A stretch of DNA of 64,000 nucleotides from the NCBI RefSeq assembly GCF_027923555.1, contig NZ_AP025523.1, positions 1 through 64,000 on the forward strand, written 5' to 3'. Below the pieces are notes generated by a model. It was given only the letters and a program-made list of their open reading frames with translations, did not search any database and was not told the DNA's origin. Below, piece after piece: positions 1-64,000 of the stretch (the first letter of the stretch is position 1; every line of letters starts with the position of its first letter). The translations under genes and the position numbers were made by a program. The stretch comes from Vulcanimicrobium alpinum. GTDB taxonomy: Bacteria > Vulcanimicrobiota > Vulcanimicrobiia > Vulcanimicrobiales > Vulcanimicrobiaceae.

Positions 1-100
1 TTTCCCGCAGGAAGCGACCCTCTCCGGGCCAATCCCCGATGCTCATTCTCCGCCGGCGCGTACTCTGCTCGCCGGCCCGGACTATGCGGCAGGTAACGTA

Positions 101-1459
101 ATGAACCAAACCAGCACGGTCGCCCCCGAAGGTCTCTGGACCGCGGCGCTCGAGCGGCTCGAACCGCGCTACAACAAGCCGGTGTTCGAAATGTGGTTGA
201 AGCCGATGCGCCTGGTCGCACTGACCCCTTCGGAGATCGTGCTGGCGGTTCAGACGACGTTCGCCCGCGATTGGGTCGAGAACCGGCTCAAGTCCGACAT
301 CACCGCCGTCCTGCACGAGCTGCTCGGCGGCGAGATCGCGCTGCGCGTCGTCGTCGATCCCGGCGGCGAGCCGAACATCGCGGCCGCCGCGGCGCCGGCG
401 GCGGCCAAGCCGGCGCCGGCCGAGGATCTGCGGGTCGGCCACCTCAACGCGCGCTATACCTTCGACGACTTCGTCATCGGAAACTCGAACCGGTTCGCGC
501 ACGCCGCGGCCCAAGCGGTCGCCGACGCGCCCGCGATGGCGTACAACCCGCTCTTCCTGTACGGCGGCGTCGGGCTGGGAAAGACGCATCTGATGCATGC
601 GATCGGGCACCGCGTCCTCGAACGCAATCCCAACGCGAACATCGTCTACGTCTCCAGCGAAAAGTTCACCAACGAATTCATCATCGCGATCAAGAACAAT
701 CAAACGGTCGAGTTCCGCAACCGGTACCGCCACGTCGACGTGCTGCTGATCGACGACATCCAGTTCCTCGAAGGCAAAGAGCAGACCCAAGAGGAGTTCT
801 TTCACACGTTCAACTCGCTGCACGAAGCGCAGAAGCAGCTGGTGATCTCGAGCGATCGTCCGCCCAAAGAGATCCAGACGCTGGAGAACCGCCTGCGCTC
901 GCGGTTCGAGTGGGGACTGCTCACCGATATCCAGCCGCCCGATTTCGAGACGCGCGAGGCGATTCTGCGCAAGAAGGCCGAAACCGAGAAGGTCCCGGTG
1001 CCCGACGAGGTGCTCGCCTTCATCGCCAAGGTGATCCCGTCGAACATCCGGGAACTCGAGGGCTCGCTGATCCGCGTCGTCGCGTTCGCATCGCTCACGA
1101 AGTCGCCGATCACGGTCGATCTCGCCGGCGAAGTCCTCAAGAACGCCGTCGCGCAGGCCCCGATGCACCGGGTGACGATTCCGCTCATCAAGGAGCGCGT
1201 CGCGAAGAACTACGCGATCTCGATCAAGGAGATGGAGGCGCAGCGGCGCGATCAGCGCGTGACGCTGCCGCGCCAGATCGCGATGTACATCGCCTGGCAG
1301 CTCACCGGCGCATCGCTGCCGCAGATCGCGCGCGAGTTCGGCAAGAAGGATCACACCACCGCGATGTACGCGCGCGACAAGATCGCCGACATGATGGAAG
1401 CCGACGAAGCGTTCCGCAACAAAGTGCGTTCGCTCGTCGCGCAGATTCAAAGCGAGTAG
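101..1459 (+). CDS. dnaA: Chromosomal replication initiator DnaA
   Basis: DnaA binds DnaA boxes at the origin, melts the duplex and recruits the helicase. The 452-residue protein has the usual length and order: an N-terminal interaction domain (about 1-85), an Ala/Pro-rich linker (about 90-108), an AAA+ core with Walker A GGVGLGKT at 155-162 and Walker B LLIDDIQF, and a C-terminal DNA-binding domain with the DHTTAMYARDKI signature near 425. The ATG has an AGG-containing stretch about nine bases upstream. It is the first gene of the window, with only 100 bases before it, in which I see no gene. Family assignment is certain. Confidence 0.99.
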   Translation: MNQTSTVAPEGLWTAALERLEPRYNKPVFEMWLKPMRLVALTPSEIVLAVQTTFARDWVENRLKSDITAVLHELLGGEIALRVVVDPGGEPNIAAAAAPAAAKPAPAEDLRVGHLNARYTFDDFVIGNSNRFAHAAAQAVADAPAMAYNPLFLYGGVGLGKTHLMHAIGHRVLERNPNANIVYVSSEKFTNEFIIAIKNNQTVEFRNRYRHVDVLLIDDIQFLEGKEQTQEEFFHTFNSLHEAQKQLVISSDRPPKEIQTLENRLRSRFEWGLLTDIQPPDFETREAILRKKAETEKVPVPDEVLAFIAKVIPSNIRELEGSLIRVVAFASLTKSPITVDLAGEVLKNAVAQAPMHRVTIPLIKERVAKNYAISIKEMEAQRRDQRVTLPRQIAMYIAWQLTGASLPQIAREFGKKDHTTAMYARDKIADMMEADEAFRNKVRSLVAQIQSE

Positions 1460-1512
1460 GATACGGACACCATATCGGGCACGGGCCGCGCATCGTCTGA
1501 TGGGCGGCCTCT

Positions 1513-1545
1513 TGACGTCAGGCGGCGGCCGCGCAGATGACGTCA
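1513..1545. promoter_or_regulatory. Pair of TGACGTCA palindromes
   Basis: Two identical 8-base palindromes, TGACGTCA at 1513-1520 and 1538-1545, lie 25 bases apart centre to centre, downstream of dnaA. The repeat and symmetry suggest a dimeric protein binding site, either a dnaN operator or an origin element. The binding protein is unknown. Confidence 0.4.
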
Positions 1546-1611
1546 CGGAGGCCATCCACGTTGTCCATCCCCGGCGAGGGCACAGGGCACGCTCGGCACC
1601 GTGGAAAAACG

Positions 1612-1627
1612 GGATGCGCGCGCATCC
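1612..1627. repeat. 16-base perfect palindrome
   Basis: GGATGCGCGCGCATCC is its own reverse complement. It lies between dnaA and dnaN, about 67 bases after the second TGACGTCA. It may be a protein site or a small cruciform; its function is not known. Confidence 0.4.
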
Positions 1628-1729
1628 GGGGGATGGCGTGGAGGGAGCCTGTCTCCCGTCCACAACCAGAATCAGGCGCAATGCCGCGGGCAGCGCGGGA
1701 TACGGCGGTTCTCCCCGCTGTGCACCGCC

Positions 1730-1760
1730 TTACTGCTAGTACGACGATCTTCTTTATACT
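1730..1760 (+). promoter_or_regulatory. Putative dnaN promoter
   Basis: TATACT at 1755-1760 is a good sigma-70 type -10 element, rare in this GC-rich sequence, and lies 40 bases before the dnaN GTG. A weak -35 candidate TTACTG at 1730-1735 is 19 bases upstream, slightly wider than ideal. Confidence 0.4.
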
Positions 1761-1799
1761 AAAGACCGGAGCACGACCGGTGTTCGGAACGGTGGATCA

Positions 1800-2915
1800 G
1801 TGAAGTTCACGTGTAGCACGAAAGACATCGCGTCGGCGGTCGGCGCGGCCAGCAAGGTCGTCAACGCCCACACGACGGTGCCGATTCTCTCCAACGTGCT
1901 GCTCAGCGCAGACGAGGGGAACATTCGCGTGCGCGCCACCGATCTTGAGCTCACGCTCGAGCAGTCATTCCCGGCCGAGATCGCCGAGGCCGGTGCGGTC
2001 ACCGTGCCGGCGCGGCTCTTCAGCGGCTATCTCGGCAATCTGCCGGCTGGGCTGCTCGAACTCACCGGCTCGCCGTCGCGGGCATCGGTGAAAGCCGAGC
2101 GGTCGAACTACGATTTTCACGCGCTCCCCGCCGACGAGTATCCGCCGCTCCCGACCGCGCAGAAGGGGCAGTCGTTCGCAATCCCGGCGAAGCGCTTCCG
2201 TGAAGGCGTCGCCGCGACGATCTTCGCCGCGTCGAACGAAGAGGCGCGGGGCGCCGTCCTGATGGGGACGCTGCTGGAACTCGACGGCGACACGATCACG
2301 ATGGTCGCGACCGACGGCTACCGGCTCGCCCGCTGGACCTCGACGCTCGAACGCGGAATCGAGGGGACCGCGAAGTTCATCGTGCCGTCCCGCGCGCTCA
2401 ACGAGGCTGCGCGCAATCTCGGAACCGCCGAACTCGTCGAGGTCACCGCGCTCGGCGCGCAGGCGAACCAGCTCCAGTTCACCGCCGGAACGACGTCGAT
2501 CGTGGTGCGGCTCGTCGACGGACAGTATCCGAACTACGGACAGGTGATCCCGGCGAAGTTCGACCGCCGCGTCGTCGTCAACACGCAAGGGCTGATTGGG
2601 GGCCTGCGCCGCGCTGAACTCGTCGCCGGCGACCGCGCGTCGATGGTCAAGCTCGAGGTCGCCAACCAGACGCTGATGATCACAGCGAAGTCGGACGTCA
2701 CCGGCAACGCGTACGAAGAGCTCGAAGTCGAGCAGACCGGCGAAGATCTCGCGATCGCGTTCAACGCACGGTATCTGGTCGAGATCCTCAACCACGTCGA
2801 CTCGCCGCAAACGGTGCTCGAGTTTCTCGGTCCGCTCTCGCCGGCCGCGATTCGGCCGCTCGAGACCGGTGACGGCGGCGAGCAGCTCTACGTGCTGATG
2901 CCGTTGCGGCAGTAG
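1800..2915 (+). CDS. dnaN: DNA polymerase III sliding clamp (beta subunit)
   Basis: The beta clamp encircles DNA and tethers polymerase III and many repair factors. The 371 residues match the family length and cover three consecutive clamp folds. The segment TDGYRLARW (about 176-184) is the typical clamp signature, and the C-terminus ends in the usual hydrophobic tail (YVLMPLRQ). Translation begins at GTG with a GGTGGA element just upstream. It follows dnaA after a 340-base gap and precedes recF by 12 bases, so dnaN and recF are probably co-transcribed. Confidence 0.98.
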   Translation: MKFTCSTKDIASAVGAASKVVNAHTTVPILSNVLLSADEGNIRVRATDLELTLEQSFPAEIAEAGAVTVPARLFSGYLGNLPAGLLELTGSPSRASVKAERSNYDFHALPADEYPPLPTAQKGQSFAIPAKRFREGVAATIFAASNEEARGAVLMGTLLELDGDTITMVATDGYRLARWTSTLERGIEGTAKFIVPSRALNEAARNLGTAELVEVTALGAQANQLQFTAGTTSIVVRLVDGQYPNYGQVIPAKFDRRVVVNTQGLIGGLRRAELVAGDRASMVKLEVANQTLMITAKSDVTGNAYEELEVEQTGEDLAIAFNARYLVEILNHVDSPQTVLEFLGPLSPAAIRPLETGDGGEQLYVLMPLRQ

Positions 2916-2927
2916 CCGCGGCGAGCG

Positions 2928-3998
2928 TTGCGTCTCGAACGCGTTCGGCTCGCGGACTTTCGCAACTACGTCACCCTCGACGTCGCTCCGGAACCGGGAT
3001 TGAACGTCTTCGTCGGCCCCAACGCGCAGGGAAAATCGAATCTGCTCGAAGCGCTCGCGATGCTGGCGACCGGCAAATCGTTTCGTGCGCATCGTGAGAG
3101 CGAACTGATCCGTGCGGACTGCGAGCGCGCAGAGATCGCCGGCGACGCGCGGATCAGCGCCGGCGCGATCCGGCTGCGCTGCAGCATCGCGCGCACGCCG
3201 GCCGGGATGCGCAAGGCGTTCGAGGTGAACGGAGGCGCGGTCGGGTTCGCGCGCTTTCTCGGGCGCACGCGCGTCGTCACCTTCGTGCCGGCGGACCTGC
3301 AGCTCGTCTCCGGCGGCCCGGCGCTGCGGCGCACGCTCCTCAACGGCGCGCTCGCCCAGCTCTCGCCGACGTATTATCGCGACCTCGCACTCTATCAGAA
3401 GATCGTGCAGCAGAAATCGGCGCTGCTGCACGGCGCGATCGCGCCCGATCGCGATCTGCTGCTGGCCTACAACGACGAGCTCGTGCGGCCCGCAGCCGCG
3501 CTGATCGCCGCCCGGCGCGCGTTCGTCGACGAGATCGCGGCGGCGACGGTCGAGATCTACGCGCGCTGGCGCGGCGCGGACGAGCGGCTCGGCGTCACCT
3601 ACGCCCCGAATCCCGACGGCGACGTCGGCGAGGCGCTGGCGGCCGCCGTCGAGAGCGAATTGCGGCGGCGCACGACGCTGGTGGGGCCGCATCGCGACGA
3701 TATCCGGCTGCTCGTCGATGGGAAAGCCCTGTCGGCGTTCGGTTCGCAGGGACAGCAGCGCACGGCGGTGCTCGCGCTCAAGGTCGCCGAATACGAGGTG
3801 ATGCGCACGCGCACCGGCGACGCCCCGATCCTGCTGCTCGACGACGTGCTCAGCGAACTCGACGCCGAGCGCGCCAGCGGGTTCCTCGGCGCGGTCGGCG
3901 GCTACGAGCAGGCGTTCCTGACGGCGACGGACCTGCCGCAGGCGATCGGTCCGGCCGCGGTGTGGGCGATCCGCGCCGCCGCGGTGACGCGATGCTGA
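2928..3998 (+). CDS. recF: DNA replication and repair protein RecF
   Basis: RecF is an SMC-like ATPase that loads RecA on gapped DNA with RecO and RecR. The Walker A GPNAQGKS is near residues 29-36, the ABC-type signature FGSQGQQR near 270 and Walker B ILLLDDVLSELD near 302. Length (356) is normal. The start is TTG, 12 bases after dnaN. The 3' end overlaps the next gene by seven bases (ATGCTGA), which suggests translational coupling. Confidence 0.97.
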   Translation: MRLERVRLADFRNYVTLDVAPEPGLNVFVGPNAQGKSNLLEALAMLATGKSFRAHRESELIRADCERAEIAGDARISAGAIRLRCSIARTPAGMRKAFEVNGGAVGFARFLGRTRVVTFVPADLQLVSGGPALRRTLLNGALAQLSPTYYRDLALYQKIVQQKSALLHGAIAPDRDLLLAYNDELVRPAAALIAARRAFVDEIAAATVEIYARWRGADERLGVTYAPNPDGDVGEALAAAVESELRRRTTLVGPHRDDIRLLVDGKALSAFGSQGQQRTAVLALKVAEYEVMRTRTGDAPILLLDDVLSELDAERASGFLGAVGGYEQAFLTATDLPQAIGPAAVWAIRAAAVTRC

Positions 3999-4870
3999 AG
4001 CTCGGGACGGTCCTCGACGGCTGGCGCCCGAAGCCGGCTCCGGGCTCCGACCCGCTGGTCGCCGCGCGGGCGGTCTGGGCGGACCTCGTCGGCGCCGACG
4101 TCGCGCGCGCGGCGCAGCCGGTCGCGATCGAACGCGACGCGCTGGTCGTGCTCACCGCGTCCTCGGCGTGGTCGCACCAGCTCGCCTTCCTCGAACCGGA
4201 GATCGTCAGCGGCCTGCGCGCGCTCCCCGAGACGCGCACGATCGTCCGCCTGCGGTTCCGCGTCGGCAAGCTGCGCCGCCCCGGCGCGGGCGGCGGTGCG
4301 GGCGGCCCGCGCCGCGGCGCGACGGCGGTCCCGGCCGAGCCGCCGGCCAAGACGCTCGACGACGCACTGGCGCGTCTGCGGCGTTCCGTCGAGCGGGGGC
4401 GTGCGGCGCACCGCGCGCGCGGCGGACGCTTCTGCGCGCTCTGCAAGGCGCCGATCGACGGCGGGGCGATGTGCACGCCGTGCCGCGACGACGACGAGCG
4501 GCGGCGCCGATTCGCCTGCGAGCGGCTCCTCTTCGAGGCGCCCTGGCTCGGCCCGGAGGCGGTGCTGGCGTTGGTCGAGGGATTGAGCCCGGAGCAGTAC
4601 GACGCGATCCGCCGGCGGCTGCTGCGATCGTGGTGGGACGAGCTGTGGCGCGCGAACAAGCTCCACAAGCTGCGCCAGCCGGTCGACCGCGCACGGCTGC
4701 GCAAGCTCGCCAGCTCGTTCGTCCTGCTCGAGACGAAGATCGATCCGAACCGGCTCGAGATGGACTCGGCGGTGCGGAAGAACGCACTGGGCGACCTCTA
4801 CGACTTCATCCGCGAGATCGAGCGGCGACCGGACGAACGCGGCGGTGCGGCGGAGCGTGCGGTCAGGTAA
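3992..4870 (+). CDS. dciA: DUF721/DciA-like protein with zinc ribbon extension
   Basis: The N-terminal 100 residues resemble DUF721, the DciA family that loads or regulates the replicative helicase in bacteria without DnaC. The place between recF and gyrB is classic for this family. The protein is 292 residues, longer than usual for DciA. After an Arg/Gly/Pro linker it has four cysteines in zinc-ribbon spacing (C148, C151, C161, C164), then about 120 charged, helix-rich residues with repeated Arg/Lys and Trp (near RSWWDELWRANK) that may bind nucleic acid. The ATG overlaps the recF stop. The DciA role is inferred from position and the N-terminus; the C-terminal function is unknown. Confidence 0.75.
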   Translation: MLKLGTVLDGWRPKPAPGSDPLVAARAVWADLVGADVARAAQPVAIERDALVVLTASSAWSHQLAFLEPEIVSGLRALPETRTIVRLRFRVGKLRRPGAGGGAGGPRRGATAVPAEPPAKTLDDALARLRRSVERGRAAHRARGGRFCALCKAPIDGGAMCTPCRDDDERRRRFACERLLFEAPWLGPEAVLALVEGLSPEQYDAIRRRLLRSWWDELWRANKLHKLRQPVDRARLRKLASSFVLLETKIDPNRLEMDSAVRKNALGDLYDFIREIERRPDERGGAAERAVR

Positions 4871-6805
<1,935 letters not shown>

Positions 6806-6825
6806 CCGATCGCGCGAAATCTGAG

Positions 6826-6856
6826 CGCCGGCTGGGAATCGCCCCGGCCGGCGTTT
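6826..6856 (+). terminator. Intrinsic terminator after gyrB
   Basis: An 11-bp stem (6826-6836 with 6843-6853, one G-T wobble, six-base loop) starts 20 bases after the gyrB stop and is followed by TTTGCGTT. The T-run is short, but the position and stem strength fit the end of the replication operon. Confidence 0.6.
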
Positions 6857-7010
6857 GCGTTGATGGGACGATGGCCGGCCGCAGAGCGCGCTTCGAGGAG
6901 TTCACCGTGATGCCGCGCGCATGCTGGGCCCGTTCGGGCGGACGGCGAGGGGACTTCCGCCTCCCCGCGGCGACGTTTGCGACCATGCTCCCTCGGGGAC
7001 GTAGGAAGCG

Positions 7011-10000
7011 GTGTTTGGCCTGAGAGCGTCGCGTCGGGCGGTGATCGTCACCGCGATCGTAGCGACGTTCGTGCTGACGCTCGTCCTCGCGCGTCACGCG
7101 ATCGTCCGCACCGTGCTCGAAGCCGCGCTCTCCGGCGCGACCGGCTACGACGTGCGCTTCGACGATCAGCGGCTCGGCTGGTCGCACGTCGCGTTTCTCG
7201 GCGTGCACGTCGTGAAGAACGGCGACCCGATCCTGGATGCCGAGCGCGTCGACGTGGAGTACGCGCTGCGCGACATCTTTCCGGGCGGAGCGCACCGCTA
7301 CGGCTTCGCGGCGATCGCGATCCAGAAACCGGTGCTGACGATCACCCGTCACGCCGACGGTTCGATCACGTTCACCCGCCCGGGCGGGACGTCGGCGGCG
7401 CCGCCGGCGGCGACGAAGCAGGCCGCGACGCCGCTGTTTTTCACGCTGCGCATCCGCGACGGCGTCCTGCGGCTGATCGACACGGCGCCGCTGCAGCCCG
7501 ATCTCGCCAACCAGACGGTCGACAACGTCGCGGTCGACGCGTCGGTGAAGTCCGACGCGCGCACCACCGCTCGGCTCGACGGCGTGCTGCTGGGACGGCG
7601 CACGCAAGGCGGCGCGGTCGCGCGCTACCCGCTCGGCGTGCGCACGGTGATCGACGTGCAGCGCGGGATCGCGCTCACCCGTCTGCAGGCGCGCCGGCTC
7701 CCGCTGCGCGGAGCGCTGGGGTTCTTCATCCATTCCAAGGCCGTGCGGTTCGACGACGGCGTCCTCGACAACATCGCGGCGACGTACTACGGTCTGGTCT
7801 CCAAAGCCGGCGGCGACTTCGACTACCGCGCCGGAGGCGGGTTCCAACTGCTCGGCGGACGGATCGCCGTCGGCGCGCTAGCGAAGCCGATCCGCGACCT
7901 CGACGGCACCTTCGTGCTCGCCGACACGACCCTCGCGACGGCGGCGCTCAACGGGACGGCGGCGGGCGTCCCGCTGCACGGCCGCGGCGCGCTCTACGAT
8001 CTCTTCGGGGTACCGCGGTTTCGGATCGCGCTCGCCGCCGACGCCGACGCGCGCGCGCTCAAGACGCTCTTCGCGTTCTCCGCGAACCGTCCGGTTACCG
8101 GAACGGCGCACCTCGAGACGCTGCTCGCCGCGCAGCTCGCCGATCCGCTGATCCGCACCTGGATCCGCGGCAGCCGCGTCGCGTACGACCGCTACCCCGT
8201 CGACGCGCTCGACGGTCTGGTCGACTACTACCACGGCGCGGTGACGATCGCCGGCGTGCACGCACGTTACGGGCGCGCGCTGGTCGACGTCGGCGGACAC
8301 ATCGACTTCACCGATCGCGGCAACGACTTCGGATTCGTGCTGAGCGCGCACGGCGCCGGCGCCGATCTCCCGTACGCCGACGCCTTCGCTCCCGACGCGA
8401 CGATCGACGCGACGGCGCTGATCGAGGAACCGCCGAAGGCCGGCTTCGACGCGCGCGGGACGATCCTGGCGAGCGGCGCGACCAGCGGGACGGGGACGTT
8501 CGCGGTCGACCAGTACGGCGTCGGCGAGTTCGGCCCGTTCTCGTTCTCGCGCGCCGACGGCACCTCGCTGGCCGGCGCCTTCGAACTCCAGCGCCCGATC
8601 TCGGCGAGCGCGGGCTGGCTGCACCTGCGCGACTTCCGCATCGCCGAGGTCCGCCGGGCGGCGGCGCTGCCCGGCGTGCGCGTCCCGCAGCTGCCGCCGC
8701 TCGCCGGGATCGTCGACGGCGACCTCGCCGTCGGCGGGACGCCGTCGACGTTCGGGCTGGCGGGTACGGTGCGCGGCCGGGGCCTGCGCGTCGCAGGATA
8801 CCCGATCGGCGCCGGCAGCGTCAGCGTTGGGGGCACCTTCGACGACGTCCGCCTGACCTCGGTCGCGGTCGACGGACCGCTCGGGCGATTCCGCGGCCGC
8901 GGCGCGTACGGTACAAACCTCTTAGCGCTTGACGGCGACTACGACGGCAGCCTCGCGCAGCTGCGGACGTTCGTCGACGATCCGACGGCGGTCGGCGGCG
9001 TGCACGGTCCGGTGCGCGCGACGATCGGGCCGAAGCGCGTCGTGATCCAGACGACCGGCGCCCAGCTCGCCGGGGCGCGGGTCCGCGGCGTCGCGGTCGA
9101 ACGCGTCAGCGGGACGATCGCCCTCGACGGCAAGCAGCTTCGCGTCGTCGCCGCCGACGGCGCGCTCGGCGGCGGCCACGCCGTCGCGGCCGATCTGGGC
9201 GGACCGTTCCTGGTCTCGGCGCCCGACGTCCCGGTCGGCGCCCTGCGCGGCGCGGGGATCCCGCTCGAGAGCGGCACCCTGGGGATGCTCGGCGTCGCCG
9301 ACCTGCGCGGCACCAGCCCGCGCTTCGACGGCGTCGTCACCGTGAGCGACGGCAGCGCGGCGGGGTATCCGGTCAGCGGCGGGGCCGATCTGTCGCTCGC
9401 CGGATCGACGGTGACGCTGCGCGACGGTGTCGCCGGGCTGGGGACGACGTTCGGCAGCTTCGCCGGAACCGTCGCCGAGATCGGGCGCGCGAACCGCTAC
9501 GATCTGAACGCGTCGATTCCGATCGGCGACGTCGAACAAGTGCGCACCGCGCTGCACCTTCCGCTGCGCACGCTGTACGGCAGCTTCGCCGCCGACTTGC
9601 GGGTGCGCGGCGCCGGTGCCGCGCCGGCGCTGAGCGGCAACGTCGCCGTTCCGGAAGGCTCGTACAACGGGCTCGACTTTCGCGACGCGCGCGCCGGCGT
9701 CGCGCTCGACCGCTCGTCGGTTGCCGCGCACGACGGCGTGGTGACGGTCGGCTCGACGCGCGCGAACGTCGATGCGTCGGCGGCGATCGCGCAGCGCGCG
9801 TTCGCGGTCAACGTGCACAGCGCCGACGCGAACCTGGCCGACTTCGACGACTACTTCGACGAAGCCGAGACGCTTGCGGGCCGCGGCCCGGTCGCGTTCG
9901 CGTTCGCGAACGACGGCCTGACGACGCGCACGAGCGGACGGTTCGACGTGCGCGATTTCCGCTATCGCCGCTTCGCGTTCGGCACCACCGACGCGACCTG

Positions 10001-12260
10001 GTCGCAGCCGCACGGAGCGCCGATCGCCGGGGCGGTGAACGTGCAGGGCGAGCACGGAACGCTGCACGCGAACGGCACGATCGCCCCGGCGCCCGGCGAT
10101 CCGATCGCCGCCTTCGCGCACGCACGCTACGGCGCGCGCGTGCAGACGACGCGCGTCGACCTGGCGACGTGGCTCCCGCCGTTCGGGATCACCGCGCCCC
10201 TGCTCGGCCAGGTCGACGCGCGCGGAACCGTCGCCGGGCGCTGGCCGCGGCTCACGATCGCCGGCGACGCGACGCTGCAGCACGGTTCGGTCTACGGCTA
10301 TGCGGTGCGCAGCGGAACGCTGCACGCGCGCAGCGACGGCGGGCGGCTCGCTTTCACGAACAGCGTGCTCGATCTGGGATTCGCGCGCTTCGACGTCAAC
10401 GGATCGCTCGGCTACGACGCGCGCGCGCCGCTCGCGCTCTCGGTGCACGCGCAAACGCCCGACCTCGCGCGCACGCTGGTGACGATGCTGCCGAAGGGCC
10501 CGCGTTACGATATCGCCGGCGCTGTGCAGTCGGACGCGCGCATCACCGGAACGTTCGCGCATCCGCGCGCGACGGTCGGCTTCGACGTGACGCAGGGGCG
10601 CTACGGAAGTCTCGCGATCGCGCGCATCCTCGGCAGCGCGGCGTACGACGGCACGACGCTCACCGTCAACGACGCCGAAGCGACGTTCGCGAAAGGGAGC
10701 GTGCTCGTCGCCGGCGCGCTGCCGCTGCGGTTGGAGCCGCTCGGCCTGCGTCCGGGCGCGCCGCTCTCGTTCCAGCTCGCGGCGAACGGTCTCGACCTCG
10801 CGCCGTTCGCGCCGTTCGTCCCCGGCCCGCACACGAAGCTCGGCGGAACGCTCGACGGGCGGGTTGCGATCGAAGGAACGCCGCGCGCGCCGCGCATTGC
10901 GGGCAACGCCGCGCTGACCAACGGCAGTTACGTCTCCGACTTCGACCGCGCCGGAATCGCCGCTGCGAACGCGCGGTTCACGTTCAACGGCAACAGCGTC
11001 GCGCTCGACGCGCTGCACGCGAAACTCGGCGCAGGGACGCTCGACGGAAGCGGTTCGCTCGACCTGCCGTTCCCCGGCGCGCACACCAGCGGCTATTCGA
11101 TCGCGCTCGTCGCGCACGGCGCGCGGGTCGACTCGCCGGAGTTCGGCCGCGGGACGATCGACGGGACGATGACGCTCGCGCGCGGGCCGACGATCGCGAT
11201 CCTGTCCGGCGATCTCACGCTCTCCAACGCATCGATCCCGTTCGCGACGATCTTCCGCACCGCCGCCGGCGGCAACGGCAACGGCGCGGCGAACGGCCCG
11301 GTGCCGTTCGATCTCGGCTTCAACCTGCGCGCGAACGCCGGGCGCAACGTGCGCGTGCAGTCGTCGATCGTCGACGTCGGTGCGAAAGGGACGCTCGATC
11401 TGACGGGAACGCTGCGCACGCCGCGGCTGGCGGGCGTCCTCACCGCGACGCCGGGCGGCGTCTTCTCGACCTACAACCGCGCGTTCCGCGTCCAACAGGC
11501 AGTGGTGCGCTTCGATCCCGCGCAAGGCGTCGTGCCGTATCTCGATCTGCGCGCGTACGCGCACGTCACCAACCCCGACCCCGATCCGACGCGCAACGCG
11601 GTCGGCAGCGCCGACATCACCGTCACCGTGCAAGGCCCTGCCGACGAGCTCGCGCAGGGCGGCGCGATCTCGTTCAGTTCCAATCCGCCGTACTCGCAAG
11701 AGCAGATCGTCGGCCTGCTCCTCGACGCTTCGCTCTTCGGCGCGGTCAACTTCGGCCAGCAGTCCAACGGCACGACGCTGCGCGGCGCTCCGGGCGAATC
11801 GAACGTCCTGCTCCCGCCCGGCGTCACGCCGTATCAGAGCGGCACGATCAACTTCAACCAGGAAGCGTTTTCGATCCTCAACGGACAGTTCACGCAGCGC
11901 TTCCTCGCGCCGATCGAACGCGTCTTCATCGGCGCGCTCAACCTCAGCGATCTCGAAGTGACCGTCGACTACGGCGGCGGCGTCGGCTACAACGCGCTCA
12001 AGCAGATCGGACACCGCGATGTCTACGCCAGCTTTGGACAGACGCTCTCGAACCCGCTGCGCACGACGCTCGGCTTCACCGCGCGTCCCGACGCGGCGAC
12101 CTCCGCGAGCTTCAGTTACTTCACCGAGAACGGAAACCCGGCGATCGCGACGAGCGCGAACGGAAACACGTCGTTCAACAACGTGCGCCGTCTCAACGGG
12201 CTCCAGCCGCTGAACGGACGGCAAGGGTTCACCTTCTTGGTCGTGCGCAAGTTCCGGTAA
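7011..12260 (+). CDS. TamB-like translocation and assembly module protein (DUF490)
   Basis: TamB/YhdP-type proteins span the periplasm as a long beta-groove and help insert outer-membrane proteins or move lipids between membranes. This protein has 1749 residues, longer than the roughly 1260 of E. coli TamB. It has one N-terminal membrane anchor (about residues 8-28) and more than a thousand residues of repetitive short beta-strands rich in Gly, Ala, Asp and Val. The C-terminal TamB domain is recognisable near residues 1480-1600 (GGVFSTYNRAF, QGPADELAQGG, SFSSNPPYSQEQI). The GTG start has a good AGGAAG site five bases upstream. bamA lies directly downstream, a common pairing with TamA/BamA proteins. 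Confidence 0.88.
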   Translation: MFGLRASRRAVIVTAIVATFVLTLVLARHAIVRTVLEAALSGATGYDVRFDDQRLGWSHVAFLGVHVVKNGDPILDAERVDVEYALRDIFPGGAHRYGFAAIAIQKPVLTITRHADGSITFTRPGGTSAAPPAATKQAATPLFFTLRIRDGVLRLIDTAPLQPDLANQTVDNVAVDASVKSDARTTARLDGVLLGRRTQGGAVARYPLGVRTVIDVQRGIALTRLQARRLPLRGALGFFIHSKAVRFDDGVLDNIAATYYGLVSKAGGDFDYRAGGGFQLLGGRIAVGALAKPIRDLDGTFVLADTTLATAALNGTAAGVPLHGRGALYDLFGVPRFRIALAADADARALKTLFAFSANRPVTGTAHLETLLAAQLADPLIRTWIRGSRVAYDRYPVDALDGLVDYYHGAVTIAGVHARYGRALVDVGGHIDFTDRGNDFGFVLSAHGAGADLPYADAFAPDATIDATALIEEPPKAGFDARGTILASGATSGTGTFAVDQYGVGEFGPFSFSRADGTSLAGAFELQRPISASAGWLHLRDFRIAEVRRAAALPGVRVPQLPPLAGIVDGDLAVGGTPSTFGLAGTVRGRGLRVAGYPIGAGSVSVGGTFDDVRLTSVAVDGPLGRFRGRGAYGTNLLALDGDYDGSLAQLRTFVDDPTAVGGVHGPVRATIGPKRVVIQTTGAQLAGARVRGVAVERVSGTIALDGKQLRVVAADGALGGGHAVAADLGGPFLVSAPDVPVGALRGAGIPLESGTLGMLGVADLRGTSPRFDGVVTVSDGSAAGYPVSGGADLSLAGSTVTLRDGVAGLGTTFGSFAGTVAEIGRANRYDLNASIPIGDVEQVRTALHLPLRTLYGSFAADLRVRGAGAAPALSGNVAVPEGSYNGLDFRDARAGVALDRSSVAAHDGVVTVGSTRANVDASAAIAQRAFAVNVHSADANLADFDDYFDEAETLAGRGPVAFAFANDGLTTRTSGRFDVRDFRYRRFAFGTTDATWSQPHGAPIAGAVNVQGEHGTLHANGTIAPAPGDPIAAFAHARYGARVQTTRVDLATWLPPFGITAPLLGQVDARGTVAGRWPRLTIAGDATLQHGSVYGYAVRSGTLHARSDGGRLAFTNSVLDLGFARFDVNGSLGYDARAPLALSVHAQTPDLARTLVTMLPKGPRYDIAGAVQSDARITGTFAHPRATVGFDVTQGRYGSLAIARILGSAAYDGTTLTVNDAEATFAKGSVLVAGALPLRLEPLGLRPGAPLSFQLAANGLDLAPFAPFVPGPHTKLGGTLDGRVAIEGTPRAPRIAGNAALTNGSYVSDFDRAGIAAANARFTFNGNSVALDALHAKLGAGTLDGSGSLDLPFPGAHTSGYSIALVAHGARVDSPEFGRGTIDGTMTLARGPTIAILSGDLTLSNASIPFATIFRTAAGGNGNGAANGPVPFDLGFNLRANAGRNVRVQSSIVDVGAKGTLDLTGTLRTPRLAGVLTATPGGVFSTYNRAFRVQQAVVRFDPAQGVVPYLDLRAYAHVTNPDPDPTRNAVGSADITVTVQGPADELAQGGAISFSSNPPYSQEQIVGLLLDASLFGAVNFGQQSNGTTLRGAPGESNVLLPPGVTPYQSGTINFNQEAFSILNGQFTQRFLAPIERVFIGALNLSDLEVTVDYGGGVGYNALKQIGHRDVYASFGQTLSNPLRTTLGFTARPDAATSASFSYFTENGNPAIATSANGNTSFNNVRRLNGLQPLNGRQGFTFLVVRKFR

Positions 12261-12423
12261 AACGCCGCCTGCGCGCGTCGCGCGGCGAAGGCCCTGGTGG
12301 CGGCGTGTCGTACCCAAGGGCCGGGGAACGCGCTCGTCCCTACCCGCGTTAAGCCCACATGAGTGCCCGGCGGTCGCTTACGGCGCCCGGGCCAAACTCA
12401 CTCGTTAGAAAGACGTCCTCCGC

Positions 12424-14751
12424 TTGATCGAACGGCTCCGCCGCACGTCGCGCCTGGTGCTCGCCGTGCTCGCGTTTCTGGCCCTGGTGATGCCCCCGGC
12501 GCAATCCGCAACCTCGGCGCCCACGGTCGTCGCCGTCTCGGTGACGGGGAACGCGCACATCCCCACCGACCGCATCCTGGCGGTGATCACGACCAAGGTC
12601 GGCGACCCGTTCGACCCCGCCAAAGTGCAGGCCGATCTGCGCGCGATCGCCGATCTCGGCTTCTTCGCCGATCAGGCCCCGCCGATCATCAAGCAGCGTC
12701 CCGACGGCGTCGCGGTGACCTATCGCGTCATCGAGAACCCCGTCGTCACGTCGATCCGCTTCGCCGGCAACAAGAGCGTCTCGGCCGACACGCTGCTCGC
12801 GCTCATGGACACCGCGCCGGGACAGGTCTTCAATATCAAGACCTACCAGCAAGACGTCCTCAAGATCAATTCGTACTACGACAAGGTCGGCTTCGGCGGC
12901 CAGCTCCCCTCGCACGTCACCGACGTCAACATCGGCGCCGACGGCGTCCTCACGCTGACGATCCAAGAGGGGCTCACGGTCAAGAACATCATCATCACGC
13001 CGCCGCCCGACGCCGACCCCGTCCTGCCGCCGACGCTCATCACCGCGGCCCTAGTCACCAAGCCCGGCAGCCCGTACTCCGAGTCGCAGCGCGATAAGGA
13101 CTACGACGCGCTCAAAACGCTCTACGAGAAGTACGATCTGAAGATCGGCGACGTGGAAGCCGGCGTCGATCCCGCGACGATCGATCAGAAAGCCGGGACC
13201 GCCGACGTTCGGTACACGATCCAGGTGCTGCGCGTCGGCGCCGTCGAGATCACCGGCAACACCTACACCCACGACGACGTGATCCGGCGCGAACTGCGCC
13301 TGCGCCCGGGGATGCTGGTGACCGACTCCGGCCTGCGCCGCGACTACGACCGGCTCAACAACCTGGGCTTCTTCGAGAAGATCGACTTCCAGGCCAAGCC
13401 CGGACCCGATCCCAAGCGCCAGGGCCTCGTCACGATCAACTGGCAGGTCAAAGAGCAGCGCACCGGGACCGCGACCGTCGGCGCCGGCTACTCCGGCGGC
13501 CTGACCGGAACCGGGCTCACCGGGACGCTCTCGTACCAGCAGAACAACATCAACGGGACCGGCAACGGTGGCTCGGTGCGGCTCGAGCGCGGCTCGCGCG
13601 TCTCCGACGCCCAGCTCTCGGTGACGATCCCCTATGTCGGCAAGACCGAGAAATCGCAGCGCTACAGCCTCGGCGCGACGGTCTTCACCCAGCAGCAGAC
13701 GAACTTCTACCCGGTCTACCTGGGTTGCGTGGGCAGCGGCGGCGCGCAAGGCGGGATCGGCGCGCCGACGACGACCCCCGGCTTCGGCGCGACGCCGTCG
13801 GCGTCGATCGCCCCGTGCCCCGCGACCGGCGCGCTCCCCGTCGCGCTGATCCCGCCCGACGCGAACAACCCGAACCTCGTCAGCGGGATCGTCTCGACGT
13901 ACAAGTCGCGTTCGACCGGGCTCTCGACGACCATCGGCCGCCGGCTCACCGACGTCTACAAAGTCTCCGCCGGGGTCAACCTCCAGACGGTCGCGGCGTC
14001 GGCCGACGTCCCGTCGGGCTACTTCTTCCGCGGCGACAACAACGTGCTCTCGACGAATTGCCCGCTCGGGACCAGCGTGAGCCTGCTGGGATCGTCGACG
14101 AACTGCGGCAACTCGCTCTCGAGCGCGTACGGGATCACCGCGCCGTCGATCGCGCAGATCAACTCGAACCAGAACTACAAACTTCGCAGCTTCGTCTTCG
14201 GGGTCGGCGCCGACTCGCGGGACGACGTCTTCAACCCGCGCCGCGGCGTGAACGCCAGCATCAGCGACGAGATCAGCGGCAAGGGGATCGGTTCCGACTT
14301 CAACTACTCGCTGGTCACCCTCGACGGCGCGAAGTTTTTCCCCGTCCTGAAGAACGCGACGCTGGGCGTCCACGGTTTGGTCGGCGCCTCGACCGGTGCG
14401 ATCCCGACGAACAAGCTGTTCATCTTCTCCGACCAGGAACTGCGCGGGTATGCCGACCCTGCGTACGGAACAGAGAAACTGCTCGGACAGGTCGAGCTGC
14501 GGATCCCGCTCACGCAGGATCGCAAGTTCTCCATCGTCACGTTCGCGGAGACCGGCGCGACCCGGATTCGAGGCGGCGTCTCGAACAACGGTACGCAAAC
14601 GTTCGACCTCAACAAGTACACGTTCCGCGGTGACGTAGGAGTCGGTCTGCGATTCGACGTGCCGCAGCTCGGGCTGCACACCCTTCGCCTGGATTTCGCG
14701 AAGGGGAGTCAGGGCACGCACACCTCGTTCGGAATTGGACAGAGCTTCTAA
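12424..14751 (+). CDS. bamA: Outer membrane protein assembly factor BamA
   Basis: BamA folds and inserts beta-barrel proteins into the outer membrane. The 775 residues start with a signal peptide (about 1-31, cut near QSA), followed by about four POTRA repeats (roughly 35-345), the last seen in ITGNTYTHDDVIRRELRLR and its linked helix. A 16-stranded Omp85 barrel follows, ending in the expected aromatic residue (GQSF). Unusual Gly/Pro/Cys-rich loops lie in the barrel near 440-475. I chose the TTG at 12424 because it gives a clean signal peptide. The 160 bases upstream hold a small hairpin (GCCCGG 12365-12370 with CCGGGC 12387-12392) but no clear promoter. Confidence 0.95.
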   Translation: MIERLRRTSRLVLAVLAFLALVMPPAQSATSAPTVVAVSVTGNAHIPTDRILAVITTKVGDPFDPAKVQADLRAIADLGFFADQAPPIIKQRPDGVAVTYRVIENPVVTSIRFAGNKSVSADTLLALMDTAPGQVFNIKTYQQDVLKINSYYDKVGFGGQLPSHVTDVNIGADGVLTLTIQEGLTVKNIIITPPPDADPVLPPTLITAALVTKPGSPYSESQRDKDYDALKTLYEKYDLKIGDVEAGVDPATIDQKAGTADVRYTIQVLRVGAVEITGNTYTHDDVIRRELRLRPGMLVTDSGLRRDYDRLNNLGFFEKIDFQAKPGPDPKRQGLVTINWQVKEQRTGTATVGAGYSGGLTGTGLTGTLSYQQNNINGTGNGGSVRLERGSRVSDAQLSVTIPYVGKTEKSQRYSLGATVFTQQQTNFYPVYLGCVGSGGAQGGIGAPTTTPGFGATPSASIAPCPATGALPVALIPPDANNPNLVSGIVSTYKSRSTGLSTTIGRRLTDVYKVSAGVNLQTVAASADVPSGYFFRGDNNVLSTNCPLGTSVSLLGSSTNCGNSLSSAYGITAPSIAQINSNQNYKLRSFVFGVGADSRDDVFNPRRGVNASISDEISGKGIGSDFNYSLVTLDGAKFFPVLKNATLGVHGLVGASTGAIPTNKLFIFSDQELRGYADPAYGTEKLLGQVELRIPLTQDRKFSIVTFAETGATRIRGGVSNNGTQTFDLNKYTFRGDVGVGLRFDVPQLGLHTLRLDFAKGSQGTHTSFGIGQSF

Positions 14752-14758
14752 CACGATA

Positions 14759-15568
14759 ATGGACCATCTCTCAGCGCGCGGCCGCGTCGCCGCGCTGGCG
14801 TTCGCGCTCGCAGCCTTCATGCTCGGCACGCCGGCGATCGGCGCGACCGACATCACGGACATCGGGGCGATCGATCAGGCGGCGATCGCCGCGCTCCCGC
14901 AATTCCAAGCCGCGAACAAATCGCTCTACGACTACGGCCAGCAGCTGCAGCGGCAGTTCACGGCGCAGGCGCGTCACGCGTCGCAGCAGCAGCAGCAGCA
15001 GCTCGGGCGCCAATTCCAGCAGAAACTCGCCGACCGTCAGCGCGCCGTGATGGGACCGCTGCTCCAGCGCGCGCAGGTCGCGATCGCGTCGGTCGCGTCG
15101 TCGAAGAATCTCTCGGTCGTCGTCGACCGGCGCATCGTCGTGTTCGGCGGTCAGGATATCACCGGAAGCGTGCGCGACCTGCTCTCCGGCGTCGGCGATC
15201 CGGTGCCGCCGGTCTCGACCCCGCCGCCGTCGAAGGTCGGTTTCGTCGATCAGCAGGCGATCGACGCGCTTCCGAAAGTGAAGGCGGCGCAGGACGAGTT
15301 CCTCAAGTTCAAGTCCGATCAGGACAAGACCGCCGGCGAGAAGCTCAAGGGCGCGAAGACCGACGCCGATCGCGACGCGATCCTCAAGGACTACCGCAAG
15401 GCGCTCGACGACAAGCAGAGTGCGACGCTCAAGCCGATGATCGATCAGACCCGCAGCGCGATCGCGGACGTCGCGAAGAGCAAAGGGCTCGTGCTCGTCG
15501 TCGATCGCGGCAACATCGTCTTCGGCGGCCTCGACATCACCAGCGACGTCACCGCGAAGCTGAAATGA
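14759..15568 (+). CDS. Double-domain OmpH/Skp-like periplasmic chaperone
   Basis: Skp (OmpH) proteins are trimeric periplasmic chaperones that hold unfolded outer-membrane proteins for BamA. This 269-residue protein has a signal peptide (about 1-27) and two consecutive Skp-like units. Each begins near a DQxAIxALP motif (about 37 and 165) and ends in VVDR-xx-VFGG-x-DIT (about 122-136 and 246-260), with a helical coiled-coil body between them. The first unit carries a run of glutamines. ATG at 14759 is preferred over TTG at 14735, which would overlap bamA. The double unit is unusual, as Skp normally has one. Confidence 0.82.
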   Translation: MDHLSARGRVAALAFALAAFMLGTPAIGATDITDIGAIDQAAIAALPQFQAANKSLYDYGQQLQRQFTAQARHASQQQQQQLGRQFQQKLADRQRAVMGPLLQRAQVAIASVASSKNLSVVVDRRIVVFGGQDITGSVRDLLSGVGDPVPPVSTPPPSKVGFVDQQAIDALPKVKAAQDEFLKFKSDQDKTAGEKLKGAKTDADRDAILKDYRKALDDKQSATLKPMIDQTRSAIADVAKSKGLVLVVDRGNIVFGGLDITSDVTAKLK

Positions 15569-16914
15569 CCCGCGCGCACCGCCGCATCGTAAGCGCCGCC
15601 GCCGCTGCGTTTGCCGCGACGGTGCTGGCGTCGTGCGGTCGCGGCGGGAACGCCGTGCAGCCGCCGCCGCCGGGTGCGGGGACGGTTGGCTACGTGCACA
15701 TGGACGAGCTGGTGAAGAAGCACCCGCTCTACGATCAGCTCGCGCGGTACGATCGCAGCATCGAAGCGTTCGACCTCACCGCGACCGCGCCGGCCGTCGT
15801 CGCCGCCAACCCGCAGGTGCGCGCCCGCGAAGCGCAGCTCGAAGCCCAGCTCAAAGCCGCGGCCGACCGCACCACCAAACTGCTGAGCGAGAAGCAGAAG
15901 CAGTATCAGGCGCAGGAGTCGCAGGCGATCGCCGCTGCGCTGCGCGGCGCCGGGCCGGGCGGCGCGAGCGCGTCGCAGATCGCCGGCAGCGTGAACGCCT
16001 CGGCGGCGGAGCAGCAGTCGGGCGTCGCGGCGCAGGCGCAGCGCGATCTCACCACCTACCGCTCGACGCTGCAGAAGCAGGATCAGGCGCAGATCGCCGC
16101 GGCGCAGAAGGCGCTCTCGCAGCGCGCCGACCGCACCTACCGGGCGAAGCTCGACGAACTGCAGGCGAAGGAGTCGGCGCTCTCGCTGAAGCTCGCCAAC
16201 GAGGATGCCGCCGAGCGGCTCGCGCTGCGCACGAAGCTCTCCTCGCTCGCGCTCGACGACGCCGCGCGCGACGACGTGCAGAAACAGCTCACCGCGCTCG
16301 ACCGCAAAGAGGCCGACGCGCTCGCGGCGCAGCGCAACCGCGACCAGCAGACGCTGGCCGCGTTCCAGACCGAACTGCACGCGCAGACCCAAGCCGATCT
16401 CGACCGGCGCGTCGGTGCGATCCAGAAGCAGTCGCTCGGGGCGCTCGCGCAGCGGCAGTCCACCTTGATGCATCAGGTGCAGTCGATCGGCGGACCGGTC
16501 GTGCAGGTCACGACGGTCGGCGGGAAGCCGCAGCAGCAGATCAACCCGAACCTCCCGCCCGAACTCCGCACCCGCATTCAGCAGCTCCACGACGACTATC
16601 AGAAGCGTTTCCAGACCGACGCCAAGGCGACGATCGCGGACTTCAACAAGACGCGCGACGACCTCCAGCGGCGCTACGCCGAACTGCACGGCCTCGACGC
16701 CTCGGCGCGCCAAGGCGCGCAAGCGCAGATCGTCGAGCTGCGCAAGAAACGCGACGATCTCTATGGGGAGATCACCGCGCAGATCGATCGCGAAGTCAAA
16801 CTGATCGCGCAGCAGCGCGGCATCGCCGTCGTCCTGGGCGACGTCGTCGCGCCGGCGAACGCGGTCGATCTCACCCCCGACGCCCTCAAAGACATCGAAA
16901 GCCTGCACGAATAG
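15565..16914 (+). CDS. OmpH/Skp-like coiled-coil lipoprotein
   Basis: A 449-residue predicted lipoprotein. The signal peptide ends in a lipobox (VLASC, cysteine near 24) and is followed by Gly/Pro-rich sequence. GYVHMDELVKKHPLYDQL (about 43-60) matches the start of Skp/OmpH domains. The body is a very long Ala/Gln/Lys/Glu-rich coiled coil (about 80-400), and the end (LIAQQRGIAVVLGDVV, VDLTPDALKDIE) corresponds to the Skp C-terminal strand and helix. It overlaps the previous gene by ATGA and precedes a third Skp-like gene by six bases. Likely a periplasmic chaperone or spacer anchored in a membrane; its exact role is unknown. Confidence 0.7.
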   Translation: MTRAHRRIVSAAAAAFAATVLASCGRGGNAVQPPPPGAGTVGYVHMDELVKKHPLYDQLARYDRSIEAFDLTATAPAVVAANPQVRAREAQLEAQLKAAADRTTKLLSEKQKQYQAQESQAIAAALRGAGPGGASASQIAGSVNASAAEQQSGVAAQAQRDLTTYRSTLQKQDQAQIAAAQKALSQRADRTYRAKLDELQAKESALSLKLANEDAAERLALRTKLSSLALDDAARDDVQKQLTALDRKEADALAAQRNRDQQTLAAFQTELHAQTQADLDRRVGAIQKQSLGALAQRQSTLMHQVQSIGGPVVQVTTVGGKPQQQINPNLPPELRTRIQQLHDDYQKRFQTDAKATIADFNKTRDDLQRRYAELHGLDASARQGAQAQIVELRKKRDDLYGEITAQIDREVKLIAQQRGIAVVLGDVVAPANAVDLTPDALKDIESLHE

Positions 16915-16919
16915 ACCGT

Positions 16920-17321
16920 ATGAAGCGCATCATTCTCCTCGCGTCGCTGCTCGCTTCGCTCGCCGCGTGTTCGAATGCCCCCAAGAGCCAGATTGGGCTC
17001 ATCGACGAGGAACGCATCAAGGCCAACTGGCCAAAGTTCCTCAACTACCAGAACCAGCTCTCGAACGACGCGCAGACGATCGAACGTTCGGGGAAGCCGG
17101 ACAAGGTGAAGCAGCAGCTGCGCGCCGCGCTGCAGGATCGCTTCGCGCGCGATCAGATCGAGCTCTCCAACGACGTCGGCGCGGCGGCGAGTCAGATCGC
17201 GCAGGAGAAGCACCTCAGCTACGTCTTCACGCGGCAGTACGTCGGCTACGGCGGCGTCGACATCACCCCCGACGTCGAGAAGCTGCTGAAGATCGAAGAG
17301 AAGGCGACCCCCGCGCCGTGA
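16920..17321 (+). CDS. Small OmpH/Skp-like lipoprotein
   Basis: A 133-residue protein with a short signal peptide and lipobox (LAAC, cysteine near 17). IGLIDEERIKANWPKF matches the N-terminal strand and helix of Skp. A coiled-coil middle follows, and the end YVGYGGVDITPDVEKLLK is the same C-terminal motif as in the double Skp-like protein upstream. It is the third Skp-like gene in a row between bamA and lpxD, the place where skp sits in E. coli. Its stop overlaps the lpxD GTG (GTGA), so the two are probably translated together. Confidence 0.75.
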   Translation: MKRIILLASLLASLAACSNAPKSQIGLIDEERIKANWPKFLNYQNQLSNDAQTIERSGKPDKVKQQLRAALQDRFARDQIELSNDVGAAASQIAQEKHLSYVFTRQYVGYGGVDITPDVEKLLKIEEKATPAP

Positions 17322-18361
17322 GCGCGCCGCCGGCGGCGCCTGGGCTGGGGACGCTCGGCGAACTGGCGCAGCGCACCGGCGGCCGCGTCGTCGGCGATCC
17401 CGGCGTGACGATCGAACGGATCACCGCCGTCGACGACGCCGACGCGACGACGCTGACGTTCGCCGTCGACGAACGCTATCTGCGCAGCGCGCTCGAGTCG
17501 AAAGCCGCCGCCGTTCTGGCCGACGAGGCGCTGGTAGCGGCCGGCGAGACCTATCGCAAACCGATCCTCGCGGTCCCCTCCGCGCGGATCGCGCTCGCGT
17601 CGCTGCTTGCGGCGCTCGAGCCGGCGCGTCCCGCCGGCCCGTTCGTCCATCCCGCCGCCGCCGTCGATCCGTCGGCGGTCATCGGCGAAGACGTCTGGAT
17701 CGGGCCGCTCGTCGCGGTCGGCGCCCGCACCCGGATCGGCGACCGGACGGTGCTCAACGCTGGCGTGGTGATCGGCGCCGACGCGAGGGTCGGGGCCGAC
17801 GCGCTGTTCCAGCCGCGCGCGTACCTCGCCGACCGCTGCGTCGCCGGCGACCGCGTCGTCCTGCAGGCCGGAGCGGTGATCGGCAGCGACGGGTTCGGCT
17901 GGGCGTTCCTCGACGGGCGGCTGATCAAGATCCCGCAGATCGGGATTGTCACCCTCGGCGACGACGTCGAAATCGGCGCGAACACTTGCATCGACCGCGC
18001 GCAGACCGGCGTGACCTCGGTCGGGAACGGGACGAAGATCGACAACCTCTGCCAGATCGGCCACAACTGCCGGATCGGCGAGCACACCGCGATCGCGGCG
18101 TTTGCCGGGATGGCCGGGACGACCGTGATCGGCGATTACGTGCGGGTCGCGGGCTCGGCGCTCTTCAAGGGCCACATCACGATCGGCAACCGGGTGACGA
18201 TCGCGGGCGCCGCGCACATCTGGGGCGACGTCCCCGACGGCGCTTTCGTCGGCGGCCGCCCGGCGCAGAACCATCGCGACGAAATCCGCCTTCAGGCGTA
18301 CCTGCGGAAGCTCCCCAAGCTCTACGCCCGAGTCGACGCGCTCGAGAAGCACGGCACGTGA
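17318..18361 (+). CDS. lpxD: UDP-3-O-(3-hydroxyacyl)glucosamine N-acyltransferase
   Basis: LpxD adds the second acyl chain in lipid A synthesis, in the cytoplasm. The 347 residues have the N-terminal uridine-binding domain (about 1-100), then a left-handed beta-helix of hexapeptide repeats (about 105-315) with the catalytic-histidine region QIGHNCRIGEHT near 248-259, and a C-terminal helix. The DGFGWAF stretch near 192 is typical. The start is GTG overlapping the preceding stop. It begins the lpxD-lpxC-fabZ-lpxA-lpxB run. Confidence 0.96.
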   Translation: MSAPPAAPGLGTLGELAQRTGGRVVGDPGVTIERITAVDDADATTLTFAVDERYLRSALESKAAAVLADEALVAAGETYRKPILAVPSARIALASLLAALEPARPAGPFVHPAAAVDPSAVIGEDVWIGPLVAVGARTRIGDRTVLNAGVVIGADARVGADALFQPRAYLADRCVAGDRVVLQAGAVIGSDGFGWAFLDGRLIKIPQIGIVTLGDDVEIGANTCIDRAQTGVTSVGNGTKIDNLCQIGHNCRIGEHTAIAAFAGMAGTTVIGDYVRVAGSALFKGHITIGNRVTIAGAAHIWGDVPDGAFVGGRPAQNHRDEIRLQAYLRKLPKLYARVDALEKHGT

Positions 18362-18402
18362 AGCGGGCGGCGGCTCCGCCGTGCCGAAGCGGTCGTCCCT
18401 AG

Positions 18403-19245
18403 GTGCAGTATCAGACGACGTTACGCGACGCGATCGCTTTTGAAGGGGCGGGGCTCCACACCGGGGTGACGGCCCGCGTGCGCGTCCTGCCGGCCCCCGC
18501 CGGCCACGGGCTGCGATTCCGCCTCGACGACAGCGTCGAGTTTCCCGCGCGCGCCGACTACGTGCTCGACACCGTTCGCGCCACGGTCGTCGGGGTGGGG
18601 GCGCACCGCGTCTCGACGGTCGAGCATCTGCTCTCGGCGCTGCTCGGCTGCGGGGTCGACAACGCACTCATCGACGTCCACGGCGGCGAGATCCCGGTCG
18701 AGGACGGCAGCGCGAAAGCGTTCGCCGACGCGATCGACGCGGTCGGGATCGCGACCCTGCACGAGGCGCGGGTGCGCTGGATCCCCGCCGAGACGCGGGT
18801 CTTCCGCGACGGCGACAAGATGCTGATCGTCGCGCCGGCCTCGAGCTTCCGGGTGCGGATGATGGTGGACTATCCGCCGCCGATCGGCGCGCAGTACGTC
18901 GACGTCGAGATCACGCCCGAGGCGTATCGCGCCGAGGTGGCGCCGAACCGCACGTTCGGCTACCAGCACGAGGTGGAAGGGCTGCTCAAGCGCGGGCTCG
19001 CGCAGGGCGGGACGCTCGAGAACGCGGTCGTGTTCGGGCCCGACGGGCCGCTCGCGCCGCTGCGCAGCGAATCGGAGCCGGCGCGCCACAAGATCCTCGA
19101 TCTGGTCGGCGATTTCGCGCTGCTCGGCGCGTATCCGCAATGCGAGGTCATCGCGATCAAGAGCGGCCACAAGCTTCACTGCACCGCCGTGCGCGAACTG
19201 CGGCACGATTTGGGCGAATCGGCCGCGGTGACCGCCACATCCTGA
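18403..19245 (+). CDS. lpxC: UDP-3-O-acyl-N-acetylglucosamine deacetylase
   Basis: LpxC is the zinc deacetylase for the committed step of lipid A synthesis. Zinc ligands corresponding to E. coli H79, H238 and D242 are seen as H75 (in TVEHLLSALL), H229 and D233 (in HKILDLVGD), with the general-base glutamate at E74 and a conserved C-terminal histidine near H256. Length (280) is slightly short but complete. The start is GTG. In cyanobacteria and some other phyla LpxC is fused to FabZ; here they are separate, neighbouring genes. Confidence 0.96.
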   Translation: MQYQTTLRDAIAFEGAGLHTGVTARVRVLPAPAGHGLRFRLDDSVEFPARADYVLDTVRATVVGVGAHRVSTVEHLLSALLGCGVDNALIDVHGGEIPVEDGSAKAFADAIDAVGIATLHEARVRWIPAETRVFRDGDKMLIVAPASSFRVRMMVDYPPPIGAQYVDVEITPEAYRAEVAPNRTFGYQHEVEGLLKRGLAQGGTLENAVVFGPDGPLAPLRSESEPARHKILDLVGDFALLGAYPQCEVIAIKSGHKLHCTAVRELRHDLGESAAVTATS

Positions 19246-19262
19246 CCGAGGGACCACCCGAC

Positions 19263-19736
19263 GTGCCGACACTCGACGTGCGCGAGATCATGAAGATCCT
19301 CCCGCATCGCTATCCGCTGCTCTTGATCGACCGCATCACCGAACTCCAGCCGTTCGCGTTCGCGCGCGGCTACAAGAACGTCACCGCGAACGAACCGATG
19401 CTGCAGGGCCACTTTCCGGGCAACCCGCTGTTCCCCGGCGTCTACATGATCGAGGCGCTCGCGCAGCTCGGCGGCACGACGATTCTCGAACCCGGCGACA
19501 TGGCGCGCAAGGTGCCGTACCTCGCCGCGGTCGACAAGGCGAAGTTCAAACGGCCGGTCGTCCCGGGCGACCGGCTCGACATGGAAGCGCGCGTCACGAA
19601 GACGAAATTGAACATCGGCTGGGTCAGCGCCGAAGCGAAGGTCGACGGCAAGGTCGTCGTCAGCGCGGAGCTGACGTTTTCGATCACGATCGATCCGTCG
19701 GCGTTCGCCAACGACGCGACCGTGCTGCACCTGTGA
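19263..19736 (+). CDS. fabZ: 3-hydroxyacyl-ACP dehydratase FabZ
   Basis: FabZ dehydrates 3-hydroxyacyl-ACP in fatty-acid elongation and competes with LpxA/LpxD for the same substrate, so clustering with lpx genes is common. The hot-dog fold signature is clear: ILPHRYPLLLIDRI near 13, and GHFPGNPLFPGVYMIEALAQ near 47 with the catalytic His and Glu. Length is 157. GTG at 19263 has a GAGGGA element about nine bases upstream. The stop overlaps the lpxA GTG. Confidence 0.95.
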   Translation: MPTLDVREIMKILPHRYPLLLIDRITELQPFAFARGYKNVTANEPMLQGHFPGNPLFPGVYMIEALAQLGGTTILEPGDMARKVPYLAAVDKAKFKRPVVPGDRLDMEARVTKTKLNIGWVSAEAKVDGKVVVSAELTFSITIDPSAFANDATVLHL

Positions 19737-20503
19737 TCCATCCGACCGCGATCGTCCATCCGAACGCGACCATCGCGAAGTCGGTGGAGGTCGGCCCCTA
19801 CTGCATCGTCGGGGAACACGTGACGATCGATTCCGGGGCGAAGCTGCTCGCGCACGTCGTCGTCAACGGGCGCACGTCGATCGGCGCCGACACGGTGATC
19901 TATCCGTTCACCTCGATCGGCGCGCCGTCACAGGATCGCAAAGCCGCCGACGACGAGGTCTCGTACACGAAGATCGGCGCGCGCACCACGATCCGCGAAT
20001 ACGTCTCGATCCATCGCGGGACCGGCGACCAGACCGTCACCGCGGTCGGCGACGACTCGCTCCTGCTTGCCTACGTGCACGTCGCGCACAACTGCCGGAT
20101 CGGCAACCACGTCACGATGTCGAATCTCGCGCAGCTCGCCGGCGGCGTCGTCGTCGAAGACTACGCGGGGATCGGCGGGATGGCCGGGATCCATCAGGGC
20201 GTGCGCGTCGGCCGCCACGCGTTCGTCGGCGGCTACACGAAGATCGGCCAGGACGTTCCGCCGTTTCTGCTCGTCGACGGGAACCCGCCGCAGGCGTACG
20301 GGCTCAACACCGTCGGCTTGCGCCGTCACGGGATCGCCGCCGAAGCGCGCGCCGAATTGAAGGAAGCGTACAAGACGATCTACCGCTCGGAGCGCAACCT
20401 CTCGCAGGCGATCGCGGCGCTGCGCGAGCAGGTGAAGACGCCCGAAGGCCGTGCCCTGCTCGCGTTCCTCGAGGGCCCGTCGGAACGCGGGATCCTCAAG
20501 TAG
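19733..20503 (+). CDS. lpxA: UDP-N-acetylglucosamine acyltransferase
   Basis: LpxA transfers a 3-hydroxyacyl chain to UDP-GlcNAc, the first lipid A step. The 256 residues form a left-handed beta-helix of hexapeptide repeats with the family motif AYVHVAHNCRIGN near 113-125 carrying the catalytic histidine, then a C-terminal helical domain (GLRRHGI near 198). The start is GTG overlapping fabZ (GTGA). Confidence 0.96.
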   Translation: MIHPTAIVHPNATIAKSVEVGPYCIVGEHVTIDSGAKLLAHVVVNGRTSIGADTVIYPFTSIGAPSQDRKAADDEVSYTKIGARTTIREYVSIHRGTGDQTVTAVGDDSLLLAYVHVAHNCRIGNHVTMSNLAQLAGGVVVEDYAGIGGMAGIHQGVRVGRHAFVGGYTKIGQDVPPFLLVDGNPPQAYGLNTVGLRRHGIAAEARAELKEAYKTIYRSERNLSQAIAALREQVKTPEGRALLAFLEGPSERGILK

Positions 20504-20514
20504 GGCGGGCGGCG

Positions 20515-21660
20515 ATGCGCGCGTTCTTCAGCACCGGTGAGGCGTCGGGCGAACTGCTCGCCGCCGATCTGCTCGGTGCTCTGCGCCGGCGCGTCGCCGT
20601 GAAAGCCGAAGGGATCGGCGACGACCGGCTCGCCGCCGCCGGCGTGCACATCGTGCAGCGCACGCGCGGCTGGGCGACGCTGGGAATCGTCGAAGCGTTG
20701 CGCAATATCCCGCGCTTGGGGCTCGCGTCGATCCGCCTCGCGCTGCACGTGCGAACGACGGCCCCGGATTTCGTCGTGCTGATCGACTTCGGCGCGTTCA
20801 ACGTGCGCTTCGCGTGGCTGCTGCGCCGCTTCGGCTTCCGCAATCCGATCGTGTACTACGCGCCGCCGGCGGCGTGGCTCGACAATCCGGTTCGCGCGCG
20901 GCAGGTCGCGGCGCTCTGCGATCCGCTCACGATCTTTCGCCATCAAGCGGAGTTCTATCGTTCGCTGCACCTGCCGATCGGCTACGTCGGCCATCCGCTC
21001 GTCTCGACGATCGAAGCGCGCCCGCCACGCCCGCCGGCGGCGGCCGGCGGCGGGACGATCGCACTGCTCCCCGGGAGCCGCGCCGGCGAGATCGAGCGCC
21101 ACACGCCGCGGCTGCTCGACGCGCTCGCGCGCGTACGCGAGGTTCGCCCCGGCGTGCAGGCGGTGATCGTCGCCGCGAACGACGACGCGCAGCGGCACAT
21201 CGAACACCTGCTGGCATTCCGCTCGCCGCTCCCGGTGACGCTGGCGCGCGACACCCGCGCGGTGCTGCGCGACGCCGACGCCGCGGCGATCGCGTCCGGC
21301 ACCGCGGTGCTCGAGGCGGCGCTGATCGAGACGCCCGCCGTCGCGCTGTACGTCCTGGGTGAAGCGCAGGCGAAGATCGCACGCCGCATCTATCGCGGCC
21401 GGTTCATCACCATTCCGAACCTCGTCCTCGACGAGCCGGTCGTCCCCGAACTCGTGCAGGAGGCGGCCACGCCGGCGGCGCTCGCCGACGCGCTGCTCGC
21501 GCTGCTCGACGCGCCGCAGGCGCAGCGCGACGGATATGCGCGCGCGCGCGCCGCGCTCGGCCCGCACGATGCGCTGCAGCGCAACGCCGATTGGGTGCTG
21601 GCGACCGTCGCGGAGCATCGCGTGCCGGCGGCCCGCGCGCTCGCGGCGGGAACGTTCTGA
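20515..21660 (+). CDS. lpxB: Lipid-A-disaccharide synthase
   Basis: LpxB joins lipid X and UDP-diacylglucosamine. The 381-residue GT-B type protein shows the family marks FFSTGEASGELLAADLLGAL at the N-terminus, YYAPPAAWL near 117 and LLPGSRAGEIERH near 183, as well as SGTAVLEAAL near 262. It sits 11 bases after lpxA, with an ATG start. The preceding enzyme in the pathway (LpxH, LpxI or LpxG) is not recognisable nearby unless the next gene supplies it. Confidence 0.94.
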   Translation: MRAFFSTGEASGELLAADLLGALRRRVAVKAEGIGDDRLAAAGVHIVQRTRGWATLGIVEALRNIPRLGLASIRLALHVRTTAPDFVVLIDFGAFNVRFAWLLRRFGFRNPIVYYAPPAAWLDNPVRARQVAALCDPLTIFRHQAEFYRSLHLPIGYVGHPLVSTIEARPPRPPAAAGGGTIALLPGSRAGEIERHTPRLLDALARVREVRPGVQAVIVAANDDAQRHIEHLLAFRSPLPVTLARDTRAVLRDADAAAIASGTAVLEAALIETPAVALYVLGEAQAKIARRIYRGRFITIPNLVLDEPVVPELVQEAATPAALADALLALLDAPQAQRDGYARARAALGPHDALQRNADWVLATVAEHRVPAARALAAGTF

Positions 21661-21666
21661 ACGTTC

Positions 21667-22392
21667 GTGCGGATCTATCACACCAGCGACGTCCACGACC
21701 GGCGGCACATCGCCGAACCGATCCTGGCGTTGCGCGCCGCGCGGCCGGGGCTCTACGTCGACTGCGGCGACTCGCTCCGCGGCTCGCAGACCGTCTTCCA
21801 TCGCCGCGAACCGATCGTCGGCGAACTCGATCGCGCGCACGTCGACGTCCAGGCGATGGGCAATCGGGAGTTCCACTACATCGCGGCGGCGGTGCGCGCG
21901 CGCGTCGCGCTGATGCGACACCCGCTGGTGTGCGCGAACCTGACGAGCGCGCGCGGCCGGGTGCCGTTCACCGCCGACCTGACGCTGGTGCGCGACGATG
22001 CCGAGGGCACGCCGTGGACGCTGCGTTTTTTCGGCCTTCTCGTCGTGCAGTATCCCGCGGGTTCGCCGTGGGAGCGCGTCTTCGATTGGCGCTTCGCCGA
22101 TCCGATCGGCGTCGCGGAGCGCATCGCGAACGAGACTCCGGACGACGTCGTGCTGATCGCGCTCTCGCATCTCGGACTTCGTACGGACCGTCTGCTCGCG
22201 CGGCGCGTCCCCCGGCTCGATCTCATCCTCGGCGGCCACAGTCACGACACGCTCCCCGAACCGGAGTACGCCGGCGGCGTGCCGATCGTGCACGCGGGGC
22301 CCTACGGTGCGTTTGTGTCGCGCACCGAGCTTGCGAAGGACGCCGCCGGCCGCGCCCGTATCACGGACTTCGCGCTCGAGCCGCTGCGGTGA
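21667..22392 (+). CDS. UshA/5'-nucleotidase-like metallophosphoesterase
   Basis: A 241-residue calcineurin-type phosphoesterase resembling only the catalytic domain of UshA/5'-nucleotidases; the C-terminal substrate domain is absent, as is any signal peptide. Metal motifs in order: TSDVHD (6-11), CGDS (33-36), GNREFH (65-70), LSHLG (about 158) and GGHSHD (189-194). In the family the third motif is normally GNHE, with the His catalytic; here it is Arg. It starts (GTG) six bases after lpxB and its stop overlaps the LpxB-related gene. Context suggests hydrolysis of a UDP-sugar or UDP-diacylglucosamine, the LpxH-like step otherwise missing here; this is inference. Confidence 0.7.
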   Translation: MRIYHTSDVHDRRHIAEPILALRAARPGLYVDCGDSLRGSQTVFHRREPIVGELDRAHVDVQAMGNREFHYIAAAVRARVALMRHPLVCANLTSARGRVPFTADLTLVRDDAEGTPWTLRFFGLLVVQYPAGSPWERVFDWRFADPIGVAERIANETPDDVVLIALSHLGLRTDRLLARRVPRLDLILGGHSHDTLPEPEYAGGVPIVHAGPYGAFVSRTELAKDAAGRARITDFALEPLR

Positions 22393-23471
22393 GCGCCGCG
22401 GTGCTTTTCGTGACCAACGGTCACGGCGAGGCGGCGATCGCGGCGCGGATCGCGCAGGACCTGCGCGCGCTCGCCGCCGTGCGCACCGATCACTTCGGGC
22501 TGGTCGGCGAGCGGCTCGGCGGCGGCGACTTTCCCGACGTCGGCCCGCAGCGCGCGATGCCGTCGGGCGGCCTCGTCGCGATGGGAAACGTCCGCGCGTT
22601 CGCGCGCGATCTCGGCGCCGGGTTCGCCGGGCTCTTCGCGCGCCAGCTCCGTTTCCTGCGCTCGGCGCGCGCGCGCTACGCCGTGGTCGTCGCGGTCGGC
22701 GACGCGTACGCCTGTGCGCTCGCGCGCACGGCCGGCGCGCCGCTGGCGTTCGTCGGCACCGCGAAGAGCGTCTACGTCGCACGCTACGGCCCGTTCGAAC
22801 GGCGCATCATCGGCGGCGCGCGGCGGATCTTCGTGCGCGACGCGGCGACCGCGGCCGATCTGCGCGCGCACGGCGTCGCCGCGGAGGCGCCGGGCAACGT
22901 GATCGTCGACCTGCTCGCGAGCGACGAGCGCGTCGCGTGGAACGCGACGCCGCGGCTCGCGTTGCTTCCCGGCTCGCGCGAACGCGCGTACGGCGATGCC
23001 CTGCGCCTCGCCGGCGTCGTCGCTGCGCTGCGCGAGCGGATCGGCGAGCTCGACGCGGTCCTCTCGATCGCACCCAACCTCGACGCGGCGCGCTTCGCGC
23101 CGGCGCTCGAACGCGGAGGCCTGCGGCCGTGGACCGGACCGCTCGGCGCGATCTTCGCCGGCGCGACGCTCGCGATCGGACAGAGCGGGACCGCCAACGA
23201 GGCGGCAGCGGCGCAGGGGCTCCCGGTCGTCGCGCTCGAGCTCGACGACGCGCCGCGCGTCGCCTGGTACCGCAAACGCCAGGCCGGCCTCCTCGGGGAC
23301 GCGCTGGCGATCGTCTCCGGCGACCCCGCCGCGGCCGCGGCCCGGATCGCCGACCTGCTCGCCGACGGCGAGCGGCGCGCGCGGATGGGGGCGGTCGGCC
23401 GCGAGCGGATGGGCGGACCGGGCGGCGCGCACGCGATCGCCGCCGCCGTTGCCGCCCTCGTCGCGGCGTGA
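22389..23471 (+). CDS. LpxB-related GT-B glycosyltransferase
   Basis: A 360-residue protein resembling the 'lipid-A-disaccharide synthase-related' family known mainly from cyanobacteria. It begins FVTNGHGEAAIAARIAQDL, has VAVGDAYACALA near 100, LALLPGSRERAYGDAL near 190 (matching the LpxB LPGSR motif), and GQSGTANEAAAAQGLPVVAL near 262, typical of the donor-binding half of GT-B enzymes. GTGA overlap with the upstream gene and TGATG overlap with the ligase gene suggest a single translation unit. The true acceptor is unknown; a role in lipid A or a related glycolipid is inferred from place. Confidence 0.7.
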   Translation: MSAAVLFVTNGHGEAAIAARIAQDLRALAAVRTDHFGLVGERLGGGDFPDVGPQRAMPSGGLVAMGNVRAFARDLGAGFAGLFARQLRFLRSARARYAVVVAVGDAYACALARTAGAPLAFVGTAKSVYVARYGPFERRIIGGARRIFVRDAATAADLRAHGVAAEAPGNVIVDLLASDERVAWNATPRLALLPGSRERAYGDALRLAGVVAALRERIGELDAVLSIAPNLDAARFAPALERGGLRPWTGPLGAIFAGATLAIGQSGTANEAAAAQGLPVVALELDDAPRVAWYRKRQAGLLGDALAIVSGDPAAAAARIADLLADGERRARMGAVGRERMGGPGGAHAIAAAVAALVAA

Positions 23472-24655
23472 TGCGCCCCTCCGCGCTCGGCCTCGCGGTC
23501 CTCTGCGCGATCATCCCGCTCTACGGGACCTTCGCGGCGCTCGACCCGTCCCGGCCCCCCATTCCGCCGCTGATCCCGCACGCCGCGACCGCCGCGGCCG
23601 GGCTCCTCGCGCTGGCGGCGCTCGCCGCGGTCGTGCCGGCCGCCGCCCGGGCGGTCCGTCGCGACGCGCTGACCCTGGCGTTCCTCGCGCCCGGGCTCGC
23701 GACGCTCGTCTCGGCGGTGACGGGCTTCGATCCGCTCAGCGGGATCGGCCTGGGGGTGCTGGTCCTCGGGGTCGGCGGCGCCGGGCTCGCGCTGGCGCGC
23801 GAAGCCGACGCCGCGACCGTCCGCCTGTGCCTGCGCGTCCTGCTCTGGTCGGCGCTCGCCGCCGGCGCCCTGGCGCTCACGCTCTTCGTGCTGCACCGGC
23901 CGGCGGCGCTTTACGCGTACAACAACGGCCGCGCCGTCGGGACGTTCCTGAACCCGAACGAACTCGCCGCCTACGCCCTCGTTCTGCTGAGCGTCGCGGT
24001 CCCGCTCGCCGTCGCGAGCCGCGGGCGCGACCGGCTCGCCGTCGCCGCCGCGGCGGTCCTCGCGGTGACGCTCGGTGCGACCTTCTCGCGCTGGGGCGCG
24101 CTCAGCGCGGTGTGCGGCGTCGCTGCCTACGCGCTGCTCGCCCGTTCGCGGGCGCTGCTCGCGGCCGCCGCGGCCGTCGCCGTCGCCGGCCTGGCCGTGA
24201 ACGCGTGGGCCGGCGCGACCCACCACAACCCGCGCGACACCGAGGCCCGCGCCGTCGCCTGGCGCGCCGGGATCACCACCTTCGAACGCTTCCCGCTGCT
24301 GGGCGTCGGCCCGCTGGCGTTCTCGCGGACCTACGACACCGTCCGGCCGCCCGAGGCGCCGGGCCCGCGCACCCCGGTCGCGTTCGACCCGCACTCGCTC
24401 CCGATCGCGTTTGCCGCCGACGGCGGGCTGCTCGCGCTGATCACCCTCTCGGCGTCGTTCGCGACCGTGATGCGGGCCGTCGCGGTCGCGGCGGCGACAG
24501 CCCGCCCTGCCGCGCGAATGCTCGCGCTCGGCCTCGCGGCGGGGCTCACCGCGCTGTTCGTCGACTGCACGATCAACACGATCTCGCTGTTCTTCGTGCT
24601 CGGTCTCCAGGTCGTGCCGCTCGCGCTCGCCGTAGTACGCACCGATGCCCGCTAA
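23471..24655 (+). CDS. O-antigen ligase/polymerase-like membrane protein
   Basis: A 394-residue integral membrane protein with about ten to twelve hydrophobic segments. It shows the Wzy/WaaL pattern: GRAVGTFLNPNELAAYALV near 156-174, a large polar loop with LLGVGPLAFSRTY near 277 and a His in the loop (DPHSLPIAF). Such proteins attach or polymerise O-antigen on the outer face of the inner membrane. It lies inside the lipid A/Lpt run, which fits. The exact activity (ligase or polymerase) cannot be decided from sequence alone. Confidence 0.72.
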   Translation: MRPSALGLAVLCAIIPLYGTFAALDPSRPPIPPLIPHAATAAAGLLALAALAAVVPAAARAVRRDALTLAFLAPGLATLVSAVTGFDPLSGIGLGVLVLGVGGAGLALAREADAATVRLCLRVLLWSALAAGALALTLFVLHRPAALYAYNNGRAVGTFLNPNELAAYALVLLSVAVPLAVASRGRDRLAVAAAAVLAVTLGATFSRWGALSAVCGVAAYALLARSRALLAAAAAVAVAGLAVNAWAGATHHNPRDTEARAVAWRAGITTFERFPLLGVGPLAFSRTYDTVRPPEAPGPRTPVAFDPHSLPIAFAADGGLLALITLSASFATVMRAVAVAAATARPAARMLALGLAAGLTALFVDCTINTISLFFVLGLQVVPLALAVVRTDAR

Positions 24656-25205
24656 GCCGCTCTGCACGCTCCTGCTCCTCGCCGTCGCGGCGGGGTGTGC
24701 GCCGAAGGCGCCTGCGCCGGCGCCGGGCGGCGGCTCGCCCGCCCCGACCGCGACCGCGACCCCCGTGCCGGTGCACGTCGTCGGCGCCGGAAAACCCGGT
24801 CAGCCCGCGGTGCTGAGCGAGACGAAGGCGAATCGCAAGATCTACACCATCCGCGCGGTGCAGTTCGAGGGCGACGCACTCGGCACCAACGGCGTCGGGC
24901 GGCTCGATCACCCGCACATCACGTTCTACGACAAGACCGGATCGGTCACGGTCGCCGACGCGCCGAAGGCCACCGTGAAACAACGCGACAAGAGTATCGA
25001 TATGACGGGCGGCGTGCACGCGCGAACCGCGGAAGGCGGCGTTTTGACCTGCGATTCCTTGCGCTACGATGCGGGAACGGAGCGTTTGCTCGGAACGGGG
25101 CACGTCGTCCTCACCTCGCCCGACGGCCTGCGGCTGAGCGGCGACCGGCTCGACGGCGACGTGCGGCTGCACGACGCGCGCGTGACCTCCGGGAGCGCGG
25201 CTTGA
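24645..25205 (+). CDS. lptC: LptC/LptA-like LPS export lipoprotein
   Basis: A 186-residue predicted lipoprotein: signal peptide with lipobox VAAGC (cysteine about 18), Pro/Ala/Thr-rich linker (about 20-45), then beta-strands of the OstA/LptC type (VQFEGDALG, HITFYDKTG, MTGGVHARTAEGG, LGTGHVVLTSPDGLRLSGD). LptC relays LPS from the LptBFG transporter to the LptA bridge. It overlaps the ligase gene by 11 bases and the lptB TTG by TTGA. The last third resembles LptA, so it may do both jobs; no separate lptA or lptD is in the window. Confidence 0.75.
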   Translation: MPAKPLCTLLLLAVAAGCAPKAPAPAPGGGSPAPTATATPVPVHVVGAGKPGQPAVLSETKANRKIYTIRAVQFEGDALGTNGVGRLDHPHITFYDKTGSVTVADAPKATVKQRDKSIDMTGGVHARTAEGGVLTCDSLRYDAGTERLLGTGHVVLTSPDGLRLSGDRLDGDVRLHDARVTSGSAA

Positions 25206-25942
25206 CCGATCGCATCGTCCTGCGCGATCTCGTCAAGAAATACGGTCAGCGCACCGTCGTCAAAGAGGTCAGCGCCGTGGTGCAGCGCGGCGAAGTCGTC
25301 GGGCTGCTCGGCCCCAACGGCGCCGGCAAGACGACGACGTTCTACATGGTCGTCGGGCTGGTGAAGCCCGACGGCGGGACCGTCACGCTCGAGCGCCACG
25401 ACGGCGACACGTTCGAGATCACGCGCTCGCCGATGCACGTGCGCGCGCGCGCCGGGATCGGTTATCTCGCGCAGGAGAACTCGATCTTCCGCAAGCTCTC
25501 CGTCGGCGACAACCTGCGCCTGATCTGGGAGATGAACGGCGTGCCGGCCGCCGAGCGCGAGCGGCGACTCCCCGAGTTGCTCGCCGAGTTCGGATTGCTC
25601 GACTTCGTCGACCAGCGCGGGGATTCGCTCTCCGGCGGCGAGCGCCGCCGCGTCGAGATCGCGCGCGCGATCGCGACCGAACCGGCGTTTTTGCTGCTCG
25701 ACGAACCGTTCACCGGGATCGACCCGATCGCCGTCGCCGACATCCAGGCGATGATCCGCCAACTGCGCGAGCGCGGACTCGGCGTGCTGATCACCGACCA
25801 CCAGGTGCGCGAGACGCTCGCAATCGTCGATCGTGCGTACATCCTCAACGACGGCCGGATCGAAGTGAGCGGTTCGGCGCAGGACGTCCTCGATTCGCCG
25901 GTGGCGCGCAAGTTTTATCTCGGCGAAGGGTTCCGCTTGTGA
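25202..25942 (+). CDS. lptB: LPS export ABC transporter ATP-binding protein LptB
   Basis: A 246-residue ABC ATPase that powers LPS extraction with LptFG. Walker A GPNGAGKTTTFYMVVG is near 37, the Q-loop in GYLAQENSIFRKLSV near 87, the signature SLSGGERRRVEIARA near 140, Walker B FLLLDEPFTGIDP near 162 and the switch His in LITDHQVRETL near 198. The tyrosine-rich TTTFYM and the FTGIDP/ITDHQVRETL pattern are specific to LptB. It starts at TTG overlapping lptC and ends overlapping the permease gene (GTGA). Confidence 0.95.
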   Translation: MTDRIVLRDLVKKYGQRTVVKEVSAVVQRGEVVGLLGPNGAGKTTTFYMVVGLVKPDGGTVTLERHDGDTFEITRSPMHVRARAGIGYLAQENSIFRKLSVGDNLRLIWEMNGVPAAERERRLPELLAEFGLLDFVDQRGDSLSGGERRRVEIARAIATEPAFLLLDEPFTGIDPIAVADIQAMIRQLRERGLGVLITDHQVRETLAIVDRAYILNDGRIEVSGSAQDVLDSPVARKFYLGEGFRL

Positions 25943-27093
25943 TCGCCGCCGCGCCCGCTTCGAGCGCGCACGCGCGGCGCGCGCCGCTATGGCCGCCGAC
26001 GATCATGGACCGCTACCTGATCGCCGAACTGCGCGGCCCGTTTCTGTTCGGGCTCTCGGCGTTCACGCTGATCTTCGTCGCCACGCAGATCCTCGCGATC
26101 GGCCGGCTGGTCTCCGAAGAACACGCGCCGCTGTGGGCGGCGGTCGAATACTTCCTGTGGGGGATGCCGCAGTATCTGCTGCTGGTGATCCCGATGGCGA
26201 TGCTGCTCGGAACGCTGCTCGCGATGCAGCGGCTCTCCGGCGACAGCGAGGTCATCGCGTTCAAGGCCGGCGGCGTCTCGCTGGCGCGCATCGTCGCACC
26301 GCTGCTCATCGTCGGGCTGCTCATCTCGCTCTTCGCGCTGATCGTTCAGGAGCTGTTCGTCCCGTTCGCCAACGACAAGGCGGCGTACGTGCGGCAAGCG
26401 GTGATCGAGCACGTCTCGCCGGCACTCTCGAACCTCTCGGCGGTGACGCCGCTGCCGGGCGGCGGGAAGCAAGTTACGATCGCCGGCGCGTTCGACGTCG
26501 AACGGCAGGCGCTGCTCAACGTCACCGTGATCCGTTACGACGCGCAGCAGAAGCCGCGCGAGTTCATCGTCGCCGACCGCGCGACATACACGCAGCCGAC
26601 GTGGCACTTCGAGAACGCGCGCACCTACGCGTTCTCGCAGGACGGGCAGACGCAGACCGGCACGTTCCCGGGCGGCTTGCAAGTCGACATCGGCGAGCGC
26701 CCGAACCAGATCGCGAAGCAGTCGCTGCAGATCTCCAACCCCGAAGATCTCTCGCGCGCTGAGATCAAGGAGCGCATCGACTCGGGGCAGCTCTCGCCGC
26801 AGCAGCGCAACCTCTTCACGGCGACGTACTCGGCGAAGCTCGCGCGGCCGTTCGCGGCGTTCGTGTTCACGCTTATCGCCGTCTCGTTCGGGCTGCGCCC
26901 GGTGCGCGGCGGCGGGACCGGACTTGGCTTCGGGATCGCGGTCGCCGTGGTCTTCGTCTACTACGTCATCTCGACCGTGTTTCTGTCGATCGGCGGCGCC
27001 GCCGTGTGGCTCGCCGGGATCGCCGCGTGGACGCCCAACCTGCTCTTCACGATCATCGGTGCGGTGCTGCTGCGCCGCGCGTCGCGGGCGTAG
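25939..27093 (+). CDS. LptF/LptG family LPS export permease
   Basis: A 384-residue YjgP/YjgQ permease. It has membrane segments near the N-terminus (FGLSAFTLIFVATQILAI, YLLLVIPMAMLLGTLL and a third near 115-135), a periplasmic beta-jellyroll (about 150-270), and three segments at the C-terminus. E. coli uses LptF plus LptG; only one gene is present here, so the protein may act as a homodimer, or the partner lies elsewhere. The GTG at 25939 overlaps lptB. An ATG at 26005 (MDRYLIAEL) is also a plausible start and resembles the usual family N-terminus better. Confidence 0.9.
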   Translation: MIAAAPASSAHARRAPLWPPTIMDRYLIAELRGPFLFGLSAFTLIFVATQILAIGRLVSEEHAPLWAAVEYFLWGMPQYLLLVIPMAMLLGTLLAMQRLSGDSEVIAFKAGGVSLARIVAPLLIVGLLISLFALIVQELFVPFANDKAAYVRQAVIEHVSPALSNLSAVTPLPGGGKQVTIAGAFDVERQALLNVTVIRYDAQQKPREFIVADRATYTQPTWHFENARTYAFSQDGQTQTGTFPGGLQVDIGERPNQIAKQSLQISNPEDLSRAEIKERIDSGQLSPQQRNLFTATYSAKLARPFAAFVFTLIAVSFGLRPVRGGGTGLGFGIAVAVVFVYYVISTVFLSIGGAAVWLAGIAAWTPNLLFTIIGAVLLRRASRA

Positions 27094-27099
27094 CGCGCG

Positions 27100-28059
27100 A
27101 TGAGCTTCACCTGGATCCCCGGCGTCCTCTCGGTCATCGGGATCGCGATCGTCGCCGGCGGGATCGCCTACATCGGCGACCGCGTCGGACATCAGGTCGG
27201 CCGCAAGCGGCTGACGCTGTTCGGCCTGCGCCCGAAGTACACGTCGACGATCGTCGCGGTCGCGACCGGGATGCTGATCGCGCTGTGCGTCACGCTGATC
27301 GCGCTGCTCGCCTCGAGCCAGGTGCGCACCGCGTTCTTCCGCCTGGGCCAGCTCAACGCAGAGATCAACGCGCTCCAGGCGCAGGCGATCGCGCAGCAGC
27401 AGGAACTCAACACGACGCGCAACTCCAACATCGTCGTGCAGAAGGGCGCGCTCGTCGGACCCGGCGTTCTGCTCAACACGTCGCTCCCGGAAGCCGAGCA
27501 GTTGCGCGTCTTCTCGGCTTTTTTCGACGACACGGTCCGCATCGCGAACCAGAACGCGCCGCGGATGGGGCTGCTGCCGACCAAGAGCCGCTCGACCGAC
27601 GCGCGGGTGCGGGCCGATCTGATCCGCGTGCTGCAGGACGCGCGCGAGCACTTCGCCTCCGTCGGCGACGGGAAGTCGACGCTGCTGTTCCTCCCGATCG
27701 CCTCGCAGAATCTCTTCCGCGGCGAGACGATGAGCTTCTCGTTCGGGTCGTGGCCCGACAAGCGGCTCTACGTCGGCGACGAGGAGATCGCGTCGATCGA
27801 CGTCGAGGGCGGACGGCCGCTCTCGCAGCTCGATTACTCGCTCCTGCAGAGCCGCGCATATGCGGCGCTCGCGCAGCGCGGGATGCCCTACCCGTTCTTC
27901 GCGTTCCCCAGCGGCTTCGATCCGGCGAAACTCGACGCCGTCGCCGCTCAGGTAGCGCGGGTGAAGGGCCGCTTCCGGGTGATCGCGCGCTCGGTCGGCG
28001 ACCTCTACCCCCACACGGCGCAGTTCACGATCGGCGTCACGCTCGCGCCGCGGTCCTGA
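27100..28059 (+). CDS. DUF3084 membrane protein
   Basis: A 319-residue protein of the DUF3084 family, described mainly from cyanobacteria. It has two N-terminal membrane segments (about 5-27 and 50-72) flanking a basic loop with RKRLTLFGLRPKYTSTIVA. A short coiled coil (about 80-108, Gln/Asn/Leu-rich) and a soluble domain of unknown function follow. Starts at ATG, seven bases after the LPS permease. A role in envelope or LPS transport is suggested only by place. Confidence 0.75.
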   Translation: MSFTWIPGVLSVIGIAIVAGGIAYIGDRVGHQVGRKRLTLFGLRPKYTSTIVAVATGMLIALCVTLIALLASSQVRTAFFRLGQLNAEINALQAQAIAQQQELNTTRNSNIVVQKGALVGPGVLLNTSLPEAEQLRVFSAFFDDTVRIANQNAPRMGLLPTKSRSTDARVRADLIRVLQDAREHFASVGDGKSTLLFLPIASQNLFRGETMSFSFGSWPDKRLYVGDEEIASIDVEGGRPLSQLDYSLLQSRAYAALAQRGMPYPFFAFPSGFDPAKLDAVAAQVARVKGRFRVIARSVGDLYPHTAQFTIGVTLAPRS

Positions 28060-28062
28060 ACG

Positions 28063-28458
28063 ATGACGATCCTCGGGCTCGATCCGGGCACCCGCAAGTG
28101 CGGCGTCGCGCTGGTCGACGCCGGCGTCGGACGTCCTCTGCTGCTCGAGATCGTCCCGATCGGTGAGCTGGAGCGGCGCCTGCGCGCGATCCTGGCGAGC
28201 CATCCGGCGGAGGTCGCCGCGATCGGCCGCGGGACGAACGCCGACGCCGTCGCGGAGGTCGTCCGGGGGCTGGGACTGCGCTCGGAACTCGTCGACGAGC
28301 GCGAGACGACGCTCCTCGCCCGGGCTCGATTCTTCGCCGACCATCCGCCGCGCGGATGGCGCCGGCTGGTCCCGCGCGGGATGCTGCTCCCGGATCGTCC
28401 GATCGACGATTACGCGGCGCTGCTGATCGCGCAGCGCTATCTCGACTCGGCGCGCTGA
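28063..28458 (+). CDS. YqgF/RuvC-fold nuclease-like protein
   Basis: A 131-residue RNase H-fold protein. It opens with ILGLDPGTRKCGVALVD, the typical acidic strand of YqgF/RuvX and RuvC, followed by AAIGRGTNADAVAEVV, a glutamate in LVDERETTLLARARFF, and RPIDDYAALLIAQRYL with the C-terminal acidic pair. YqgF matures the 5' end of 16S rRNA; RuvC-like relatives cut Holliday junctions. The pairing with DUF3084 is also seen in cyanobacteria. It starts four bases after DUF3084. Confidence 0.7.
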   Translation: MTILGLDPGTRKCGVALVDAGVGRPLLLEIVPIGELERRLRAILASHPAEVAAIGRGTNADAVAEVVRGLGLRSELVDERETTLLARARFFADHPPRGWRRLVPRGMLLPDRPIDDYAALLIAQRYLDSAR

Positions 28459-28665
28459 GGGGAGGAGTCGCCACGGTCGCTTCGGTATAGCGACGTTGGC
28501 ATGCGTTCCGATTCGAGCGCGTTCTCGTCGTGCCCGCCGCGGTTCCACACCGGGACGGGTTCTTTTCGCCGGTTACGATCAGGGGGAACAGGGATACCCG
28601 ATCGGCCGCCGGGGCGAGGCCGCAGCCGGATGGAGCAGCACGCCGCACCTTTCTCGGAGGAAACG
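28459..28665. other. Intergenic leader before SLH porin gene
   Basis: These 207 bases carry a small inverted repeat (GTCGCT 28476-28481 with AGCGAC 28489-28494) that may end the upstream transcript, and presumably the promoter of the porin gene. I could not fix a -35/-10 pair. A frame starting at 28501 reads through, but its N-terminus has no signal peptide and the strong ribosome site at 28655-28660 points to a later start. Confidence 0.35.
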
Positions 28666-31317
28666 ATGAAGCGTCTCGCTACCCTCGTCCTCGCAGCGGG
28701 CTTCTCGGTGAGTTCGCTCTTGGCGTTGGGTCAGAGCGCCTCCGCCACGCCGTTTTCGGATGTACCTGCGAACCACTGGGCGTATCAAGCGATCCAGTCG
28801 CTCGCGGCCGACGGCCTGGTCGAGGGGTATCCCGACGGAAAATTCAAGGGCGACCGACCGCTGACGCGCTACGAAATGGCCGTGCTCGTCGCACGCGTCA
28901 TCGCAAAGCTGCAAGCCAACGGCGCGGGGTATGCCTCCAAGGCCGATCTCGACAAGCTCCAAAAGCTGATCGACGCGCTCAAAGACGAGCTCGATTCGCT
29001 CGGCGTCCGCGTCACCAACCTCGAAGACGCGCTCGACGCCCTCGACAAGCGCACGAAGTTCGCGCAGTCGATCCAGCTCCACGGCACGATCGGCGACAAC
29101 AACTCGAACCGGCAGCGCTATGTTATTCCGCAAACGATCACGCATGCCGGCATCGATCCATTCGTGGCCGTCTTCCTGACGTCGCCGTCGAACAACAGCG
29201 CGCTCGAGCAGACCGGGCCCGGCAACCTGATCCGGTTCGAAGATCGTCTGAATTTCATCTACACGATCAACGAGAACCTGACGGTTTCGCTGCCGATCCA
29301 CATCATGAACTTCCAGTTCGGCGGCGAATTCACGCCCAACGCGAAGTACTCGATCCAGCCCGACGTGGTGGTGAAGATCGCCAAAGCCGGCGCGTTCACC
29401 AACATCTATCTGCGTGACGGCCAGCTCGACGATCTCAAGTCGTCGCGCGTCGGTCTGACGTACCGCGCTCCCGACGCGACCCAGCAGGGTCCCGGCTACG
29501 AGAACCCGGTCCAGCCGTACGAGAAGGGCTTCGAGATCGGCGGCGTCCTGAGCGGCCTCACCGAATTCCAGTTCTCGTGGACGCGCATGGATCAGTCGCT
29601 GATCAACACGCAGACCAACGTCGCCGATCCCAACGGCGAGTTCGCCCAAAACAATTATTTCTTCACCGTGACCCGTCCGCAGACGAGTTACTTCCAGCCC
29701 GGCGCGCCCGGCTCGCCGACCGGCGCGCTGCGCATCGACACGTTCACCGCGAACGGCGGGAACATCAGCTCGGTGTACCTCTCGCGCAAGGCGCAGATCG
29801 GCACCGTCTACATCTCGGCGGTCAACGGGACCCCGTGCTCCTCGGCCGCGCTGACGCCGGCCGGCGGTGCGTGTCCGATCGCCGCGAACGCGTGGTACTA
29901 CATCGATCAGACCAACCAGGTCGTCTTCACGACCCCGCTCCCCGCGGGGACGGTCGTGCAGATCGCCTACGTCGGGCTGACGTACAACAACAACGACCAG
30001 TACCAGCGCTACCACGCCAACGCGCGCATCAACCAGAAGATCAAAGGCCTCCCGGGCGCTGAAGTCGGCGTCTCGGTCAGCCGCATCTTCGACTTCGCCG
30101 ACCTCTCGAACTCGCAAGGGTTCAACTTCTACCAGTCGGCTCCCAACGGCAACGCCGCGGGGAACGGTCTGGGCGTGGTGAGCGACACGGTGTTCGGTCT
30201 CGACGCGCAGCTGCCGCTGTGGTTCATCACGCTGGGCGGCGACAAGACGCAGCACCCGGTGCTGTTCGCGGAGGGCGCGTACAGCAAATACACGCCGGAC
30301 TTCTACAACACGCCTGCGGTCACCGACAGCGCCGGCGTGGTCGGCCTGCGCCTGAAGCTCTATCAAGCGACGGCGACGCTGCAGTACCAGGCCGTCGGCC
30401 CGAACTTCCTCGACGGCGGTCCGCTGCGTTACTTCGGCAACTCGCCCTCGACGTTCCAGTTCTGGCGCGGGAACTTCTTCCCGCAGTTCTTCGGGTTCGC
30501 GAACAACCTGGCGATCAACACCACATTCGACCGCGCCGTCGGAACGACAACGCGCACGAATGCGGGGCTCACGTACATCTACCCGGTGTTCAACCCGTTC
30601 GTCGCCAGCGGCCCTCAGTATTTCAGCGCGTTCGCGCCGAACTCTCAGGGCTTCACGCTCAACGCGACCGTCCCGCTGAAGGTCGGCGATCTGCCGTTCA
30701 GCGTGAACGTGCTCGGCCAGCATCTCTCCGAACTGACGCCCAACGGATTCGGCCAGCTGGCCTACGGTCCGGGCTTCGCCTCGGGGCAGAAGCTCACGCT
30801 GGATAAGTTCAACGGCGGCGTGACCTTCGGCGTCCCGGTGTTCGGAACGAAGGCCTCGGTCAACCTGAGCGCCGAGACCGAACTGCTCTCGCGCAACGAC
30901 AAGACCGCATATGCCTACGTGCCGTTCAACCCGAACGCGGGCGGACCGGACGCGGCGGCCGGCGCGGCGGCGACGACGTACTACGCGAGCGGTGCGACTC
31001 CGGTGCTGTTCTACCCGAACTACATCAACGAACGCCACACGACGTACAACGCCGGTGCCTCGTTGCCGCTCACGAAGGACCTCGTCCTCGCGGGCGCCTA
31101 CTCGACGCAGACGTACCACGGTTCCTATGGGACGACGTTCGGTCAGAACATCGCGCAGCGCAAGGACCAGTACCAGGCGACGCTGACGTACAACATCCCC
31201 AAGACGACGAGCTCGGTCTCGGCGCTGTTCCGCAACCAGAAGTACACGGACAACGTCCTGCCGACGTACAACTTCAACCAAAATCGCGAAGATCTCAACT
31301 TCACGATCCGGTTCTGA
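28666..31317 (+). CDS. SLH-domain outer membrane porin
   Basis: An 883-residue secreted protein: signal peptide (about 1-27), one S-layer homology domain (about 29-85, FSDVPANHWAYQAIQSLA through RYEMAVLVARVIAKL), a short coiled coil (about 95-130), then about 750 residues of alternating beta-strands with aromatic girdles, ending LNFTIRF as barrel proteins do. This is the SLH-coiled coil-barrel plan of cyanobacterial and Deinococcus/Negativicutes porins, where the SLH domain grips peptidoglycan polymers and tethers the outer membrane. The GGAGG just before ATG 28666 is the best ribosome site in the window, suggesting high expression. A strong terminator follows. Confidence 0.88.
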   Translation: MKRLATLVLAAGFSVSSLLALGQSASATPFSDVPANHWAYQAIQSLAADGLVEGYPDGKFKGDRPLTRYEMAVLVARVIAKLQANGAGYASKADLDKLQKLIDALKDELDSLGVRVTNLEDALDALDKRTKFAQSIQLHGTIGDNNSNRQRYVIPQTITHAGIDPFVAVFLTSPSNNSALEQTGPGNLIRFEDRLNFIYTINENLTVSLPIHIMNFQFGGEFTPNAKYSIQPDVVVKIAKAGAFTNIYLRDGQLDDLKSSRVGLTYRAPDATQQGPGYENPVQPYEKGFEIGGVLSGLTEFQFSWTRMDQSLINTQTNVADPNGEFAQNNYFFTVTRPQTSYFQPGAPGSPTGALRIDTFTANGGNISSVYLSRKAQIGTVYISAVNGTPCSSAALTPAGGACPIAANAWYYIDQTNQVVFTTPLPAGTVVQIAYVGLTYNNNDQYQRYHANARINQKIKGLPGAEVGVSVSRIFDFADLSNSQGFNFYQSAPNGNAAGNGLGVVSDTVFGLDAQLPLWFITLGGDKTQHPVLFAEGAYSKYTPDFYNTPAVTDSAGVVGLRLKLYQATATLQYQAVGPNFLDGGPLRYFGNSPSTFQFWRGNFFPQFFGFANNLAINTTFDRAVGTTTRTNAGLTYIYPVFNPFVASGPQYFSAFAPNSQGFTLNATVPLKVGDLPFSVNVLGQHLSELTPNGFGQLAYGPGFASGQKLTLDKFNGGVTFGVPVFGTKASVNLSAETELLSRNDKTAYAYVPFNPNAGGPDAAAGAAATTYYASGATPVLFYPNYINERHTTYNAGASLPLTKDLVLAGAYSTQTYHGSYGTTFGQNIAQRKDQYQATLTYNIPKTTSSVSALFRNQKYTDNVLPTYNFNQNREDLNFTIRF

Positions 31318-31354
31318 CGGCGGCGCCGCTGCGGCGGCCCGCACGTGAAGCAGA

Positions 31355-31392
31355 AGAGCCCGGGACCGCGAGGTCCTGGGCTCTCGTCGTTG
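31355..31392 (+). terminator. Strong intrinsic terminator after porin gene
   Basis: A 13-bp stem (31355-31367 with 31372-31384, one G-T wobble) with a four-base GCGA loop, followed by a short T-containing tail (CGTCGTTG). It ends the porin transcript 37 bases past the stop. Confidence 0.8.
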
Positions 31393-31403
31393 TAGGGAGC
31401 GAC

Positions 31404-32249
31404 GTGCCGCGTTTCGTCTTGGCGCTGGTCGGCGTCGCGACCGTCATCGTGCTGGGCGCTATCCAGTTCGCGTCGAGCGCTGCCTGGGGCGACCTCGCCG
31501 CGGCGCCGTCGCTCCCGGCCGCGCTCCACGCCGCGTCGCCGCGCCTGCTGCGCCGCTTCGCCGGCGACGCGCGCGCGCGCGCCGCGGCGGCGATCTACGC
31601 CGGCGATCTGGACGACGCCGCGGCGCTCGTCGCCGCGCTGCCGCCGGGCGCCGCGACCGACGATCTGCGCGGCGAGCTCGCGCAGGCGCGGGGGGACGCC
31701 GGCGGAGCGATCGCGGCGTACGTGCGCGCCGGCGACGCCGTGCGCGCCCAGACGCTGATCGACGCGCTTGCGCAGCGCGATCCCGAGGCGGCGTATAGCG
31801 CGCAGCGCGCGCTGGTGGAAGGGCTTGCCGGCGACGCCGGCGCCGCCGAGGTGACGGGGCAGGCGTGGTGGCGGCTGGGTGAACTGCAGGCCCTGCTCGG
31901 CTACCGCGACGCCGCGCGGCGCGCGTCGCTGTGGCGCGACGCGCAGGCGTCGTACGAACGCGCGCTGGCGTCGGCACCGAACGAAGAGACGTATCTGCTC
32001 GCAGCGGGCTATCAGGCACTCGCGAACGGCGACCGCGGCGCAGCGCAGCGGTGGTACCGCCGCGCCGCCGACGTCGTCCCCGACAGCGCCGACGCGTACG
32101 CCGGCCTCGCATGGACGGCCGCCGCGCGCGGGGAGTGCGCCGCCGCGCGCGATGCGCTCGCCCGCGCGCGCGCGCTCGCGCACGCGCCGGGGCGCGATCC
32201 CGTCGACGACCCGAACGTCGGCGCGGCGTTGCGCCGCTGCACGACGTGA
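31404..32249 (+). CDS. TPR-repeat membrane-anchored protein
   Basis: A 281-residue protein with one N-terminal membrane segment (about 4-22) followed by Ala-rich helical pairs of tetratricopeptide type. The clearest are WWRLGELQALLGYRDAARRA near 153 and YLLAAGYQALANGDRGAAQRWY near 197, and a further one lies near 224 (ADAYAGLAWTAAARGECAAA). TPR arrays bind other proteins; no partner can be named. GTG start with AGGGAGC upstream. The stop overlaps the glycosyltransferase GTG (GTGA), so the pair may work in one surface-polysaccharide function. Confidence 0.7.
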   Translation: MPRFVLALVGVATVIVLGAIQFASSAAWGDLAAAPSLPAALHAASPRLLRRFAGDARARAAAAIYAGDLDDAAALVAALPPGAATDDLRGELAQARGDAGGAIAAYVRAGDAVRAQTLIDALAQRDPEAAYSAQRALVEGLAGDAGAAEVTGQAWWRLGELQALLGYRDAARRASLWRDAQASYERALASAPNEETYLLAAGYQALANGDRGAAQRWYRRAADVVPDSADAYAGLAWTAAARGECAAARDALARARALAHAPGRDPVDDPNVGAALRRCTT

Positions 32250-33268
32250 TCGTCGGACTCGACACCCAGCTCGCCGTCGGAACCGCGACCGGAATCGGCA
32301 CCTACCAGCGCGATCTCGCACGGGCGCTGCGCGCGGAAGGCGTGGAGATCCGCGCGCTGCACGCGCCCCGGATCGACCCGTGGCGGTTCGACCGGCGCGT
32401 CATGTGGGATCAAGTCCTGCTCCCGCTCGCCGCCGCGCGCAGCGGCGCAACGCTGCTCCACGCGACGGCCGGCACGATGCCGCTCGTGCGCACGATGCCG
32501 GCGCTCGTCACCGTGCACGACCTCGCCTGGTTCCGCGTGCAGTCGCATACGCGCGCGTACGCGCGCGCCTACTTCGGGACGCTGCAGCGGCGCGCATACC
32601 GCGGCGCGTGCGCCGTCGTCTGCGACTCGAACTTCAGCGCGAGCGAATACCGCGAGCTCGTCGACGGCGATGCGCGCGTCGACGTCGTCTATCCCGGCGT
32701 CGACGAGCGCTTCGCGCGCATCGTGCGCGACCCCGACCGCGACGCACCCTTCGCGCTCGTCGTCGGGACCGTCGAAGCGCGCAAGAACCTGCTGGTCCTG
32801 GTCGAAGCGCTCGCCGCGGTGCCGGACCTGCGCATCGTCTCGGTCGGACCGCAGACGCGGTACGCGGAGCGCGTCCGCGCACGTGCCGCGGAACTCGGCG
32901 TGACGGATCGACTCGTGCTGCGCGGCTACGTCGACCGCGCCGAACTCGACGAGCTCTACGCCCGCGCCGCGTGCGCGCTCGTCCCGTCAGTCTACGAGGG
33001 CTTCGGATACGCGCTCGCGGAGGCGCTCTGCGCCGGGCTCCCGGCGCTCGCCGCGAACACCTCGTCGCTCATCGAAGTCGCGGGAGCGTCGGTGCCGCTG
33101 CTGCCGCCGGCCGACCCCGCCGCGTGGGCCGCCGAGATCCGCGCCGTGCTCGCCGCTGCCGAAGCGCGCGAGCGCGACGCGGCGCAAATGCGCGCCGCGC
33201 ACCGCACCCGTTTCAGCTGGACGACCGCCGCGCGCGCGATGCGGGCGATCTACGCCCGCACCGCCTGA
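32246..33268 (+). CDS. GT4-family glycosyltransferase
   Basis: A 340-residue GT-B fold enzyme. The acceptor half shows GLDTQLAVGTATGIGTYQRDL and LVTVHDLAWF; the donor half begins with VVGTVEARKNLLVLVEAL near 171 and has the GT4 signature PSVYEGFGYALAEALCAGLPALA near 242, with E-x7-E. Likely transfers a sugar from an activated donor to a glycan or glycolipid on the cytoplasmic face. Substrate unknown. It ends 17 bases before the convergent stop of the next gene. Confidence 0.85.
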   Translation: MIVGLDTQLAVGTATGIGTYQRDLARALRAEGVEIRALHAPRIDPWRFDRRVMWDQVLLPLAAARSGATLLHATAGTMPLVRTMPALVTVHDLAWFRVQSHTRAYARAYFGTLQRRAYRGACAVVCDSNFSASEYRELVDGDARVDVVYPGVDERFARIVRDPDRDAPFALVVGTVEARKNLLVLVEALAAVPDLRIVSVGPQTRYAERVRARAAELGVTDRLVLRGYVDRAELDELYARAACALVPSVYEGFGYALAEALCAGLPALAANTSSLIEVAGASVPLLPPADPAAWAAEIRAVLAAAEARERDAAQMRAAHRTRFSWTTAARAMRAIYARTA

Positions 33269-33284
33269 GCGCTCAGCGCGCGGG

Positions 33285-35012
33285 TCAGTAGATCAGCGAG
33301 CCGGGGGCTCCGGGTGCCGGCGAGCCGTCGTCGGGTGCGAAGATCAAGCGCAGCGGATACGACGATCCGCCTTCGGGCATCGTGACGATGCGGATTCGGC
33401 GGTAGGTGCCGGGATTGATCCGCTCCTGCCAGAGTTTGAACTTCGAGAACGCGGGCAGCGCGTGCGCCTGCACGACGGTCCCGTCGATCAGAAACGTCCC
33501 CGTCGCCCGTCCGCCGCGCGGATTCGCGTAGAGCGCGACCGCGTGCGGTCCGCGCGTCATGTTGACGATGACGACGTTCATCGTCTGCTGCACGCCGTAA
33601 TCGCCGCTCAGCGCTTCGCCGCTGCGCAAGTTCGGGAGCGGCAATTGACCGATCGGGATCTCGAGATCGTCGCCCGCGACGTCGTAGGTGCGGTCGAAGT
33701 AGAACGTCGGCACGGGATACGTGCCGCGGGCGTGCGGTGCGCCGCCGACGAGCAGCTGCGTCGTATCGAACGAGAGATCCGACGGCGACTTCGCGTCCTG
33801 CGCGACGAGCGCGAGATCGAGCGGGTCGCCGCTGACCAGCCGCAGCTGCATCACCGCGCTCACGATCGTGCCGGGCGGGAGCGGATGGTTCACGAGGTTC
33901 ACCGTCTCGCCGGGCGCCAGCGTCCGCACGACGCCCTCGTTCCGCGCCTGCCGCACCAGAAAGCGTTTGGTCGAGAGATGGCCGATCTCCATCTCGTTGC
34001 CGCCGGGCCCGGCGGCGCCGTCGATCATCTGCACCGTCGCGGGCGCGTTGCCGCCGTTGCGCGCCTTGAGCAGGATCCGCCGCGCGGGTTCGGTCGACGG
34101 GTTGAAATGGTAGTAGAGAAAGCGCTGTGCCTGCGTGCGGTCGAGCGTCGCGTTGAAGAGCACGCCGTTCGCGCTCAGGCGTTCGGGATAGTCGCTCACC
34201 ATCAGGCGCGCCGGTTCGATCGGCGGCAGCGCGACGTTCTCGAGCACCACGTGCGTCGAGCCGTTGACGGTGAAGTACCCGTCACCGGCGATCGTCACCG
34301 GCACGTCGATCTCGGTGCGGTCGTCTACTCCCAAGTCGCGTTTGACCGGGACGAGCTCGGGCGTCACCGCGACCGACGCGCCCGGGCGCAGGGTGGCGGC
34401 GCCTTCGACGGCGGCGGCGATCGCATCGCGCAGATAGAGCACCGACGCCGGGTTGCCGGTCACGCGGACCGTCGTCGTGTCGGCCGCACTCCCGGCCGCG
34501 TACGCGACGCGCACCGGAACGTCGCGCGAGACGCCGCGGCTGTCGGTAACGGTGACCGTGGTCGTCCCCAGCTTCATACCGGTGACGAAGAGGACGCGCT
34601 GCGCCTGATCGACTTGCGCCGTCGCGATCGTTCCGTCGGCGACGGTGACGCTGAGCGTCCCGAGCACGCCGTTGATGCGCGCGGTCGCCGTCTTGTTCGG
34701 CTCGACGCCGACCTGCGGCGGATCGACGATGATCGGCGGCGGGGTCGGCGTGGCGATCGGCGCGGGCGTTGCCTGCGCCGGCACGGGAGAGGCGGTCTCC
34801 TCGGGTCCGGCGGGGACGGGCCACGGCGTGGCCGCGCCGCTCGCGCGCGGAGCGGGTGCCGTCGTCGCCGGGGGCGTCGGAGTCGGGATCGCGCCCGGCG
34901 GATTCACCGGCCCCGACGGAGCCGGGACCGGCGGATTCACTTGCGCGGCCGCGGCGAACGCGAGCGCACACACGAACGCAAGGCTAGTAAACGGCGCGAT
35001 GACGCGTCGCAA
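33285..35012 (-). CDS. Secreted protein with pilus-formation-like N-terminal domain
   Basis: A 575-residue exported protein of unknown function. It starts at TTG with an AGGAG site upstream, has a signal peptide (about 1-24) and a long Pro/Thr/Ala-rich linker (about 24-95). A beta-sandwich region (about 95-165) follows, with VEPNKTATARINGVLGTLSV and VLFVTGMKLGTTTVTVTDSRG. This resembles the N-terminal domain of secretin/CpaC-type pilus proteins and bacterial Ig-like domains. The rest is beta-rich, with no enzyme motif I can identify. It is a lone minus-strand gene between a glycosyltransferase and recQ. Confidence 0.5.
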   Translation of the reverse strand: MRRVIAPFTSLAFVCALAFAAAAQVNPPVPAPSGPVNPPGAIPTPTPPATTAPAPRASGAATPWPVPAGPEETASPVPAQATPAPIATPTPPPIIVDPPQVGVEPNKTATARINGVLGTLSVTVADGTIATAQVDQAQRVLFVTGMKLGTTTVTVTDSRGVSRDVPVRVAYAAGSAADTTTVRVTGNPASVLYLRDAIAAAVEGAATLRPGASVAVTPELVPVKRDLGVDDRTEIDVPVTIAGDGYFTVNGSTHVVLENVALPPIEPARLMVSDYPERLSANGVLFNATLDRTQAQRFLYYHFNPSTEPARRILLKARNGGNAPATVQMIDGAAGPGGNEMEIGHLSTKRFLVRQARNEGVVRTLAPGETVNLVNHPLPPGTIVSAVMQLRLVSGDPLDLALVAQDAKSPSDLSFDTTQLLVGGAPHARGTYPVPTFYFDRTYDVAGDDLEIPIGQLPLPNLRSGEALSGDYGVQQTMNVVIVNMTRGPHAVALYANPRGGRATGTFLIDGTVVQAHALPAFSKFKLWQERINPGTYRRIRIVTMPEGGSSYPLRLIFAPDDGSPAPGAPGSLIY

Positions 35013-35038
35013 GCGACTCCTTTGGCGAGGGGACGGGG

Positions 35039-36670
35039 TTACGCGATCTTCTTCGCGCCGTCAGCGTCCCGCGAGACGGCCGACGCGAGGAGCGTCTTGT
35101 ACCCGACGTTCGGGAACAGAACGGTGACCAAGTCTTTCTCGGCGCGCTCGACCGTGCCTTGCCCGAATTTCGCGTGGTACACCACATCGGCGATGCGGTA
35201 GCCCGACGAGCTCTGCACGCGATGCCCTTGCAGGCAGTTGTCGCATTGCCCGCAGGTCTCCAGATCGAAGTCCTCGCCGAAGTAGTTCAGGATGAAGCGG
35301 CGGCGGCAGCCGGTCGTCTCGGCGTACTGCAGCATCATCGCGAGCTTCGACTGGTCGTACTTCTTCTTCGTTTCGTAGTTCGCGAGGTTGAGCACCATCT
35401 CGCGCTGTTCGCGCGCGGCGTCGGTCATCACGTATTTCGAGCGCATCCCGTTCTCGATGAACCCCGCCTTCTTGAGCAGGGCCAGCACCACTTTGAGCTT
35501 CGTCAACGGGAGTTGGGTGATCTTGCGCAGGTCGGTGAGGCTGACGCCGCCCTCCTGCTCGCCGAAGATCTCGAGCGTGCCGAAGACCTTCTGCACTTCC
35601 TCGATATCGGGATACTTGCCGGTGAGGAAGTAGTTCTGCACGCGCGTATCGCTCATGCGATAGATGAGCACGCACTTCGAGAGATCGCCGTCGCGTCCGG
35701 CGCGTCCGGCCTCCTGCGTGTAAGCTTCGACCGAACCCGGCAGATCGTAGTGCACGACGAACCGGATGTTCGGCTTGTCGATCCCCAACCCGAACGCGTT
35801 CGTCGCGACGACCGCGCGGATCGCTTCCTGCATGAAGAGTTCGTGCACCGCGGTGCGATCGTGCTTCTGCAGTTTCGAGTGATAGACCGCGGCCGGCAGG
35901 CCGAGCTCGTCGTGCAGGTATTTCTGCACTTCGAGCGCGTTCTTGATCGTCGCCGTGTAGACGATCCCGGTGCCGTCGAGCTCGCCCTTGAGGAAGAGAT
36001 CCTTGAGCATCTTCAGCTTGCCGGCTTCGTTCTCCGCGCGCCGCACCACGTAGCGCAGGTTGGGGCGGTCGAACCCTTTGACGATCGGCTTGACGGCCGG
36101 GATGCCGAGCTGGATCAGGATGTCTTCGCGCACCGCCGGTGTCGCGGTCGCGGTCAGCGCCAGCACCGTCGGATCGCCGAGCTGCGTGATCACCTTGCCG
36201 AGGTTGAGGTACGCCGGGCGGAAATCGTGACCCCACTGCGAGATGCAGTGCGCTTCGTCGACGACGAAGAGTTGAATCTGCAGCGTGCGCAGGATCGCGA
36301 CGAACGCGTCGTCCTCGAGTTTCTCCGGCGTCACGAACACGATCTTCATCGCGCCCGACGCGATCCGCGCGATCGATGCGATCTCCTGATCTTCGGAAAG
36401 CGTCGAGTTGAGCGCGACGGTCGACGTCACGCCTCGTTCGGCCAGCATGTCGAGCTGGTCTTTCATCAACGCGATCAGCGGCGAGACGACGATCGTCGTA
36501 CCGTCGAGCAGCAGTGCGGGGAGCTGGTAACACAGCGATTTGCCGGCGCCCGTCGCCAGGATCGCAAGCGTGTCTTCGCCGTCCATGACGCGCGAGATCA
36601 CTTCTTCCTGTCCCGGGTTGAAGTGCTCGTAACCGAACTTCTCGCGCAACGCAGCGCGCAGGTCGATCAT
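35039..36670 (-). CDS. recQ: RecQ-family ATP-dependent DNA helicase
   Basis: A 543-residue 3'-5' DNA helicase. Motifs: [13 protein letters not shown] (motif 0, near 13), [15 protein letters not shown] (Walker A, near 38), [20 protein letters not shown] (DEAH box, near 136) and [12 protein letters not shown] (motif VI, near 317). The RecQ zinc region has cysteines in [25 protein letters not shown] near 450. No HRDC domain is seen. The last about 45 residues ([18 protein letters not shown] onward) look like the small Tudor-like tail of PcrA/UvrD, which is unusual here. ATG at 36670 has GGAG about eight bases upstream; the longer reading frame has no helicase sequence. Confidence 0.9.
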
Positions 36671-36789
36671 CCCCGTCTCCCTCGTGCCGGTTCGCCAAAA
36701 ACCGACGACACGAACGTCGCGCTGTAGACACAGCGGACGCGCGGCCTGAAAAAGCCGCACCCTCCGCGTACCCGTCGCGGCACCTCCTA

Positions 36790-36811
36790 AAACGCTCCGG
36801 CGGGAGCGTTT
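36790..36811. other. Perfect hairpin in recQ-dnaX divergent region
   Basis: A 9-bp perfect stem (36790-36798 with 36803-36811) with a GGCG loop, preceded by A residues and followed by T residues. It looks like a terminator readable on either strand, but lies between divergent genes. It may be an attenuator or operator. It contains the TTG at 36810, making that an unlikely dnaX start. Confidence 0.5.
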
Positions 36812-36830
36812 GGTTGCTGCCGCCGGCCCT

Positions 36831-36869
36831 CCGAATCGGACGGGACCCGTCCAGAACGTCCCGAATCGG
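36831..36869. promoter_or_regulatory. Paired CCGAATCGG palindromes before dnaX
   Basis: Two identical 9-base palindromes, CCGAATCGG at 36831-36839 and 36861-36869, are exactly 30 bases apart, about three helical turns. Between them lies another near-perfect palindrome, GGACGGGACCCGTCC (36837-36851). The array ends seven bases before the chosen dnaX start. It looks like an operator for a dimer or tetramer; the protein is unknown. Confidence 0.45.
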
Positions 36870-36875
36870 CAGGGG

Positions 36876-38537
36876 GTGTCGCTGTACCGGACTTGGCGGC
36901 CGCGGACGTTCGCCGACCTGGTCGGGCAGGACGCCGTGGTCAAGACCCTCACCACCGCGCTCGAGACCGGCCGCCTCGCCCACGCCTACCTCTTCTCGGG
37001 CCCGCGCGGCTCGGGGAAGACCTCGGCCGCGAAGATCCTTGCGCGCTGCATCGAGTGCGTGAACGGGCCGACGGCGCACCCGGACAACACGTGCGAGAAC
37101 TGCCGCGCGATCCTCGACGGCACCGCGCTTGACGTGCTCGAGATCGACGCGGCGTCGAACCGCGGGATCGACGAGATCCGCGCGCTGCGCGACGCGGTGA
37201 AGTTCGCGCCGTCGACGATGCGCAGCAAAGTCTACATCATCGACGAAGCGCACATGCTCACCAAAGAAGGCGCAAACGCGTTTCTCAAAACGCTGGAGGA
37301 GCCGCCGGAGTGGGCGGTCTTCGTGCTTGCGACGACGGCGCCCGAAGCGCTGCCGCCGACGATCCTCTCGCGCTGTCAGCGCTATGCGTTCCGGCGCATC
37401 GCGATCCCGACGATGATCGCGCGGATGCGCGAGATCGCGGATGCCGAGGGGATCGCGATCGCCGACGCCGCGCTGGGAGCGATCGCATACCGCGCCGACG
37501 GCGGCTTGCGCGACGCGCTGACGATGCTCGAGCAGGTCGCGGCGTTCGCCGGAGGCCCCGTCGACGCGGAGGTGGTCGACGCCGCGTTCGGGCAGACCGG
37601 CCGCGAGTTCGCGCGGGCCCTGCGCGACGCCGCGCTCGACGGCGACGCCGCGGCGGCGCTGCGGATCGTCGACGACGCCTCCGACGGCGGCGCCGACATG
37701 GCCGGACTGATCCGCAGCACGATCGCCGAGTTCCGCCACCTGCTGGTCGCGCGGGTCAACCCCGAACTGCTCGCCCGCGATCTGGCCGAGGACGATGCTG
37801 CGGCTGCCCGCAGCCGCGCCGCCGCCACGCCGCAGGCCCGCCTGGTTCGCGCGTTGCGCCTGCTCGGAGAGGCGCTCGCCGCCGCCCGCTCGTCGGGCAA
37901 CGCGCGGCTCGAGATCGAAAGCGCGCTTCTGCGCTTCATTCTCCAGGGCGAAGACCCGACGCTCGACGCACTCGCCGCCCGCGTCGCTGCCCTCGAATCC
38001 GGCGCGCCCGGCCTGCCGCACTCGGCCGCCGAGCGCGCCCCCGCCCCGCCGCCGCGGGCGGAGCCGGCCCCCGTGCGCACGACCGTCGCCAATCCGCCGT
38101 CCCCACCCGCGGCCGCCGCGGTGCCGCAGCCGCCCGCCGCGGTGCCGCACCCGCCCGCGCCCGAGCAGGCCGTGCCGCAACCGGCGGTCCCGGCGATGGA
38201 CCTCTCCCTGCAGAAGCTGCGCACGCTCTGGCAGAGCATCCGCACGCGCGCCGAGGGCGAGAAGAGCAGTCTGCGCGCCGGGCTCTCGCGGGCTGCCGTC
38301 GCCGCGCTCGACGGCGACACCCTCACCCTCAACGCGCCCGACGCGATCGCCGCCGACATGCTCAAGCGCGACCTCCCCACGGTGAAGAAGGCGATCGCGG
38401 ACGTCACCGGCCGCGCGCTCGAGGTGCGGGTCGCGCTGAACCAGGCGTCGCCGCCGTCCGCCACCGGCGATTCCGGCGGCGACGACGAAGCCGAGCACGA
38501 CGACTTGATGCGCTACGCGCTCGAGAAACTTCCCTAA
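36876..38537 (+). CDS. dnaX: DNA polymerase III subunit gamma/tau
   Basis: DnaX is the clamp-loader ATPase. The GTG at 36876 starts the conserved N-terminus ([20 protein letters not shown]). Walker [10 protein letters not shown] is near 46, the zinc cysteines follow (CIECVNGP, then CENC), Walker B/DEAD-type IIDEAHMLT is near 122 and the SRC sensor ([14 protein letters not shown]) near 169. After the clamp-loader core comes a Pro/Ala-rich linker (about 375-440) and a short tau-like C-terminal domain; total 553 residues. An upstream TTG at 36810 is also in frame but sits in a hairpin. ybaB and recR follow, the usual dnaX-ybaB-recR order. Confidence 0.94.
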
Positions 38538-38571
38538 ACGCCCCGATGTTCGCGAGGACGGAACGAACCCG

Positions 38572-38877
38572 ATGAATCAGGCCCAGATGATGCAGCAGAT
38601 GCGCAAAATGCAGCAAGAGATGGCGCGCATCCAAGAAGAGCTCGCGAACACGGTGGTGGAGGGCAGCGCATCGGGCGGCCTGGTCACCGTCGGGATCACC
38701 GGCGAGTTCCAGGTGAAGAAGGTGACGATCAAGCCGGACGCCGTCGACCCCGACGACGTCGAGACGCTCGAAGACCTGCTCGTCGTCGCGCTCAACGACG
38801 CGCTGGGCAAAGTGCAGGCGCTCAGCTCGCAGAAGATGGGCGCGCTCACCGGCGGCCTCAAGATCCCCGGGATGTGA
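38572..38877 (+). CDS. YbaB/EbfC nucleoid-associated protein
   Basis: A 101-residue dimeric DNA-binding protein of the YbaB/EbfC family, which coats the nucleoid. The N-terminal helix is Met/Gln-rich (AQMMQQMRKMQQEMARIQEEL). The beta core shows VEGSASGGLVTVGITGEFQVKKVTI and the C-terminal helix ends in GGLKIPGM, as usual for the family. It lies between dnaX and recR as in most bacteria. Confidence 0.95.
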   Translation: MNQAQMMQQMRKMQQEMARIQEELANTVVEGSASGGLVTVGITGEFQVKKVTIKPDAVDPDDVETLEDLLVVALNDALGKVQALSSQKMGALTGGLKIPGM

Positions 38878-38893
38878 CGCCATCGCCACAACG

Positions 38894-39484
38894 ATCGCGG
38901 GCCCCGTTCAAGCGCTGATCAACGAGTTCAGCAAACTTCCGACGATCGGCCCGAAAACCGCGGCGCGGCTGGTGTTTCACCTGCTCAACCGGCCGCGTGC
39001 CGACGCCGACGCGCTCGCCGACGCGATCGTCGCGCTCAAGGCGCGCGTGCGTTTGTGTTCGCGCTGCTTCTCGATCACCGAAGACGATCCGTGCGAGATC
39101 TGCGCCGACCCGCGCCGCGACGGCACGCTGATCTGCGTCGTCGCCGAAGCGAAGGACGTCTTCGCGATCGAACGCACGTCGGCGTTCAACGGCCGCTATC
39201 ACGTGCTCGGCGGGCTGATCTCGCCGATGGACGGGATCGGCCCGTCGCAACTGCGCGTGCGCGAGCTCGTCGACCGCGTCGCGGCGGAGCGGCCCGCGGA
39301 GATCGTCGTCGCGACGAACCCGAACGCCGAGGGCGAGGCGACGGCGCTGTACCTCTCGCGTCTGCTGGCGCCCAGCGGCGTCAACGTCACCCGGCTCGCC
39401 TACGGCCTGCCGATCGGCGGCGACCTCGACTACGCCGACGAGAACACGCTGGCGCGCGCGATCGAAGGCCGCCGCACGCTCTGA
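38894..39484 (+). CDS. recR: Recombination protein RecR (start unresolved)
   Basis: RecR works with RecO/RecF to load RecA. The helix-hairpin-helix ALINEFSKLPTIGPKTAARL, the zinc motif (LCSRCFSI, then PCEIC), the Toprim segment ICVVAEAKDVFAIERT and TNPNAEGEATALYL are all present; about 196 residues. No ATG, GTG or TTG lies in this frame before the helix-hairpin-helix (first is 38972, inside the domain). I place the start provisionally at ATC 38894. Alternatively, adding one G in CGGGCCCCG (38898-38906) would join the gene to GTG 38874, which overlaps the ybaB stop by GTGA like many genes here; I find that more likely. Confidence 0.9.
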   Translation: MAGPVQALINEFSKLPTIGPKTAARLVFHLLNRPRADADALADAIVALKARVRLCSRCFSITEDDPCEICADPRRDGTLICVVAEAKDVFAIERTSAFNGRYHVLGGLISPMDGIGPSQLRVRELVDRVAAERPAEIVVATNPNAEGEATALYLSRLLAPSGVNVTRLAYGLPIGGDLDYADENTLARAIEGRRTL

Positions 39485-39488
39485 TCGC

Positions 39489-40121
39489 TCAGCCCAGCGT
39501 GACGGCGTCGCCGGCCCGCACGGTTCCGGGCGTCACGACCTCGCAGTAGACGCCGACGACGTTGCCGCGCTGCTGCGCGACCTCACGCAGCACGCGCGCA
39601 TCGCTTTCTCCGGTGACGACGTCGTAGTTCGGGGTGACGCAGCGGTCGATCGTGTCGACGACGCGTAGCGCGACGGCGCCGCATTGCAGTGCCGCGCCGA
39701 CGAGCTGCGGTTCGCGCAGCGCGAACGACGGCGCCGCGGTGACGAAGAGGTTCGGACGCCAGCGCAGCGGATCGAGCGCGTCGCCGACCAGCGCCTCGAC
39801 GTCGCGCACCCACAGATCGAACAGCACCGAGACGGGCCGCGCGTCGAACCAGCGCGGCTGCGTGCGGTCGAGCGCGATCCCGACGCGTGCGCCGGCGGCC
39901 TCGGCGATCGCCGTCTGCGGGTCGGCGGTGAGATGCAGCCGGGGCGACTCCTTGCCGCGAAACGGCTTGCCGGCGCGGGTATGATCGGGCGTCTGCACGA
40001 CGAGCGCCGCCGTGCGATCGCCCTCGAGGCCGTCGGCGAGGATCGCCGCTGCGGCGAGCGGTTCGGCGCGAAGCGCTTTGACGGGATAACGCCAGATGGC
40101 GGCGAGCGTGCCGGCCTGCAT
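39489..40121 (-). CDS. MOSC-domain protein
   Basis: A 210-residue protein with the N-terminal beta-barrel (AAIWRYPVKALRAEPLAAA and LEGDRTAALVV) followed by a MOSC domain. RWRPNLFVTAAP is near 126, and DRCVTPNYDVVTG near 164 contains the conserved cysteine expected to bind sulfur or molybdenum cofactor. MOSC proteins move sulfur for molybdenum enzymes or reduce N-hydroxylated compounds (YiiM, mARC types). No molybdenum enzyme is nearby. Convergent with recR, only four bases between the stops. Confidence 0.85.
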   Translation of the reverse strand: MQAGTLAAIWRYPVKALRAEPLAAAAILADGLEGDRTAALVVQTPDHTRAGKPFRGKESPRLHLTADPQTAIAEAAGARVGIALDRTQPRWFDARPVSVLFDLWVRDVEALVGDALDPLRWRPNLFVTAAPSFALREPQLVGAALQCGAVALRVVDTIDRCVTPNYDVVTGESDARVLREVAQQRGNVVGVYCEVVTPGTVRAGDAVTLG

Positions 40122-40165
40122 GCGTCCGGGGATTCGCGTCGCGGCCGCGCGAACGCTTTCGCGGC

Positions 40166-41113
40166 GTGCAGAGCGGCGAGCTACGCCCGTTGGGTGCCGG
40201 GGAGATTCTGGATTGCGCGGTGACGCTGTTCGTCAGCCGCTTCGTCCCCATGGTCGCGGTGCTCGCGGTTGCGATCGCACCGCTCATGATCCTCAGTGCC
40301 GTCCTCGCCCCGGGTCAGGGTCGCGTCTTTACCGACATCGGCGCGCTGTTCGGCGCGGGCCCCGGCACCTCGGCTGCGCGCACCGCCGCGCAGGCGCTCC
40401 AACGCGACTCGGCCTCGGGCGGATCGCTCGCGTTCGTCCTGCTGGCGTCGTTCGCGACGCGGCTGCTGATGTGGACGGCGGCGGCGGCGTACGCCGCCGC
40501 CGCGTATGCCGGCCGCACGATGACGCTGCAGGAAGCGTACGCCGTCGGCCTTCGGCGCTGGTTCGCGCAATTGCTCGTCGGCCTGGCGTTCGCGATCATC
40601 GGCGGGACCATGTTCGTCCCGCTCTTCATCGCGTACATTTTGGCGTTCGTCGTCGTCGGTGCGCTCATCGCGCTGAAACTGATCGTCGCCGCCGCGATTC
40701 TCGGCGTGATCGCGGCGATCGTCGTGCTCGGGGTCGTGGTGATCGCCGGTGCGTTCGTCTTCATGGCGTACCAGCTCGCGACGGTCGCCGTCGCCACCAA
40801 TGAGCCCAACCCGGTTACCGCGATCTCGACCTCCCTGCGCAGCGTGTTCGCGCGCGCGACGTTGTGGCGCACCGTCGTCGGCGGGCTGGTCGCGCTCGCC
40901 GTCACCGAAGGCGGTACGATCCCGCTGGTCGCCGTCGGCGGCCTGCTGACCGCGCTCACCCACATCGGCGCGCTGTACTACGTGGTGCTCGGCCTCGGCC
41001 AGGTGCTGCTCGACGGGCTCGTCATCGCCTTCGTGATCGTCTACGCCGTCGACGTGCGCGTCCGCCGCGAAGGGATCGATCTGCTCTCGCTCACGCAGTC
41101 GCCGGCGGTATGA
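40166..41113 (+). CDS. Multi-pass membrane protein, GDPD membrane-domain-like
   Basis: A 315-residue protein with about six hydrophobic segments rich in Ala, Val and Ile. The N-terminal phrase LRPLGAGEILDCAVTLF resembles the family of integral membrane proteins annotated as glycerophosphoryl diester phosphodiesterase membrane domain, which lack the phosphodiesterase itself. Function unknown. GTG start, divergent from the MOSC gene by 44 bases, and 16 bases before the DUF4129 gene. Such proteins often accompany DUF4129/MoxR/DUF58 clusters, as here. Confidence 0.6.
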   Translation: MQSGELRPLGAGEILDCAVTLFVSRFVPMVAVLAVAIAPLMILSAVLAPGQGRVFTDIGALFGAGPGTSAARTAAQALQRDSASGGSLAFVLLASFATRLLMWTAAAAYAAAAYAGRTMTLQEAYAVGLRRWFAQLLVGLAFAIIGGTMFVPLFIAYILAFVVVGALIALKLIVAAAILGVIAAIVVLGVVVIAGAFVFMAYQLATVAVATNEPNPVTAISTSLRSVFARATLWRTVVGGLVALAVTEGGTIPLVAVGGLLTALTHIGALYYVVLGLGQVLLDGLVIAFVIVYAVDVRVRREGIDLLSLTQSPAV

Positions 41114-41129
41114 TCGCGCAGCGCACGCG

Positions 41130-41744
41130 ATGATTCCGCCCTGGCCGCACGGCGATCCGCGCACGCTCGCGCGCGAGATCGTCGCCGGTGCGCGCTACCG
41201 CACGGCGCAGCAGGGTCCGGCGCCGAAATCGTGGATCGAGCTCGCCTTCGACGCGCTGCGCGCGTGGTGGAACAACCTGACCGATCCGCTGAATCACATG
41301 CTGGGGAACCCGGCGGTGAGCGGCCTGATCGGGATCGTCGTCCTGGTCGCCGCGGTCGCGTTTCTCATCGCGGTCGTCGCGTACTTCGCGCGCCCGGCGG
41401 TGGCGCGGCTGCGCGCGCGCGCGACGCAGGGCGACGTCTCGCAGGCGCTGGCGGCCGAAGGCGATGCGCGGGCCCTGCGCGTGCAGGCGCGCGCGGCGGC
41501 GGCGGCGGGACGCTGCCGCGACGCGGCGGCGCTCCTCTGGGCCTCCGCGCTGCGCGCGCTCGACGAACGCGGCGCCGTCCGCTACGATGCGGCGCGTACG
41601 CCCGGTGAGTGGCGGCGGGTCGTCTCCCGCCCGGCATTCGATGCGTTCGCGCGCGACGCGGTCGTCGCGCTCTTCGGCGATCGCGGCGCCGACGCGGCGC
41701 TCGTCGAGCGCATGGACGCGTCGTACGACCAGGTGATCGCGTGA
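41130..41744 (+). CDS. DUF4129 membrane protein
   Basis: A 204-residue protein: an amphipathic N-terminal part with PKSWIELAFDALRAWWNNL (about 31-49), one membrane segment (about 65-87), and a C-terminal cytoplasmic DUF4129-like region with GRCRDAAALLWASALRALDERG and TPGEWRR near 160. The family is always near MoxR/DUF58 genes and its function is unknown. The stop overlaps the next gene's GTG (GTGA). Confidence 0.7.
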   Translation: MIPPWPHGDPRTLAREIVAGARYRTAQQGPAPKSWIELAFDALRAWWNNLTDPLNHMLGNPAVSGLIGIVVLVAAVAFLIAVVAYFARPAVARLRARATQGDVSQALAAEGDARALRVQARAAAAAGRCRDAAALLWASALRALDERGAVRYDAARTPGEWRRVVSRPAFDAFARDAVVALFGDRGADAALVERMDASYDQVIA

Positions 41745-42892
41745 AGCCCGATCTCGCCGTGGCGGTTGCGGCGATCGCCGCCGTCATCGCGATCTCGCTG
41801 CTCACCGCGCGCGGTCCTCAGCCGCCGGCGTACGCGACGCACGCGAGCGACGACTATGCGTTCGGCGGCTATCGCGCCTGGTACGATCTGCTCGCGCGCG
41901 AAGGGTTGAAGCCACAGCGCTTTCACGCGCATCACGACGCCCTGCCGGAGAGCGGGATCGACACGCTGATCGTCGCGTTCCCCGACGACGGCGCGCCCGT
42001 TTTTTGGAACGCCGCCGAACGGGCGGCGCTGCGCGCGTGGATTCGCGGCGGCGGCCGCTTGATCGACGTCGGCATCACGCCGCCGACGCGGCGCAACGAC
42101 GCGAACGACGAACCGATCGCCGGCGTGCCGGTGAACGGCACGTCGGCCCTGCGCGGTCCGTGGAGCGCCGCGGTCGTTTCGCTCGTGTCGCGCGATCCGT
42201 TCCGGATCGTCGCACGCAAGCACCACCGGATCGAGACCCTGCTTGCCGACCGTGCCGGTCTCTTGGCGGTGCGCTACCGCGAAGGACGCGGCGACGTGGT
42301 GAGCGTGACCGCGCGCGCCGCGTTCGAGAACCGCCGGCTCGCCGCGGGCGACGCCGCGCGGCTGGCCTACCTGGTCGCGCAGCCGCGTCATCCCGGCGGG
42401 ATCGTCGCGTTCGACGAGGCGGTGCGCGGCGCCGTCGACGAGCGCGCCTGGTATCGCGCGCTCACTGCGCCGCAGCTCCTCGCGCTGGGGATCGCCGCCC
42501 TCGCGGGCGTCTTCTGGCTGCTGTACGGATTCTTTCCGCTGGGTCCGCCGGTGCGCGCACGCGCGCCGCGCGAACCGACCTCGGCGGAATTCGTCGATGC
42601 GGTCGCCGCGCTGTACGGGCGCGCACGGGCGCGCGAGCACGCGCGCGACGCGCTCGTCGGCGATGCGCGGCGCAACCTCGACCGTGCCCCGCGCACGGCG
42701 GAAAGCCGCGCGCTCGGCGAACGCGTCGCCCGGGCCGCGCGCTCCGCCGTCCCCGACGACGCGACGCTCGTCGCCGTCGCCGCTCTCGCCCGCACCACCC
42801 GTGAGGAGACCATCCGTGCAGGACGCAACGCCTCAGACGACTCCGGCCGAACGTTTGCGCGAGGGGCTCTCGCGCGTCGTCGTCGGCGGTGA
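41741..42892 (+). CDS. DUF4350-domain membrane protein
   Basis: A 383-residue protein with an N-terminal membrane segment (about 5-22), a DUF4350-like extracytoplasmic domain (about 30-240: [18 protein letters not shown], then DTLIVAFPD and [15 protein letters not shown]) and a second membrane segment near 250-270. The cytoplasmic tail is Arg-rich (ending ALARRRRR). It overlaps the MoxR gene by 77 bases, more than other pairs here; the end may be read through the MoxR ribosome site. Typical member of the DUF4129-DUF4350-MoxR-DUF58 set. Confidence 0.72.
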
Positions 42893-43778
42893 ACGCGCAA
42901 GCTTCGCACTGCTCGCCGCGCTGCTGGCCGGCGGCCACGCGCTGATCGAAGGCGTCCCCGGAACGGCGAAAACGCTGACCGTCCGCGTCCTCGCGCGGCT
43001 GCTCGGCATCGACTACGCGCGCATCCAGTTCACCCCCGACTTGATGCCGTCGGACGTCGTCGGCACGACCGTCTTCGATCAGCGCAGCGCGACGTTCTCG
43101 CTGCGCCGCGGCCCGGTGTTCACTAATGTCCTGCTCGCCGACGAGATCAACCGGACGCCGCCGAAGACGCAAGCCGCGCTCCTCGAGGCGATGGAGGAGC
43201 GTCGGGTGACGATCGACGGCACCACCCACGAGCTTCCCGCGCCGTTCATCGTCTGCGCGACGCAGAACCCGGTCGAGTTCGAGGGGACGTATCCGCTCCC
43301 CGAAGCGCAGCTCGACCGCTTTCTGGTGCGCGTGCGCACGGGGTATCCCGCGCCCGCCGAGGAGCGCGCGCTGATCGCGCGCGCGGCGAACGGGTTCGAC
43401 GCGCACGACCTTGCGGGCGCCGGCGTCGTCGCCGTCGTCTCGCGCGACGAACTCCTCGCCGCGCAGCGCGCGGCGCGCTCGACCCACGTCGCCGAGTCGT
43501 TGCAGGGCTATCTCTACGATATCGTCGCCGCGACGCGCGCCGCCGCCGACGTCGCGCTCGGCGCGAGCCCGCGCGCTGCGCTCGCGCTGCTCGCCGCAAC
43601 GCAGGCCGCGGCGCTAATCGACGGACGGACGTTCGCGACCCCCGACGACGTGAAGGACGTCGCGGCGATCGTCCTCGCGCATCGCATCATCGTCCGCCCC
43701 GAGGCGGAGCTGGACGGAACCAGCGCCGACGACGTCATCGCGCGCGTCCTCGCCGCGGTCCCCGCGCCCGAGAAGTAG
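42816..43778 (+). CDS. MoxR-family AAA+ ATPase
   Basis: A 320-residue AAA+ ATPase of the MoxR type, thought to act as a chaperone for protein complexes containing von Willebrand factor-like domains, such as the DUF58 partner next door. Walker [11 protein letters not shown] is near 47, Walker [27 protein letters not shown] near 105, sensor 1 [24 protein letters not shown] near 146 and the lid domain beyond. GTG at 42816 has an AGGAGA site six bases upstream, so this start is firm despite the overlap with DUF4350. Confidence 0.93.
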
Positions 43779-43779
43779 C

Positions 43780-45087
43780 GTGCTTTGGATCGCGCCGCGG
43801 GGCGTCGCGGCGCTGCTCGCGGCGGCGCACCTCGCGTTCGTGCTCGCGCTTCGCGAGCCGTGGCCGCTCGCCGGCGCGATCGCGCTCGCCGCGTTCGGCG
43901 CCCTCGCGTTCGTCGACGCGCTGCGTCTGCGCGGGCAGCTGACGATCGAGCGCGATCCGCCGCCGCGCCTCGCGCTCGGGCGGCGCGACGCGTTTGCGTA
44001 TCAGGTGGTCAACCGCGGCGACGCGGCGCTTGCGATCGCGCTGGTGGAGGCGCCGGCGCCGCGCCTGGCGATCGATCTCGCCGAAGCGCGCGCGATCGTC
44101 GCGCCGCGCTCGCGCACGGCGCTGCGGGTCGGCGTCGTGGCGCGCGAACGCGGCCGCACGGCGCTGCGTTCGTTCCACGTGCGTCTCCGCACGACGCTCG
44201 GCATCGTCGAACGGCGCCGCGCGTTCGCCGCGCCGGCGAACCTGCGCGTGATGCCCGACCTCTCCGCGCTCGACCGCAGCGGCGACCTGGTCGCGCGCAC
44301 GAAGCTGCTGGAAACCGGTCTGCGCCGGCTGCGGCGCCGCGGCCAGGGCGGCGAGTTCGCGAGCCTGCGCGAGTACGGTCCCGACGACAGCTTTCGCGCG
44401 ATCGATTGGAAGGCGTCGGCGCGGCGCGGCAAGGCGATGGTCGCGACGCACGACGTCGAGCGCGCGCAGCAGATCGTCGTCGCGATCGACGCCGGCCGGC
44501 TCATGTCGCCGCGGCTGGGCGACCGCTGCAAGCTCGACTACGCCGTCTCGGCCGCGCTCGCGATCGCGGCGATCGCGCGGCTCGCGGCCGACCGTGTCGG
44601 CGTGTACGCCTTCGCCGCGCGGCCGATCGCGCGCGTCCTCCCCGCGAGCGGCGCGGCGCACGCGGCGCAGCTCACCGATGTGCTCTCCGACCTCGAGCCG
44701 CAGTTCGAAGAATCCGATTACGAGCGCGCGTTTCTCGATCTCCGCCGCTCGCTGCGCCGGCGCAGCCTCGTCGTGCTGTTCACCGATCTGTTCGATCCGG
44801 CGGCATCGCAAGCCGTGCTCGCCGCGGCGCAGCTCCTGCAGCCGCGTCATCTCGTGCTCGTCGTGCTGATGAACGACGCGGCGATCGCCGCCGCGCTGCG
44901 CGCGCGGCCGCGCGACGCCGACGACGCCTACCGCGCGGCGGTGGCGGCGACGCTCGCCGACGAGCGCGCGCACGCGATCGCGACGCTACGCGATCGCGGC
45001 ATGCTGGTCGTCGACGTCCCCGCCGCCGAGCTCACCGTCGCGCTGCTCGACGCGTACGTCGGCGTCAAGACCCGCGGCCTGCTCTGA
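43780..45087 (+). CDS. DUF58/VWA-like protein
   Basis: A 435-residue protein with two N-terminal membrane helices (about 5-45), a beta domain (about 50-150) and the DUF58 region (about 180-265) with the diagnostic GEFASLREYGPDDSFRAIDWKASAR. A von Willebrand-type fold with VVAIDAGRLM (partial MIDAS) follows. These proteins are the usual partners of MoxR ATPases. It starts (GTG) one base after the MoxR stop. Its last 102 bases are antisense to the end of the SpoIIM-like gene. Confidence 0.88.
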   Translation: MLWIAPRGVAALLAAAHLAFVLALREPWPLAGAIALAAFGALAFVDALRLRGQLTIERDPPPRLALGRRDAFAYQVVNRGDAALAIALVEAPAPRLAIDLAEARAIVAPRSRTALRVGVVARERGRTALRSFHVRLRTTLGIVERRRAFAAPANLRVMPDLSALDRSGDLVARTKLLETGLRRLRRRGQGGEFASLREYGPDDSFRAIDWKASARRGKAMVATHDVERAQQIVVAIDAGRLMSPRLGDRCKLDYAVSAALAIAAIARLAADRVGVYAFAARPIARVLPASGAAHAAQLTDVLSDLEPQFEESDYERAFLDLRRSLRRRSLVVLFTDLFDPAASQAVLAAAQLLQPRHLVLVVLMNDAAIAAALRARPRDADDAYRAAVAATLADERAHAIATLRDRGMLVVDVPAAELTVALLDAYVGVKTRGLL

Positions 45088-46044
45088 GCGCCGCCGCCCG
45101 CCGGCGTACAGGTAGACGAACAGCGCGATCGCCGTCGCCGCGCCGATCGCGCCGCGCAGCGGGATCGACAGCCGCTGCGGCGAGATGAACCCTTCGATCG
45201 TCCCCGCCACGCACAGCAGCATCGCGACGCCGATGACGAGCGTCGCGGCGCGGCGCGCGGCGTTGACGAGCGCTTCACCGCGCCGCAGGCGGCCCGGTCG
45301 CAGGTAGCCCGCCGCCAGCAGCAGCCCGGCGCCGCCGGCGATCTGGATCGCGGTCAGCTCGATCACGCCGTGCGGTGCGATCGTCGCCCAGAAATCCGGG
45401 CCGAAGCCGGCCTTCTGATACAGCGCGCCGAGCACGCCGACCATCAATCCGTTGGTGAGGATGATCCAGCCGGTGAGGATCCCCGCGGTGATGCCGCCCG
45501 CGAACGCGATCGCCGCGACGCGCACGTTGTTGGTGATGATCTCCGAGGCGACCGCGGGCGAGAACGCGCGGTCGAACCCGAAGTTGCTGTCGTGCAGCGC
45601 CTTGGTCACCGGCGGCAGTTCCATCCCCGGCAGCAGCGCGTGCGCGTTCGCCGGATCGCTCCACACCGAACCGAACGCGACCAGCGCCGAGACGATCGTC
45701 AGCGCGACGCAGAAGCCGATCGGGCGCCACGAGCGATGCACTTCGGCGGGGAAACCGCGCACGACGAACTCGCGGATTCGTCCCCACCCCGAACGCGCGG
45801 TGGCGACGTAGACGACGGCGTGGGCGCGCGCGGTGAGCAGGTTGAGATGGTCGAGGATCGCCGGGTCTTCGCCGCGCGTGCGCGCGATCGCAAGATCGCT
45901 GGTCGCGGCGCGATAGGTCAGCGCCAGCTCGTCGAGCTCCTGCGGCGAGAGCGCGCGCACGCCGCGCCCTGACGCCTTTGCGACCAGCGCCGCTAGCCGA
46001 TCCCACGTCGCGCGCCGTGCCGCAACGAATCGCCGCTCCCGCAT
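44986..46044 (-). CDS. Stage II sporulation protein M-like membrane protein
   Basis: A 352-residue membrane protein of the SpoIIM family. N-terminal soluble helices (about 1-90), about five membrane segments with NNVRVAAIAFAGGITAGILTG near 185, then FWATIAPHGVIELTAIQIAGGAG near 228 and EGFISPQRLS near 297, all typical. The Arg/Glu/Asp-rich tail of about 40 residues is antisense to the DUF58 gene and may be a read-on. No sporulation genes are near; such proteins occur in many non-sporing bacteria beside RDD/MoxR/DUF58 genes, as here. ATG 46044 is in the right frame and divergent from the RDD gene. Confidence 0.82.
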   Translation of the reverse strand: MRERRFVAARRATWDRLAALVAKASGRGVRALSPQELDELALTYRAATSDLAIARTRGEDPAILDHLNLLTARAHAVVYVATARSGWGRIREFVVRGFPAEVHRSWRPIGFCVALTIVSALVAFGSVWSDPANAHALLPGMELPPVTKALHDSNFGFDRAFSPAVASEIITNNVRVAAIAFAGGITAGILTGWIILTNGLMVGVLGALYQKAGFGPDFWATIAPHGVIELTAIQIAGGAGLLLAAGYLRPGRLRRGEALVNAARRAATLVIGVAMLLCVAGTIEGFISPQRLSIPLRGAIGAATAIALFVYLYAGGRRRSEQAAGLDADVRVEQRDGELGGGDVDDQHAAIA

Positions 46045-46096
46045 CGGCCATGGTTTCGCCCCGGGTAGAACGCGTTCCGTCCGCCAATACCGGCGC

Positions 46097-46822
46097 ATGC
46101 TGCGCACTGTGGACGTCCGCACGGGCGAAGCCGTCGCCATCCGGTACGAACTCGCCGGCCTGGGAAGCCGGTTTCTGGCCGTCATGGTCGACGGGCTCGC
46201 GCAGATCCTCATCCTGACCGCGCTCGCGCTGCTGTTCGGGTTTCTCTCCTCCGGAATCGCGCGCGTGCTGCCGCGCTCGCCGTATCTCGAAGCGTGGCTG
46301 ATCGCCGCCGGCGTCTTCGGCCTCTTCGCGCTGTTCATCGGGTGGTTCATCATCTTCGAGATCTGGTGGTCGGGGCGGACGCCGGGGAAGCGCGCGCTGG
46401 GCCTGCGCGTCGTGCGCGACGGCGGCTTCCCGATCGATCCCGGCGCGGCGGTGATCCGCAACCTCGTCAGGCTGATCGAATTGGGCCTAGGGTTCTACGC
46501 AATCTCCGCGGTCAGCGCGCTGCTTTCGAAGGAGAACAAACGGCTGGGCGACTTCGCCGCGGGGACGATCGTGGTGCGCGATCGCGGTGAAACGGCCGCC
46601 GATCTCGATGCCTATCTCGCGCGTCCCGTGCGCAGCGACACCGGCCTCGCCGACGCCGACCGCGTGCTCGTCGAACGCTTCCTGGCGCGCCGCGCGTCGC
46701 TCGAGCCGCACGCGCGCATGCGCCTGGCGACGCAGATCGCGGACCGCGTCCGCCCGACGCTCGCCGCCTCGTACGCGAACCTCGACGACGAGTCGCTGCT
46801 CGAGTTTCTCGCGTCGCGCTAG
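46097..46822 (+). CDS. RDD-family membrane protein
   Basis: A 241-residue protein with an RDD domain: AGLGSRFLAVMVDGLAQILILTAL (about 18-41), a second membrane segment (about 68-90), and WWSGRTPGKRALGLRVVRDGGFPI near 93, then IRNLVRLIE near 124. These are the conserved Arg and Asp positions of the family. The C-terminal part is soluble and Arg/Ala-rich. RDD proteins are thought to be small-ion or solute transporters; function here unknown. Divergent from SpoIIM-like by 52 bases. Confidence 0.85.
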   Translation: MLRTVDVRTGEAVAIRYELAGLGSRFLAVMVDGLAQILILTALALLFGFLSSGIARVLPRSPYLEAWLIAAGVFGLFALFIGWFIIFEIWWSGRTPGKRALGLRVVRDGGFPIDPGAAVIRNLVRLIELGLGFYAISAVSALLSKENKRLGDFAAGTIVVRDRGETAADLDAYLARPVRSDTGLADADRVLVERFLARRASLEPHARMRLATQIADRVRPTLAASYANLDDESLLEFLASR

Positions 46823-46835
46823 CCTCGTCACCTGC

Positions 46836-48683
46836 TCAGCGTGACGGTGCGGTGACGCCGTCGACGAACGCGACGAGTTCCGCCGCCGCTTCCGGAACGC
46901 TCAGCGTATCGGTGCGCAGTTCGAGATCGGGCGATGCCGGCGGCTCGTACGGTGAATCGATCCCGGTGAAGGAGCGGATCGCACCCTCGCGCGCGCGCCG
47001 GTAGAGCCCTTTGGGGTCGCGCGCTTCGCACGTCGCCAGCGGAGCGTTCACGTACACCTCGTAGAACGGATGACGCGCCGCGTCGCGCGCCCGCGCGCGA
47101 TCCGATACGAACGGCGAGATCAGCGAGACGATGACGACGTGCCCCGTCTCGGCGAGGATTCCGGCGACTGCCGCGGCGCGCCGCACGCTCTCGGCGCGAT
47201 CCTCATCGGAGAAGGCGAGATCGGTGTTCAGCGTCGAGCGGAGGAGATCGCCGTCGACGACGCTCACCGCGATGCCGCGTTCGAACAATTCGCGTTCGGC
47301 CGCGCGCGCGAGCGTCGATTTGCCGGCGCCGGAGAGGCCGGTCAGCCACACGATCGCGGCGCGCCGGCCCGAGCGGCGTTCGCGTTCGACGAGCGTCACC
47401 GGCCCGCCGCCGTCGCCGCTCGCGTCGGCGGCGTCGATGGTGAACCCGATCGCGGCGACGCGGCTGCCGCGCAGGAGCACGCAGCGCGCTCCGTGCGGGT
47501 CGTCGGCGCGGCGGTCGAAAACGACGGGCGACGTCGCGCGCACCTGCAGGGTCACGATGTTGTGCTGGGCGTCGCCGGCGGCGCCGAGCGTGCGCGCCTC
47601 CTCGATGTCGTACGCCGACGGCGTCCCGTCGACGACGACCGGCACGTCCTGCGTCCCGCGCTTGAGACGGAGGCGTTCGTTCTGCAGCGGCCCGCGCACG
47701 TCGACCCAGAACATCTCCAGAACGAGGCGCTGCGCGACCTGCGGGCGATCGAGCGGCGGTGCGAGCACGTCGCCGCGGCCGGCGAAGCGTTCGCCGTCGA
47801 GCACGACGCCGATCGTCTCCCCCGCGGCGGCGCCGGCGACGTCGCCGTCCGGCCAGCGGACCAGGCGGTGCGCGACGACCGGGACGTCGGCGGGGAGCAG
47901 CACGAGCGGATCGCCGGAGGCGACGGTACCGCCGGCGACGGTCCCGGCGACGATCCGCGCGCCGTCGCGGCGGTAGACGTCCTGCACCGCGATTCGCAGC
48001 GGCCGCTGTACCGGCGGCGCGACGCGGCGCACGGCCTCGAGCGCATCGACGATCGTCGGCCCGTCGTACCACGGCGTGGTCGCGGCGCGGGCGGCGACGT
48101 TGTCGCCGCGGCTCGCGCTCACCGGGATCACGGCGACCGGCGGCGTGCGGCGCAGTGCGTCGCGCAGTTGTGCGCTCAACTCGCCGTAGCGCACGCGCGC
48201 ATCGTCGAGCAGATCGATCTTGTTGAGCGCCACGATCACATGTCGGATGCCGAGAAACGCCAGCAGGTACGCGTGGCGCAGCGTCTGCTCGCCGATCCCG
48301 GCGGCCGCATCGACGACCAGAATCGCCGCGTCGGCTTCGGACGCCCCGCTGAGCATGTTGGCGAGAAACTGCCGGTGGCCGGGCGCGTCGATGATCGTAT
48401 AGCGGCGCTGCCGGTGCGTGAACCAGATGCGCGTCGTGTCGATCGTGACCGCCTGATCGCGCTCTTCCTGCAGCGAGTCGAGCACGTACGACCATTCGGG
48501 GGCGACGCCGCGCCGCGAACTCGCCGCGACGACGTCGTCGATCTTCGACTGGTGCAGCAGGCCGAGATCATACATCAGCCGCCCGATCAGGGTCGATTTG
48601 CCGTGGTCGACGTGACCGGCGACGACGATCCGCGCGACCTGGGTCGCGGTTGCCGCCGCAAGCGGCGGCGATTCCGTCTGCAC
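46836..48683 (-). CDS. cysN: Bifunctional sulfate adenylyltransferase subunit 1/APS kinase (CysNC)
   Basis: A 615-residue fusion. The N-terminal part is the CysN GTPase, which drives ATP-sulfurylase with CysD: GHVDHGKST at 23-31, the DAPGHRQF switch near 104, NKIDL near 159, then two EF-Tu-like barrels. The C-terminal part is APS kinase (CysC), with Walker A LTGLSGAGKS at 447-456, VVDGDLLRSTLNTDLAFS near 477 and the PKGLYRRAREG segment. The fusion is known as CysNC or NodQ. The GTG overlaps the cysD stop by one base (TAGTG). It is the last gene of the minus-strand cys operon. Since CysH is of the APS-reducing kind, the kinase may serve PAPS supply for sulfation. Confidence 0.94.
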   Translation of the reverse strand: MQTESPPLAAATATQVARIVVAGHVDHGKSTLIGRLMYDLGLLHQSKIDDVVAASSRRGVAPEWSYVLDSLQEERDQAVTIDTTRIWFTHRQRRYTIIDAPGHRQFLANMLSGASEADAAILVVDAAAGIGEQTLRHAYLLAFLGIRHVIVALNKIDLLDDARVRYGELSAQLRDALRRTPPVAVIPVSASRGDNVAARAATTPWYDGPTIVDALEAVRRVAPPVQRPLRIAVQDVYRRDGARIVAGTVAGGTVASGDPLVLLPADVPVVAHRLVRWPDGDVAGAAAGETIGVVLDGERFAGRGDVLAPPLDRPQVAQRLVLEMFWVDVRGPLQNERLRLKRGTQDVPVVVDGTPSAYDIEEARTLGAAGDAQHNIVTLQVRATSPVVFDRRADDPHGARCVLLRGSRVAAIGFTIDAADASGDGGGPVTLVERERRSGRRAAIVWLTGLSGAGKSTLARAAERELFERGIAVSVVDGDLLRSTLNTDLAFSDEDRAESVRRAAAVAGILAETGHVVIVSLISPFVSDRARARDAARHPFYEVYVNAPLATCEARDPKGLYRRAREGAIRSFTGIDSPYEPPASPDLELRTDTLSVPEAAAELVAFVDGVTAPSR

Positions 48684-49489
48684 TACATGTACCCCGCGGC
48701 GCGGAGCCGCTCGAAGGAGTCTTCGCTTTCGTTGTCCATCACGCGGCCGGCGCGTTCGGGCTCGCGCGTCGCGGCCAGCTCGGCGATGATCTCGTCGAGC
48801 GACGCGGCATCGCTGCGGATCGGGACGGTGATGTTCCGCTCGCCGAGCGAACGGTAGCGCATCCCGCCGCGCGCGAGATAGAGGTCGACGTAGGGGATGG
48901 TCTCGCGCTGCGTGTAGCGCCACACGTCGAGTTCGGTCCAGTGCAGCAGCGGGTGGACGCGCACGTGCGCGCCGTGCGGAACGTCGGTCGCGTAGTAGCC
49001 CCACAGTTCCGGCGGCTGCGCGCGCACGTCCCAGGTGCCGCCGACCGAACGCGGGCTGAAGATGCGTTCCTTCGCGCGCGTCGCCTGTTCGTCGCGGCGG
49101 ATCCCCACGATGATACCCTGCGCGTTCTCGCGCTGCAGGTAGTTCTTCAGGCCTTCGGTTTTGCGCGCCGCGGCGCGCGTCGCCGGCGGGAGCGTCGGAT
49201 CCATCTCGGCTTCAGGCGGGCACAGCTCGACGCGCAGATCAAGCGCCCACTCGCGCGCGAGCCGGTCGCGAAACGCGTAGACTTCGTCGAGCTCGAGTTC
49301 GGTATCGAGCTGGACGAGCGGAAACGGGACCTCGCCGTAGAGCGCCTTGCGCACCAGCCACAGGAGCGCGGTCGAATCTTTCCCCATCGACCACAGCATC
49401 GCCAGAGGCCGCAGCGTCGCGTACGCTTCGCGGATGATCGCGATCGCCGCGTGCTCGAGCTGATCGAGATCGGCGGTTTCGTTCGTCAT
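48683..49489 (-). CDS. cysD: Sulfate adenylyltransferase subunit 2 (CysD)
   Basis: CysD makes APS from sulfate and ATP together with the CysN GTPase. A 268-residue PP-loop ATP pyrophosphatase: SMGKDST at 34-40, LVQLDTELELDEVYAFRD near 58-75, GIIVGIRRDEQATRAKERIFSPR near 126 and WTELDVWRYTQRETIPYV near 188, ending with the usual KxxGYM-like RAAGYM. ATG 49489 overlaps the permease stop (ATGA), and its own stop overlaps the cysNC GTG. Confidence 0.96.
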   Translation of the reverse strand: MTNETADLDQLEHAAIAIIREAYATLRPLAMLWSMGKDSTALLWLVRKALYGEVPFPLVQLDTELELDEVYAFRDRLAREWALDLRVELCPPEAEMDPTLPPATRAAARKTEGLKNYLQRENAQGIIVGIRRDEQATRAKERIFSPRSVGGTWDVRAQPPELWGYYATDVPHGAHVRVHPLLHWTELDVWRYTQRETIPYVDLYLARGGMRYRSLGERNITVPIRSDAASLDEIIAELAATREPERAGRVMDNESEDSFERLRAAGYM

Positions 49490-50286
49490 AGCAGTTTCAT
49501 TCCCGCGTAGGCGAGCGCGCACATCACGGCGGGCCGCAAGAGGCCGACGTTGAGCACGCCGCACAGCCGCACGCCGACGAGCGCACCCGGCACGGCGCCG
49601 GCGGCGAGCGCGAGCGCGAGCCGCCAATCGACCGTCGCGAAGGCGGTGTGTCCGACCGCCGCGATCGGCACGATCACCGCACCGAACACGATCTCCGAGC
49701 CGATCAGCGACCGCAGCCCCAGCGCCGGCAGCGCCAGCAGCAGCAGCGGCAACGTCATCGACCCCGACCCGATCGACGTCAGCGCCACCAGAAACCCCAC
49801 GACCGCGCCGATCCCCGTCACGCCGATCCCCGTCGCGCCGAGCTTGTCGAAGCGCCGCCCCGCATCGTCCCCGTTCACGCTGCGGTCGCCGAAACGCAGC
49901 CGCCGCACCGCCATCAGCACCAGCGCCGACGCCGCTGCCGCGAGGATCACGATCCCGATCGCATGCCGCTCGAACCGGTCGACCTGCGCGACGCCGGCGT
50001 GCGCGCGGAACAGCCAGAACGCCAGCAGCCCCGCCAGCGTCCCCGGCACGCCGCCGATGCTCAGGCGCCGCACCACCTCGCGATCGACCGTCCCCTGACG
50101 TAGGTGCCCGAACGCCGCGATCAGCTTCATCGGCACGCTGTACACCAGGTCGGTCCCGACAGCGACCGTCGGCGGGACCCCCACGACCAGGATCAGCAGC
50201 GGCGCGAGGAGCGAGCTCCCGCCGATCCCCGACATCCCCGAGACGATCCCGACCGCAAACCCGGCCAGCGTCACGCGCGGATCCAT
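49486..50286 (-). CDS. TauE/SafE (TSUP) family permease
   Basis: A 266-residue membrane protein with about eight hydrophobic segments in two similar halves. The first half has GIVSGMSGIGGSSLLAPLLI near 13 and the second has GFLVALTSIGSGSMTLPLLL near 155, the two TSUP signatures. TSUP proteins carry sulfite, sulfate, sulfoacetate or thiosulfate. Lying between cysH and cysD with ATGA overlaps on both sides, it is probably the sulfate or thiosulfate importer of this pathway (inference). No ABC sulfate transporter genes are in the window. Confidence 0.88.
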   Translation of the reverse strand: MDPRVTLAGFAVGIVSGMSGIGGSSLLAPLLILVVGVPPTVAVGTDLVYSVPMKLIAAFGHLRQGTVDREVVRRLSIGGVPGTLAGLLAFWLFRAHAGVAQVDRFERHAIGIVILAAAASALVLMAVRRLRFGDRSVNGDDAGRRFDKLGATGIGVTGIGAVVGFLVALTSIGSGSMTLPLLLLALPALGLRSLIGSEIVFGAVIVPIAAVGHTAFATVDWRLALALAAGAVPGALVGVRLCGVLNVGLLRPAVMCALAYAGMKLL

Positions 50287-50959
50287 CAGCGGGCCGCCGC
50301 GGTGCGGACGTGCAGGCCGCACTCCGTCTTCGCGACCCACCGCCGGGCGCGCGCGTCTTCCCCGGGCGCGACCGCCCGCGTGCACGGGACGCAGCCGACG
50401 CCCGGGTACCCCTGGGCGTGCAGCGCGTTCACCGGGACGTCGTATGCCGCGACGTACTGCTCGATGTCGTCGTCGGTCCAATCGAAGAGCGGACTCACCT
50501 TGGTGATACCATCGTCATCGACGCTCATCGGCGCCACCTCGCGCCGCACCGCCGACTGCGTCCGCCGGATCCCGGTCAGCCACGCGGCGTAGCCGCGCAT
50601 GAAGGCGCGGTACGGCTCGACCTTGCGCAACGCGCAGCAGAGATCGGGGTCGCGCTCCCACAGTGCCGCGCCGTAGCGCTCCGCCTGCTCGTCAAGCGAT
50701 TGCGCGGGTGTCATCGCGATCGGGTCGATCCCGTAGCGTTCGCGAGCGCGTGCGGTCAGCGCGCGCACCTCGTCGAACAGCAAACCCGTGTCGAGATAGA
50801 ACACCGGCACGTGCGGATCGACGCGCATCGTCATATCGAGCAGCACCATCCCGGACGGGCCCCGAACGAACAGGCGAGTGCGGTCGGAGCATGCTCGCGC
50901 AGCGTTCGGCGGATGGCGCGTTCGGCGCTTTCGATCGCGCCGCGGGCGGTGATATTCAC
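50286..50959 (-). CDS. cysH: Assimilatory APS reductase CysH (frame broken by one base)
   Basis: CysH reduces APS to sulfite. The main frame holds GMVLLDM, VFYLDTGLLFDEV, RDPDLCCALRKVEPYR, GCVPCTRAV and KTECGLH; the paired cysteines (CC and C-x2-C) bind the 4Fe-4S cluster of APS-type reductases. The N-terminus is in another frame: GTG 50959, with an AAAGG site, gives ITARGAIESAERAIRRTL and ACSFGA. Adding one base in CGGGCCCCG (50856-50864) joins the halves into ACSFGAPSGMVLLDM, exactly the family pattern, about 225 residues. Either a recent mutation or a sequence error. It is the first gene of the cys operon, and its stop overlaps the permease ATG. Confidence 0.88.
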
Positions 50960-51006
50960 ACGAGCCTTTCATGAACCGGCACGGCGGCCCGGTGACGAAG
51001 AGCAAC

Positions 51007-51034
51007 AAAAAAAAGCCCCGCCGTTCGGCGAGGC
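51007..51034 (-). terminator. Intrinsic terminator in cysH leader
   Basis: On the minus strand an 8-bp stem (GCCTCGCC 51034-51027 with GGCGGGGC 51022-51015, one G-T wobble) with a GAAC loop is followed directly by eight T residues (51014-51007). It stands about 48 bases before the cysH GTG. Upstream A-A and downstream T-T can lengthen the stem. It is the most canonical terminator in the window. It may end the DUF697 transcript, act as an attenuator for cysH, or both. Confidence 0.88.
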
Positions 51035-51066
51035 TTCCAGCACGTCGTTGTCGAGCGCGCGCGAAT

Positions 51067-51129
51067 CTACGCCGTATCGGGATCGATGCGGAGACAGGAG
51101 GCACATGCGCGGACGGCGAGCGAGATCAT
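51067..51129 (-). CDS. Putative cysteine leader peptide (attenuator)
   Basis: A 20-codon reading frame, MISLAVRACASCLRIDPDTA, begins at ATG 51129 and ends with TAG 33 bases before the terminator stem. Its two cysteines (residues 9 and 12) both use TGT in a genome that strongly prefers C at the third position. GGCGTAGATTC at 51073-51063, overlapping the stop codon, can pair at 8 of 11 positions with GAAGCCTCGCC (51037-51027), the terminator's left arm. This fits ribosome stalling at scarce Cys-tRNA favouring an antiterminator. The ribosome site is modest (GGTGGGG further up, GGGAC next to ATG). Translation is not proven. Confidence 0.5.
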   Translation of the reverse strand: MISLAVRACASCLRIDPDTA

Positions 51130-51163
51130 GTCCCGGGACCCCACCACGAGGCGCGCGCGGCCG

Positions 51164-52159
51164 TCAATCCTTGCCGTTGCGCCGGACGCGCGCGAACAGA
51201 TCGCGTGCGAACGCCGTCGCCGCGCTCTTCGCGTCGTCGTACACGCGCGACGCGTCTTCGACGCCCATCTGGCGGCCGTGGCGATAGTAGTACGAGACGC
51301 CTTCGCCGACGACCGCGGTCCCCGCATACGCGATCGCGGCCTTGATGATGATCCCGCCGACGGGGATGAAGCCCGAAAGCTCGCGAGCGAGCGCGCGCCA
51401 GCCGAAACCGCCGCCGACCACCGGCAGCAGTTCCCACAACTGGTTGAAATCCGGATCGCGGCCGTAGGTCGCGCCGATGTTGAGCATGAGCGTCATCTGA
51501 ATCCCGGTGATCGCCATCATGTCGCCGGCCGATGCGAACGCGCCGAGCACGACGCCCAGCACGGGGACGTGATCGACGACGGCGCTCGCGCCCGCGACTT
51601 TGAGCGAGTTGAGCGACGCGTCTCGGGTGAGCTTTGCGGAGACGGTGTCGCGCAGCGCGGGGAGTTGCCGTCCGACGGCGACTTCGATCCCGCGGCAGCA
51701 GTCGATGAGATGCGGGAGCACGCGTCCGCGCAGCGCGTCGTAGTCCATGCGGTCGACGACGTACTCTTCGACCGTCGCCGACGCCGGCGCTTGCACCGGG
51801 CCCGAGGTCGCGGTCGCCGCGGGATCGACGACGACGTACAGAATCGGCAGCTTGAGCGCCGCGAGCCGGTCGAGCCGCATCGCCTCGCGGTCGCCGGGCC
51901 GTGCGCAGACCAGGATCGCACGTGCATCGAACGCGTCGACGTTCCGCTCGGTGTCGAGCGTCTCGAGCGCCGCCGCCGCCTCAGGCGGGATGGTGTCGCC
52001 TTCGTATCCGGCGAGGAGTACGCCCCGCAGGTCGCTCACGAGCGCCGGGTCGCCGTACAGAAAGAACTTGAACGGACGGCGGGCGCCCGCGTGGACCGCC
52101 CCGATGTTGAGCGACCCGCGCAGGCGTTCGAAGACCGCGGCGGCAGAGGCGGGATTCAC
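51164..52159 (-). CDS. DUF697-domain protein with degenerate G-domain-like N-terminus
   Basis: A 331-residue protein. The N-terminal 150 residues look like an Era/dynamin-type GTPase core (FKFFLYGDPALVSDL, ARAILVCARPGD, KLPILYVVVD) but the P-loop lacks the GKS/T, so GTP binding is doubtful. The C-terminal half matches DUF697 (about 180-300): two hydrophobic helical pairs with VDHVPVLGVVLGAFASAGDMMAITGIQM and SGFIPVGGIIIKAAIAYAGTAVVGEG. DUF697 usually follows a GTPase domain in envelope-associated proteins. GTG start. It lies downstream of the M48 protease gene (32 bases), probably one transcript. Function unknown. Confidence 0.6.
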   Translation of the reverse strand: MNPASAAAVFERLRGSLNIGAVHAGARRPFKFFLYGDPALVSDLRGVLLAGYEGDTIPPEAAAALETLDTERNVDAFDARAILVCARPGDREAMRLDRLAALKLPILYVVVDPAATATSGPVQAPASATVEEYVVDRMDYDALRGRVLPHLIDCCRGIEVAVGRQLPALRDTVSAKLTRDASLNSLKVAGASAVVDHVPVLGVVLGAFASAGDMMAITGIQMTLMLNIGATYGRDPDFNQLWELLPVVGGGFGWRALARELSGFIPVGGIIIKAAIAYAGTAVVGEGVSYYYRHGRQMGVEDASRVYDDAKSAATAFARDLFARVRRNGKD

Positions 52160-52191
52160 ATTGCGCTCCTACCCGTGGAAGCCCACCGGGG

Positions 52192-54207
52192 TTACGTCCG
52201 GCCGAGCGCTTCCTTGACCGGATCGTCCATGTAGTCGAGGTAGACCAAGCCGAGGAAGATCTCGAGCGACTGCGCGTACATCCCGCGCGCGTTGGCGAGG
52301 TCGACGATCGGCTTCCCGGTGCTCTTCGACTCGGCGATGATTGCCTGCGGCGCGGCGTTGGTGTCGGCGCCGACGATCACGGCGGCGGCGACCTCGCCGG
52401 GGGTGAGATCGCCCCGCGCGAGCTGATCGTAGTCGACGCCCTTGGTGTGGAAGCGGACGTTGAGCGCGTGCTGGAAGGTCGCATACCGGTCGGGCGACTC
52501 TTGCAGGCCGAGCATGTCGATGCGCGTCTGCAGCTGCCGCGCGCGCGCCATGTTGTAGAGCTGCGAGGCCTGGGTCGCGCCGACCGCGGCCTTGTTGAGC
52601 GAATCGACCGCCTTGGTCATCGTCGGCTCGATGCGGTGATAGTCCGAGAGCGCGATGTCGCCGGAACCGTCGAGCGAGACGTGCTGCAGTTCGCGCACGA
52701 ACGTGTCGAGATCGCCCGCGCCGACGTCGAGCAGCGCGAGCGCGGCCCGTGCGGCGTCGACGCCGCGCACCATGTCGGCGTCGGCGGCGCCGATCGAGGT
52801 GAAGAGGCGCTGGTACGACGGGAACGTCGCGAGCGCTTGCGGCGGCGGCGCGTCGAGCTTCAGCGGCGCGCCGAGCTCGGCGAGGAGGTCGCTGTTTTCT
52901 TTGAGCAGGCCGCCTTCTTTGTTGCGTTCGAGCGAGCCGACGCCGCCGATCGTCTCCGAACTTTTTCCGGTCGCGACGTCGAGCGACTTCGACATCAGCG
53001 TGACGTTGTGCAGCAGCGTCTCCAGGCGCGAGTCCTTGCGAGGCTGGACGCGCGAGAAATCGGGGATTCCGTAGACGATGTTCTCGATCCGCGAGTTGAT
53101 CGCTTTGAGCTGGTTGAGCCCTTCTTGGCGGCGGGTCGCGATCGCCGCGCCGGCCTGTGTCTCGTTGGCCTGCGCCGTGGCGAACTGATCGCGCAGCGGC
53201 CGCAGATCCGGGTGCAGGAGGTTCAGCCGTCGTTCGGCGTCGCGCAGGCCTTTGATCCGCACGTCCGCGAGCGTCTTGGCCTGCGGCGAGACCTTCTCGG
53301 CGGCCGCGGCGAGGTTCTGTTCGCCTTTCGAGACTTGGCCGAGCGCGAGCTGCGCTTCGCCCAGATCGAAGCGCGCCGTCGAATCGTCGGGCTTGCGTCC
53401 GAGGATGTCGGCGAACTTGCGCGCGGCGATCGCGTAGCGCGCGGTGTCGAGGTCGTGGATCGCCTGCGCCTGGCGCTGTTCGTCGGTTCGCAGCGCCGGG
53501 TTGAGTTCGGGATCGCCTTTGAGGTTGGCGATGCGCTTCTGCGTTCCGGGGTGATCGGCGAGATATTTGTCGAGCGCGCCGCGGGCGTCTTTTTCGGTCG
53601 CTCCGAGGTGCGCCATGAACGTGAGCGCGGCATCGGGATCGTAGCCGGCGCGCGTCATCAGCATCAGCCCGTACTTGTCGGCCTCGTTTTCGTCGTCGCG
53701 CGAGATGCGCGCCAGCGCGCCGGCCTGGATCAGCTGCCCGAAGCGGTACAGGATCGGCGAGAACAGCGAACCGATCCCGAAGAGCACGTTGAGAATCGAC
53801 GCCTTGTTGTTCGCGGTGACGGCGTGGCGCCGTTCGATGTGCCCGGTTTCGTGACCGATCACGTGCGCGAGTTCGTCGTCGGACTGCACGAAGTCGATCG
53901 TGCCCTCGTTGATGTAGATGTAGCCGCCCAGCGTCGAGAACGCGTTGATGTCCGACTGATCGATGATCTTGATCGAGTACGGAATGTCTTTGCGCGCGGT
54001 CTGCGACCAGATCTTGTTCGAGATCTCGCCGACCCATTGATTGAGCAACGGATCGGTGACGATCACGTTCGCGTCGGTGATCTGCTTGTCGTACTGCTTG
54101 CCGATCTGGACCTCGGTCGAGGTCGGCAAGGCGAGCGCGGGTGCCGGGATGCTGGCACTCACCATCGCTAGCATGAGCGCGATGACGGCACAGCGGCGGA
54201 AGAGCAT
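52192..54207 (-). CDS. Secreted M48 family metalloprotease with TPR-like C-terminus
   Basis: A 671-residue exported protein: signal peptide (about 1-27), M48 peptidase domain (about 28-250) with zinc motif HETGH at 119-123 and third ligand in SRDDENEADKYG, as in BepA/YfgC and LoiP. A helical region of TPR-like repeats (RYAIAARKFADILGRKPDDSTARFDLGEAQLALGQ near 285-320) follows, then an alpha-helical C-terminal half of unknown type. BepA-type proteases trim misfolded outer-membrane and LptD proteins, which would suit the envelope genes elsewhere in this window. The usual BepA is about 490 residues, so the last 200 are extra. ATG 54207. Confidence 0.85.
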   Translation of the reverse strand: MLFRRCAVIALMLAMVSASIPAPALALPTSTEVQIGKQYDKQITDANVIVTDPLLNQWVGEISNKIWSQTARKDIPYSIKIIDQSDINAFSTLGGYIYINEGTIDFVQSDDELAHVIGHETGHIERRHAVTANNKASILNVLFGIGSLFSPILYRFGQLIQAGALARISRDDENEADKYGLMLMTRAGYDPDAALTFMAHLGATEKDARGALDKYLADHPGTQKRIANLKGDPELNPALRTDEQRQAQAIHDLDTARYAIAARKFADILGRKPDDSTARFDLGEAQLALGQVSKGEQNLAAAAEKVSPQAKTLADVRIKGLRDAERRLNLLHPDLRPLRDQFATAQANETQAGAAIATRRQEGLNQLKAINSRIENIVYGIPDFSRVQPRKDSRLETLLHNVTLMSKSLDVATGKSSETIGGVGSLERNKEGGLLKENSDLLAELGAPLKLDAPPPQALATFPSYQRLFTSIGAADADMVRGVDAARAALALLDVGAGDLDTFVRELQHVSLDGSGDIALSDYHRIEPTMTKAVDSLNKAAVGATQASQLYNMARARQLQTRIDMLGLQESPDRYATFQHALNVRFHTKGVDYDQLARGDLTPGEVAAAVIVGADTNAAPQAIIAESKSTGKPIVDLANARGMYAQSLEIFLGLVYLDYMDDPVKEALGRT

Positions 54208-54309
54208 AGGGGCGTCCTCGAAGGCGGCTCCGGTCTGCGCCGGGGACTTCACGTTCGACGTGCGATCCCCCGGACTCTCCACCGATAGCAGACGTTTCTG
54301 AGGAATGCT

Positions 54310-54318
54310 TGTGGACAA
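54310..54318 (-). promoter_or_regulatory. Perfect DnaA-box-like 9-mer in minC upstream region
   Basis: TTGTCCACA on the minus strand, an exact match to the GC-rich-type DnaA box and 8 of 9 to the E. coli consensus. It lies between the M48 protease and minC. It is single; nearby words CTTGTG (54308 and 54328) and GTGTGG partly resemble it. It may link division genes to DnaA, or be chance. The 203-base gap (54208-54410) holds both divergent promoters, which I could not place. Confidence 0.3.
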
Positions 54319-54410
54319 GCGCACCTTCTTGTGCAATCGGTGTGGAAGGCGCAGGGCCGGTTCCGCCCGGCGTGGGAAGCGCCGCGGATCATGATGCCGG
54401 GAAGAAGCCG

Positions 54411-55256
54411 ATGAGCTCCGTGCGCGGCCGCGGCCGCAATTTGGAGATCGCCGTCGATCGCGCGCTCGCCGCGGCGAGCGAGGAACTGCGCGCACAGTTT
54501 GCCGAGCGGCCCGACTTCTACCGCGGCAGCCGCGCCGTCGCAAACCTCGGCGCGCTCGAGCCGGCGGCGTTCGAGATCGCCGCGTTTCGCGACGTCCTCG
54601 CCGAGTACGGGATCGTCCTCGACGGCGTGACCGGACTCGAATCGATCGCGGGCGCGGTCGCCGAACTCGACTTGGCCTACCTGGGGACGGCACAGGCAAC
54701 AGAAGTCGCGGCCCTGCCGCGCCAGCGGCATCAGCGCGAAGTGCGCCTCTCCGACGAAGCCCGCTCGCTCATCGCCGACTTCGCGGGCGCGCGCGCCGAC
54801 ATGGTGCGCCGGCGCCAGAGCCCGCCGGCGAGCGCGGGACCGGCGACGGCGGTCGCGTCGGCCGGCGTCGCGATCCCGCAGCCGCCCCGGCCGGTTCCGG
54901 TCGGCATCTCGACGCTCTACCACCGCGGCACCCTGCGCGGCGGCCAGGCACTCCACAACCTCGGCAACCTGGTCGTCATCGGCGACGTGAATCCGGGTGC
55001 GGAGCTCGTCGCGTCGGGCGACATCGTCGTCTTCGGCGCGCTGCGCGGCGTCGCGCACGCGGGCGCGCAGGGCGACCGCGGCGCGCGCGTGATCGCGCTC
55101 GAGCTCGCACCGACGCAATTGCGCATCGCCACCGTCATCGCAACCAGCGGCAGCGACCGCGTCAAACGCGGCCCCGAACACGCCTCGATCGTCGACGAAC
55201 GCATCGTCGTCGTCCCGTTCGCGGAAGCCGACCTGCGAAAGGAGACCATCGTATGA
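54411..55256 (+). CDS. minC: Septum site-determining protein MinC
   Basis: MinC, with MinD, blocks FtsZ ring assembly away from midcell. The 281-residue protein has an N-terminal FtsZ-inhibiting domain (about 1-110, LEIAVDRALAAASEELRAQF), a Pro/Ala-rich linker and the C-terminal beta-helix (about 165-250) with TLRGGQALHNLGNLVVIGDVNPGAELVASGDIVVFGALRG, the family hallmark. ATG 54411 gives the normal length with a GGAAGA upstream; a longer upstream frame reads low-complexity sequence. Stop overlaps minD (ATGA). Confidence 0.92.
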   Translation: MSSVRGRGRNLEIAVDRALAAASEELRAQFAERPDFYRGSRAVANLGALEPAAFEIAAFRDVLAEYGIVLDGVTGLESIAGAVAELDLAYLGTAQATEVAALPRQRHQREVRLSDEARSLIADFAGARADMVRRRQSPPASAGPATAVASAGVAIPQPPRPVPVGISTLYHRGTLRGGQALHNLGNLVVIGDVNPGAELVASGDIVVFGALRGVAHAGAQGDRGARVIALELAPTQLRIATVIATSGSDRVKRGPEHASIVDERIVVVPFAEADLRKETIV

Positions 55257-56038
55257 GCGCACGGCGCATCGTGTTGACGTCCGGTAAGGGCGGAGTCGGG
55301 AAGACGACGACGACGGCGAATCTGGGAGCCGCGCTGGCGATGCGCGGCAAGCAGGTCGTGCTGGTCGACGCGGACATCGGGCTGCGCAACCTCGACCTCG
55401 TGCTGGGCGTCGAGAAGCGGATCGTCTTCGATCTGGTCGAGGTCGTCGAAGGCCGCTGTCAGCTGCGGCAGGCGCTGATCAAGGACAAGCGGCTCGAAAA
55501 CCTTTCGATCCTGCCGGCGGCGCAGACGCGCGACAAGACCGCGATCACCGAACTGCAGTTCGCCGACGTCGTCACCCAGCTCGGCGAGATGTTCGACTAC
55601 GTGCTGATCGACTGCCCGGCCGGGATCGAGCACGGCTTCCGCAACGCGATCGCCGGCGCCACCGAGGCGATCGTCGTCACGACGCCCGAAGTGTCGGCGA
55701 TCCGCGATGCCGACCGCGTCATCGGGAAGCTCAACGAGCGCGGTCTCCCGCTGCGCCTGATCGTCAACCGCATCCGTCCCGAGATGGTGCGCAGCGGCGA
55801 CATGCTCTCCGTCGACGACGTCACCGATATCCTCTCCGCCGAACTGCTCGGCATCGTCCCCGACGACGAGGAAGTCGTCGATACCGCAAATCGCGGCGAG
55901 CCGCTCGTGCTCAACCCTGACTCGCGCCTGGGCGCGATCTACGGCAAGGTCGCGCGCCGTCTCGAAGGCGAGCTGGTGCCCTTCACCGACCTGCAGCCGC
56001 CGGGTTTCTTCGAACGCCTCTTCGGAAAGGCGGGATGA
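55253..56038 (+). CDS. minD: Septum site-determining ATPase MinD (first copy)
   Basis: MinD is a membrane-binding ATPase that recruits MinC. The 261-residue ParA/MinD protein has deviant Walker A GKGGVGKTTTT (11-21), VLVDADIGLRNLDLVLG near 36-52, YVLIDCPAGIEHGFRNAIAGA near 113-133 and a C-terminal amphipathic membrane helix (GFFERLFGKAG). All MinD hallmarks are present. It is translationally coupled to minC. A second MinD follows. Confidence 0.95.
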   Translation: MSARRIVLTSGKGGVGKTTTTANLGAALAMRGKQVVLVDADIGLRNLDLVLGVEKRIVFDLVEVVEGRCQLRQALIKDKRLENLSILPAAQTRDKTAITELQFADVVTQLGEMFDYVLIDCPAGIEHGFRNAIAGATEAIVVTTPEVSAIRDADRVIGKLNERGLPLRLIVNRIRPEMVRSGDMLSVDDVTDILSAELLGIVPDDEEVVDTANRGEPLVLNPDSRLGAIYGKVARRLEGELVPFTDLQPPGFFERLFGKAG

Positions 56039-56044
56039 GCGCGC

Positions 56045-56878
56045 ATGCTCAACGACGTGATCCCCGAACCCGCCGACGCGCCGGTCCCCAAGAAGCGGGG
56101 CCGCGCGATCGTCGTCACCAGCGGGAAAGGCGGCGTCGGAAAAACGACGACGACCGCCAACGTCGGCGCCGCTCTCGCTGCCGCCGGTGCCGCCGTCGTG
56201 CTGGTCGACGCCGACGTCGGGCTGCGCAATCTCGACATCGTGCTGGGGCTCGAAGCGCGCGTTCGCCACCACGTGCTCGACGTGCTCGAGCAGAACGCGA
56301 CGCTCGACGACGCCCTGGTCACCGACAAGCGCGTCCCGGCGTTGCGGCTGCTCGCCGCCGCGCAGACGCGCGAGAAGGACGACGTCGACACCGATGGGTT
56401 CCGCGCGCTGATCGATACGCTGCGCGAGCGCTTCGACTACGTGCTCGTCGACTGTCCGGCCGGGATCGAGAAAGGCTTCGTCAACGCGATCGCCGGCGCC
56501 GACGAAGCGATCGTCGTCTGCACGCCGGAGGTCGCCGCGGTGCGCGACGCCGACCGCGTCGTCGGTCTGCTCGGCGACAGCCGCAAGGTCTCGCTGATCG
56601 TCAACCGCCTGCGCCCGGCGCTCGTTCGCAAGGGAAAGATGCTCTCGGTCGACGACGTGAACGAGATCCTGCATCTGCCGCTGCTCGGCGTCGTCGCCGA
56701 CGCGCCCGACGTCATCGTCTCGACGAACAAGGGCGAACCGGTCGCGCTCGATCCGGCCTCGCCGGTGGGGAGCGCGTATCGCGCGATCGCTCAGCGCATC
56801 GCCGGAACGCTCACCACCGCGCCCGAGATTCCGCGCGAGAAAACGTTTTTCGAAAAGCTCTTCGGGAGCCGCTCCTAG
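56045..56878 (+). CDS. MinD paralogue (second copy)
   Basis: A 277-residue second MinD, six bases after the first and clearly homologous along its length: deviant Walker A SGKGGVGKTTTT (26-37), VLVDADVGLRNLDIVLGLEAR near 53, YVLVDCPAGIEKGFVNAIAGADEA near 130, and a C-terminal amphipathic motif TFFEKLFGSRS. It differs from copy one by a 16-residue Pro/acidic N-terminal extension and an internal DDVDTDGF. Both copies look catalytically intact. Its TAG stop overlaps the minE GTG. Two MinDs in one min operon is unusual; a division of labour or heterodimer is possible. Confidence 0.9.
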   Translation: MLNDVIPEPADAPVPKKRGRAIVVTSGKGGVGKTTTTANVGAALAAAGAAVVLVDADVGLRNLDIVLGLEARVRHHVLDVLEQNATLDDALVTDKRVPALRLLAAAQTREKDDVDTDGFRALIDTLRERFDYVLVDCPAGIEKGFVNAIAGADEAIVVCTPEVAAVRDADRVVGLLGDSRKVSLIVNRLRPALVRKGKMLSVDDVNEILHLPLLGVVADAPDVIVSTNKGEPVALDPASPVGSAYRAIAQRIAGTLTTAPEIPREKTFFEKLFGSRS

Positions 56879-57546
56879 TGTTTGATTTCTTCAACCGGCT
56901 GTTCGGCCAAAAACCCTCGAGCGCGACGGCGAAAGAACGCCTGCGCCTCGTCCTGCTCTCCGATCACATCTCGCTCGCGCCCGATGTCGTCGAGGCGCTC
57001 AAGCACGATCTGATCGAGGTAATCTCGCGCTACGTCGAGGTCGACGTCGCCAATTGCGACGTCTCCTTCGAGCAGCAGGACAAGGCGGTCGCGATGCTCG
57101 CGAACATCCCGATCCTCGGGATGCAGAAGCGCACGCCGCCGGCCCCGCAGCCGCCGCGCCCGGCGGCACCGGAGCCGCCGCCCGCGCCGTCGCTGGGGCC
57201 TGTCGGCGGCGCCGCCGCGGTCGCCGCGGCGCCGGAACCGGCGACGGCGAATGCGACGGTGGCGGAAGCCGTGACGCAGCGCGACGGAATTGCGGCCCTT
57301 GCCGCGGTGATCAGCGAACCTGCAGCGCCGGCGGCGCCGCCCGAGACGGCGTCGCACGAAACGCCCGCGCCGGCCGTCACGAAATCGTCCGCTTCAGCGG
57401 CAAACGGCTCGGCACCGAAGCCCGCCGGAGGGCCTTCGTCGAAATCGTCAGGGAACGGGAGCGGCTCGACGCGCCGGCGGCGACGCAAAGCCGCGCACGC
57501 CGCGCAGAATCAGCCGCCGGGCTTGCCGCGACCGCAGCCGACGTAA
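56878..57546 (+). CDS. minE: MinE with long C-terminal extension
   Basis: MinE stimulates MinD ATPase and drives pole-to-pole oscillation. Residues 1-85 match MinE: amphipathic FDFFNRLFGQ at the start, KERLRLVLLSDHI near 22, then the dimerising part with LKHDLIEVISRYVEVD near 41 and ANIPILGMQKR near 77. Beyond it are about 135 extra residues, rich in Ala, Pro and Ser, ending in a basic RRRRRKAAHAAQN patch. Usual MinE is 85-95 residues. The GTG at 56878 overlaps the upstream TAG. The tail may bind DNA, RNA or acidic membrane; this is inference. Confidence 0.85.
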   Translation: MFDFFNRLFGQKPSSATAKERLRLVLLSDHISLAPDVVEALKHDLIEVISRYVEVDVANCDVSFEQQDKAVAMLANIPILGMQKRTPPAPQPPRPAAPEPPPAPSLGPVGGAAAVAAAPEPATANATVAEAVTQRDGIAALAAVISEPAAPAAPPETASHETPAPAVTKSSASAANGSAPKPAGGPSSKSSGNGSGSTRRRRRKAAHAAQNQPPGLPRPQPT

Positions 57547-57551
57547 CGGAA

Positions 57552-57589
57552 CCGGCGCCGCGGAAGTGCGCCGGCGCGTGCGGAGTTTT
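57552..57589 (+). terminator. Weak terminator-like hairpin after minE
   Basis: CCGGCGC (57552-57558) pairs with GCGCCGG (57568-57574) around a nine-base loop. Four T residues come only 11 bases later (57586-57589). It may end the min transcript or just slow it before rodA. Confidence 0.35.
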
Positions 57590-57617
57590 CGCGCGGCCGT
57601 CGAACTGATGCAGCGCG

Positions 57618-58739
57618 TTGGAACGTCCTTGGTACACGCGGTTCAACTGGCCGCTCGCGATCCTTCCGATCCTCACCACGGTGTACGGGATCGTCTTCAT
57701 TCGCTCGGCGACGCTGCATGACCGCAGCGCGGCGAGCGAATGGCGCAGTCAAATGCTCTACGCTGCGGTCGGCATCGTGCTGATGATCGGCGTCGCGTTC
57801 GTCGACTATCGCGTGTGGCGGCGCTGGGCGCTGCCGATGTACGTGGTGACGCTGGGGCTGCTGGCGTTCATCACGTTCAAGGGACACGAGGCGCTCGGCG
57901 CGGCGCGCTGGATCAAGATCGGATCGTTCACGTTCCAGCCGTCGGAGCCGGCGAAGCTCGTTCTCGCGATCACGATCGCCGCACTGCTGTGCCGGGGCAG
58001 TTATCGCAAGATCCAGGAGCTGTGGCTGCCGCTCGTCGCCGTTGCGGTGCCCGCGGTGCTCATCCTTAAGCAGCCCGATCTGGGGACGACGCTGGTGATC
58101 GGGGCGATCTTCACCGCCGAGCTCTACTTCGGGCTCCCCAACCTCTTCGATTTCGGGCTGTACGTCGGCGGCGTCGCGGCGGCCGCAGCGTACGTTCTCA
58201 CCAGCGAGAAGATCCTCAAGCCGTTCCAGCGCGCGCGCCTTACCGTGTTCCTCGATCCGAAGGTCGATCCGCAAGGCGTCGGCTACAACCTCAACCAGTC
58301 GAAGATCGCGGTGGGCAGCGGCGAGTGGTTCGGCAAGGGTCTCTTCCACGGCACGCAGACGCAGCTCGCGTTCGTACCGGAAAACTCGCGCGATTTCATC
58401 TTCACCGCGGTCGGCGAAGAGACGGGATTCGTCGGTGCCGCCCTGCTCCTCGCGCTGTACGCCGCAACAATCGGCTTCGCGATGCGCTCGGTGTTCGCGG
58501 CGAAGGACCGGTTCGGCGTCCTGCTCTCCGTCGGGCTCGTCGCGATGCTCGCCTTTCACATTGTCGTCAACGTCGGGATGACGATCGGGATCATGCCCAT
58601 CACCGGAATTCCGCTGCCGTTCATGTCGTATGGCGGCAGCGCGCTGATGACCGACTACATCGCGGTCGGAATGCTGCTCAACATCGTGCTGCAGAAGGAC
58701 AAGCTGGTCTTCGGCGACAGCACCGTGCGCCGCGCCTGA
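57618..58739 (+). CDS. rodA: Rod-shape/SEDS glycosyltransferase RodA
   Basis: RodA is the SEDS peptidoglycan polymerase for side-wall growth. The 373-residue, ten-segment membrane protein has GHEALGAARWIKIGSFTFQPSEPAKL near 93-118, LILKQPDLGTTLVIGAIF near 148, the long periplasmic loop with GLFHGTQTQLAFVPENSRDFIFTAVGEETGF near 241-271, and GIPLPFMSYGGSALMTDYIA near 330. These are diagnostic SEDS motifs; FtsW is the alternative, but the GTQTQLAFVPE loop favours RodA. Starts at TTG 57618, 71 bases after minE. Confidence 0.93.
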   Translation: MERPWYTRFNWPLAILPILTTVYGIVFIRSATLHDRSAASEWRSQMLYAAVGIVLMIGVAFVDYRVWRRWALPMYVVTLGLLAFITFKGHEALGAARWIKIGSFTFQPSEPAKLVLAITIAALLCRGSYRKIQELWLPLVAVAVPAVLILKQPDLGTTLVIGAIFTAELYFGLPNLFDFGLYVGGVAAAAAYVLTSEKILKPFQRARLTVFLDPKVDPQGVGYNLNQSKIAVGSGEWFGKGLFHGTQTQLAFVPENSRDFIFTAVGEETGFVGAALLLALYAATIGFAMRSVFAAKDRFGVLLSVGLVAMLAFHIVVNVGMTIGIMPITGIPLPFMSYGGSALMTDYIAVGMLLNIVLQKDKLVFGDSTVRRA

Positions 58740-58756
58740 ACGAAAGGAGCGTGCCC

Positions 58757-58963
58757 ATGAGCGACGACACGCCGCTGGAGCAGCTCGAGGCGGCGAGCCG
58801 CGACGTCGAAGACCTCGCGACACGGGTCGTGCTGCGGGGCCGCGCCTTCGGGGCCGAGGTCGGCGCGCACAACCGGATCGAGATCGTGCGCCGCCGCCTG
58901 AAGCTCGCACAGGACGAACTGGCGAGCTATCCCGGCTCTGCCGACGACATCACCGACGAGTGA
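58757..58963 (+). CDS. Small hypothetical protein (68 aa)
   Basis: A 68-residue acidic, helical protein with a good ribosome site (AAAGGAG nine bases before ATG). The sequence has DTPLEQLEAASRDVEDLA, then VEVGAHNRIEIVRRRLKLAQDELASY as a likely coiled coil. I do not recognise the family; a small exonuclease VII-like or coiled-coil helper are guesses without support. It follows rodA by 17 bases, probably on the same transcript. Confidence 0.55.
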   Translation: MSDDTPLEQLEAASRDVEDLATRVVLRGRAFGAEVGAHNRIEIVRRRLKLAQDELASYPGSADDITDE

Positions 58964-59255
58964 GCGGCCGCAAGGCGCCGCCGGAGCAAAGGACCATCCC
59001 CGCGGGTGCCGGAACAGAAACCCCGAGAGCACGCGACGAGCGATCGCGTTCGCCGAGAGCGGCGACGTTGGATCGTACCGAGTGCCTTCGCTAGTTTTTC
59101 AACGATACCGATAGGGGCGAATGCGTCCGCCCGTGGTGCCCGCTCGATGACACGCTGCTCGGCTTCTCGCTCAAGGTAAGCGAACCCGAGGTCGCACGTC
59201 GTCGCGATGTGTGCGCGGATGAACGGCCGCCGTCGCCCGAGAGAGGCCACGTACT
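58964..59255. other. Leader region before RNase E/G gene
   Basis: These 292 bases lack a credible gene. A small perfect hairpin (TCGCCG 59050-59055 with CGGCGA 59060-59065, AGAG loop) is present, and a T5 run lies at 59095-59099. RNase E genes often have long regulated leaders that the enzyme itself cleaves; nothing here proves it. Confidence 0.3.
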
Positions 59256-62252
59256 TTGTCGACCGATATCCTGATCTCGAGCGATCCGTGGGAGAACCGC
59301 GTCGCGATCCTCGAGGACGGTCGTCTCGCGGAGATCTACGTCGAGCGCGACGAACGCGTCATCGGCTCCATCTACAAAGGCAAGGTCGTCAACGTCCTGC
59401 CCGGGATGGGTGCCAGCTTCGTCGACATCGGACTGGGGCGCAACGCGTTCCTCTACGTCGACGACATCAACAAGACGCCGCTCAACATCGGTGACGTCGA
59501 GGTGATGGAAGGCCGCAGCGGCTACACCATCACCGAGAAGGTCAGCCGCGGCGACGACGTCCTGGTGCAGATCGTCAAGGAGCCGCGCGGACTCAAGGGC
59601 GCGCGCGTCTCGACCAACATCTCGCTCCCCGGACGCTACCTGATCCTGATGCCGACCGGCAAGTTCAGCGGCGTCTCGCGCAAGATCGAGTCCGCCGACG
59701 AACGCAACCGGCTCAAGGCGATCATGAAGGCGATCCGTCCCGAAGGGATGGCGACCGTCGTGCGCACCGCGGCCGCCAACGTCTCCAACGCCGAACTGAT
59801 CGCCGATCTCGGCGTGCTCATCCGGATGTGGCACGGGATCCTCGAACAGTACAAACGCGTCGCCGCGCCGGCGCTGCTGCACAAGGACATGAACCTCGTC
59901 TACAAAACCGCGCGTGACTTCATCACGCCGGAGGTCGGCCACGTGTGGCTCGACGACGAGACGGAAACCGAGAACGTGCGCGACTTCATGCGCCTGCTCG
60001 GACCGCAGTATGTCGAACGCATTCAATACTACGAGCACGGTAAACGGCTCTTCGCCGACTTCAAGATCGACGATGAGATCGCGCGGCTGATGCGGCCGAC
60101 GGTCAAACTGCCGTCGGGCGGCTCGATCGTGATCGAATCGACCGAAGCGCTGACCGTCATCGACGTCAACTCCGGGAAGTTCACCGGCGGCAAGAACCTC
60201 GACGACACGATCGTGCGCACCAACGTCGAAGCGGCCGCCGAGGTCGCGCGCCAAGTCCGCTTGCGCGACATCGGCGGGATCATCGTCTGCGACTTCATCG
60301 ACATGTCGTCGGAGAACGACCGCAACCGCGTCATCGCGACGCTGCAGGAAGGCCTGCGCAAGGACCGCACGCGCTCGACGATCCAGTCGTTCTCGCCGCT
60401 GGGCCTGCTCGAGTTCACGCGCAAGCGCGTCGGCAAAGATCTCGGCCAGCAGCTGCGCGGGAAGTGCCCGACGTGCGAGGGGCTCGGTAGCGTGATGTCG
60501 CCGGAGTCCGTGACGATCGGCGCGTTCCGCGAGATCTCCGCGCACCGCAACGGTGCGGCAAAACACGTGCACATCGCGGCGGCGCCGATCGTCGCCGCGC
60601 AGGCGGAGTACTGGTACGCGGACGAGCGTCTCAAGCTCGCCGAACAGCTGGGCGCGCAGATCGACGTGTTCGTCGATCCTGCCGTCCATCCCGAACGCCC
60701 GCGCATCGTCTGGGGCGACGACAACCTCCCGCCGTTCGGTCAGATCCGCGTCGGCGACGAGTACGAGGTCGAGCTGCTCTCGACGCGGCTCCCGAACGCG
60801 ACCTCGGCGGCGGCGATCGTCGCCGGACGGATCGTCGAGGTCGAGAACGCGGTCAACGCCGCGGGCAAGACGATCCGCATCCGGATCATCGACGTCGACG
60901 GCAGCGACATCCTCGCCGAAGCGCGCACGCCGGTCGAAGCCGCCGTCGCGATCGGCGAAGGCGGGAAGAAGCGCCGCCGCCGGGGCGGGAAGGGCCGCCG
61001 CGGTCGCGAGCTGACCGCCGCCGAGCAGGCCGACGAACTGCGCGAGCTCGCAGAAGAAGCCGAGAAAGGCTTGGGCGGACGGACCGCCATCGGGATCTCG
61101 ACGACCGATGAGGTCGTCGCCAAGAACGCCGCCCCGAAGACGACCGCGCAGAAGGCCGCGGACGGCAAGGTCGCGCTGCTCCGGGGCGAGTCGCTCTCCG
61201 GTCCGCGCGCCGCGATCCTCCCCGGCGAGAAGCTCTCCGGCGACCGCGTCGCCGCGCTCTCGTCCGCACCGCTGGCGCCGCCGCAGACCCCGGCCGCCGC
61301 CGCCGGCGTCATGCCGGCGCCCAACGGCGATGCGACGGAGTCCGAAGAGGGCCGCCGTCGCCGTCGCCGCCGTCGCCGCGGGCGCGGCGGAGCCGCTGAC
61401 GTTGCCGCCTCGGCGGCCGCGCCGATCCGCAGCCAGGCCGGCGCGGTCGCGGTCGACGCCGATCTCGATGACGACGAGGAACTCGAGGAGCGCTCCGGAG
61501 CCGACGCCGTTGCGGTTGCGGCGGGCGTCCCCGGCGAGAACGGGGAGCGGAAACGTCGCCGCCGTCGCCGCCGTCGCCGCGGGCGCGGAGGCGCGGGCGC
61601 CGAGGGGCAGGCCGTGGCCGCCGCGAGCGGCGAGCCCGGCGCCGTCCCCGACCGGCATATCTTCCGCGTCGACGCCGGCGGGGCCGCGCATCCGACGGGC
61701 GAGACCGCACCGCCGGTGCCGTCTCGCGCGATCGCGCCCTGGAACCGCGAGCGCGGCGAGATCGCACTCGAGCCGCCGCCGGCCGTCATTACCGCGCCTC
61801 CCGAGCCGGCCGAAGCGGTGAAGGCCGCCCGCCCAACCCGGCGCCGCCGCCCGCTCGCCGACACACCGGCCCGCGGCGGGAGACTGGAGACGGCCGCACC
61901 GGTCCCCGCGCTCCCCGCACCGGCCGCCGAGGCTGCCGTCGCCCAGGCGACGCCGCGGCGCCGCACGTCGCGGACGAAGGCCGCCGAGGCCGCCGCACCC
62001 GCCGTCGAAACCGCTGCGCCGGCGACCAAGCCGCGTACGCGCAAGACGACGGCGACAGCCGCCGGCGCGGCGAAGGCGCCCGCCAAGAAGGCCGCCGCGA
62101 AAAAAACGACGGCGAAGAAGGCGACTGCCGAGAAAGCCGGCGCCGTGAAGGCGGCTCCGGCGAAGAAGGCGACCGCCGCGAAGAAGGCCGCGAGCGGCAC
62201 GCGCAAGGCGCCTGCGGCGAAGAAAGCGACGACGACCCGGAAGAAACGCTGA
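59256..62252 (+). CDS. rne: Ribonuclease E/G with histone H1-like tail
   Basis: A 998-residue Rne/Rng endonuclease for RNA decay and rRNA processing. S1 domain with GSIYKGKVVNVLPGMGASFVDIG (about 37-59), 5'-sensor and RNase H-like parts, the catalytic DNase I-like part with LTVIDVNSGKFTGGKN near 298 and GGIIVCDFIDM near 340, and the zinc-link CPTCEGLG near 405. Residues beyond about 560 are not like E. coli RNase E: two runs of mainly Arg with one Gly (near 690 and 770), Pro/Ala stretches, and a final 80 residues of Lys/Ala repeats like histone H1. TTG start with a GAGAGG site. Confidence 0.93.
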   Translation: MSTDILISSDPWENRVAILEDGRLAEIYVERDERVIGSIYKGKVVNVLPGMGASFVDIGLGRNAFLYVDDINKTPLNIGDVEVMEGRSGYTITEKVSRGDDVLVQIVKEPRGLKGARVSTNISLPGRYLILMPTGKFSGVSRKIESADERNRLKAIMKAIRPEGMATVVRTAAANVSNAELIADLGVLIRMWHGILEQYKRVAAPALLHKDMNLVYKTARDFITPEVGHVWLDDETETENVRDFMRLLGPQYVERIQYYEHGKRLFADFKIDDEIARLMRPTVKLPSGGSIVIESTEALTVIDVNSGKFTGGKNLDDTIVRTNVEAAAEVARQVRLRDIGGIIVCDFIDMSSENDRNRVIATLQEGLRKDRTRSTIQSFSPLGLLEFTRKRVGKDLGQQLRGKCPTCEGLGSVMSPESVTIGAFREISAHRNGAAKHVHIAAAPIVAAQAEYWYADERLKLAEQLGAQIDVFVDPAVHPERPRIVWGDDNLPPFGQIRVGDEYEVELLSTRLPNATSAAAIVAGRIVEVENAVNAAGKTIRIRIIDVDGSDILAEARTPVEAAVAIGEGGKKRRRRGGKGRRGRELTAAEQADELRELAEEAEKGLGGRTAIGISTTDEVVAKNAAPKTTAQKAADGKVALLRGESLSGPRAAILPGEKLSGDRVAALSSAPLAPPQTPAAAAGVMPAPNGDATESEEGRRRRRRRRRGRGGAADVAASAAAPIRSQAGAVAVDADLDDDEELEERSGADAVAVAAGVPGENGERKRRRRRRRRRGRGGAGAEGQAVAAASGEPGAVPDRHIFRVDAGGAAHPTGETAPPVPSRAIAPWNRERGEIALEPPPAVITAPPEPAEAVKAARPTRRRRPLADTPARGGRLETAAPVPALPAPAAEAAVAQATPRRRTSRTKAAEAAAPAVETAAPATKPRTRKTTATAAGAAKAPAKKAAAKKTTAKKATAEKAGAVKAAPAKKATAAKKAASGTRKAPAAKKATTTRKKR

Positions 62253-62881
62253 ACCTCGCGATCTTCGTCGACTACGACGGCACGATCACCGGCGTCGACA
62301 CGTTCGATCTGCTGGTGCGTACCTTCGCGGGCGACGACGCATGGCACGGATTCGAGCGCGATCTGCGCGCCGGCCGCATCACGCTGCGCGAAGCCTTGGA
62401 ACGCGAAGCCGCACTCGTGCGGCTCTCGCGCACCGAGGCGCTCGCGTTTCTGGAGCGGCACGCGCCGGTCGATCCGACGTTCGCGCCGTTCGTGCGGCGC
62501 GCGCACGCGCACGGCGCGTCGGTCAGCGTCGTCTCGTCGGGGCTGCGGCAGATCATCGGCCCCGCGCTCGAGCGCGCGAGCGTCGACGTTCCGGTGTTCG
62601 CGAACGACGTCGTCTTCGACGCGGACGGCTGGAAGCTGACGTTCCTCGACGATTCGGCGAACGGTCACGACAAGGCCGCGCGCGTCCGCGATGCACGCGA
62701 CGCGGGGCTGCAGACCGTCTACATCGGCGACGGGATCAGCGATTTCGACGCGGCCCTCGCCGCCGACGTGCGCTTCGCGAAAGCCGGCCGCGCACTTGAG
62801 CGCTACTGCCGCGACCAGGGCGTTGCAATGACGCCGTTCGCGACGTTCGCCGAGATCGACGTCGTGCCCGCGGAACGCTGA
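62249..62881 (+). CDS. HAD-family phosphatase (MtnX/SerB-like), probable CTG start
   Basis: A 210-residue HAD phosphatase. Motif I DYDGTIT near 8, motif II VVSSGLRQI near 97 and motif III YIGDGISDFDAA near 158 are all intact, with the DTFDLLVRTFAG and SGLRQIIGPAL features of MtnX-like and phosphoserine-phosphatase-like enzymes. Motif I lies before the first ATG/GTG/TTG (62315, which would delete it). CTG 62249 overlaps the rne stop as CTGA, mirroring the ATGA/GTGA/TTGA couplings in this genome, so a CTG start is likely. Substrate unknown. Confidence 0.78.
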   Translation: MNLAIFVDYDGTITGVDTFDLLVRTFAGDDAWHGFERDLRAGRITLREALEREAALVRLSRTEALAFLERHAPVDPTFAPFVRRAHAHGASVSVVSSGLRQIIGPALERASVDVPVFANDVVFDADGWKLTFLDDSANGHDKAARVRDARDAGLQTVYIGDGISDFDAALAADVRFAKAGRALERYCRDQGVAMTPFATFAEIDVVPAER

Positions 62882-62945
62882 GCCGAGCGCCGCGCGGGTC
62901 GCGCGCAAAAACGTTGGGGCGCCGTACCGCTGCGAATCGAGGCGC

Positions 62946-63844
62946 ATGGGCGCGTGGGGAATCGGGCTGTACGCGAGCGATTTCGCGCAGGATCTGCGAA
63001 GCACGGTGCGGGCCGTCGCGCGCCTGCCGTTCGCGGCGGACGAACTGCTCTGACACGTGCGCGATGCCGAACCGCAAGCGGCCGACGATCCGGCGGATCC
63101 CGATCATACGGCGTTCTGGCTCGTCGGCGCCGATCAGTTCGCCAAGCGCGGGATCGACTGCGCGTCCGCGCGAGACCGGCGCTCGCGATCATCGACGACG
63201 GCAGCGACCTCGCAGCGATGGCCGCACGCGGGATGGACGAGAAGAGCCGCGCCAAACGGCGTGCCGCACTCGAGGAACTGCGCACGCGCACCGCTGCGCC
63301 CGTCGACGCCGCGGCGCGGCGAGGCGTGCTGCGAGCGCCGCAGGCGTTCGTCCTCGACGCCGGCGATTCGATCGTAGATCCGACCAGTGACGGCTCGCCG
63401 ATCAACCCGTACGCCGCCGGCAAGCCGTGGGCGTGGGTGCTGGAATGGAAGCAGGACGGCTGGGGAGCCTTCGTCGTGGCCGAACGCGGCCACGCGTTCG
63501 GATTCCTCGCTTGGTATCGTCCGCTCGTCGTCTGCGCGCAGCCGGCGGATCGACCCACACTTCGCGATCTGCTGCAGCCGTCGTTTCTCTGGCGCGCGCC
63601 GCGAGCGGGGGCGCTGACCGCGCGCCATGCGGCAAACATGCAGTTCGCGTCAGCCGGACGCGTCGCGCTCGATCCCGCGAAAGTCATCGCGGCGTTCGGC
63701 TCCTGCACGTCATCCCGCAGTAGTGCGGTCGATGATATCTCGATCGCCAACCATCTCGAGGCCCGCGAGCTCGCCGAGTTGCGGAAGACGCGGATCCGCG
63801 AGCCGGCGGTCGCCGCGCTCGCGGATCGCGTCGTCGACGCTTAG
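62946..63844 (+). pseudogene. Broken DUF4259-like gene
   Basis: The N-terminus MGAWGIGLYASDFAQDLR (62946) matches the DUF4259-like family. In the same frame a TGA stands at 63051-63053 in place of a sense codon, and after FWLVGADQFAKRGID the frame is lost near 63175; one added base (GACCGGG for GACCGG) would restore RDRALAIIDDGSDLAAMAARGM and the remaining 200 residues. So one nonsense and one frame change are needed to repair it. It is either a decaying gene or carries sequence errors. Function of the family is unknown. Confidence 0.65.
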
Positions 63845-64000
63845 TGCGCGGTCGCGGCGGCGGGCCGCGCCGCGCCGTCCGTTTGTGCGATCCGGCCGTT
63901 GACGTACGTCAGCGCCGCCATGAGCTGCGGGTCGGTCTTGGGATCGCCCATCCGGATCCCTTTGAGTTCCTTCGGAAGCTCGCTGCGGATCTCGGGCTCG
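63841..64000 (-). CDS. C-terminal fragment, possibly S41 C-terminal processing peptidase
   Basis: The last 52 codons of a minus-strand gene run off the window edge, ending TAA at 63843-63841. Reading gives RSELPKELKGIRMGDPKTDPQLMAALTYVNGRIQ, then an Ala-rich tail. The GDPKTDPQLMAAL phrase resembles the end of tail-specific (S41/CtpA) peptidases, but the fragment is too short to be sure. It overlaps the broken DUF4259-like gene by four bases. Confidence 0.4.
   Translation of the reverse strand, partial: EPEIRSELPKELKGIRMGDPKTDPQLMAALTYVNGRIAQTDGAARPAAATAH

Follow-up and report, generated by a model that had tools for sequence, protein, structure and literature searches.

A probable cysteine-responsive transcription attenuator before the cysH operon of Vulcanimicrobium alpinum, one of a set of amino-acid leaders of common design

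Results

The cysH locus and its leader region

The window, by which we mean the whole stretch of 64,000 nucleotides of V. alpinum DNA that was analyzed, carries a cysH-tauE-cysDNC operon on its minus strand, preceded by a short cysteine-containing open reading frame and an intrinsic terminator. The features of the locus are listed in the order of transcription.

51167-51138, minus strand: predicted promoter; -35 TTGACG (51167-51162), 18-nt spacer, -10 TGGGGT (51143-51138)
51129-51067, minus strand: leader peptide ORF MISLAVRACASCLRIDPDTA; 20 codons, ATG to TAG, AUG 8 nt after the -10
51105-51094, minus strand: predicted regulatory Cys codons; TGT at codon 9 (51105-51103) and codon 12 (51096-51094)
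51075-51062, minus strand: predicted antiterminator segment ACGGCGTAGATTCG; spans the leader stop, best duplex with the terminator arm plus loop
51038-51004, minus strand: intrinsic terminator; stem 51038-51011 of 12 pairs, loop GAAC (51026-51023), eight T
50959-50286, minus strand: cysH (APS/PAPS reductase); GTG start at 50959, PRK02090 E 2.5e-61 (NCBIfam), Pfam PF01507
50283-49486, minus strand: TauE/SafE-family permease downstream of cysH in the operon; Pfam PF01925 E 1.9e-39
49627-48683, minus strand: cysD (sulfate adenylyltransferase small subunit), ORF intact; Pfam PF01507
48692-46836, minus strand: cysNC (GTPase and APS kinase fusion), ORF intact; Pfam PF00009 and PF01583

A preliminary description of this DNA had recognized a 20-codon frame with two TGT cysteine codons, which we confirmed on the minus strand at 51129-51067, and a terminator behind it. 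The terminator stood, its stem ranking first among terminator-like sites in 10 kb, and the distance from leader stop to stem was corrected from 33 nt to 28-29 nt; the 48 bases given for the gap between terminator and cysH agree with our 47-48 nt to the GTG at 50959. The same description was right about the leader and terminator but overlooked a one-base frameshift in cysH. Compared with the closest orthologue (genome G091), V. alpinum lacks one base between 50862 and 50861 (GGCGGCCC in G091, GGGGCCC in V. alpinum), and a frameshift alignment showed that the deletion puts the N-terminal part of the protein in a different frame from the rest. Downstream of the deletion everything is conserved, including every residue invariant in relatives. 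The frameshift is either recent decay into a pseudogene or a sequencing error.

Conservation of the cysteine leader in relatives

CysH was found in 20 of the 99 genomes of the family. A contig search with a single CysH query gave no matches, and the CysH proteins retrieved with a CysH alignment came from other phyla, for the most part not from this lineage. In nine relatives, cysH, sir or a tauE-cysH pair is preceded by a terminator and a leader that has 3-6 Cys codons among its 20-27 codons. The leader of the closest orthologue is MISLAAACPGACCLCAESPETA, and further examples are MQYVLCCCPCRCFGDSVGPA (G086) and MLCPCCCPAPDFACCRMATGRGVALD (G060); G086 has two divergent Cys leaders, one directed towards cysH and the other towards sir. 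Where cysH lay directly behind another gene in the relatives, no leader was found immediately upstream of it. Codon usage sets the leaders apart, with a TGT:TGC ratio of 77:41 in Cys leaders versus 53:238 in family genes (Fisher p 2e-19). Conservation of the Cys codons and stem among relatives, proposed earlier as the check on an attenuator, was thereby borne out: leader and terminator are kept in nine relatives, and the antiterminator covaries.

Promoter and predicted leaderless start

The preliminary description placed a promoter somewhere upstream without locating one, and we now propose the candidate at 51167-51138, whose pattern is aligned in 48 leaders of the family. Its 18-nt spacer ends in TG, forming an extended -10, and TTGAC-N17/18-TGnTAnnnT is present in nearly all of the 48. 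At position 2 of the -10, 46 of them carry A and one carries T, G being confined to the V. alpinum cysH copy. The distance from the -10 to the leader ATG is 6-12 nt in 48/48 leaders, so the transcript should start on the AUG or at most a few bases from it, and the leader of V. alpinum cysH would be leaderless, with its AUG at the 5' end of the transcript. A pattern search for this arrangement of promoter and leader start found it in 96 of the 99 family genomes, usually at several sites in each. The control, in which the pattern was reversed, was present in few genomes. The leader promoter at 51167-51138 was not among the sites given by a generic sigma-70 scan. Elsewhere in V. alpinum (L181/L194 and L182/L195), the same extended -10 promoter with an AUG at the expected start stands before other genes, one probably encoding ribosomal protein L21 and one a BlaI-like regulator. 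Leaderless transcripts seem common in V. alpinum.

An intrinsic terminator between the leader stop and the first gene is likewise aligned in 48/48 leaders. SAM riboswitches and T-boxes control sulfur genes in other bacteria, and a riboswitch, T-box or protein-bound leader might in principle sense sulfur status here. We consider this hardly credible, given that a search of the window against Rfam found no family at gathering score, that the weak matches included no T-box or SAM element, and that the conserved part of the leader consists of the coding region, promoter and terminator.

An antiterminator at the leader stop covaries with the terminator

Pairing between GGCGTAGATTC at the leader stop and the left arm of the terminator had been noted before; it exists, and the terminator loop takes part in it as well. 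In the window copy, GGCGTAGATTC and the terminator arm plus loop form the best duplex, at -12.5 kcal/mol, which alone is no better than that of shuffled sequence (p = 0.19). Placement of the antiterminator around the leader stop codon, also part of the earlier account, holds at the same position family-wide, with covariation across the 48 leaders. When leader ends were paired with the terminator left arm alone, they did no better than shuffles (Fisher p 0.36), and this form of the antiterminator was rejected. With arm plus loop as the target, leader ends paired above shuffles (Fisher p 3e-12) and cognate duplexes beat non-cognate ones (p 3e-7). The loop is complementary to the bases that lie 5' of GGC in the leader (permutation p 5e-5; p 0.0096 when restricted to cysH/sir/tauE leaders), in matched sets such as GATC/GATC, GAAC/GTTC, GACC/GGTC, GGTT/AACC and GGAC/GTCC. 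When six antiterminator pairs were laid on the alignment, 83% of cells were paired compared to at most 55% in a slid control, doubly changed cells numbered 17 compared to 5.7 by shuffle, and 0/500 shuffles reached the covariation score. The 48 leaders are related and not independent, which makes all of these p-values too small, but neither the slid control nor the loop test hinges on one sequence group. Of the four loop bases of the window copy, two match the leader end, and the same holds for G091.

Median distances place the start of the antiterminator segment 21 nt ahead of the stop and 12 nt past the final regulatory codon. From this spacing, a ribosome at the stop codon would cover the segment; a ribosome held up at the regulatory codons would touch its near edge at most. 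An antiterminator that is exclusive with the terminator and positioned at the stop thus describes the leader family; in the window copy it is weak. The textbook trp case has a 1:2 protector hairpin, which is not strictly required, and none was detectable when sought in the leaders (Fisher p 0.31). Folding of the whole leader against shuffles was uninformative (z -0.55).

These results bear on whether the leader might act on translation. According to papers citing Canestrari 2020 (PMC9031893, PMC13236596), the leaderless polycysteine ORFs of Mycobacterium smegmatis are translational attenuators, and by analogy the Cys leader here could control translation of cysH in place of termination. This appears quite unlikely, because 48/48 leaders keep a strong intrinsic terminator and its T run and because the covarying partner of the leader end is the terminator arm plus loop rather than a ribosome-binding site of the gene.

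A class of leaders whose codons match the pathway

The preliminary description treated the attenuator as a feature of cysH; that reading held, and its scope widened, with cysH being one of about ten such operons in the genome. A first model, built from the sequence only of eleven Cys leaders, also matched many leaders before other amino-acid genes. A second model (R2), built later, gave ten strong V. alpinum sites, cysH included. The leaders of V. alpinum are given below with the genes they precede, named by NCBIfam.

before sir: MLLCCCLLMACPASVARRSASS
before a gene for an SsuA-type sulfonate-binding protein: MPNAASFLAMCMCCLPRPGVG
before metY (O-acetylhomoserine sulfhydrylase): MNRRSLAMMMCCCSPRGTV
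before ilvA: MLRCALVIIAGSIIAAPPSRRVVSA
before ilvC: MLSRLVVLVSVLLAVLIDGRRDVFA
before ilvE: MASRYAFPVFSLTVGICPPAGSSFA
before aroA: MLSGAYFYRWYPRCTQVVSVEFGIA
before pheA-aroF (prephenate dehydratase-DAHP synthase fusion): MAVTSWFYRYFYAECAALRRGRPLP
before hom: MFAHGVITTTMTTTLGEGGSGSTSA
locus handles of these nine leaders: L186, L187, L188, L189, L190, L191, L192, L196 and L262

In V. alpinum, the leader codons fit the pathway, with Cys before cysH, sir, ssuA and metY, Ile/Leu/Val before ilvA, ilvC and ilvE, Phe/Tyr/Trp before aroA and pheA-aroF, and Thr before hom. Across 68 leaders, cysteine made up 15.0% of leaders before sulfur genes compared to 0.6-3.1% elsewhere (p 1e-25), and there was corresponding enrichment of Ile/Leu/Val before ilv/leu (p 4e-27), Phe/Tyr/Trp before aromatic genes (p 3e-16) and Thr before hom (p 8e-17). 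A scan of the phylum (E <= 1e-4) gave matches in 75 of 149 genomes: 71 from the same family, three from another family of the order and one from another family of the class.

Two cysteines in 19 codons would arise by chance with p ~0.013 (about 1.3%), which alone is mildly unusual, and the upstream gene (51164-52159) ends about 35 nt ahead of the leader. The terminator could therefore be imagined to belong to that gene and the small ORF to be accidental. We judge such a coincidence very improbable in view of the orthologous leaders, which carry 3-6 Cys, and of a profile made from 15 ilv/leu/aro/hom/metB leaders, with no Cys leader among them, whose single match in the 64 kb window is the full promoter-to-terminator stretch at 51167-51004 (E 1.9e-11). 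A profile made without the window copy and its closest orthologue still matches the window copy (E 5.9e-11).

Some leaders have mixed codons. The L188 leader, MMMCCC, precedes an O-acetylhomoserine sulfhydrylase gene, and the L214 leader, with Thr, Met and Cys, precedes a homoserine dehydrogenase gene; these suggest that one leader can sense several end products. In another family of the order, a Cys-codon leader MNRYAVPCVMCPTPRMHASAN... (L288, L289) lies before a sodium/solute-symporter-like gene, which is possibly a cysteine transporter. A member of the Blastocatellia (Acidobacteriota; L117:2807-2905) has a Cys leader MTKNRKLMYCICCSALQ... and a 13-pair terminator before a siroheme-synthase-like gene, a candidate Cys attenuator outside Vulcanimicrobiota that by its spacing would not be leaderless.

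Tentatively, the class could stem from one ancestral modular cassette, consisting of an extended -10 promoter, a leaderless leader of 18-28 codons, a loop-pairing antiterminator and a CGCC/GGCG terminator, that was copied to about ten amino-acid operons with exchange of its codons, making leaderless attenuation the main amino-acid control of the lineage; we regard this as possible but doubtful. The leader peptides have similar RR...A ends because the antiterminator sequence CGGCGA dictates them, and this similarity would fit common descent and shared constraint equally.

State of the V. alpinum cysH copy

The cysH copy of V. alpinum is the weakest member of the class: it has two Cys codons, its -10 lacks the key A, its loop matches poorly and the gene is frameshifted by one base. 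It has probably lost strength and may be decaying. Taken further, it could be a remnant of an attenuator that worked in the ancestor, with promoter, Cys codons and cysH eroded in V. alpinum and nothing useful still regulated, a prospect that we take seriously without favoring it. The leader of G091 has four Cys codons to the two of V. alpinum and a -10 of TAAGGT in place of TGGGGT, and the one-base deletion in cysH points the same way. Five genomes of the same genus (G087, G090, G094, G095, G096) gave no CysH match. In three of the five (G087, G094, G096), an SsuA-type gene still has a Cys leader in front of it. Loss of cysH may therefore be widespread in this genus, and these three suggest a shift from sulfate to sulfonate use. 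On the other side, the terminator and leader frame are intact in V. alpinum, cysD and cysNC are open, the invariant residues of cysH past the deletion are all kept, and the deletion itself could be a sequencing error.

Discussion

Comparative sequence analysis points, with good confidence, to a Cys-responsive ribosome-mediated transcription attenuator of the cysH-tauE-cysDNC operon that is one of a leaderless set of common design in the phylum. The attenuator reading of the preliminary description gains support from the conserved Cys leader and terminator and from the covarying antiterminator. The promoter, leader, terminator, fit of codons to pathway and covarying antiterminator emerge from comparing sequences; the start site, stalling, termination and direction of the response are deduced from them. 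In the mechanism that we propose, RNA polymerase would initiate on the leader AUG or no more than a few bases away, and a ribosome would load on the 5' end. With plentiful Cys-tRNA, the ribosome would reach the stop codon and cover the surrounding segment, allowing the terminator to fold and transcription to end. With scarce Cys-tRNA, it would stall at the Cys codons and leave the leader-end segment free to pair with the terminator 5' arm and loop, and transcription would proceed into cysH.

A literature search, which was not exhaustive, found no report of attenuators in Vulcanimicrobiota/Eremiobacterota. This little-studied phylum, whose first cultivated member was described in 2022, seems to let amino-acid shortage switch on the matching biosynthesis genes, and the leaders give a first testable picture of its amino-acid gene control. 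Sulfate and sulfonate assimilation would join the operons under transcription attenuation, in a compact leaderless design whose terminator loop participates in the antiterminator. Because the sensed amino acid can be read from the leader, the class may be of use in annotating uncultured genomes, for transporters as well as for enzymes.

Classical ribosome-mediated attenuation is exemplified by the trp, his, leu, ilv, thr and phe leaders of Proteobacteria. The Vulcanimicrobiota leaders resemble these in having a leader rich in the pathway amino acid, an intrinsic terminator and an antiterminator competing for the terminator 5' arm. They differ in their predicted leaderless start, in having no detectable 1:2 hairpin and in the inclusion of the terminator loop in the antiterminator, and for V. 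alpinum cysH the sensed amino acid would be cysteine. The trp and ilvB leaders of Actinobacteria are also ribosome-mediated attenuators (PMC1262725).

Cys leaders without terminators have been predicted in mycobacteria, Propionibacterium and Bifidobacterium (PMC1262725), and Cys leaders are also described elsewhere (PMC4633059). Like the mycobacterial polycysteine ORFs, the Cys leaders described here are Cys-rich and lie before sulfur genes; from the 6-12 nt between -10 and AUG, they would be leaderless. The mycobacterial ORFs have no terminator and a contiguous Cys run at the leader end, whereas the V. alpinum family has an intrinsic terminator, a covarying antiterminator and Cys in mid-peptide; the actinobacterial loci that we examined had leaders such as ...RRHVDFKRVCSCCCLS and no strong terminator. 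The uORFC-8-2 motif before cysS in Rhodobacterales, a proposed Cys ribosome-mediated transcription attenuator (PMC8632094), is similar in having a short upstream ORF with Cys codons followed by an intrinsic terminator. This alphaproteobacterial motif is confined to cysS and has tandem Cys codons 14-15 inside the first stem, whereas the V. alpinum family serves biosynthesis and uptake genes, is apparently leaderless and has a different structure. The attenuator RNA of Sinorhizobium meliloti trpL is leaderless, its first bases being the AUG of its leader ORF, and it ends at an attenuator (PMC7298713), an arrangement like the one proposed here; that system differs in sensing tryptophan, in belonging to Proteobacteria and in serving a single operon.
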